IMG/VR virus record: IMGVR_UViG_3300010334_000241
Coordinates: 1-25,443 of that record
From: a virus
DNA length: 25,443 bases
Strand: one strand, 5' to 3'
In this document: in pieces, positions 1 to 25,443 of the stretch
How the letters are laid out: each line of letters starts with the position of its first letter
Position numbering within the stretch: position 1 is the first letter of the stretch
The notes under the pieces: generated by a model
Told to the model about the DNA's origin: nothing
The model's database searches: none
Seen by the model: the letters and a program-made list of their open reading frames with translations, nothing else
Position numbers and translations under genes: made by a program

Positions 1-149
1 CGACCACGCTTGTCAAATCCTTTGATGGGATTCTTAAAGTAAAATGGAACTGTATCACCTGTCTTGATATAGGCAACCAAGTTGTTGCTGTCCAACAAGT
101 AGATGTGAGCCGGAAATAGCCCGCCAGTGGTTTCTTTAAAGGCTTGCAT
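1..149 (-). CDS. hypothetical protein, N-terminal part (runs off the window)
   Basis: Open from an ATG at 147-149 to the window edge, about 49 codons. It begins MQAFKETTGGLFPAHIYLLD and continues with a beta-rich stretch. The start overlaps the stop of the upstream LPD29-like gene in a TAATG arrangement, so the two are probably translationally coupled and share the promoter at 557-585. I recognise no family from this fragment. The call rests on frame continuity and the tight overlap, which is the rule in this genome. Confidence 0.6.
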   Translation of the reverse strand, partial: MQAFKETTGGLFPAHIYLLDSNNLVAYIKTGDTVPFYFKNPIKGFDKRG

Positions 150-523
150 TATTTGGTCTGGATGTAAGGCTTGTCCCATGCACCAACTTGAAGGTGCATG
201 TAGTAAGCGGTGTGAAAGTAATCAGTCTGTGCGTCTGACTCGTCGAACCAACGACGTCCACCAGGTATGGTGCTGGGTGCAATTTTAATAATGCGAATGA
301 TCTGTTCAAAGAAAGATTTGTGTTCGCCGTAATTGCCCAAATGGTAGTGATTGATCTGACCGTGATTTTGCAACACATCACTGAAGTCTGCAGGACCAGT
401 TTTAATGGTAACATCAACTGACAAACTGCCAGAGCCCTTACGCACACCAAATTTGAATTTTGGAAATTGTGCTTTAAGTTCATCACGGATTGCTTTAACT
501 TCGTTAGCGCCAATGTATGCCAT
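149..523 (-). CDS. LPD29-like small protein
   Basis: 124 aa, starting MAYIGANEVKAIRDELKAQF. A helix ("KAIRDELKAQFP") is followed by a basic, Gly/Ser-rich beta strand ("FKFGVRKGSGSLSVDV") and a second half rich in aromatics. This resembles the LPD29 domain (large polyvalent protein associated domain 29), which occurs in phage and mobile-element polyproteins. That assignment is from memory of the pattern, not a search. The ATG has a CAGGAG ribosome site and lies 33 bp below the -10 of the promoter at 557-585. No enzymatic role can be stated. Confidence 0.75.
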   Translation of the reverse strand: MAYIGANEVKAIRDELKAQFPKFKFGVRKGSGSLSVDVTIKTGPADFSDVLQNHGQINHYHLGNYGEHKSFFEQIIRIIKIAPSTIPGGRRWFDESDAQTDYFHTAYYMHLQVGAWDKPYIQTK

Positions 524-556
524 TTAAAACTCCTGTTTGTTGCTGTCTATGTATGT

Positions 557-585
557 ATTATACCGGATTCTGCCCGTTTGGTCAA
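557..585 (-). promoter_or_regulatory. sigma70-type promoter for the LPD29-like gene
   Basis: On the minus strand, TTGACC (580-585), a 17-bp spacer and a perfect TATAAT (557-562). The -35 box overlaps the stop codon of the upstream 110-aa gene. It drives the genes starting at 523 and 149. Confidence 0.8.
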
Positions 586-914
586 CCTTTATTTGGAATT
601 TCATAAATGATGCCCTGTGCGGTAACTTTCTTCACAATGCCTGCACGGGTGTAGTCTGCTTCCAGCAGGGCCAAGTTCTTGCGATCACGAACTGTGGGTT
701 GTTCAATTTTGATAGCAATGAACCGCTTGCGAAAATTGATGTGGATCTCTTTGGCAGTGGAGTACACCATACCAAGTCCCAGTCGCATACGCTCGGCCTG
801 GACCTTTTGTGCGTCGGTGTATTTTGTGCTCATTGCAAAATTACGCATACGAGCATCTTGAGCGGCCCACCATTTGTTTGGTGCGGCCTGTGTGTCAAGT
901 TCTCTGGTGTTCAT
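582..914 (-). CDS. hypothetical protein, 110 aa
   Basis: Starts MNTRELDTQAAPNKWWAAQD, with an N-terminal helical segment rich in Arg, Gln and Met and a C-terminal half that alternates like beta strands ("FIAIKIEQPTVRDRKNLALLEADY" region, residues about 65-90). No signal peptide or membrane segment is visible. AGAGG precedes the ATG, and a single base separates it from the stop of the 36-aa membrane peptide upstream. It belongs to the operon that starts at 1632. I do not recognise a family. Soluble, probably an early or middle phage protein by context only. Confidence 0.75.
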   Translation of the reverse strand: MNTRELDTQAAPNKWWAAQDARMRNFAMSTKYTDAQKVQAERMRLGLGMVYSTAKEIHINFRKRFIAIKIEQPTVRDRKNLALLEADYTRAGIVKKVTAQGIIYEIPNKG

Positions 915-915
915 A

Positions 916-1026
916 TTAACCTCTTGTCAAGTCAGGCATGAAACATAGTAGCACAACAAAGGCCACAAAGGCCACGCAGGTAATTATTTCATTAATCTTT
1001 TGTTCACGATCAAGTTGATTCCACAT
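916..1026 (-). CDS. 36-aa single-span membrane peptide
   Basis: Starts MWNQLDREQKINEIITCVAF. Charged N-terminus of about 12 residues, then one hydrophobic helix (residues about 13-29) ending before PDLTRG, so probably one inner-membrane span. I chose this ATG rather than an upstream in-frame one at 1098 because AAGGA sits about 7 nt ahead of it, and the longer form would overlap the preceding gene with low-complexity Thr/Lys/Met sequence. Function unknown. Its place in a run of tiny coupled genes is typical of T4-type phage host-takeover regions. Confidence 0.65.
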   Translation of the reverse strand: MWNQLDREQKINEIITCVAFVAFVVLLCFMPDLTRG

Positions 1027-1036
1027 ATTCTTTTCC

Positions 1037-1255
1037 TTAGTTCCAGTTTTTCTTGTCGCCATACTTTTCGTTATAGTCATAGCCTTCATTGTACTCACGG
1101 ATGTCTAGCTGATCCACGGCCTGAACGCGAGGCTCATTATAGGTACCATTAGGGTACCAATGTGGATCTCTTGGGCGACCATAGTAACTGTCTGCGGCAC
1201 CTCTGTCATAGAGACTGCCATGCTTGCGATCATAAATGGTATCAAACTTCATCAT
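1037..1255 (-). CDS. conserved small phage protein, 72 aa (YDRxHGSxYDRGxADSYYGR type)
   Basis: Starts MMKFDTIYDRKHGSLYDRGA, followed by ADSYYGRPRDPHWYPNGTY. This Tyr/Asp/Arg-rich signature recurs in small phage and proteobacterial proteins of unknown function; the recognition is from memory. AAGGAGACTGT precedes the first ATG. The start overlaps the TGA of the 126-aa gene (ATGATGA), so translation is probably coupled. Acidic-aromatic and without membrane segments. No function is known to me. Confidence 0.8.
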   Translation of the reverse strand: MMKFDTIYDRKHGSLYDRGAADSYYGRPRDPHWYPNGTYNEPRVQAVDQLDIREYNEGYDYNEKYGDKKNWN

Positions 1256-1632
1256 ACAGTCTCCTTGACTCGAAAGTAATGGTAGGGCAAGCCCAAATCG
1301 TAGCACAAGTATTCCCAGTCGCCATTGGCATTGCTGGCTTCCATGATCCAACGAAGTGCAACTTCGCGGGTACCTGCACCCATACAGATGGTGTTGGTCA
1401 CATGCTGTTCAAACTTAATGACAGCTTCGGCTTCGGAGGCCTTGCGGGCGATTTCTTCACGGTCAATTGCTTGACCCAGAATCACAAACTCCTCCTGGAA
1501 CTGCTCCAGCGTCCAAGTGCTGGTGTCAATGCCACGGGGGCGGACACCATAAGCATCCTTGTACATGTCCCAAAATGTGCATTGGGCTTGCTCCAAATCG
1601 CTCATCTCTTCCCAGCTTTTAAAGTCTTCCAT
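1252..1632 (-). CDS. conserved hypothetical phage protein, 126 aa (DMYKDxYGVRPRG motif)
   Basis: Starts MEDFKSWEEMSDLEQAQCTF. It carries WDMYKDAYGVRPRGIDTSTW at residues about 20-40, a motif I associate with a widespread family of short phage and Gram-negative proteins without known function. The rest is helical and acidic, ending in an aromatic segment ("LCYDLGLPYHYFRVKE"). I start it at the ATG at 1632 because AAGGAGAGCAAG lies just before it; an in-frame ATG ten codons upstream has no comparable site. First gene of a five-gene operon (1632 down to 582) under the promoter at 1663-1691. Confidence 0.8.
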   Translation of the reverse strand: MEDFKSWEEMSDLEQAQCTFWDMYKDAYGVRPRGIDTSTWTLEQFQEEFVILGQAIDREEIARKASEAEAVIKFEQHVTNTICMGAGTREVALRWIMEASNANGDWEYLCYDLGLPYHYFRVKETV

Positions 1633-1662
1633 CTTGCTCTCCTTGTTCCTTACTATGTTCAT

Positions 1663-1691
1663 AGTATAAGCGATCTAGGCCCAACTGTCAA
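1663..1691 (-). promoter_or_regulatory. strong sigma70-type promoter
   Basis: Minus strand: perfect TTGACA (1686-1691), 17-bp spacer, TATACT (1663-1668). Drives the operon starting at 1632. The palindrome at 1711-1730 lies about 20 bp upstream of the -35. Confidence 0.85.
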
Positions 1692-1710
1692 CCGTTTTCT
1701 GAGTCTATTT

Positions 1711-1730
1711 TTGTTGTATTTTTACAACAA
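1711..1730. promoter_or_regulatory. palindrome, possible operator (TTGTTGTA-4nt-TACAACAA)
   Basis: Perfect 8-bp arms around a 4-nt T/A centre. It includes the stop codon of the 76-aa membrane protein and sits about 20 bp upstream of the -35 at 1686-1691. Relatives lie at 2299-2314, 2333-2348 and 24788-24803. There is no U-tract after the hairpin on either strand, so it does not look like an intrinsic terminator. Confidence 0.55.
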
Positions 1731-1952
1731 CTTTAGTAACCCTACAATCCCAATGGCTATTGACACTAAATTGACTGCCATTTGCGGCCGATTTCCTGCA
1801 CGAATGGCCCAGGCTAAAAATGCCACTGTACCTACTGCAAAGACCACAATATTGTAAGGATACATGGAAGGGCCAATGGCATTCAATGTGTGGCCGGCAA
1901 TAATTAATACTGCACCGGCCCACTGTAGTACTTCGTCAAAGTTAAACTTCAT
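1722..1952 (-). CDS. small integral membrane protein, 76 aa
   Basis: Starts MKFNFDEVLQWAGAVLIIAG. Three hydrophobic stretches (residues about 10-27, 33-50 and 58-75) predict two or three spans. The motif GHTLNAIGP...YPYN and a later NRPQMAVN sit in the loops. I have seen this pattern in small uncharacterised phage and bacterial membrane proteins (possibly DUF6552, unverified). Its ATG overlaps the TAA of the 85-aa gene (TAATG). Its own stop lies inside the palindrome at 1711-1730. Function unknown. Confidence 0.75.
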   Translation of the reverse strand: MKFNFDEVLQWAGAVLIIAGHTLNAIGPSMYPYNIVVFAVGTVAFLAWAIRAGNRPQMAVNLVSIAIGIVGLLKLL

Positions 1953-2209
1953 TAGGCAAATTCGTAAAATTTAACTGAGGAGTCCAGCTTCTGCAAGTCA
2001 CGGGCCGCGGCAGTCAATGCACGATACTTGGCCTGTACTTGGCTACGAGGCAATTCACCATCGCAAGTTAAATTCTCTGGGCTAAGATCTGCATCCAAAC
2101 AGTCAGCAACTTCTTGACGACCCTTGGCAGTTTGGATTTCAAATTGACGACCTTTGAAGATAGCGTTCCACTGATTCTTCTTGTCGATGTAAGTTTGAAG
2201 TGCTTTCAT
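1952..2209 (-). CDS. hypothetical protein, 85 aa
   Basis: Starts MKALQTYIDKKNQWNAIFKG. Mixed helix/strand, acidic middle ("CLDADLSPENLTCDGELP"), then a helical stretch with Arg and Gln ("RSQVQAKYRALTAAARDLQK"). No membrane segment. AAGGAACC precedes the ATG, and the promoter at 2239-2267 lies directly upstream, so it leads a two-gene operon with the 76-aa membrane protein. I recognise no family. Confidence 0.75.
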   Translation of the reverse strand: MKALQTYIDKKNQWNAIFKGRQFEIQTAKGRQEVADCLDADLSPENLTCDGELPRSQVQAKYRALTAAARDLQKLDSSVKFYEFA

Positions 2210-2238
2210 TGCGGTTCCTTTTTGCTGTTTAAGTGTTT

Positions 2239-2267
2239 ATTATACTGTGGATTGAGCCTGTGGTCAA
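2239..2267 (-). promoter_or_regulatory. strong sigma70-type promoter
   Basis: Minus strand: TTGACC (2262-2267), 17-bp spacer, perfect TATAAT (2239-2244), 29 bp upstream of the ATG at 2209. Two copies of the GTTGTA-type palindrome lie upstream, at 2299-2314 and 2333-2348. Confidence 0.85.
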
Positions 2268-2298
2268 CCGTTTTCTGGTGTTTTTTAAGCCTATTTTT

Positions 2299-2348
2299 GT
2301 TGTATTTTTGCAACACAAAAACTAGTACTTTTGTTGCATTTTTACAAC
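2299..2348. repeat. two tandem copies of the GTTGYA-4nt-TRCAAC palindrome
   Basis: GTTGTA-TTTT-TGCAAC at 2299-2314 and GTTGCA-TTTT-TACAAC at 2333-2348, centres 34 bp apart. The second copy contains the stop codon of the SleB gene, as the copy at 1711-1730 does for its upstream gene. Both lie between that gene's end and the promoter at 2239-2267. Confidence 0.55.
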
Positions 2349-2878
2349 ATAGCTAGCCAGCTGTTTCGCGCTTTGGTGTAGAAAATATGACGCCCAATTT
2401 GTGTCACTTTGTGCTCTTGTACTGCCCAATGCGGATCTTTAATATAGTCAGCATGGTAAAATAAACTCTTGTCAAGACTGGCAACTTTATAGCCATGTAT
2501 GACATCCCATGCAACGCTTTCCGCTTCAGCATATAGTGCTGGATTGGGTTTGGGTAGTTTCTTTTTTAAGGTCCAAGAAAATTGCCCCCGGGCATAAACA
2601 ACAGAACAAATATCTTTGCCCCAGTAGCCTGTGCTGAGCCGGTTCAGTGTGACATGGCCCACTGCATACTTGCCAACTTGGTCCTCTACTCCGGCCTCAT
2701 AATAGATGTTGCGGGCCAGGCATTCAAGATCTTTAGGGGTGTACTTGACTGTGGTTGAGGTTTTTACGATTCGATTTAGGTCCTCAACTTCACTTTGAAT
2801 AATGTCCAATCGTGATTCTATACGAACCATAAAGAGTAACAGAGCTGAAATTCCTAATACGGTGAGCCACTTATTCAT
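2342..2878 (-). CDS. membrane-anchored SleB-type cell wall hydrolase (probable endolysin)
   Basis: 178 aa. An N-terminal hydrophobic helix (residues 4-19) with few flanking charges looks like a signal anchor, followed by a short coiled stretch (22-40) and a Hydrolase_2/SleB domain from about 48 to the end. Family marks visible: LARNIYYEA with the likely catalytic Glu61, GHVTLNR, C91 and GQFSW (98-102). SleB-family enzymes cleave peptidoglycan glycan strands as lytic transglycosylases or amidase-like hydrolases. Here host lysis is the likely role, with export through Sec in a signal-anchor-release manner (inference). GAGGTAAAG precedes the ATG. It is a single-gene unit under the promoter at 2911-2939. 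Confidence 0.88.
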   Translation of the reverse strand: MNKWLTVLGISALLLFMVRIESRLDIIQSEVEDLNRIVKTSTTVKYTPKDLECLARNIYYEAGVEDQVGKYAVGHVTLNRLSTGYWGKDICSVVYARGQFSWTLKKKLPKPNPALYAEAESVAWDVIHGYKVASLDKSLFYHADYIKDPHWAVQEHKVTQIGRHIFYTKARNSWLAML

Positions 2879-2910
2879 CTTTACCTCGAGTAAAGTTTAA
2901 CAAGTTCCTA

Positions 2911-2939
2911 GTATAACATAGGTCTGATCATCTTGTCAA
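2911..2939 (-). promoter_or_regulatory. sigma70-type promoter for the SleB gene
   Basis: Minus strand: perfect TTGACA (2934-2939) with TTATAC at 17 bp, or TATACT at 18 bp (2910-2916). It begins directly at the U-tract of the terminator at 2941-2964. Confidence 0.8.
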
Positions 2940-2940
2940 G

Positions 2941-2964
2941 AAAAAAGGACCCTAAGGTCCTTTT
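2941..2964 (-). terminator. intrinsic terminator after the DUF4337-like gene
   Basis: On the minus strand AAAAGGACC, a 4-nt loop, GGTCC and then a run of six T. It separates the DUF4337-like gene from the SleB promoter, whose -35 is adjacent. The A/T flanks make it potentially bidirectional. Confidence 0.85.
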
Positions 2965-2986
2965 GTTGCAATTTTACTACAGTGGT

Positions 2987-3571
2987 TTAGAACCAGAGTA
3001 AAACGCCCTGACTACTCAATAACATGCCAATGCCTGCAACAATAAAACTGCTCCAGAACAACGGAATGCTGACTGCCAATATACTTGCTGACAGTACAAC
3101 AATTGATAATTGGTATGCAGTACTTGCATAGCCAATCCACGGACTACGCTTTTTGGCCTCATCTCGTTCTGCTTCAAGTGCCTTTGCTTTGATCATTAAA
3201 TCTCGCTTGCCATCTTTGGGTTCGTTTTCATAACGATCAATTCTAGCCTTCAGCTCGTCTGCCCGTTTAACATCCTTTGCTCGTAGTGCATCATCACGAG
3301 CATATTCAGCCATGGTTTGTTTCATGGACTTGGCTTGATAAAAAGCCCAAGTGTCATTTGCTTTAATTGTATTGTTTAGTACTGTTGAACCAAGGGTGCC
3401 GCCGTACCATGCATTGACTGCAAGTAACAATGCAAATACATTGATAACCATACCAGCTTTGTCTTTGATTTTTGCTTCGCGCTCTGATCTTGATCCAACT
3501 GGAGGCTTTGGTGCATCTGGGTCCTTTGGTGTTTTATTGATTAAATTCATTACGCTGTCAATAAGTGCCAT
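2987..3571 (-). CDS. DUF4337-like membrane protein
   Basis: 194 aa. Basic, Pro-rich N-terminus ("DPDAPKPPVGSRSEREAK"), a first span at about 40-58 ("VINVFALLLAVNAWYGG"), then NNTIKANDTWAFYQAKSMKQ, a characteristic signature of DUF4337. A long charged helix follows (about 80-145), then two C-terminal spans (about 150-168 and 172-192). DUF4337 proteins are inner-membrane proteins of unknown function found in bacteria and T4-type phages. AAGGATT precedes the ATG. A 17-aa peptide gene lies just upstream, and an intrinsic terminator follows. Confidence 0.8.
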   Translation of the reverse strand: MALIDSVMNLINKTPKDPDAPKPPVGSRSEREAKIKDKAGMVINVFALLLAVNAWYGGTLGSTVLNNTIKANDTWAFYQAKSMKQTMAEYARDDALRAKDVKRADELKARIDRYENEPKDGKRDLMIKAKALEAERDEAKKRSPWIGYASTAYQLSIVVLSASILAVSIPLFWSSFIVAGIGMLLSSQGVLLWF

Positions 3572-3580
3572 TTTTAATCC

Positions 3581-3634
3581 TTATTTCTTATGGTTGCCGC
3601 CGCAGATTGGGCATTCTTCTTGTGTTAGGTACAT
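3581..3634 (-). CDS. 17-aa peptide with a CxxC pair
   Basis: MYLTQEECPICGGNHKK: an ATG with AGGAGG eight bases upstream, and a CPICGG zinc-knuckle-like pair. Further upstream, at about 3654-3663, AATAAATAA resembles a T4-type late promoter. Too short for homology-based support, but the very strong ribosome site and the cysteine motif argue for translation. It lies between the radical SAM gene and the DUF4337-like gene. Could also be only a leader. Confidence 0.5.
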   Translation of the reverse strand: MYLTQEECPICGGNHKK

Positions 3635-3662
3635 GTTAGTGTCCTCCTGTACTTTATTTATT

Positions 3663-4742
3663 TTATTTTGCCAATTTGGTAGCTTGACTTATTCTATAAT
3701 TTGATTTGTCTGGATGGCAGGAATGAAAACAGCTCATTAATGCTCGGTCTGTGGTAATACGATTGTAAATCCAATCAAACCCTCGATCTACAATGGCACT
3801 CACTGTTGTGCTTGCAATCAAATCCTGTAGAGTCAGTCCGGCTTCGGCTAGTGCAGTTGCAAAACTGGCATAGCGATGATCTGTTTCTCGAGTAAAAGAT
3901 AGGACTCCAATAAAACAACATGGCGCAACAGACCAATCTGCACCAACATAAATGCTCCTGGTTCGCAGGCTTTCACAATTGTCCAAGCTGGGCAATGGCG
4001 TACTGTTGTGCATTTGTACAGCTCGAAATGTTCCATTGCGATATCTTACTTCTTTTGATTGCAATTCGGCCAAAGTTCTAGTGCTTGAAGTATATGGAGC
4101 AGTTGGTGCTGGTAGCAACTCATGTGTGGTATTTCCATTCTTGTCCCTGGCTGGAGCAAAATATCTATCACTGTGTCTGGCATAGAATTTTGCAAAACCC
4201 AGTTGCTTTGCTAGGCTTGCACACTCATCAACTTGATGATCGTTGTGGGCGAACCTGGTCATGATCCAATCAGCTGTTCCGCCGGCATTGATAAATGTCT
4301 TGGCATTGTCAATGATAAACTTCCAATTGGTCTGTCGTCTATACAAGTGATGTGTATCTTCCAGACCATCCAGTGCAAATGATATTCTAACATTTTTTAT
4401 CAGGGCCAGACTTTTCCAAAACTCTGGAGTCCTGGCTGAACCATTGGTGTTGATTTCAATCTGTGCTGTTGGACTTGCTGAACTGAAGTGCTGTATAATT
4501 TCCAGTGCATCTCGATTTGTAATGAAATCGCCCACGGTGCCGTTGATGAGAAACTTTTCAATATTGACCAGGTCTGCTGTTGGTAATCGAGCTCTAACCT
4601 GTTCAATGGTCCAAACTTGATCCATACTAATACTAGGATGTTCGTACAAGCTGGAAGTTGGATATCTAGCACACAACGGGCAGGCCGCATTGCATTGCGA
4701 ACTGATTTCCAAATGCAGATGTTTAACTGCTGACCAATTCAT
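3663..4742 (-). CDS. radical SAM protein with C-terminal cysteine-rich (twitch/SPASM-like) region
   Basis: 359 aa. The radical SAM cluster motif CNAACPLC is near the N-terminus (Cys17, Cys21, Cys24), followed by barrel-type segments ("IEINTNGSARTPEFWK", "RISFALDGLEDTHHLYRR"). The C-terminal third adds cysteines ("NCESLRTRSIYVGADWSVAPCCF" and "CFHSCHPD"), compatible with an auxiliary cluster domain of the twitch/SPASM kind. Such proteins usually modify peptides, proteins or carbohydrates by radical chemistry; the substrate cannot be read here. The start ATG overlaps the stop of the glycosyltransferase (TAATG). It is the third gene of the PlcP-like/GT4 operon, so a role in envelope or glycolipid chemistry is possible (inference). 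Confidence 0.85.
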   Translation of the reverse strand: MNWSAVKHLHLEISSQCNAACPLCARYPTSSLYEHPSISMDQVWTIEQVRARLPTADLVNIEKFLINGTVGDFITNRDALEIIQHFSSASPTAQIEINTNGSARTPEFWKSLALIKNVRISFALDGLEDTHHLYRRQTNWKFIIDNAKTFINAGGTADWIMTRFAHNDHQVDECASLAKQLGFAKFYARHSDRYFAPARDKNGNTTHELLPAPTAPYTSSTRTLAELQSKEVRYRNGTFRAVQMHNSTPLPSLDNCESLRTRSIYVGADWSVAPCCFIGVLSFTRETDHRYASFATALAEAGLTLQDLIASTTVSAIVDRGFDWIYNRITTDRALMSCFHSCHPDKSNYRISQATKLAK

Positions 4743-5749
4743 TAAACCTTCTCTACCAGGTTGTCTCTGAATATTTCCCAGGCTCGTTTCCATGTCCATC
4801 TTTGACTTACTCTATGCACATCGGCTCTGTTAATTTTCAAACACTTGTCAACTGCCGCCGCCAGACCTTCGCTTTCTTCAACCATGAATCCGGTAACACC
4901 TTGATCAATCACATCAGCAGGTCCTTGGCAGTTATACGCCGCTACAGGAGTGCCACAGGCCATGGCTTCAATCATTACCAGTCCAAATGTTTCCCATTTA
5001 CTGGGGAATACAAACACTTCAGCATTGGCATAGTAACGAGCAAGATCAACTCCTGTCTTAAATCCTGTGAACACAACTTCTGGATATTGCCGGCGATATG
5101 TTTCCAGCATGGGGCCATCTCCTACCATGATTTTTTGATAACCAGGATAGTCTAATTCTAAAAACGCTTCTAGATTCTTTTCCTTGCTGACACGACTTAC
5201 GCACAGCAAGTATCTACTAGGAAAGTCTTCTCTCAGATCAGGAGTAAAGATCGCACGGTCAACACCGCGAGTCCAGGGCAATACTTCGCCACCGAATCCG
5301 TGTGCTTTTAGTTCAGCAACCATTGAATCAGTAGTTGTTAAAACTTTGCCGCTATGTTTATGAAACCATCTAACAAAGCGCCAAGTAATCCATTCAGGAA
5401 CTCCAAATAGCTTTCTGAGCCCTTCAGGAAACTTAGTGTGATAAGCGGTATTGTGGCGAATATTAGCCAGTGAAAGATATGCTCTAGCCCACAGACCAAG
5501 AGGACCTTCTGTGGCGATATGGATATAATCCGGATTGATCTCCTCAATCTTCTTGCCCAGATTGCGCGGATAGGCAATCTTGACTTCGTTGTAGCCAGGG
5601 CAATCAATGTAGCTGAACCACCCGGGATGAAGCACCACAAAGTTATAACCATCCAAAATCGCATGCGCCTCAATATTTGTGTAGGTCGTAACCACGCCAT
5701 TTATTTGCTCCGGTAAATTATCTGTTATTATCAGTATTGTCTTTGTCAT
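4742..5749 (-). CDS. GT4-family glycosyltransferase, Agt-like (diacylglycerol glycosyltransferase candidate)
   Basis: 335 aa, GT-B fold. The N-terminal domain has NGVVTTY at residues 17-23 (acceptor-side glycine loop) and EINPDYIHIATEGPLG. The C-terminal domain has LCVSRVSKEKN, MVGDGP (208-213) and the E-x7-E motif (Glu253, Glu261, "SKWETFGLVMIEAMACGTPV"). This layout fits retaining GT4 enzymes using nucleotide sugars. It overlaps the upstream PlcP-like gene by 32 bp. In phosphate-starved bacteria the pair PlcP plus Agt replaces phospholipids by glycolipids, with Agt adding sugar to diacylglycerol. The pairing supports that role here. Alternatives are a mannosyl- or capsule/LPS-type glycosyltransferase. 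Family confidence is high, substrate moderate. Confidence 0.88.
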   Translation of the reverse strand: MTKTILIITDNLPEQINGVVTTYTNIEAHAILDGYNFVVLHPGWFSYIDCPGYNEVKIAYPRNLGKKIEEINPDYIHIATEGPLGLWARAYLSLANIRHNTAYHTKFPEGLRKLFGVPEWITWRFVRWFHKHSGKVLTTTDSMVAELKAHGFGGEVLPWTRGVDRAIFTPDLREDFPSRYLLCVSRVSKEKNLEAFLELDYPGYQKIMVGDGPMLETYRRQYPEVVFTGFKTGVDLARYYANAEVFVFPSKWETFGLVMIEAMACGTPVAAYNCQGPADVIDQGVTGFMVEESEGLAAAVDKCLKINRADVHRVSQRWTWKRAWEIFRDNLVEKV

Positions 5750-6497
5750 TGCTTTTGGTCCATGTAATTATTTCCCAACGACCGTCATGATGTTCTACAA
5801 GTGCAGTACACGATTCTACCCAGTCACCGTCGTTCATATATATGATGCCATCTATTTCTTTTATTTCCGCGTGGTGTATGTGTCCACATATGACTCCATC
5901 ATATCCACGCTTTTTACAATAGGTGGCTAGATTTTTTTCAAAGTGGAATATAAAGTCCACTGCTTTCTTTACTCTTGCTTTGAGATACTGACTAAGACTA
6001 AAGTACCCAAAACCCATACGATGACGTAGCCAATTGTATTTGCTATTAAGCGATAAAATGATATCATATGCCTTGTCTCCTAAAAATGCTATCCACGGTG
6101 CCAATCTTGTGATACCGTCAAACAGGTCGCCATGTGTAACAAGATAGTGTCGACCATCAGCACCTATGTGTTCTATTTGATTGTGTATTTCCACCAGGCC
6201 AAAACTAAATCCATATGGTATCATGGGTCTCAAAAACTCATCATGATTGCCGGCAATGAATACAACTCGAGTACCACGCTTGGCATGTCCCAATACTCTA
6301 CGAACAACATTGGTGTGGCTTTGTTTCCAACGCCATTTGTTTTGTTGAATCTTCCATGCATCAATTATATCGCCTACTAGATATAATGTATCACAACTGT
6401 TGTGTTTAAGGAAATTGTTCAGCTGTCCAGCTTTACAATCTCTAGTGCCTAAATGTACATCGGAAACAAAAATTGAGCGATAAGTTTTGGCTGTCAT
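5718..6497 (-). CDS. PlcP-like calcineurin-fold phosphoesterase (phospholipase C / LpxH-type, COG2908)
   Basis: 259 aa. All metal-binding blocks of the metallophosphoesterase fold are present: SDVHLG (Asp13, His15), GDIID (42-46), GNHDE (83-87), THGD (121-124) and GHIHH (205-209). The C-terminus has the NDGDWVESCTALVEH block that I associate with the COG2908 subgroup containing PlcP, the phospholipase C that hydrolyses membrane phospholipids to diacylglycerol under phosphate limitation. The same subgroup is often annotated as UDP-2,3-diacylglucosamine diphosphatase (LpxH). Its coupling with a GT4 gene favours PlcP. No obvious ribosome site or sigma70 promoter is seen upstream of the ATG. It would act at the inner membrane. 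Confidence 0.88.
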   Translation of the reverse strand: MTAKTYRSIFVSDVHLGTRDCKAGQLNNFLKHNSCDTLYLVGDIIDAWKIQQNKWRWKQSHTNVVRRVLGHAKRGTRVVFIAGNHDEFLRPMIPYGFSFGLVEIHNQIEHIGADGRHYLVTHGDLFDGITRLAPWIAFLGDKAYDIILSLNSKYNWLRHRMGFGYFSLSQYLKARVKKAVDFIFHFEKNLATYCKKRGYDGVICGHIHHAEIKEIDGIIYMNDGDWVESCTALVEHHDGRWEIITWTKSNDKDNTDNNR

Positions 6498-6547
6498 ACC
6501 ATTACTTATCGCCCAATTGTGGATTTTTGTGTTACTGTTTTGTTACA

Positions 6548-6706
6548 CTAAATCCTAACCAAAGTCCATTTTGTTGTAAATGACTTACCTTCGGCCTTGT
6601 GTTTCAGTATCTTTGCAAACTCTTTTTGACGGAGTTCAGCAATGGTTTCTGTATCATGGTCGACGCAAGCCCTGTACAGTTTAGCCAGTAGCTTTTTCTG
6701 TTTCAT
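6548..6706 (-). CDS. 52-aa basic phage protein
   Basis: Starts [20 protein letters not shown] and ends in a basic segment ("[18 protein letters not shown]"). Helical and lysine-rich, with no membrane segment. A strong AAGGAGGA site lies 8 nt ahead of the ATG, and a GATAAATA late-type motif (6728-6735) lies about 20 nt upstream. It is divergent from the amidotransferase-like gene at 6750, whose own late motif is immediately adjacent. Function unknown; I recognise only the general look of T4-type small proteins. Confidence 0.75.
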
Positions 6707-6727
6707 GGTTGAGTCCTCCTTGACAAG

Positions 6728-6745
6728 TATTTATCTATATAAATA
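6728..6745. promoter_or_regulatory. back-to-back T4-type late promoter motifs
   Basis: Minus strand GATAAATA (6728-6735) for the 52-aa gene and plus strand TATAAATA (6738-6745), a perfect T4 late -10 box, for the gene at 6750. The plus motif ends only 4 nt before the ATG. Confidence 0.7.
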
Positions 6746-6749
6746 GATC

Positions 6750-7391
6750 ATGAAGCCCACTGTAGCACTATTTTTAGCTGATCCAAAATGTTCAGTGCAA
6801 AGTGGAAATGGTATAATGAATGCACTTGGGCAATATTACAATTTTAAAGTGTTTGGAAAAAATGCAGTAGAAGATGTATTTTTCAACAATGTTGATATAA
6901 TTGCTGTGCCTGGTGGAATAGGTGATGCCGACAGCTTTGAGAACTTGTTCAAATACAACGGTGAACGAGTTCGGCAATTTGTTAAGGATGGCGGGCGGTA
7001 TTTGGGAATTTGTATGGGTGCCTACTGGGCAGGCTCACACTATTTTAATATCTTAAAAGACATTGATGCAGTACAATACATAACTCGTCCTGGAACTGAT
7101 ACACGCAGGCCACATGCAAAAAACATTTCAATTGACTGGTTAGGAAAACCTATGAACATGTTCTGGTATGATGGCTGTGCTTTAGTTGGTGCAGGATATC
7201 ACGACACCATTGCCAAATATGCTAATAATGATGCTATGGCGATAATACAAAACCGTATTGGTCTAATTGGTTGTCATCCAGAAAGCGAACAGTTCTGGTA
7301 TGATGGATACAGTTGGATGACGGGCAAGTACCACGGGGGTACTCACCATCAACTCTTGCTGGAATTTACTGATTCTCTTTTGAAACAGTAG
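6750..7391 (+). CDS. class I glutamine-amidotransferase-like protein (BPL_N type)
   Basis: 213 aa. Contains GICMGAYWAG with the nucleophile-elbow Cys88, VPGGIGD (53-59) and a later CHPE (His176, Glu178), completing a Cys-His-Glu arrangement of the class I amidotransferase fold. The start and spacing resemble the N-terminal domain family of eukaryotic biotin-protein ligase (BPL_N), found as a free-standing protein in bacteria and phages with unknown reaction. No synthetase partner domain is fused. It is a solo plus-strand gene with a TATAAATA motif 4 nt before the ATG and no ribosome site, so probably a late, leaderless transcript (inference). Its 3' end overlaps the convergent 51-aa gene by 26 bp. 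Confidence 0.85.
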   Translation: MKPTVALFLADPKCSVQSGNGIMNALGQYYNFKVFGKNAVEDVFFNNVDIIAVPGGIGDADSFENLFKYNGERVRQFVKDGGRYLGICMGAYWAGSHYFNILKDIDAVQYITRPGTDTRRPHAKNISIDWLGKPMNMFWYDGCALVGAGYHDTIAKYANNDAMAIIQNRIGLIGCHPESEQFWYDGYSWMTGKYHGGTHHQLLLEFTDSLLKQ

Positions 7392-7521
7392 TTTCTTTCT
7401 TTTCTTCTGCTTTCTTTACCTTGGCAACAGGTTCAGGAAAATAGGGTTCGATCACATAGTGATTTGCGCCCCACCAGCCAAATGCAGTGAAGAATCCGTA
7501 TACTATAACTTCAAGTATCAT
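7366..7521 (-). CDS. 51-aa single-span membrane protein coupled to clpP
   Basis: Starts [20 protein letters not shown]. Hydrophobic first 18 residues, then a linker ("[11 protein letters not shown]") and a Lys/Glu-rich tail ("[20 protein letters not shown]"). Likely a single inner-membrane span with a charged cytoplasmic or periplasmic tail. The ATG overlaps the ClpP stop (ATGA), so translation depends on clpP. It could tether or modulate the protease (speculative). The 3' end overlaps the convergent plus-strand gene. Confidence 0.7.
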
Positions 7522-8108
7522 GGGCGTTTTGTCATGATACCGTCGGCCAAGCCGTATGCAACAGCTTCTTCGGCGCTCATGAATGTATCTCGATCCATGT
7601 CTTTTTCAAACTGTGGATATGTTTTACCAGCTGAGTTATGCTTGACATATAACTCTGTTAGTCGTTTTTTCCAAAATACAATTTCATTGTAACTGATTTC
7701 AATATCACTTACCATGCCACGAGTGCCACCTGAAGGTTGGTGGATCATGTGTCTTGCATTGGGCAATACAAACCGTCGACCTGCTTGACCAGACTGCGCT
7801 AAGAAACTGCCCATGCTACATGCTTGACCCATGACAATGGTGCTTACAGGGCTTTTGATATATTGCATTGTGTCGTAGATTGCCATGCCTGCTGTAATGC
7901 TTCCACCAGGGCTGTTAATAAAAAGATTGATTTCTTTTTCTGGGTTGTCTGCTTCTAAGAACAGCAACTGGGCAACAATCAGATTGGCCATTTGGTCATG
8001 TACTTCGCCTTCAAGCAATACAATTCGCTCTTTGAGTAAACGACTGTAAATGTCGTAACTGCGCTCACCTGCTCCGGTCTTCTCTACTACGATTGGCACT
8101 AAACTCAT
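7518..8108 (-). CDS. clpP: ATP-dependent Clp protease proteolytic subunit
   Basis: 196 aa, full family length. Catalytic Ser98 in GQACSMGS, His123 in MIHQPSGG and the Asp in [11 protein letters not shown] form the ClpP triad. [17 protein letters not shown] is the classic handle region. ClpP forms a 14-subunit chamber that degrades proteins delivered by ClpX/ClpA. No ATPase partner is encoded in this window, so a host or distant phage unfoldase would be needed. Phage ClpP copies are known from large phages and may serve in head maturation or host takeover. AAAGGAAAATT precedes the ATG. Downstream it is coupled to a 51-aa membrane protein. Confidence 0.97.
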
Positions 8109-8117
8109 AATTTTCCT

Positions 8118-8831
8118 TTATAGATAACTTGTATTTTCTTTTAACTTAACGAGCATGTCGTCAATTGGATAAAGCTCTGGGTACAAGCCTCTCCATGGAT
8201 TCAAATGCACACGCCACATTGTATTCACCCTACAATTTGCTTTTAGCCAATGCTTCTGCACAAAGTTCCAGTAGAAGTACATGGCCAGTCCTGGATTAAT
8301 AGTGGGCCAATTTGTTACAGGATCAACCCAGCGTCTAATTTCAAAACCTTCCTTGTACAGATTGTTTCTTAGTGTTTGCTGATTGGTTGATGTACGAACA
8401 ACATTGTCTTTGATTTTTAATTCTGCGCCAGGCATTAAATCACTGAATGCCTGCGATAGCACTTCAGGACTGCGCCAACATTCAACATAGTCAATGCTGT
8501 CTGCAATTGGGTTATGTACTTTTACACGCCAGATCATATTTCCATTGTCTCGGCTTGTGTTGATCAACTCATTGTGAGGATCCCAATGTTCTTGCATGTA
8601 GGCTGTACGCTTACGCAAATTTAATCCGGCCTTTCCTTTTTCTTGATCAGATTTTGCGGCAAAGTAATTGCCAACAAAGTCTTTGTTATTTTCGGTATGC
8701 CTGCACCAAATATATCGTAAGGCCCATGGTCCTGCGCCATCGGGTACAATCAACGGTGCCATTTTAACACCGTCATATCTGGTCCACTGTGGCTCTGCTG
8801 GAACTAGTAAGCTTCCATCATTAAAGTACAT
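8118..8831 (-). CDS. hypothetical protein, 237 aa
   Basis: Starts MYFNDGSLLVPAEPQWTRYD. Rich in Trp, Asn, Tyr and Arg, with no signal peptide or membrane segment. Segments such as MIWRVKVHNPIADSIDYVEC and WVDPVTNWPTINPGLAMYFY suggest a compact alpha/beta fold. I recognise no catalytic motif. AGGAGATC precedes the ATG. It ends 9 bp before clpP begins, so the two are probably cotranscribed. The Trp-rich composition recalls uncharacterised phage proteins next to modifying enzymes, but nothing more can be claimed. Confidence 0.8.
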   Translation of the reverse strand: MYFNDGSLLVPAEPQWTRYDGVKMAPLIVPDGAGPWALRYIWCRHTENNKDFVGNYFAAKSDQEKGKAGLNLRKRTAYMQEHWDPHNELINTSRDNGNMIWRVKVHNPIADSIDYVECWRSPEVLSQAFSDLMPGAELKIKDNVVRTSTNQQTLRNNLYKEGFEIRRWVDPVTNWPTINPGLAMYFYWNFVQKHWLKANCRVNTMWRVHLNPWRGLYPELYPIDDMLVKLKENTSYL

Positions 8832-8853
8832 GCATGATCTCCTGTTCTATTAA

Positions 8854-9111
8854 TTATGGATAGTCAGGACTGGTGTTTTTGCCAAAGTGCCAAATGAAGC
8901 AACCTAGCTCTTCGTCCCAGCTGACATCAACTGCATACAATGGAACTTCCCAATGTGTTAGTACTGCATTGGCCATTAAAATCAAGGAGTCGGGATATTC
9001 TTTGAATGGATCTAGTCCATTGTACCATGCTGTAGAAAAGTTATCCCAATCCGCAGGATCGAGATAACTTAAAAGGGTTTCACGGTCGGTAATTTCATTT
9101 AACTTTTGCAT
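8854..9111 (-). CDS. hypothetical acidic protein, 85 aa
   Basis: Starts MQKLNEITDRETLLSYLDPA. Acidic and Trp-rich, ending FGKNTSPDYP, with no membrane segment. The ATG lies only 6 nt below the -10 of the promoter at 9118-9146, and no ribosome site is visible, so the mRNA may be leaderless. Followed after 22 bp by the 237-aa gene. I recognise no family. Confidence 0.7.
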   Translation of the reverse strand: MQKLNEITDRETLLSYLDPADWDNFSTAWYNGLDPFKEYPDSLILMANAVLTHWEVPLYAVDVSWDEELGCFIWHFGKNTSPDYP

Positions 9112-9117
9112 TCAACT

Positions 9118-9146
9118 AGTATAGCTGAATTGTCAGTTAATTGCAA
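9118..9146 (-). promoter_or_regulatory. possible sigma70-type promoter
   Basis: Minus strand: TTGCAA (9141-9146), 17-bp spacer, TATACT (9118-9123). It overlaps the 3' end of the secreted 105-aa gene. Weaker -35 than the other promoters listed. Confidence 0.5.
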
Positions 9147-9454
9147 CGAGTTTCTTCCCGTACTGTCTGGCCTTGTTCATTTTGAATGATGTAACGAACA
9201 CAGTTGGACTGTACCATTGGCGCAGGTTGTGTGTAGTACACCGGTGGCTGAGGTGCGTAGTACACCGGAGGCGGTGCGTAGTAGGGTTCGTAGTAGGGAC
9301 GGCTTAGACCATATCCAATGACACCACCAATCAAGGCAGGTGCAACCCAGCCGCCACGATAACCACCACCTCGATAGTAGCCGCCACCATGATGTTGTGC
9401 CATGGCAGTAGTAGCTGTCAATGTCAACAATAAAATTGCAATTAGCTTTTTCAT
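9137..9454 (-). CDS. secreted Gly/Tyr/Pro-rich protein
   Basis: 105 aa. Signal peptide MKKLIAILLLTLTATTAMAQ with likely cleavage after AMA, then HHGGGYYRGGGYRGG, a short hydrophobic stretch ("WVAPALIGGVIGYGL"), a Tyr/Pro repeat region (PYYEPYYAPPPVYYAPQPPV) and a C-terminal tail with two cysteines ("SNCVRYIIQ...ETRCN"). Very similar in style to periplasmic proteins of proteobacteria, so it may derive from a host gene (inference). AAAGGAGAC precedes the ATG. It lies 11 bp after the IscA-like gene. Function unknown. Confidence 0.8.
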   Translation of the reverse strand: MKKLIAILLLTLTATTAMAQHHGGGYYRGGGYRGGWVAPALIGGVIGYGLSRPYYEPYYAPPPVYYAPQPPVYYTQPAPMVQSNCVRYIIQNEQGQTVREETRCN

Positions 9455-9465
9455 AATAGTCTCCT

Positions 9466-9786
9466 TTAGACTCTAAAACTTTCACCGCATCCACAGCGGT
9501 CTTTCTCGTTGGGGTTAATGAATTCAAATCCTTCATTTAGCCCTTTGCGTACATAGTCCACAGTCAACCCGCTTAGATATACGCTACTCTTTGGATCCAT
9601 AAAAATCATACATCCTTCACAGTCAAAACATTGATCCCCTGTGGCCTGACTGTCTACATATTCTAACACATAAGCAAGCCCAGAGCAACCGGTAGTTTTC
9701 ACTCCAAGTCTAATGCCCAGTCCGTGGCCTCTACGGCTCAACATGCTTTGGACCTTGTGCTTTGCTGGCTCAGTCAATGTTATCAT
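9466..9786 (-). CDS. iscA: A-type iron-sulfur carrier (IscA/ErpA/HesB family)
   Basis: 106 aa. The three family cysteines are present: Cys34 in TTGCSGLAY and Cys98/Cys100 in CGCGESF near the C-terminus. [18 protein letters not shown] matches the core. A-type carriers accept Fe-S clusters and deliver them to apoproteins. Two extra cysteines in the middle ("QCFDCEGC", residues 53-59) are not typical and may form an additional metal site. GGGG precedes the ATG. It is in the same strand run as the kinase/nucleotidyltransferase and iscU, with no IscS. IscA, ErpA and SufA cannot be separated from sequence alone. Confidence 0.93.
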
Positions 9787-9797
9787 TTTTCCCCATG

Positions 9798-10589
9798 CTA
9801 CTCAAGGCCTAATTCCTTACGAATTTTTGTGGCACTGATATCTGTTACTGCGTTATCAAATGTTTCTTCACCGGCAGTATAGCCTACTCCACGACCCCAA
9901 CCAATGTGTACAATGTTAGGAACAACTTGTATTTCATATTGACCCTGATATAATGGATCTAAATCACGCTTGATAAAGCTTTTGACTTTGGCCACTTCAA
10001 ATGGGTTACTGCCTTGCCAGCCTTGCACATCACGCACTTGAATGATCACTTGACCAGTACGAGCCAGCAGGCGTTCAAACAACGCACGATGACCATCATG
10101 CCATGGTTGCCAACGGCCCAGCATTTGTACTGTTTCTTTCTTCCAATCAAACACAGGCCTACGACGATTGTCCAGTATGTGTCCTGCAATAAACTCGCCC
10201 CATGTTTCTGCTTTTTGCACAGTCACTCGGAAGTCATAAACTTCGGGTTCTACAAACATGGCATTGGTATCTGCATAACGACCTTCGCGAATGGTATCTA
10301 CCCAAATGGTCCAGTCTGCTTTGAAGTTGTTACGCATTTCAACCAAGGGTGCAACAAAGTCACAAATTACAAAATCGGTATCATAACTGTCTGCAAGTTC
10401 TCGCATACGCAGACTTTGACGAATACGGCCTTCATGACTGAAATCCCAATCGTTGTATTTTTTACGAACATCGTCGGCATTGAGCCACATTACTGTTTTC
10501 TTTTCAGCTTGCAAGTGATCTAATACATGCTGTGCCAATGTGGTTTTGCCCGAGCCCGGAAGGCCCATGATTAAAATTCTAGTTGGCAT
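9798..10589 (-). CDS. P-loop kinase (APS-kinase-like) fused to HxGH nucleotidyltransferase
   Basis: 263 aa. Domain 1 (about 1-145): Walker [10 protein letters not shown] (9-17), then [20 protein letters not shown], resembling adenylylsulfate kinase (CysC). Domain 2 (about 150-263): [10 protein letters not shown] (158-167) and ISATKIR (251-257), the two signatures of the cytidylyltransferase/NMN-adenylyltransferase fold. Two readings compete: a PAPS-synthetase-like enzyme feeding a sulfotransferase (a candidate is at 20897-21868), or an NAD-salvage enzyme of kinase plus NMN adenylyltransferase type, like NadR but in reverse order. The ATG overlaps the end of iscU by 11 bp; the longer in-frame start would overlap it further. 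Confidence 0.88.
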
Positions 10590-10959
10590 GTTTGGCCTTA
10601 TAGTCGGCAACAGCGGCCTTGATGGCATCTTCAGCCAAGATACTGCAATGAATTTTCACTGGTGGTAGCGCCAGCTCTTCGGCAATCTCACTATTTTTAA
10701 TCTTGGAGGCATCATCCAATGTCATGCCCTTGACCATTTCAGTTATAAGACTACTTGATGCAATAGCTGAACCACAGCCGTATGTTTTGAATTTTGCATC
10801 AGTGATTATTCCATCTTCTACTTTGATCTGTAATTTCATCACATCACCGCAGGCTGGTGCACCTACCATGCCAGTGCCAACATCAGTATCATCTTTTGCA
10901 AATGAGCCAACATTCCTGGGATTCTCGTAATGGTCAATTACTTTTTCTGAATATGCCAT
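10579..10959 (-). CDS. iscU: iron-sulfur cluster assembly scaffold protein IscU
   Basis: 126 aa, normal IscU length. Cluster ligands Cys37 (GAPACGD, with Asp39), Cys62 (YGCGSA) and His104-Cys105 are all present, so it should be functional. The LPPVK motif (98-102), the HscA chaperone-binding site, is also kept, suggesting it still works with the host chaperone. IscU builds 2Fe-2S/4Fe-4S clusters with sulfur from IscS, which is not encoded here. The ATG overlaps the stop of the 63-aa membrane protein (TAATG). The transcript probably starts at the late-type motif at 11290-11297. Confidence 0.96.
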   Translation of the reverse strand: MAYSEKVIDHYENPRNVGSFAKDDTDVGTGMVGAPACGDVMKLQIKVEDGIITDAKFKTYGCGSAIASSSLITEMVKGMTLDDASKIKNSEIAEELALPPVKIHCSILAEDAIKAAVADYKAKHAN

Positions 10960-11150
10960 TAGTGTATACTCACATGTCCTGTTGCGGCTAACACGGCTAG
11001 AATTGGTCCAGCAATATGTTCAACGATCTCATACAATGCCCAGAAGGTTAGGGCTACTGCCCACCAAGGATTGGACTCTGCTTTACGACCAAGCCATGTA
11101 AAAAACTTACCATGCGCCTGGCCAATTTTATTTGCGAATGCTACAATCAT
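10959..11150 (-). CDS. 63-aa membrane protein
   Basis: Starts MIVAFANKIGQAHGKFFTWL. A basic amphipathic start, then a hydrophobic region from about 28 to 58 ("WWAVALTFWALYEIVEH", "GPILAVLAATGH") giving one or two spans. Its ATG overlaps the stop of the 37-aa gene (ATGA), and its TAA overlaps iscU's ATG. No function is recognisable. Coupling to iscU means shared expression, not necessarily shared function. Confidence 0.7.
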   Translation of the reverse strand: MIVAFANKIGQAHGKFFTWLGRKAESNPWWAVALTFWALYEIVEHIAGPILAVLAATGHVSIH

Positions 11151-11260
11151 TTTTTAAACATTCCTAGTACTTTTGCCTGAATTGATTTGGCAAAATCAGG
11201 TTGTGGAAAATTCCAACCAACGAACGCACCTAGTGCAAACCAAAATAAAGTTTCTAACAT
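11147..11260 (-). CDS. 37-aa membrane peptide, first gene of the iscU operon
   Basis: Starts MLETLFWFALGAFVGWNFPQ and ends QAKVLGMFKK. One hydrophobic span (residues about 3-16) followed by PQPDFAKS and a basic tail. AAGGAGGA precedes the ATG. GGTAAATA at 11290-11297, a T4-late-type motif, lies about 30 bp upstream. Peptides of this look occur in T4-type phages, without known function. Confidence 0.7.
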   Translation of the reverse strand: MLETLFWFALGAFVGWNFPQPDFAKSIQAKVLGMFKK

Positions 11261-11289
11261 AACATATCCTCCTTAAAGGTGTAGGCATA

Positions 11290-11297
11290 TATTTACC
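11290..11297 (-). promoter_or_regulatory. late-type promoter motif GGTAAATA for the iscU operon
   Basis: Minus-strand GGTAAATA, 29 bp upstream of the ATG at 11260, with a normal AAGGAGGA leader between. Matches the late motif seen ahead of the plus-strand genes. Confidence 0.5.
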
Positions 11298-11304
11298 TAC
11301 TTTT

Positions 11305-11337
11305 TCAAGGAAAATGGGGCCTTTCAGCCCCATTTTT
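11305..11337 (-). terminator. intrinsic terminator
   Basis: AAAATGGGGC, 6-nt loop, GCCCCATTTT: a 10-bp symmetric hairpin with A/T arms, so possibly bidirectional. The TGA of the 87-aa ORF lies in its loop. It separates that ORF from the iscU operon. Confidence 0.8.
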
Positions 11338-11587
11338 CTCGATACTTCAACATGGCCATTTCTCTGGCCAATTGTAGTCTGGCTAAGACATAGTCGCTAA
11401 GTTCATCGTCTGGCCCCAGCGTTGCAGGCTCAACCTTTGTGGAACGCCTAGTGTTAACGATAATGTCTTCATCATCAAACTCAATGTCACTAGGTCGAGT
11501 TCCTTGACTAATTAGTCCTAGTCTTAGTGGGTTACTTCTTAGTAGCTTCGGCTTTCGGATCCTTGGCGCTGGGTGCAACTGGTGCAC
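11324..11587 (-). CDS. hypothetical protein, up to 87 aa, start uncertain
   Basis: No in-frame ATG exists near the 5' end. The listed start is a GTG at 11587 that lies inside the upstream Ala-rich gene (56-bp overlap, different frame). The part beyond the upstream stop reads convincingly: acidic "DIEFDDEDIIVNTRRSTKVE" and then a helix "LSDYVLARLQLAREMAMLKY" ending REKWG at a terminator. Real coding seems likely, but it may begin at GTG or another non-ATG codon, or by frameshifting from the upstream gene. No family is recognised. Confidence 0.5.
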   Translation of the reverse strand: MHQLHPAPRIRKPKLLRSNPLRLGLISQGTRPSDIEFDDEDIIVNTRRSTKVEPATLGPDDELSDYVLARLQLAREMAMLKYREKWG

Positions 11588-11798
11588 TTTTAGTAGCGTC
11601 AGACTTGGCTACCTCCTTGGTAGCTTTCTTTTCAGCTTTCTTTTCAGCTTTCTTTTCGTCTTTCTTGGCTGGCGCGGCAGGAGCAGTCGCGGCAGGCGCA
11701 GTCGCGGCAGGCGCAGTAGTTGCTGGTGCCTTGGCTGGCTCAGCGGCAAATGCAGTAGCGGCAAACAGGGTTGCGATAAGTGCGGATACTAATTTCAT
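11532..11798 (-). CDS. secreted Ala/Lys/Pro-rich low-complexity protein
   Basis: 88 aa. Signal peptide MKLVSALIATLFAATAFA followed by AEPAKAPATTAPAATAPA and then a Lys/Glu block (KKDEKKAEKKAEKKA). The Ala-Pro part is encoded by 15-bp tandem repeats (11683-11712) and the Lys part by three 12-bp repeats (11622-11657). Such proteins are common in betaproteobacterial genomes, where they have no assigned function, so a host origin is plausible (inference). The protein is probably periplasmic and disordered. The upstream region 11799-11860 is AT-rich; no clear promoter was found. Confidence 0.75.
   Translation of the reverse strand: MKLVSALIATLFAATAFAAEPAKAPATTAPAATAPAATAPAAPAKKDEKKAEKKAEKKATKEVAKSDATKSAPVAPSAKDPKAEATKK
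11622..11712 (-). repeat. tandem repeats inside the Ala/Lys-rich gene
   Basis: Plus-strand AGCTTTCTTTTC three times at 11622-11657 (Lys-Lys-Ala-Glu repeats) and GCAGTCGCGGCAGGC twice at 11683-11712 (Ala-Pro-Ala-Ala-Thr repeats). Copy-number change would keep the frame. Confidence 0.75.
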
Positions 11799-11892
11799 GA
11801 TATTTCCTTAAGTTGTTTATACACACATTATTGTCTGTATACATATATAACGCCTTGATCAACACTACCGTTGACACAATCCGGACAATTTC

Positions 11893-11900
11893 GGTAAATA
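11893..11900 (+). promoter_or_regulatory. T4-late-type motif GGTAAATA
   Basis: Ends 5 nt before the ATG at 11906; no ribosome site between. Confidence 0.55.
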
Positions 11901-11905
11901 TTGTT

Positions 11906-12175
11906 ATGCCGCTTACACCAAAACCTTTACTTTCTGTACGGGCTATAATTCAAGGATACATTCCTGGCCAAAGAAGAATTTTCCTTCTGTGGAGCACTAT
12001 GAATGCAACTAGATTAACATGTAGCTCAATTTCAGGCTCACTTGCATTAACTAATACCAGCGGCTTCTTTGTTAGTCGTCTAACATATGGTAGAGGTGCC
12101 ACTTTTTTATTCACTGCTACAGGACCTGGAGGTAGCACACAATCGGTGATAACAGTAAGCCAGACTGATTTTTAA
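11906..12175 (+). CDS. single Ig-like domain protein
   Basis: 89 aa, starting MPLTPKPLLSVRAIIQGYIP. The segment LLWSTMNATRLTCSSISGSL and the end FTATGPGGSTQSVITVSQ match the strand pattern of bacterial/phage Ig-like repeats, where "WSTxNATxC" and "TGPGGSxSxxVTV" recur. Here one domain stands alone. It could be a virion surface decoration protein or carbohydrate-binding accessory (inference). Start choice: GGTAAATA at 11893-11900 lies 5 nt before this ATG, as for the other plus-strand genes; an in-frame upstream ATG at 11813 lacks this. No signal peptide. Confidence 0.7.
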   Translation: MPLTPKPLLSVRAIIQGYIPGQRRIFLLWSTMNATRLTCSSISGSLALTNTSGFFVSRLTYGRGATFLFTATGPGGSTQSVITVSQTDF

Positions 12176-12423
12176 CGACACAATCCAGATAATTTTAACA
12201 ATATTTCTGTTTCGCTATCAACATCGGCCCAGATATCCACGGTAATACTGTGTGGTAGCATAGGTCCATTGGTCCAATACATTTGGTCTGTGGTAATTCC
12301 AAACTGTTCAACCACTTGCCGACCGTCAGGTTTCTGTGTCCACTCATATACAGCGGCGGCCGCATAAATCTCTACATCACTTGGATCACCTAATGCTAAA
12401 TTTTTTAATAACACTCGTTTCAA
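12172..12423 (-). CDS. hypothetical protein, up to 83 aa, non-ATG start
   Basis: The longest form starts at a TTG at 12423 (MKRVLLKNLALGDPSDVEIY...), with GTG codons possible just downstream. Mixed alpha/beta composition ("IYAAAAVYEWTQKPDGRQVV", "ITVDIWADVDSETEILLKL"), no membrane segment, one C-terminal Cys. Divergent from the zinc-ribbon gene at 12436 with almost no space, and its end overlaps the convergent Ig-like gene by 4 bp. I see no ribosome site. Coding is supported mainly by the compact fit. Family unknown. Confidence 0.55.
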   Translation of the reverse strand: MKRVLLKNLALGDPSDVEIYAAAAVYEWTQKPDGRQVVEQFGITTDQMYWTNGPMLPHSITVDIWADVDSETEILLKLSGLCR

Positions 12424-12431
12424 AATAAATA
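12424..12431 (+). promoter_or_regulatory. T4-late-type motif AATAAATA
   Basis: Ends 4 nt before the ATG at 12436. Confidence 0.55.
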
Positions 12432-12435
12432 ATCC

Positions 12436-12642
12436 ATGTCAATCAAATCAGAAGAAACTGAAAAGCAAAGAAGACTGAGCATTTGTAACACCTGCGAGCA
12501 TCGTCATCCTGTGACAGATGTGTGCAAAAAGTGCTGGTGCTACCTGCCATGGAAAACTGGTCTCAAATTCAGTTACTGTCCTTTGGGCAAATGGGGTTCA
12601 AAGGTTGATCCAATTACAGGCCTGCCCGATCACAATCCATAA
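12436..12642 (+). CDS. cysteine-rich zinc-ribbon phage protein, 68 aa
   Basis: Starts MSIKSEETEKQRRLSICNTC. Cysteine pairs CNTCEHR and CKKCWC plus a further Cys in FSYCPLGKWG suggest one or two Zn sites. The pattern C-x2-C-x11-C-x2-C-x-C with LPWKTGLKF is familiar from small T4-type/cyanophage proteins of unknown function (memory-based). A solo plus-strand gene with an AATAAATA motif 4 nt before the ATG. Overlaps the convergent 107-aa gene by 13 bp at the 3' end. Confidence 0.75.
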   Translation: MSIKSEETEKQRRLSICNTCEHRHPVTDVCKKCWCYLPWKTGLKFSYCPLGKWGSKVDPITGLPDHNP

Positions 12643-12953
12643 ACACTATCGCATTCAATCAACATCTTGGCCATGGCCAAGTCTTCTCGATTCTTAAAGG
12701 CCACTGCAACGCCAATGGTATTGCCGCCACGCATCGGATCTAGAAATTGTTGCTGTGCCACATTGACAATGTCAATTTGATGTTCTTCTAACTGCTGTCG
12801 AACCTCGGCGACAGCCTCTCGGATATCCTTCTGAATGGTTATGTATTCATTGCCTGTTACATCCTCATAGAAGTGAAACTTCTTGTACACCATCCAATAG
12901 TTTGATCGTTCATCAGACCAATACTGATTGTAATTGTTTATTGCCTTTGCCAT
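12630..12953 (-). CDS. hypothetical protein, 107 aa
   Basis: Starts MAKAINNYNQYWSDERSNYW. Aromatic N-terminal third, then a long helix ("IQKDIREAVAEVRQQLEEHQ"), a beta segment and an ending with "FKNREDLAMAKMLIECDSVYG", like a small alpha/beta (ferredoxin-like) fold. No motif is recognised. Its ATG overlaps the end of the serine hydrolase gene by 16 bp, so it is the second gene of that operon. Confidence 0.7.
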   Translation of the reverse strand: MAKAINNYNQYWSDERSNYWMVYKKFHFYEDVTGNEYITIQKDIREAVAEVRQQLEEHQIDIVNVAQQQFLDPMRGGNTIGVAVAFKNREDLAMAKMLIECDSVYGL

Positions 12954-14095
12954 TTTTGAAACAACCCGTAGATTTCATCCATGTAATCTTCTCGACTACT
13001 GGTCACCACAATAATCTTTTCGCTCACTGGATCAACACCAACTCGTTGTCCGCCAAAACCCACCCACCAATAACTGGCTTTTTGTCCCCAGCGTTCGGGC
13101 ATGATCCAGGTCTGATATCCATATCCAGAAAACGCTCGGCCTGCTTCGCCAGTTGAGTTTGGCAATTGTTCTGTGGTAGCTTCTTTCATAAAACTACTGA
13201 TGCATTTATCTTCAGACTTTAGCTGTTTGATAGACCACATGGCCAGACGTCCCCAGTCTTTGCTGGTTGCACTAAACCCTGCCTGTGCCACTGCTTTATT
13301 GTCTTTGTCAACCAGCCAATGTCCTGGTCCTTGACTGCCAATCTGCGACCATATGTGCTTGTTAAAATTATCAACAAATCCACCTGTATGATCTGCAACA
13401 TTTGCCAAGCTTAATGTATCAGTTCCATTGTAAGCAAACCTGGATCCACTGGCCACTGGTCTGCCCCAAGAGGTGTCACGATCTGCATCGTGCTTGATCA
13501 TTTCTAAACCAGTCATAATACCGGCTCGTTGCATCAGCCAGCCGTCACAATCTCTAGCAGGATCACATGTACCTGGTTGTTTCTTAATTAAATTTCCTGC
13601 ATATATAGCTCTACGAACACCACTACTCATTGTTAGCAAATTCTTTACTGTTGCTTCGCCATATACTGTGTCTTTGAGGTCCGGAGAATATGTCTGCGCT
13701 GGTTTATTGAGATCTGGTATTTTACCTTCGCATGACATGGCGCCAACGGTGTATGCAGTTAAACTCTTACTCATGGACCATGAAAAGTTCAACGAGCGTG
13801 GACTTGCTGGTTGTCGATACTTTTCAAACACCAGCTGTCCCTTTTCTATCATTACAATAGACAATGATGCATTACGATCAAACATGGATTCTGCTTGATT
13901 AATAATATTGCGGTCCGACTCGGTCAATACTTTATTAGGTAATAGATTAGGTTGATCTGCCGCCGGCAAACGAATGTTTGGATACCGGAATGCCATGCCA
14001 CCTGTGGCTTGACTGGGGGTGATCTCACTGGGTGCTGAATAAACTGCAACTGCTGAACAGCAAAGAACCAGGCATATTGCTGATTTTTTAAACAT
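12938..14095 (-). CDS. secreted serine beta-lactamase-fold hydrolase (class C / esterase EstB / NylB type)
   Basis: 385 aa. Signal peptide MFKKSAICLVLCCSAVAVYS (cleavage near residue 20; the cysteines also allow a lipoprotein reading). The active-site motif SMSK has Ser107 and Lys110, and Y-x-N is YNG with Tyr222 ("SRFAYNGTDTLSL"). A C-terminal WWVGFGGQRVGV segment corresponds to the third, glycine-rich element. This is the beta-lactamase/penicillin-binding-protein fold used by esterases, D-aminopeptidases and oligomer hydrolases, and the substrate is not readable. Periplasmic location suggests action on the host envelope or on antibiotics/oligomers. TAGGTGG precedes the ATG. Promoter at 14128-14156. 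Confidence 0.9.
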   Translation of the reverse strand: MFKKSAICLVLCCSAVAVYSAPSEITPSQATGGMAFRYPNIRLPAADQPNLLPNKVLTESDRNIINQAESMFDRNASLSIVMIEKGQLVFEKYRQPASPRSLNFSWSMSKSLTAYTVGAMSCEGKIPDLNKPAQTYSPDLKDTVYGEATVKNLLTMSSGVRRAIYAGNLIKKQPGTCDPARDCDGWLMQRAGIMTGLEMIKHDADRDTSWGRPVASGSRFAYNGTDTLSLANVADHTGGFVDNFNKHIWSQIGSQGPGHWLVDKDNKAVAQAGFSATSKDWGRLAMWSIKQLKSEDKCISSFMKEATTEQLPNSTGEAGRAFSGYGYQTWIMPERWGQKASYWWVGFGGQRVGVDPVSEKIIVVTSSREDYMDEIYGLFQKWQRQ

Positions 14096-14127
14096 AATCC
14101 ACCTATTAATTAGTTACTAACAGGGTT

Positions 14128-14156
14128 AGTGTAACACACTAAAGTTGATTGGTCAA
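14128..14156 (-). promoter_or_regulatory. sigma70-type promoter for the serine hydrolase
   Basis: Minus strand: TTGACC (14151-14156), 17-bp spacer, TACACT (14128-14133), 33 bp upstream of the ATG. Confidence 0.75.
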
Positions 14157-14377
14157 CTGTTTCCTTTGACCATGCGGGCCAGCCCGCTGATTATAAATGA
14201 AACAACCACGGCCCAAGTGCCTTGCCAGATCCAAAACATGATTGGGTCAATATTGTAATAGGATAGTACTAACATTTCTGTTCCAATTGCCAGTGCTACT
14301 AAACCTGCGACCAGGGTGGCGCCAGCCAACATAAAGACCCGCTCGATTATTTTTCGTTCTGCTTCTAGATTACGCAT
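14153..14377 (-). CDS. 74-aa membrane protein
   Basis: Starts MRNLEAERKIIERVFMLAGA. Two hydrophobic spans (about 12-36 and 45-66) joined by "SYYNIDPIMFW". The N-terminus is charged; the C-terminus GLARMVKGNS is basic. I use the ATG at 14377, which overlaps the preceding gene's stop by 8 bp, instead of an in-frame ATG 24 bp upstream. Function unknown. Confidence 0.65.
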   Translation of the reverse strand: MRNLEAERKIIERVFMLAGATLVAGLVALAIGTEMLVLSYYNIDPIMFWIWQGTWAVVVSFIISGLARMVKGNS

Positions 14378-14603
14378 TTTCTCGGTCTCGGTACTGCACA
14401 ATATAACTGGCCTTGGGAAATGCTAGGCGTAAAGCTTTATCTAGTTTTCGTTCTAATTCTTCTCTGCGATTGGCTAAAATTTCGTGCTGAGAATCAGTAC
14501 ATTCTTCACATGTAAAACTAACATCAGCACATCGCTGAGTTTTCCATCGACCAATCCATTTGCCATTTTCTTTGGCAACACCAACATTAATGTGAACTAT
14601 CAT
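14370..14603 (-). CDS. hypothetical protein, 77 aa
   Basis: Starts MIVHINVGVAKENGKWIGRW. A short beta hairpin, then CADVSFTCEEC with three cysteines (possible metal site), then a charged helix ("REELERKLDKALRLAF"). TGGGAG precedes the ATG at 14603. The promoter at 14626-14654 drives it and the 74-aa membrane gene. No family is recognised. Confidence 0.7.
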   Translation of the reverse strand: MIVHINVGVAKENGKWIGRWKTQRCADVSFTCEECTDSQHEILANRREELERKLDKALRLAFPKASYIVQYRDRENA

Positions 14604-14625
14604 AAAACTCCCAAGTGAATAACAA

Positions 14626-14654
14626 AGTATAACTATCTTTGCCTTGTATGTCAA
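14626..14654 (-). promoter_or_regulatory. sigma70-type promoter overlapped upstream by a late motif
   Basis: Minus strand: perfect TTGACA (14649-14654), 17-bp spacer, TATACT (14626-14631). Directly upstream, at 14657-14664, is a perfect minus-strand TATAAATA, so the gene at 14603 may be read both early and late. Confidence 0.85.
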
Positions 14655-14665
14655 CCTATTTATAG

Positions 14666-14673
14666 ACTAAATA
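14666..14673 (+). promoter_or_regulatory. T4-late-type motif ACTAAATA
   Basis: Ends 5 nt before the ATG at 14679; no ribosome site between. Confidence 0.5.
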
Positions 14674-14678
14674 TCAGT

Positions 14679-15332
14679 ATGACTCCGTTTGTAACTGTTC
14701 CGTTTGCCCTAAGTCCTATAAATTTTGCCTGGCTGAGAGAATTTGTTGCACCAATTGTATTGGACTATCAAATCACAGCGCCGCTGAATAACGGATTATT
14801 GCATTTTAATAGTGTGCAATCAGATAGATTGATAGCAAGCGAAGCATGGAAAGAAATTGTCAACGCAATGAGTAGTTATGGAATTGTTGATCCATCGCCG
14901 CAATTGTTTGTTTACAAAAGGTTACCAAAGCCAAGAGACGTAATTTTAGGAAATCCACATATTGACACCACTGGAAAAACTGGAGTTGATATAGAGGTAC
15001 CAATTCGATTCAATATACTGATCACTGGCGAAGATAACACTGAAATGGTTTGGTGGGATATAGACTGGCGTGATCATCGAGTTGAAACTATACAGTTTCC
15101 AAACCAACGCAATGAATTGGTTGGAAGATTACAAGCTCGCGGCAAAAGTTTGGAAGATAGATGGAGCACGGTTGGCGATCCAGTGGCAAAGGCAAATAAT
15201 TTAACCAAGATACAACAACATGCCAGCTTTGTTAGAACTGATAGACTCCATGCGTTAAACTGGACTGGCCGACAACCTAGGGTAATTTTAAGTGTCAGGT
15301 CGTGCCAGCCTTGGAATTCAATTATTTTGTAA
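14679..15332 (+). CDS. 2OG-Fe(II) oxygenase-like (double-stranded beta-helix) protein
   Basis: 217 aa. NPHIDTTG supplies the H-x-D pair (His94, Asp96), and RLHALNWTGRQPRVILSVRS supplies the distal His191 with a following Arg (201 or 207) for 2-oxoglutarate binding. The strand VPIRFNILITGEDNTEMVWW lies between. This is the arrangement of Fe(II)/2-oxoglutarate dioxygenases, which hydroxylate proteins, nucleic acids or small molecules. T4-type marine and freshwater phages carry many such genes. The substrate is unknown. A solo plus-strand gene with a late motif just before the ATG. Its end overlaps the convergent GNAT gene by 11 bp. Confidence 0.72.
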   Translation: MTPFVTVPFALSPINFAWLREFVAPIVLDYQITAPLNNGLLHFNSVQSDRLIASEAWKEIVNAMSSYGIVDPSPQLFVYKRLPKPRDVILGNPHIDTTGKTGVDIEVPIRFNILITGEDNTEMVWWDIDWRDHRVETIQFPNQRNELVGRLQARGKSLEDRWSTVGDPVAKANNLTKIQQHASFVRTDRLHALNWTGRQPRVILSVRSCQPWNSIIL

Positions 15333-15900
15333 GTCTGTCGTACAACGGATTTACATTACCATTCCATCGTTCAATTACCACTTCTTCTGGCTTGCAATTG
15401 AAGCGAATTGACATTTCCTGCTTGCGTTCTTCTAGTACAGGAGTCAAATCTTTATATAACCGTAAATATTCTGGAAGCATGCCTTCTCGACGACCTGCTA
15501 TCAGTCTTGGCTCATTATCTTTGTGTGCTTCACTGGCAATGCTGGTTCCACCTAATCGAATAATTTCGTTTTCAAGTGCAGTTTGCAATAGGGTATATAT
15601 GTGGCGGCCTCTGAACTCATCGGATGTAAAAATAATTACAATATAACCTTGTTTGATTGTTTGATGATATTCATATATGACCCCGCCCATTGCAACACCA
15701 TCTGCATTTTCTGCCCAAATAATTTTATGGTTGGCCATAGTTGTATGGTAAGGTAGTCGTGCCCAACCCTTTTTTAATAAAAATGCAATTGCTTCATAGT
15801 ATAGAGCACCAATGTGTTTAAATTGTGAAATGTAATCTCCGTGCCAAAGGATTACAGCATCGCCCTTGGCATCAATTGTGTCACTTATTTTATATTTCAT
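15322..15900 (-). CDS. GNAT-family N-acetyltransferase
   Basis: 192 aa. Central GNAT core: VAMGGVIYEYH (strands 2-3), GYIVIIFTSDEFRGRHIYTLLQ (strand 4 and the acyl-CoA pyrophosphate loop, here FRGRHI in place of the usual Q/RxxGxG/A) and LGGTSIASEAHKDN (strand 5). The C-terminal 60 residues are helical and basic. The substrate is unknown. The ATG overlaps the stop of the asparagine-synthase-like gene (TAATG), making it the last gene of the four-gene cassette 15322-18494. Confidence 0.75.
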   Translation of the reverse strand: MKYKISDTIDAKGDAVILWHGDYISQFKHIGALYYEAIAFLLKKGWARLPYHTTMANHKIIWAENADGVAMGGVIYEYHQTIKQGYIVIIFTSDEFRGRHIYTLLQTALENEIIRLGGTSIASEAHKDNEPRLIAGRREGMLPEYLRLYKDLTPVLEERKQEMSIRFNCKPEEVVIERWNGNVNPLYDRLTK

Positions 15901-17195
15901 TATTCTGTCCAATCCAGTTGATAATTGTTCAAATGATGTCGAATATACTCTTGCACACTGATATCATCAATTGACAATAGTTTGTAATCTGTCGTAATGC
16001 CAAACCTTGCAGTTGGTCGACCATTTGGCAAATTTAAATCCCACGCTTGTGGTAATGCAAGATTTGCCATACTTTCAAGTTTTAATTTAAAACTACGATA
16101 CCATTCGTTTTTATCAAAACTATAAATGTAATCTCTGGCCGCTTTTTTGTATGTAGCGGGTCCACCTAATATCTTTTGTCCATTATTATTATTGTTCATT
16201 GACCAATGTTGGTATAAGCTATCATTGTACCAATTTTCAATTGCATGAATTGCGGTGTTGGGATCCACAACATCATTGTAATACAATGCACCGCGAACGC
16301 TACAGTTCAACATCTTGACATTGAAAATTAGCCACCAAAAGAAATCATGTAAACTACTAATTGGGAGGCCGGCAGTTTTACAGTTTAAGTCAAACTTGTC
16401 GTACAGCCTACGACCAAAGTTTGGATCGGGGTTGACAATAATGTTTGGGTATCGGCCGCCTTCTTGAAGATTAAGGTATCCAATTAACAAATCTTTGAAG
16501 TATGAGTAATGTAAATCCGGGTCACTAAACCTGTGTATGTTGTTGGCAATAAAGGTTTTTGCCCGTGGACTTAGATTGTACTTCTCAATGAGGCATTGCC
16601 AATTGTAATAGATACTCAAACCAAAAACTGTACCAAACAAGCAATCACCATCATCAGCAGTTACTGGTGTATAACCAGTGGCTATTAGATCGCTGTACTT
16701 GACCGATGCAGAATCAATAATTTCAAATTTTCCGTAAATGTGGTTTTTCCAAAGTGTTGGATTTTCAACCAGCGCCACTGCACTGGTACAAACACTAATA
16801 TTTTTTAATTCTTCAGAGGTCAAGTTCTTTATTAATGCAATCATGATTGTGGAACTGTCAATGCCACCTGAATACATGATTGCAAACTTTTCGTTTGTTT
16901 CTCTAATTCGTTTTGCAAACTGTTGTGCTTTTAGATCACTCACTTCTGCAAAGTTTAATTTAAAAGTTGGATCGTAATCAACCATTGCGTATTTTGGAAT
17001 GATTGGTTGAGGCCAGGGGTTGGTCCAGATGCTGTCATTCCTAGTCACATGTCGATATGGGTTTAGTCTCCTGCCCATATCAATTGCAAATCGACCGCCT
17101 TCACTTGTTTCCGCATACATGTTGTTCCAAAAGTCAGTGGCATAACCATTGAAATTGATTGAACTGAAGTATAGCTTATCTGTCAATTGTATCAT
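15900..17195 (-). CDS. asparagine-synthase-like ATP-pyrophosphatase (no glutaminase domain)
   Basis: 431 aa. The PP-loop SGGIDSS at 109-115 ("FAIMYSGGIDSSTIMIALIK") and ADDGDCLFG further on correspond to the two ATP-binding elements of the asparagine synthetase C-terminal domain. The first 100 residues do not begin with the catalytic Cys2 of an Ntn glutaminase, so it probably adenylates a carboxylate and uses ammonia or an amine from elsewhere, like beta-lactam or lasso-peptide synthetases. The product is unknown. It is coupled at both ends: its ATG overlaps the stop of the 258-aa gene (ATGA), and its TAA overlaps the GNAT start. Confidence 0.85.
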   Translation of the reverse strand: MIQLTDKLYFSSINFNGYATDFWNNMYAETSEGGRFAIDMGRRLNPYRHVTRNDSIWTNPWPQPIIPKYAMVDYDPTFKLNFAEVSDLKAQQFAKRIRETNEKFAIMYSGGIDSSTIMIALIKNLTSEELKNISVCTSAVALVENPTLWKNHIYGKFEIIDSASVKYSDLIATGYTPVTADDGDCLFGTVFGLSIYYNWQCLIEKYNLSPRAKTFIANNIHRFSDPDLHYSYFKDLLIGYLNLQEGGRYPNIIVNPDPNFGRRLYDKFDLNCKTAGLPISSLHDFFWWLIFNVKMLNCSVRGALYYNDVVDPNTAIHAIENWYNDSLYQHWSMNNNNNGQKILGGPATYKKAARDYIYSFDKNEWYRSFKLKLESMANLALPQAWDLNLPNGRPTARFGITTDYKLLSIDDISVQEYIRHHLNNYQLDWTE

Positions 17196-17968
17196 AAAAT
17201 GTATCCTGAATATCCATCAATGTTAGTACCGGCGGCCAGCACCTTGGCTGGAATCTCAATTTCTAAAATTTTGTAAAAGAAATCTCTCCAATAAGAACCC
17301 ATATGAGTTGAATTCTCAACCCATATATCTGCAATTGCATCCAATGCCTCTTCAGATGAATTGCTATTATATAACACTTTCTTGATTTCTTTTGTGATAC
17401 CTGTTTTAAGTTTACCATTGATGCTGTCAGCTGTTGTGATAAATCCTTCCGGGGTTGATTCACCAAAGTAATCCTGCAGATACAAATCCATTGGTTGAGT
17501 ATTAAAATATATTTCTGCTATTTTTGCAGTATGCCATGCTTGAATTACAAACTGTGCATATTCTTTAAACTTCATAAAATTATCAAAGTTTACAGATGGA
17601 TCAATGTAGTCAGTTGGCATTGCTAGGGATTGTATAACACTCTTAGGTGGCAATTTTCTAATCATTGGAATTTGCCTATTGAACAACACAGAGTTTCCTG
17701 GAGACAATATAGATTTGTCTCGCAATGTATATTCGTGACAGTTGTTATTTTCAAACCAAGCATCATCACCACTTAGTACACAAATAGAAATGCCTGGCAT
17801 CTTCCCGCTTAGAATCTGTGCTACTTCAAATGCAGTATAAGGATCAAATGAGTCAACTGCAAAGAATCTATCAACCCCTGGACTATAATATGCATTGGCA
17901 TTGGTTCTTTTTTTAAATCCGTTCATATGAATCCATGCTGTGCCTGAATCAAATGTTTTATTCCACAT
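17192..17968 (-). CDS. unknown protein, 258 aa, partner of the asparagine-synthase-like gene
   Basis: Starts MWNKTFDSGTAWIHMNGFKK. N-terminal alpha/beta region ("ISICVLSGDDAWFENNNCHE"), a helical middle ("FDNFMKFKEYAQFVIQAWHT") and a C-terminus ending AAGTNIDGYSGYIL. No signal peptide or known motif. One base separates its ATG from the stop of the hexapeptide-repeat gene, and its own TGA overlaps the next ATG. The tight placement suggests that it acts with the adenylating enzyme, perhaps as substrate-binding or acceptor subunit (inference). I do not recognise a family. Confidence 0.8.
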   Translation of the reverse strand: MWNKTFDSGTAWIHMNGFKKRTNANAYYSPGVDRFFAVDSFDPYTAFEVAQILSGKMPGISICVLSGDDAWFENNNCHEYTLRDKSILSPGNSVLFNRQIPMIRKLPPKSVIQSLAMPTDYIDPSVNFDNFMKFKEYAQFVIQAWHTAKIAEIYFNTQPMDLYLQDYFGESTPEGFITTADSINGKLKTGITKEIKKVLYNSNSSEEALDAIADIWVENSTHMGSYWRDFFYKILEIEIPAKVLAAGTNIDGYSGYIL

Positions 17969-17969
17969 G

Positions 17970-18494
17970 TTATCCTACCTTAATCAAATTTGTTTTGTAA
18001 TGCACAGCCTTTGATGCATACACATCCGCATTGCGACGGTTGTTTTCTACTTCAGCGTCTGTCACTTGTCTTATTACTTTTCCTGGGGTACCAACAACCA
18101 ACGAATTGTCAGGAATTATTTTTCCGGAGGCAATAACAGTATTGGCGCCAATGATACAGTTCTTTCCAATGATTGCATTGTTTAATATTATTGCTTGCAT
18201 ACCAATCAATGTATTTTCCTTTACTGTTGCACCATGAATCATGGCCATATGTCCAATGCTGACTCCATCTTCTAACACCACCGGATGATTGTCATCAACA
18301 TGAATTACTGTGCCGTCTTGAACATTGACACAGTTGCCAATGAATACCTTGTCATTGTCTGCTCGTATCACTGCGCCGGGCCAGACTGAGGAATTATTGC
18401 CAATTTGGCAGTGACCAATTATGGTTGCTGACTCATGTACATAGGCAGATGAATCAACTGTTGGACCAATTCCGTTTATACTGAACAATGACAT
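17970..18494 (-). CDS. left-handed beta-helix protein, gamma-carbonic-anhydrase/PaaY-like
   Basis: 174 aa from the ATG at 18494 (MSLFSINGIGPTVDSSAYVH). Hexapeptide repeats run through the middle ("SATIIGHCQIGNNSSVWPGA"). The three histidines that bind zinc in gamma-class carbonic anhydrases are present: His65 (DGTVIH), His82 and His87 (IGHMAMIHG). The C-terminus adds the usual helix ("DAEVENNRRNADVYASKAVHY"). Members catalyse CO2 hydration or act as thioesterase/acyltransferase relatives. An upstream in-frame ATG at 18578 would overlap the peptidase gene and adds no repeat, so I prefer 18494. First gene of the four-gene cassette. Confidence 0.88.
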   Translation of the reverse strand: MSLFSINGIGPTVDSSAYVHESATIIGHCQIGNNSSVWPGAVIRADNDKVFIGNCVNVQDGTVIHVDDNHPVVLEDGVSIGHMAMIHGATVKENTLIGMQAIILNNAIIGKNCIIGANTVIASGKIIPDNSLVVGTPGKVIRQVTDAEVENNRRNADVYASKAVHYKTNLIKVG

Positions 18495-18525
18495 GAGATA
18501 CTTATTTGCAGTAGTTCTAGGGTTG

Positions 18526-19404
18526 TTACCAATTAATAAATCCACTTGCATCATCAATGTCTTCAATTTTAATAACAATAGATCGAGATGTCATGAAAGT
18601 CATGTAATTGTTTAATCGTTTACTGACCAGCTCGTTGCGTATTTTTTTGCTTGGTGAGCCTAGTACTATAAAATCTACATCCTGGTCCTTATGATGCACT
18701 TGCATGTCAATGCACCAGCCAGCTGGATTAGTAAATCCAGTTTTGGCAATCTTGATATCATATTTTCCTGCAAATGCATTGGTGTTACGAATCACTAACT
18801 TTTGCCATATGCCCCGGCGAGTCCGGGCTTCTGCACTGGCTGTTGCGCTCATTGCGGCTTCTTTGAAAATTGTATATTTAGATAGATGACGATTCAGCAG
18901 GTGTAAATCCCATGCGGTACTGGTGTTTAACAGGAGTCCAGTTGGTTCAATATAGGATGTATTCTTCATTCCCAGGCGTTGTGCCGTGGCATTCATTTCT
19001 CGAACAAATGAATCATAACCGTATGGATGGTATACAGCAAGCAATTTTGCCGCTAGGTTATCACTGGAGACAAGTGCAAGGTGTAGTAGTTCTCGTCGAG
19101 TAATTATCATACCAAGCTTGAGAACACGGCTACTTTCCACTGATTGTGGTACAACTGGCAATCTTTCATCCAAGTCTGCTCGACTTTCTAAGACTACAAA
19201 TGCAGTCATTAATTTTGTCACACTGGCAATTGGCATGATGTCGTGTATGTTTAGACCATGCACCAGTGTATCTGTTGTTGCATTAAAAACTAAAACTGCA
19301 CGAGCTGGTTCGCTAGGTGGTGCAGTTGTTTTCTTTTTTGCCTGTGCAGGCATTGCAAACATTACAACAATAAGTGGCCCGGCCAGCAGGAATCGAACCC
19401 ACAT
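18526..19404 (-). CDS. secreted penicillin-binding-protein-like D-Ala-D-Ala peptidase (PBP7/PbpG type)
   Basis: 292 aa from the ATG at 19404. The signal peptide MWVRFLLAGPLIVVMFAMPA (cleavage near AQA) is followed by a transpeptidase-fold domain: SVTK with Ser61/Lys64, SSDN (113-116) and KTG (221-223, "KIAKTGFTNPAG"). These are the three motifs of low-molecular-mass PBPs that trim or cleave peptidoglycan cross-links, so a role in lysis or wall remodelling is likely. The start codon and signal peptide lie inside the tRNA-Arg gene 19375-19449 on the same strand. Shorter starts at 19362 or 19353 would lose the signal peptide. It ends 31 bp before the beta-helix gene. Confidence 0.88.
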   Translation of the reverse strand: MWVRFLLAGPLIVVMFAMPAQAKKKTTAPPSEPARAVLVFNATTDTLVHGLNIHDIMPIASVTKLMTAFVVLESRADLDERLPVVPQSVESSRVLKLGMIITRRELLHLALVSSDNLAAKLLAVYHPYGYDSFVREMNATAQRLGMKNTSYIEPTGLLLNTSTAWDLHLLNRHLSKYTIFKEAAMSATASAEARTRRGIWQKLVIRNTNAFAGKYDIKIAKTGFTNPAGWCIDMQVHHKDQDVDFIVLGSPSKKIRNELVSKRLNNYMTFMTSRSIVIKIEDIDDASGFINW

Positions 19405-19449
19405 TCTAGAGGTAGAAGCTCTATGTACTATCCATTGTACTATGGCCAG
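19375..19449 (-). tRNA. tRNA-Arg(TCT)
   Basis: Acceptor CTGGCCA/TGGCCGG, anticodon loop CTTCTAC giving TCT (reads AGA), T-loop TTCGATT, discriminator G and encoded CCA. The start of the peptidase gene lies within its variable region/T-arm. Confidence 0.9.
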
Positions 19450-19459
19450 ATGATGCAAT

Positions 19460-19681
19460 TTAAACGATCTTACCAAGGACTCGATAAATCAGTTGGTCCA
19501 ACTCTTGCTGGTAGTCTTTGCCATTTCTACGCTTTAGATACATTGACTCGACTAGCTCTTTAGCGTCGGTATTGCCCTCAATTGGCAAGTTACCTCGAGA
19601 TTCTAATTCTTCAATTAGATCTTCGGTATCAAAATCACTTAGACTTACATCGACTTCGACTTCAGTATAGACTGTTGGCAT
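19460..19681 (-). CDS. acidic small phage protein, 73 aa
   Basis: Starts MPTVYTEVEVDVSLSDFDTE. Strongly acidic first half ("LSDFDTEDLIEELESRG"), which recurs in small T4-type phage proteins as I recall, then a helical, mixed-charge tail ("KRRNGKDYQQELDQLIYRVL"). AAAGGTC precedes the ATG. It sits between two tRNA genes. Function unknown. Confidence 0.75.
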   Translation of the reverse strand: MPTVYTEVEVDVSLSDFDTEDLIEELESRGNLPIEGNTDAKELVESMYLKRRNGKDYQQELDQLIYRVLGKIV

Positions 19682-19698
19682 ATTTGACCTTTAAATTA

Positions 19699-19782
19699 TG
19701 GTGCCCCAGGTCGGACTCGAACCGACACGCCTTTCGGCACTGGCTTCTAAGACCAGCGTGGCTACCATTACACCACCGGGGC
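19699..19782 (-). tRNA. tRNA-Leu(TAG)
   Basis: Class II tRNA with a long variable arm (TGCCGAAAGGCG). Acceptor GCCCCGG/CTGGGGC, loop CTTAGAA giving TAG, A73 and encoded CCA. Confidence 0.93.
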
Positions 19783-19791
19783 AAAAAAACT

Positions 19792-19956
19792 TTACTTACG
19801 CTGTCCTTCTTTTGGCTCTCTCTTGACAACTACACCTGCGGCCAACTCTGCTTGAATCATTGCGGCCTTCCAAGCATTACGCTTGGTTGTATCAACAATG
19901 CTACATAGCATTCGCTTGGTTGTTTTGCTTAATCGAAATGTTTTACCTGGCTTCAT
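19792..19956 (-). CDS. 54-aa basic small protein
   Basis: Starts MKPGKTFRLSKTTKRMLCSI and continues with "VDTTKRNAWKAAMIQAEL". Basic and helical, ending PKEGQRK, with no membrane segment. Lies between tRNA-Leu and tRNA-Ser. The ribosome site is weak (AAAG). Coding is supported by the composition and the clean fit between the tRNA genes. Family not recognised; possibly nucleic-acid binding by charge only. Confidence 0.65.
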   Translation of the reverse strand: MKPGKTFRLSKTTKRMLCSIVDTTKRNAWKAAMIQAELAAGVVVKREPKEGQRK

Positions 19957-19975
19957 ACTGTGCTTTCGTTGTGTT

Positions 19976-20065
19976 TGGCGGAGCGACTGAGACTCGAACT
20001 CAGAACCCGGATTACGCCGAGCGACAGATTAGCAATCTGCTCTAATACCATTATAGGACCGCTCC
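19976..20065 (-). tRNA. tRNA-Ser(GCT)
   Basis: Class II. Acceptor GGAGCGG/TCGCTCC, anticodon loop TTGCTAA giving GCT, long variable arm, G73 and encoded CCA. Confidence 0.92.
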
Positions 20066-20084
20066 AATTTACTCTGTAAAATTT

Positions 20085-20114
20085 ATTATAAACTATTTAA
20101 CCTACTGTTGTCAA
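20085..20114 (-). promoter_or_regulatory. sigma70-type promoter for the tRNA-Ser/Leu/Arg group
   Basis: Minus strand: perfect TTGACA (20109-20114), 18-bp spacer, perfect TATAAT (20085-20090), about 20 bp upstream of tRNA-Ser. Confidence 0.8.
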
Positions 20115-20124
20115 TGACTTGTTG

Positions 20125-20132
20125 AATAAATA
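20125..20132 (+). promoter_or_regulatory. T4-late-type motif AATAAATA
   Basis: Ends 4 nt before the ATG at 20137; divergent from the tRNA promoter. Confidence 0.55.
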
Positions 20133-20136
20133 TCGC

Positions 20137-20712
20137 ATGGAATTGTATAAAAACTTCAGCTTATCTTATGGTCCGTTATCTGTATCTGGATTACGCCTGT
20201 TGAAATTAATTAGTGCCAAAGGTGTTTACAATAGGTCTACTATTTTTAATTCAAAAGATTCTACAGTTTCCAAGTACATTGACCACAATGTGATCAGCTT
20301 CTTGGCAGGAAGGGGCTTGCTGGTTCGTGGTTGCGAGCTTTTTTACTACCCAACTAATTTTACCTCAATGATTCATACCGATGGCGCTGATGCAGATTAC
20401 ATGATGCCAGGAAATATGGCCAAGATCAATTACATTTCCAACTCCAGTGGCGGAGTGCTTAATTGGTACACACCAAAAGTAACAAAGATATCTCGTAAAA
20501 ATAACTATTCAAACAATTATGCAAGCTTTACGGCAGATCAGGTAAATTTGCTGTACAGCAAACATCTTGTTGGATACAACATTGTACAAACTGGAATTCC
20601 ACACAATGTAACAACCACGGAAGAAACTCGATACACAGTCTCTTTCACAGTGACTGACGCAACAAATAAACTGATGCCGTATGAATTATTGGCATCTAAG
20701 ATTTTTATATAA
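20137..20712 (+). CDS. 2OG-Fe(II) oxygenase-like protein, 191 aa
   Basis: Starts MELYKNFSLSYGPLSVSGLR. SMIHTDGADADYMM gives the H-x-D pair (His80, Asp82), AKINYISNSSGGVLNWYTPK is a typical core strand, and GIPHNVTTTEETRYTVSFTV gives distal His156 and Arg165. This matches Fe(II)/2-oxoglutarate dioxygenase-like proteins common in T4-type aquatic phages. The substrate is unknown. A solo plus-strand gene set between two minus-strand tRNA groups. The late motif lies just before this ATG, which is why I reject an in-frame TTG start at 20119. Confidence 0.78.
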   Translation: MELYKNFSLSYGPLSVSGLRLLKLISAKGVYNRSTIFNSKDSTVSKYIDHNVISFLAGRGLLVRGCELFYYPTNFTSMIHTDGADADYMMPGNMAKINYISNSSGGVLNWYTPKVTKISRKNNYSNNYASFTADQVNLLYSKHLVGYNIVQTGIPHNVTTTEETRYTVSFTVTDATNKLMPYELLASKIFI

Positions 20713-20722
20713 CAAACTATAA

Positions 20723-20799
20723 TGGTACCCCGGGAGAGATTCGAACTCTCAACACCCTCCTTTTGAGAGAGGTGCGTCTACCAATTGCGCCACCGGGGT
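20723..20799 (-). tRNA. tRNA-Leu(CAA)-like, short variable loop
   Basis: Acceptor ACCCCGG/CCGGGGT, D-arm like bacterial tRNA-Leu, anticodon loop CTCAAAA giving CAA, T-loop TTCGAAT, A73 and encoded CCA. Only 5 nt (GTGTT) lie between the anticodon stem and the T-stem, where a leucine tRNA should have a long variable arm. Confidence 0.75.
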
Positions 20800-20807
20800 A
20801 TTGACTT

Positions 20808-20882
20808 TGGTCCCACCAACAGGAATCGAACCTGTATCCAAGTCTTAGGAGGACCCGATTCTATCCATTGAACTATAGTGGT
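20808..20882 (-). tRNA. tRNA-Arg(CCT)
   Basis: Anticodon loop CTCCTAA giving CCT (reads AGG), D-arm AGTTCAATGGATAGAA, T-loop TTCGATT, A73 and encoded CCA. The first acceptor pair is A-G (mismatch). Confidence 0.88.
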
Positions 20883-20896
20883 ATGTGTTTGATCAA

Positions 20897-21868
20897 TTAC
20901 AACAATCGAATACCTAGCATTTGCATTGTTTCTAGCAGGTGCTGGTCAACAATTTTTTCATAGACCACGCTCTTAATCAATTCACTGTTGATAAAATATT
21001 GATCTTTACTCACAGCATAATTCATTGGAAACTCTTTGGTCCGCATGAATTTAGCATCAATTATTTCTAACTTTATTTCTTGCCCGTCAATTTGAATTGA
21101 TTTTTTTGCTAAAAAGTCTTCATACAACAATATGTCTACCGCATCAAATTTGTTGTTTTTGACAAAATTTAAAAATAATACAAAAGGATCAATCCACTTC
21201 AACAGTTGATCTTTTTCCAATGTCAATGACATTGGTTGTAGTGGAGACATTTTATTTTGTATATTGTGTGCATCCCTTCCACGATTTGTTAGACTCTGTT
21301 GTGCACCAGGTATATCATAATAACAAGTCTTAATAAGATGACTCAATAAAGTTTGATAAAAGTCCTGCCTATAATACAGTTTGGCCTGCTGAGCTGACTT
21401 GGCAAACTCTATCAGCTCAGCATCAATGTTGAGTTCTTGGCTGAGAAAAAAATGTTTCACAACATAATGAATTTTGCTGTTGGTTAAAAATTTAAGCCAG
21501 CTCAACCTCTTTAAACATTCTGCTGTATACCACTGCTGGACTTCTTGAAAATTTTTAAAAATTACAGTTTTGTTTTTTAGCATCATTGGCAACAAGTCAG
21601 CAGGGTCCTGATTGGATTCAATTTGCCAATACAACCACTGACGATTCCATACTGCATCAACTAACTCACAGACTTGAATAGGTTTACCATATAACTCAAG
21701 GTTGTAAAGTATATCGCCGGCTTGCCCAAATGTATCTGTGCAATGTATTGTAAAAAATTCAAAAAGGTATATGCTTTGGTTTTTATACTTGTGCTGATTA
21801 TGCCAATGCAACATTGCGGTATAGTGACTGCTTCCACTGCGTGGATGCGAAAATAAAATAACTGACAT
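20897..21868 (-). CDS. sulfotransferase-like P-loop protein
   Basis: 323 aa. ILFSHPRSGSSHYTAML at residues 4-20 is the 5'-phosphosulfate (PAPS) binding signature of sulfotransferases. The rest is helical and poorly conserved, as usual for this superfamily, with no further motif I can assign with certainty. If active it would transfer sulfate from PAPS to an unknown acceptor, for example a virion or surface glycan. The only possible PAPS-related enzyme nearby is the kinase/nucleotidyltransferase at 9798-10589. A weak AGG site precedes the ATG. It lies between tRNA-Arg and tRNA-Trp. Confidence 0.75.
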   Translation of the reverse strand: MSVILFSHPRSGSSHYTAMLHWHNQHKYKNQSIYLFEFFTIHCTDTFGQAGDILYNLELYGKPIQVCELVDAVWNRQWLYWQIESNQDPADLLPMMLKNKTVIFKNFQEVQQWYTAECLKRLSWLKFLTNSKIHYVVKHFFLSQELNIDAELIEFAKSAQQAKLYYRQDFYQTLLSHLIKTCYYDIPGAQQSLTNRGRDAHNIQNKMSPLQPMSLTLEKDQLLKWIDPFVLFLNFVKNNKFDAVDILLYEDFLAKKSIQIDGQEIKLEIIDAKFMRTKEFPMNYAVSKDQYFINSELIKSVVYEKIVDQHLLETMQMLGIRLL

Positions 21869-21889
21869 GATTTACCTATTAGGTGTAAT

Positions 21890-21963
21890 TGGCGGGCCAT
21901 GAGAGACTCGAACTCCCACTAACGGTTTTGGAGACCGCAGTACTGCCATTATACTAATGACCC
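21890..21963 (-). tRNA. tRNA-Trp(CCA)
   Basis: Acceptor GGGTCAT/ATGGCCC, loop CTCCAAA giving CCA, T-loop TTCGAGT, G73 and encoded CCA. Confidence 0.92.
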
Positions 21964-22104
21964 TTAAAACTGTTTGCTGAAAATTGGAATCATTATTGCC
22001 GGTATCTTTGTACAACCTTGCTCACCAGGCACAGAGCAAGTCTTGGGCATTGAACCGCATGCGGCAACTGTTGCAAGTACGCAGATTGACAATAATTTTT
22101 TCAT
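21964..22104 (-). CDS. 46-aa lipoprotein
   Basis: Starts MKKLLSICVLATVAACGSMP: a signal with lipobox V-A-A-C, lipid-modified Cys16, and Gly-Ser behind it favouring the outer membrane. The mature part is only about 31 residues with two more cysteines ("KTCSVPGEQGCTKIPA"). A short, Pro-containing lipoprotein could be an outer-membrane spanin subunit, but no partner is visible, so this is speculation. AGGATATT precedes the ATG. Its TAA abuts the first base of tRNA-Trp. Confidence 0.75.
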   Translation of the reverse strand: MKKLLSICVLATVAACGSMPKTCSVPGEQGCTKIPAIMIPIFSKQF

Positions 22105-22111
22105 AATATCC

Positions 22112-22188
22112 TGGTAGCCTCACCCTGACTCGAACAGGGGACCCTTGCCTTATCAAGACAATGCTCTAACCAACTGAGCTATGAGGCT
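22112..22188 (-). tRNA. tRNA-Ile(GAT)
   Basis: Acceptor AGCCTCA/TGAGGCT, loop TTGATAA giving GAT, T-loop TTCGAGT, A73 and encoded CCA. Confidence 0.93.
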
Positions 22189-22207
22189 ATAAACTTACTT
22201 ATAAATT

Positions 22208-22281
22208 TGGCACGGGAACTAGGACTCGAACCTAGAACGACACAGTCAAAGTGTGTTGTGTTACCATTACACCATTCCCGA
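22208..22281 (-). tRNA. tRNA-Gln(TTG)
   Basis: Anticodon loop CTTTGAC giving TTG, D-arm GTGTAATGGTAACAC, T-loop TTCGAGT, G73 and encoded CCA. The first acceptor pair is T-T, as glutamine tRNAs often have a weak first pair. Confidence 0.9.
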
Positions 22282-22290
22282 ACAGAAACT

Positions 22291-22366
22291 TGGTACCAAG
22301 AGTTGGACTCGAACCAACCACACCCTGTGCTTCAAACAGGTGCTCTACCAGATGAGCTATCTTGGC
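22291..22366 (-). tRNA. tRNA-Phe(GAA)
   Basis: Acceptor GCCAAGA/TCTTGGT, loop TTGAAGC giving GAA, T-loop TTCGAGT, A73 and encoded CCA. Confidence 0.93.
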
Positions 22367-22383
22367 AATAAAGATCGTTTAGG

Positions 22384-22456
22384 GGTGACCTATGGGATTT
22401 GAACCCATCCTATCGGAATCACAATCCGAGGTGCTGGCCGCTAACACTAAGGTCAC
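22384..22456 (-). tRNA. tRNA-His(GTG)
   Basis: Acceptor GTGACCT/AGGTCAC, loop TTGTGAT giving GTG, discriminator C73. No CCA is encoded (CCT follows), and the base before G1 is T, not the usual G-1. Confidence 0.88.
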
Positions 22457-22467
22457 ACCTAAATGAT

Positions 22468-22475
22468 CTTAAATA
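22468..22475 (+). promoter_or_regulatory. T4-late-type motif CTTAAATA
   Basis: Ends 4 nt before the ATG at 22480. Confidence 0.45.
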
Positions 22476-22479
22476 CTGT

Positions 22480-22650
22480 ATGAGTGTTAAATCTAAATTG
22501 TTGCCCAGCGCCACCTGGTGTTTACCTGCAGACTTTAAACCAGATGCTCTTCTGGCCAAAGCCAAGTTGCAGTTTCAACCGTTGGAATTAAAGCCTGGCC
22601 CAGATGGTGCCAACAAGAAGACCAAGGTCAAACCCAGTGACGCCCAGTAG
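22480..22650 (+). CDS. 56-aa small basic protein
   Basis: Starts MSVKSKLLPSATWCLPADFK and ends KKTKVKPSDAQ. Lys/Pro-rich, no membrane segment. I place the start here because the late-type motif TTAAATA lies 4 nt ahead, as for the other plus-strand genes. An in-frame ATG at 22399 would read through tRNA-His and is rejected. Its 3' end overlaps the convergent 114-aa gene by 63 bp, so at least one of the two ends may be wrong. Function unknown. Confidence 0.6.
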   Translation: MSVKSKLLPSATWCLPADFKPDALLAKAKLQFQPLELKPGPDGANKKTKVKPSDAQ

Positions 22651-22932
22651 GATTATGGTTGCAGTATACCAACCTGTGTGTTCTACATAATACATGGGTG
22701 GATGAGTTACCGGCGCTGACGTAACTCTAGCCGGCTGAGATTTGTATACTGCTTGCCACTGTTCTTCAAAGGCATTTGCACCTCGGTCATTGGCATCACT
22801 GACCGTGGCTGTTTCAGCATCAAGTGCCAGCCGAACTGCTTCACCTGATTTGAATTGACTTGATTCAACTGGACGACAGACTACTTCATCTGTTTCAATA
22901 TAAAGTCCGGTGCTGTCTTGCTGAATTTTCAT
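22588..22932 (-). CDS. 114-aa protein with C-terminal membrane anchor
   Basis: Starts MKIQQDSTGLYIETDEVVCR. A polar N-terminal domain of about 85 residues is followed by one hydrophobic segment near the C-terminus ("ATIILLGVTGFDLGLLVGTIW"), a tail-anchor layout. A minus-strand AATAAATA at 22939-22946 lies 6 nt before the ATG, so late, possibly leaderless expression is likely. No family is recognised. It lies between tRNA-Lys and tRNA-His. Confidence 0.7.
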   Translation of the reverse strand: MKIQQDSTGLYIETDEVVCRPVESSQFKSGEAVRLALDAETATVSDANDRGANAFEEQWQAVYKSQPARVTSAPVTHPPMYYVEHTGWYTATIILLGVTGFDLGLLVGTIWARL

Positions 22933-22938
22933 TACAAC

Positions 22939-22946
22939 TATTTATT
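22939..22946 (-). promoter_or_regulatory. T4-late-type motif AATAAATA (minus strand)
   Basis: Ends 6 nt before the ATG at 22932; the same spacing as for the plus-strand late genes. Confidence 0.5.
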
Positions 22947-23021
22947 GGTGCGGGCAGAGGGATTCGAACCCACGACCAATAGATTAAAAGTCTACTGCTC
23001 TACCAACTGAGCTATACCCGC
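22946..23021 (-). tRNA. tRNA-Lys(TTT)
   Basis: Acceptor GCGGGTA/TGCCCGC, loop CTTTTAA giving TTT, T-loop TTCGAAT, A73 and encoded CCA. Overlapped at its 5' end by the 45-aa gene. Confidence 0.94.
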
Positions 23022-23129
23022 TTTTTTGTGAGCTTGTCGTTCTGCTTTCCAGAACACACGCTTCCATTCTTTAAGGTGTTTCCACCACTGTGGTGAACGA
23101 GTCATCGTTCCTTTCTTGACACTGGCCAT
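22992..23129 (-). CDS. 45-aa basic Trp-rich peptide ending inside tRNA-Lys
   Basis: Starts MASVKKGTMTRSPQWWKHLK and continues EWKRVFWKAERQAHKK, a pattern ("PQWWKHL...RVFWKAER") I recall from small T4-type phage proteins. The last nine residues AGIAQLVEQ are simply the translation of the tRNA-Lys 5' half, and the stop lies in the tRNA. AGGAGAGCC precedes the ATG. Very basic, maybe nucleic-acid binding. Confidence 0.65.
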   Translation of the reverse strand: MASVKKGTMTRSPQWWKHLKEWKRVFWKAERQAHKKAGIAQLVEQ

Positions 23130-23149
23130 AACAGGCTCTCCTATAAAAT

Positions 23150-23224
23150 TGGTGGTAATGGCTAGAGTCGAACTAGCACTGGACTGCGTATGAAGCAGGC
23201 GCACTACCATTATGCTACATTACC
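23150..23224 (-). tRNA. tRNA-Met(CAT), elongator type
   Basis: Acceptor GGTAATG/CATTACC, loop TTCATAC giving CAT, T-loop TTCGACT, A73 and encoded CCA. The first acceptor pair is complete, so it is not initiator-like. Confidence 0.88.
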
Positions 23225-23225
23225 T

Positions 23226-23303
23226 TGGAGTACAGAGTCGGATTTGAACCGACGGCTTTACTGGTTTGCAATCAGTTCCCTTGGGCCTCTCGGGCATCTG
23301 TAC
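23226..23303 (-). tRNA. tRNA-Cys(GCA)
   Basis: Acceptor GTACAGA/TCTGTAC, loop TTGCAAA giving GCA, T-loop TTCAAAT, discriminator T73 (cysteine identity) and encoded CCA. Confidence 0.9.
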
Positions 23304-23333
23304 ATGTTGAATTTGTTAAAGTAGTGCTACCAC

Positions 23334-23363
23334 ATTATAAGCACCATTCACCCGAATTAACAA
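23334..23363 (-). promoter_or_regulatory. possible internal promoter for tRNA-Cys and downstream tRNAs
   Basis: Minus strand: TTGTTA (23358-23363), 18-bp spacer, perfect TATAAT (23334-23339). The -35 has 4 of 6 consensus bases. Confidence 0.4.
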
Positions 23364-23399
23364 GCTCGAGCGGGATTCGGTAAGTCACTTGGGATACAG

Positions 23400-23514
23400 G
23401 ACAAAGGTGCTCCACTGCGTTTACGGGACTTGAACCCGTCCTTCTTTAACATTAGTCGGCCCTTCGAAGAAGCCTTCTAGCGAGTCTTTCTCTTGCTGAC
23501 ACTCTAACAAAACT
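23400..23514 (-). other. tRNA-like or tmRNA-like remnant (orphan T-arm)
   Basis: In the 211-bp gap between tRNA-Cys and tRNA-Arg(TCG). The minus strand has a perfect T-arm (ACGGG TTCAAGT CCCGT, 23423-23439) and upstream a possible anticodon arm (GGCTT CTTCGAA GGGCC). No acceptor strand complementary to the AAACGCA after the T-arm can be found, and no D-arm. The order GACTAA...GGACGGGTTCAA also recalls the 3' part of tmRNA. It may be a degenerate tRNA-Arg copy, a tmRNA fragment or an unknown RNA. Confidence 0.35.
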
Positions 23515-23589
23515 TGGCGCCCTGTGATGGAATCGAACCACCATCCTGAGTTTCGAAGACTCTAATTCTATCCGTTGAACTAACAGGGC
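23515..23589 (-). tRNA. tRNA-Arg(TCG)
   Basis: Acceptor GCCCTGT/ACAGGGC, loop CTTCGAA giving TCG, T-loop TTCGATT, G73 and encoded CCA. Confidence 0.91.
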
Positions 23590-23595
23590 ATAAAC

Positions 23596-23670
23596 TGGTG
23601 GGCCAGCTTGGAATTGAACCAAGACTCGACCGATTATGAGTCGGTTGCTTTACCATTAAGCTACTGGCCC
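23596..23670 (-). tRNA. tRNA-Ile2(CAT), lysidine type
   Basis: Acceptor GGGCCAG/CTGGCCC, loop CTCATAA giving CAT. The anticodon stem context CGACTCATAATCG matches bacterial tRNA-Ile2, whose C34 is changed to lysidine by TilS. A73 and encoded CCA. Confidence 0.82.
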
Positions 23671-23677
23671 ATTGACA

Positions 23678-23769
23678 TGGCGGAAGCGGTGAGATTCGAA
23701 CTCACGGGAGGTTTAACCCTCCGCTAGTTTTCAAGACTAGTGCCATAAACCGGACTCGGCCACACTTCC
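23678..23769 (-). tRNA. tRNA-Ser(TGA)
   Basis: Class II with long variable arm. Acceptor GGAAGTG/CGCTTCC, loop CTTGAAA giving TGA, G73 and encoded CCA. Confidence 0.93.
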
Positions 23770-23774
23770 TAAAT

Positions 23775-23859
23775 TGGTGGAGAATACTGGGATCGAACCA
23801 GTCGTGCCCGAAGGCGGCGGATTTACAGTCCACTGCATCACCATTGATGCTTCTTCTCC
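23775..23859 (-). tRNA. tRNA-Tyr(GTA)
   Basis: Class II. Loop CTGTAAA giving GTA, variable arm with GCCTTCGGGC, A73 and encoded CCA. Acceptor GGAGAAG/ATTCTCC, with the last pair G-A mismatched. Confidence 0.9.
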
Positions 23860-23904
23860 GTTAAACACACTGTCTGCGACATTACAGTCCTGGCCAGCTC
23901 AATG

Positions 23905-24004
23905 TGTATATTAAAGCACATACCAGTCCCGGGGATTTGAACCCCTTTCTCTAGTAGTTTACCACGACGTTTGCAGTCAGGCAAGTATATGCTTTAATAT
24001 ACTA
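23905..24004 (-). ncRNA. tRNA-like RNA closed by an 18-bp stem
   Basis: Minus-strand arms GTATATTAAAGCATATAC and GTATGTGCTTTAATATAC pair over 18 bp with one G-U. They enclose 61 nt holding a hairpin TGAC-TGCAAAC-GTCG, a short GTGG/CTAC hairpin and a perfect T-arm (GGGG TTCAAAT CCCC). No D-arm with GG is present, and the closing stem is far longer than the 7 bp of a tRNA. It is the first element of the tRNA transcript from the promoter at 24064-24093, upstream of tRNA-Tyr. It is a real structured RNA by covariation-free pairing, of unknown function. Confidence 0.6.
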
Positions 24005-24063
24005 GATTTTTCACACCACACAAGGTGCTTCATCCCTAGTACCGCCCGTTTGTGCTTGTTTAT

Positions 24064-24093
24064 AGTGTAGCACAGGACCTCGTTTCCTGTCAA
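24064..24093 (-). promoter_or_regulatory. promoter of the main tRNA array
   Basis: Minus strand: perfect TTGACA (24088-24093), 18-bp spacer, TACACT (24064-24069). It precedes the tRNA-like RNA and the tRNA run from Tyr onward. Confidence 0.75.
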
Positions 24094-24104
24094 CCACTTG
24101 GCGA

Positions 24105-24260
24105 TCAACGATGTCTCTGAGTCAACATCTCTCGCTTGTTTAACTGATGCATGTGTTGCGCTCTCTTCATCTTGTCACGGAGCAATTTTTGTAACTGCTC
24201 TTTGCTCAATGTATGAGTGCGTGTCCACTCTGCTTCTTTGATCTTTTTATCTAATGTCAT
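24105..24260 (-). CDS. 51-aa basic helical protein
   Basis: Starts MTLDKKIKEAEWTRTHTLSK and ends NKREMLTQRHR. Lys/Arg/His-rich, predicted mostly helical, without membrane segment. AAGGAAC lies 3-9 nt ahead of the ATG. The terminator of the ncRNA candidate lies 13 bp upstream of the ATG, so this gene may be expressed only by readthrough. Function unknown. Confidence 0.7.
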   Translation of the reverse strand: MTLDKKIKEAEWTRTHTLSKEQLQKLLRDKMKRAQHMHQLNKREMLTQRHR

Positions 24261-24272
24261 TGTTCCTTATCA

Positions 24273-24308
24273 CAAAAAGAAAAAACCCCGGAGTGTTAGT
24301 CCAGGGTT
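24273..24308 (-). terminator. intrinsic terminator
   Basis: Minus strand AACCCTGG, 9-nt loop, CCGGGGTT and then TTTTCTTTTT. An 8-bp stem with one G-U followed by a U-rich tract. Confidence 0.88.
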
Positions 24309-24450
24309 CAAGTAAACGGTCTGATTACTTTATCCTGGATGAGCTCCTAGAATATGGCGAACATGATAGCTCATACTAAAGGAGTCACAGAAGCTCATGC
24401 TCTGTTTTGAGCACCACTGCGATAGTCTTGATATGAATGTGTTCGTCATA
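24276..24450 (-). ncRNA. stand-alone small RNA candidate
   Basis: A consensus promoter (24457-24485) and a strong intrinsic terminator (24273-24308) bound about 175 nt with no convincing gene. Several internal hairpins are possible (for example CAGAG...CTTCTG, and GAGCTC-containing repeats). An ORF of 42 codons (ATG at 24458) starts within the promoter -10 and has no ribosome site, so a non-coding transcript is more likely. The 5' end is estimated from the -10. Confidence 0.6.
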
Positions 24451-24456
24451 GTAATC

Positions 24457-24485
24457 ATTGTACACTTACTTAGCCTTGTTGTCAA
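24457..24485 (-). promoter_or_regulatory. sigma70-type promoter of the small RNA
   Basis: Minus strand: perfect TTGACA (24480-24485), 17-bp spacer, TACAAT (24457-24462). Confidence 0.8.
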
Positions 24486-24512
24486 CCTCTTGTTGCGTTA
24501 AGGCTAAAATTA

Positions 24513-24734
24513 TTAATTTTTTGATAGTTCGTCTAGTCTTTGTTTTGATTCAATTTGGCCCAGCTTCATTTCATACATCATGATCAATGCATACACCACG
24601 CCAAGTGCAACCATGGCAATACCCAAGTATACGCCATAGCCAGTTTGTATGATGGTACTGAATGTCAGACCCATTACAATAAAAATTACAACCATCTTGA
24701 CAGTTTCAAATACAGCTCGTTGTTTGTTGGTCAT
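24513..24734 (-). CDS. 73-aa two-span membrane protein
   Basis: Starts MTNKQRAVFETVKMVVIFIV. Two hydrophobic helices (about 12-30 and 34-53), then a charged tail ("EMKLGQIESKQRLDELSKN") likely forming a cytoplasmic helix. The promoter at 24755-24782 lies 21 bp upstream. Single-gene unit, followed by the ncRNA promoter. Function unknown; small two-span proteins of phages can be holins or superinfection factors, but nothing distinguishes them here. Confidence 0.75.
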   Translation of the reverse strand: MTNKQRAVFETVKMVVIFIVMGLTFSTIIQTGYGVYLGIAMVALGVVYALIMMYEMKLGQIESKQRLDELSKN

Positions 24735-24754
24735 ATAAATCCTTCTAAAAGACT

Positions 24755-24782
24755 ATTATAGCACAAAAAATCAGTTTGTCAA
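24755..24782 (-). promoter_or_regulatory. strong sigma70-type promoter
   Basis: Minus strand: perfect TTGACA (24777-24782), 16-bp spacer, perfect TATAAT (24755-24760). The palindrome at 24788-24803 is 5 bp upstream of the -35. Confidence 0.85.
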
Positions 24783-24787
24783 CCGGT

Positions 24788-24803
24788 GTTGTATTTTTAC
24801 AAC
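24788..24803. promoter_or_regulatory. palindrome GTTGTA-4nt-TACAAC, possible operator
   Basis: Perfect 6-bp arms. Lies between the stop of the 19-codon ORF at 24805 and the -35 at 24777-24782, the same arrangement as at 1711-1730 and 2299-2348. Confidence 0.55.
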
Positions 24804-24804
24804 A

Positions 24805-24864
24805 TTATGTGAGTTCGGCATTGATATCACTGGCATTCATGGCTCCGGATGATTGTAGTGCCAT
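24805..24864 (-). pseudogene. 19-codon stub resembling the start of a phage virion protein
   Basis: MALQSSGAMNASDINAELT: the pattern "MALxSSGxxxxSDINxEL" is the usual N-terminus of many phage tail/fibre structural proteins. Here it stops after 19 residues, directly before the palindrome at 24788. It lies 3 bp after the cupin stop. It may be the remnant of a deleted structural gene, or an intact micropeptide. Confidence 0.5.
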
Positions 24865-24867
24865 TTG

Positions 24868-25260
24868 TTATTTCATCCAATCGGGTAAACTCGGAGTCAC
24901 TAGGCCTTCGGAGCCTGGTTGATAGGTACCACCATCAGGTGGTATCATGGGTATCATGTTGGGATCCATTATATCACCTGATCCGTCATTGTTTCTAAGA
25001 GCATGTATACAGTAGGCCACTGTGTTGTTCTCCAGTGCTTCTAATCTATGATTTTTGTCTTTTTTAATGAAAATCATATGTGGTGCAGTAAACACATTAT
25101 CAGCACCATCTACAGTGACTCTAAGACTACCAGCGGCCAACAATGTGAAATGATCATACAAGTGAGTATGACCCAGTTCAACATCGCCTGCATTGACAAA
25201 GTGCATTTGTCTGCTGTAGAGATTGGACACACATCCAATTGTGATAGCTGGTGCGCTCAT
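24868..25260 (-). CDS. cupin-fold protein, 130 aa
   Basis: Starts MSAPAITIGCVSNLYSRQMH. The first cupin motif GHTHLYDHFTLL (His31, His33, His37) and the later NHRLEAL (His71) give a potential 3-His metal site in a small beta-barrel. The C-terminal tail is Pro/Gly/Asp-rich. Single-domain cupins are common next to tail-fibre genes in T4-type aquatic phages. The role is unknown; enzyme or virion component are both possible. The ATG follows the fibre gene's stop by one base. The longer in-frame reading upstream is the shadow of the glycine-rich gene and is excluded. Confidence 0.78.
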   Translation of the reverse strand: MSAPAITIGCVSNLYSRQMHFVNAGDVELGHTHLYDHFTLLAAGSLRVTVDGADNVFTAPHMIFIKKDKNHRLEALENNTVAYCIHALRNNDGSGDIMDPNMIPMIPPDGGTYQPGSEGLVTPSLPDWMK

Positions 25261-25261
25261 G

Positions 25262-25443
25262 TCAATAACCCCACCAGATGAATACAGCGCCGCCCGATCC
25301 AGCAACACCAGTGGCTTTACCAGTGGTACCGCAATATTCGTTGTCCATACCACCACCACCACCACCACCTCCATAGGTGCTTCCTGCTTGAGCAATGTAG
25401 TTTCCTGCGGCAGGCGAACCGCCTTTACAGCTATTTTGTGGCG
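25262..25443 (-). CDS. glycine-rich tail-fibre/adhesin protein, C-terminal end (partial)
   Basis: About 60 codons up to the TGA at 25262-25264, open at the window edge. Sequence features: CKGGSPAAGNYIAQAGSTYG, a run of seven glycines, then YCGTTGKATGVAGSGGAVFI and the end WWGY. Gly-rich runs closed by an "AVxIWWxY"-like end are typical of phage tail-fibre tips and gp38-type adhesins, which bind the host receptor. Followed after one base by the cupin gene. Being partial, its size and upstream domains are unknown. Confidence 0.72.
   Translation of the reverse strand, partial: PQNSCKGGSPAAGNYIAQAGSTYGGGGGGGGMDNEYCGTTGKATGVAGSGGAVFIWWGY
25347..25373 (-). repeat. GGT trinucleotide run encoding polyglycine
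   Basis: Plus-strand ACC/CCA triplets in tandem inside the fibre gene. Slippage would change loop length in frame. Confidence 0.6.

Follow-up and report, generated by a model that had tools for sequence, protein, structure and literature searches.

Remodelling of membrane lipids through the paired activities of PlcP and Agt is an established bacterial pathway (PMC4796936, PMC8528852, PMC8231724). In Pseudomonas aeruginosa, the two enzymes are encoded by the PlcP-Agt1 operon (PA3219-PA3218), which has its Pho box upstream, and the product of PA3218 (Agt1) has been proven to make MGDG (PMC8528852). Similarly, in marine heterotrophs (Phaeobacter MED193, SAR11 HTCC7211; GTcp), plcP is followed by a glycosyltransferase gene and is associated with Pho boxes (PMC4796936, PMC8231724). 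Phages can also carry phosphate-stress genes that respond to the host, as pstS and others in cyanophages are likewise under the control of host PhoB (PMC10976474). Possibly the same kind of gene as that described here is the 'lpxH' auxiliary gene (K03269) of Lake Baikal viral metatranscriptomes, which was filed under lipopolysaccharide biosynthesis with no link to PlcP, Agt or a Pho box, in a table that also has stearoyl-CoA desaturase and cysC (PMC9611531). A search confined to the open literature found no account of a viral plcP, of a viral plcP-agt pair or of its promoter.

The viral locus described here shares both its gene order and its gene families with PA3219-PA3218, but its genes form clades of their own, the glycosyltransferase has Glu at the position of GTcp D256, and the associated promoters have TGTAAY half-sites and a TAAATA motif. 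Set against the marine heterotrophs, the difference is that the same families occur in phage genomes, where the partner is often a glycosyltransferase of family GT2 and pstS is sometimes nearby. The cyanophage PhoBR case differs in its Pho-box sequence, and lipids are unmentioned in that report (PMC10976474). Judged from their sequences, the two genes probably constitute a phage-borne phosphate-starvation (Pho-regulon) module, which would convert phospholipid to glycolipid and thereby free phosphate.

The stretch of viral DNA analysed, here termed the window, is 25,443 bases long, and its principal features are listed in Table 1. When it was re-read, the open reading frames, their coordinates and overlaps, the metal-binding motifs of the metallophosphoesterase (MPE) and the E-x7-E motif of the GT4 glycosyltransferase all proved to be as described in an earlier note on this DNA. 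The MPE and GT4 genes overlap by 32 bp (5718-5749), and the likely start of the radical SAM gene is the ATG inside TAATG at 4742, a longer open reading frame extending to 4799 being less likely.

Table 1. Features of the window, with positions given on the whole stretch
Feature	Position	Strand	Description
Window	25,443 bases		virus record; 16 tRNA genes
plcP-like metallophosphoesterase (MPE)	5718..6497	-	259 aa; Pfam Metallophos 9e-11; PlcP branch of tree
agt-like GT4 glycosyltransferase	4742..5749	-	335 aa; Pfam Glycos_transf_1 3e-27; E253-x7-E261
Radical SAM gene	3663..4742	-	359 aa; Pfam Radical_SAM 9e-10
Pho-box-like 11-bp direct repeat upstream of plcP	6531..6547	-	TGTAAC-AAAAC-AGTAAC; degenerate copy
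-10-like TAAGTA	6503..6508	-	22 nt after repeat; TAAATA in most relatives
Small ORF	6548..6706	-	52 aa, with Shine-Dalgarno; ends directly before Pho-box-like repeat
Glutamine-amidotransferase-like protein	6750..7391	+	Pfam BPL_N
DUF4337 protein	2987..3571	-	
IscA-like and IscU-like iron-sulphur genes	9466..10959	-	either side of P-loop kinase (Pfam APS_kinase)
Serine hydrolase	12938..14095	-	beta-lactamase family (PF00144); signal-peptide-like start
Peptidase_S11	18526..19476		
Cell-wall hydrolase	2342..2878		

Among the other genes of the window, that for the glutamine-amidotransferase-like protein often lies close to viral plcP, being present in 57 loci, and the DUF4337 protein is found near viral plcP in 35 loci, in several of them just upstream of it. 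The P-loop kinase between the iron-sulphur genes has an additional C-terminal part, and the IscU, which is presumably of betaproteobacterial character, gives a hint at the host. The beta-lactamase family hydrolase is unusual for a phage. A PADLOC search for a link to defence systems gave no match at 1e-5.

The MPE has the full calcineurin-like dimetal set of ligands (D13xH15, D43, N84-H85, H122 and H206xH208), invariant among its relatives, and its AlphaFold2 model (mean pLDDT 80.2) matches calcineurin-like phosphoesterases. As the solved structures matched were LpxH or more distant phosphoesterases, sequence and fold searches of the PDB could not separate PlcP from LpxH. In a phylogenetic tree with five LpxH reference sequences, the viral proteins form a clade (support 100/99) that falls with PA3219 in the PlcP branch, PA3219 having been taken as the P. 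aeruginosa PlcP from its neighbouring gene cyaB and the GT4 gene downstream, and LpxH is split off with support of 100/100. The motif GNHD is found in 151 of 151 viral and 88 of 88 bacterial PlcP-type proteins, as opposed to GNRD in five of five LpxH; the LpxH model (NCBIfam TIGR01854) gives the window's MPE 32.3 bits against a cut-off of 190.35; and three of the five bacterial genomes with a PlcP-type gene that were tested also hold a separate LpxH above the cut-off. The model score, the motif, the tree and these separate bacterial LpxH together rule out an identification as LpxH. The protein is accordingly classed by its sequence as a PlcP-type enzyme, as the earlier note had suspected; enzymes of the COG2908 type may also act on other phosphodiester substrates. 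Identity between the window's MPE and PA3219 is 56%, and the closest cellular MPE found reaches only 59%, from which the viral proteins appear to be a long-standing clade of their own. The MPE of phage S-SRM01 lies on a long branch, with no firm placement in the tree.

Likewise, the viral GT4 proteins form a clade (100/100) within an Agt group that includes PA3218 and the GT4s adjacent to plcP in bacteria, the support for the group as a whole being moderate (88/94). The E. coli proteins WaaG, WaaB, WcaL, WcaC and WcaI fall apart from them, a position in the tree that rules out a lipopolysaccharide or colanic-acid enzyme and bears out the Agt-like identity first suggested for this gene. The window's GT4 is 41% identical to PA3218, and its AlphaFold2 model (mean pLDDT 90.7) has GT4-type enzymes as its PDB matches. 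Fourteen residues of GTcp have been found important by mutagenesis (PMC8231724), and 13 of these, in the donor and diacylglycerol sites, are kept in the viral GT4s, with H104, R163 and W320 of the diacylglycerol site kept across all of them. The catalytic D256 of GTcp is replaced by Glu in 103 of 103 viral GT4s (E253 in the window), whereas Asp is found in 52 of 54 bacterial relatives. In GTcp this exchange abolishes over 90% of the activity (PMC8231724), although other GT4 enzymes, MshA among them, use Glu at this position. For this reason, the viral GT4 is named Agt-like, a putative diacylglycerol glycosyltransferase.

Relatives of the MPE were found in at least 593 viral contig stretches in IMG/VR, the best 80 of which have identities of 85-91%, and relatives of the GT4 in 362; the occurrence of the plcP-agt pair in the window is therefore far beyond chance. 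In an unbiased set of 46 non-redundant loci, found via the MPE and having at least 1.2 kb of downstream sequence, the gene directly after the MPE encodes a GT4 in 17 and a GT2 (Pfam PF00535) in 27, and in a further two a small gene lies between the MPE and a GT2, such that the GT2 partner is present in 29 of the 46. The pair singled out in the earlier note thus recurs in many phages, and the same plcP-agt order is found in many bacterial genomes as well as in P. aeruginosa. Median dN/dS values relative to the window, of 0.046 for the MPE and 0.131 for the GT4, indicate that both genes are kept by selection. Carriers include T4-like phages, as 11 of 33 large contigs encode the T4-type capsid protein Gp23, and homologues of the MPE are present in two isolated phages, Pelagibacter phage Mosig (48% identity) and Synechococcus phage S-SRM01 (38%). 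In several phages pstS adjoins the module, but it is an inconstant companion, being found on three of the 33 large contigs; in the SAR11 phage Mosig, it is divergent from the MPE homologue, with TTAAC repeats 11 bp apart in between. Taken together, plcP-agt is a genuine phage module that is widespread and under selection.

Two further observations concern the surroundings of these genes. Loci L077 and L100 are parts of one viral contig of 524,565 bases, in which an MPE locus and a GT4 locus lie around 100 kb apart and which has a T4-type capsid gene. A fatty acid desaturase (PF00487) is often encoded within a few kilobases of viral plcP (cluster 4, 37 loci; for example L015:9724-10431), and is perhaps a further lipid-modifying gene.

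The switching of the glycosyltransferase partner between GT4 and GT2, along with the universal Glu of the viral GT4s where bacterial relatives have Asp, would fit an arrangement in which PlcP is the right identity for the MPE but the viral GT4 works with a different acceptor or donor, making a product other than MGDG or GADG, with the GT2 variant generating yet another lipid. That such a departure has occurred is possible but rather doubtful, given that the three diacylglycerol-site residues and those of the donor site are kept.

The PlcP-Agt interpretation gains an additional line of support from the regions upstream of viral plcP, which contain a direct repeat, TGTAAY-N5-YGTAAY, with half-sites 11 bp apart. 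This is the geometry of the Pho box, for which the published consensus is CTGTCAT-N4-CTGTCAT (PMC8528852). The strict repeat was present in 43 of 112 plcP upstream regions versus 13 of 1478 control ORFs, the signal being lost at other spacings; where it occurred among the controls, the families were that of pstS (8/9) and one of coiled-coil proteins (8/10). At least nine of 14 matches to the published consensus were reached by 63% of plcP upstream regions against 16% of controls, the best match upstream of PA3219 being 10/14 by the same scorer, and in approximately 43% of plcP upstream regions even a relaxed pattern finds no repeat. The repeat is followed by the -10-like sequence TAAATA after 11 nt in 29 promoters and after 21-22 nt in 21. 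The two motifs are combined in 51 of 97 plcP upstream regions compared with 19 of 1373 controls (Markov shuffle mean 0.02), and of the 19 positive controls, eight precede pstS and eight the coiled-coil family.

As the combined pattern was derived from the same plcP data, a blind scan of 2.9 million IMG/VR viral contigs was undertaken with TGTAAY-N5-YGTAAY-N11-TAAATA, yielding at least 129 matches. Among the matches listed, 117 had a downstream ORF, comprising 45 plcP, 42 pstS and seven of the coiled-coil family, with the remainder including three more of PstS type (two confirmed as PBP_like_2) and one Na/Pi cotransporter. By contrast, a full scan with the spacing changed to 7 gave 12 matches in all, none before plcP or pstS. 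Because some of its contigs had already been used, the blind set is only partly independent as regards plcP; the enrichment of pstS is the stronger part of the scan. These associations support candidate Pho-box control of the plcP family at the level of the sequence motif, and not every Pho box predicted in a phage is functional (PMC10976474).

In the window itself the repeat is weak, with its AGTAAC half-site, its TAAGTA and 8/14 matches to the published consensus, and the proposal of Pho control therefore rests on the family and not on the promoter of the window. A search of the window alone with the E. coli consensus CTGTCAT-N4-CTGTCA, allowing up to three mismatches, found no excess over shuffles and no match upstream of plcP; the phage form TGTAAY is visible only from the upstream regions of relatives. 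DNA similar to the small ORF of the window precedes plcP in many of these relatives.

A number of features were observed around promoters of this type. In many phages TAAATA lies very near the ATG of plcP, such that the transcript would be nearly leaderless; pstS genes behind the same promoter type have a longer leader with a Shine-Dalgarno sequence. The coiled-coil-like family (MRxxDLAxRLVAVEAKLA..., cluster 32), encoded at L048:9707-10363 and in 12 other viral loci, has no clear Pfam match and lies downstream of plcP-GT2 or plcP-GT4, behind a Pho-type promoter in eight of ten cases. A membrane protein family (MDALTLWSLVGFLFAAYAVIANDSVQTLGTW...), found behind the phage Pho-type promoter in L307, L317, L323 and L382, has no Pfam match at 0.001 and presumably resembles PiT phosphate transporters. 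At the GT4 end, a Pho-type promoter is present in 13 of 102 GT4 loci.

The radical SAM gene has relatives in only eight viral loci, and its position beside the GT4 is shared with the window by no more than two close relatives. It directly follows the GT4 in L265; in L266 and L001 around 180 nt separate it from the GT4, a gap that contains a Pho-type promoter and a hairpin resembling a terminator; and in L267 a relative with 57% identity lies elsewhere on an MPE-bearing contig. This distribution does not support it as a third enzyme of the pathway, and the suggestion that it might further modify the lipid head group was not upheld, the gene being a local neighbour that is perhaps co-transcribed with the GT4, though outside the conserved module. 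Just past the GT4 in L001 (9905-10097) lie a strong Pho-type promoter and, after it, a terminator-like hairpin; no gene is evident between the two, and the element is possibly a phosphate-controlled small RNA or the remnant of a lost pstS.

The anatomy of the promoter suggests that, in an infected host short of phosphate, host PhoB-P would bind the repeat ahead of plcP, thereby activating transcription of plcP-agt. The PlcP-like enzyme would then strip the phosphate-containing head group from host phospholipids to leave diacylglycerol, to which the Agt-like GT4 would transfer a sugar (glucose or glucuronate, as with PA3218 and GTcp) from a UDP-sugar. The resulting phosphate-free glycolipid would keep the membrane intact, GT2 may take the place of GT4, and the freed phosphate could enter phage DNA. 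Phosphate-sparing remodelling of this kind was the core of the earlier note, and that idea now has the PlcP-like and Agt-like placements and the recurrence of the pair behind it, loses its radical SAM step, and is strengthened by the Pho-type promoter, which the note did not include.

Alternatively, the genes could serve to alter the envelope, by blocking superinfection, changing a receptor or aiding lysis, with the release of phosphate a side effect. Phage glycosyltransferases often modify the envelope, and cell-wall enzymes are also encoded in the window. Changes in membrane lipids are thought likely to affect the receptors of P. aeruginosa phages (PMC9804370). However, the promoter motif is common to pstS and the Na/Pi cotransporter and precedes an envelope-type gene, a porin, only once, making this an improbable primary role. 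It is very hard to sustain that an LpxH-type MPE and a lipopolysaccharide GT4 jointly alter lipid A or lipopolysaccharide, for although LpxH is the closest solved structure to the MPE by both sequence and fold, and public records call its relatives UDP-2,3-diacylglucosamine hydrolase or diphosphatase, the low LpxH score, the GNHD motif in place of GNRD, both trees and the separate LpxH in three of five bacterial genomes all argue against it.

With the genes read as a phosphate-starvation module, some of the environmental plcP sequences that serve to indicate phosphate stress in bacteria may come from viruses, and the name lpxH that phage genes now bear may be wrong. Phage particles are phosphorus-rich relative to cells, and it has long been asked where they obtain their phosphate in poor waters; a viral module converting phospholipid to glycolipid would supply one answer. 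More broadly, the balance of the evidence leans towards many large aquatic phages holding a dedicated viral Pho regulon, consisting of plcP with GT4 or GT2, pstS and sometimes other phosphate transporters, through which the host bilayer would act as a store of phosphate for phage DNA and be replaced by glycolipid. If true, such mining of the host membrane by a viral Pho regulon would represent a class of phage auxiliary metabolism new to the open literature searched.
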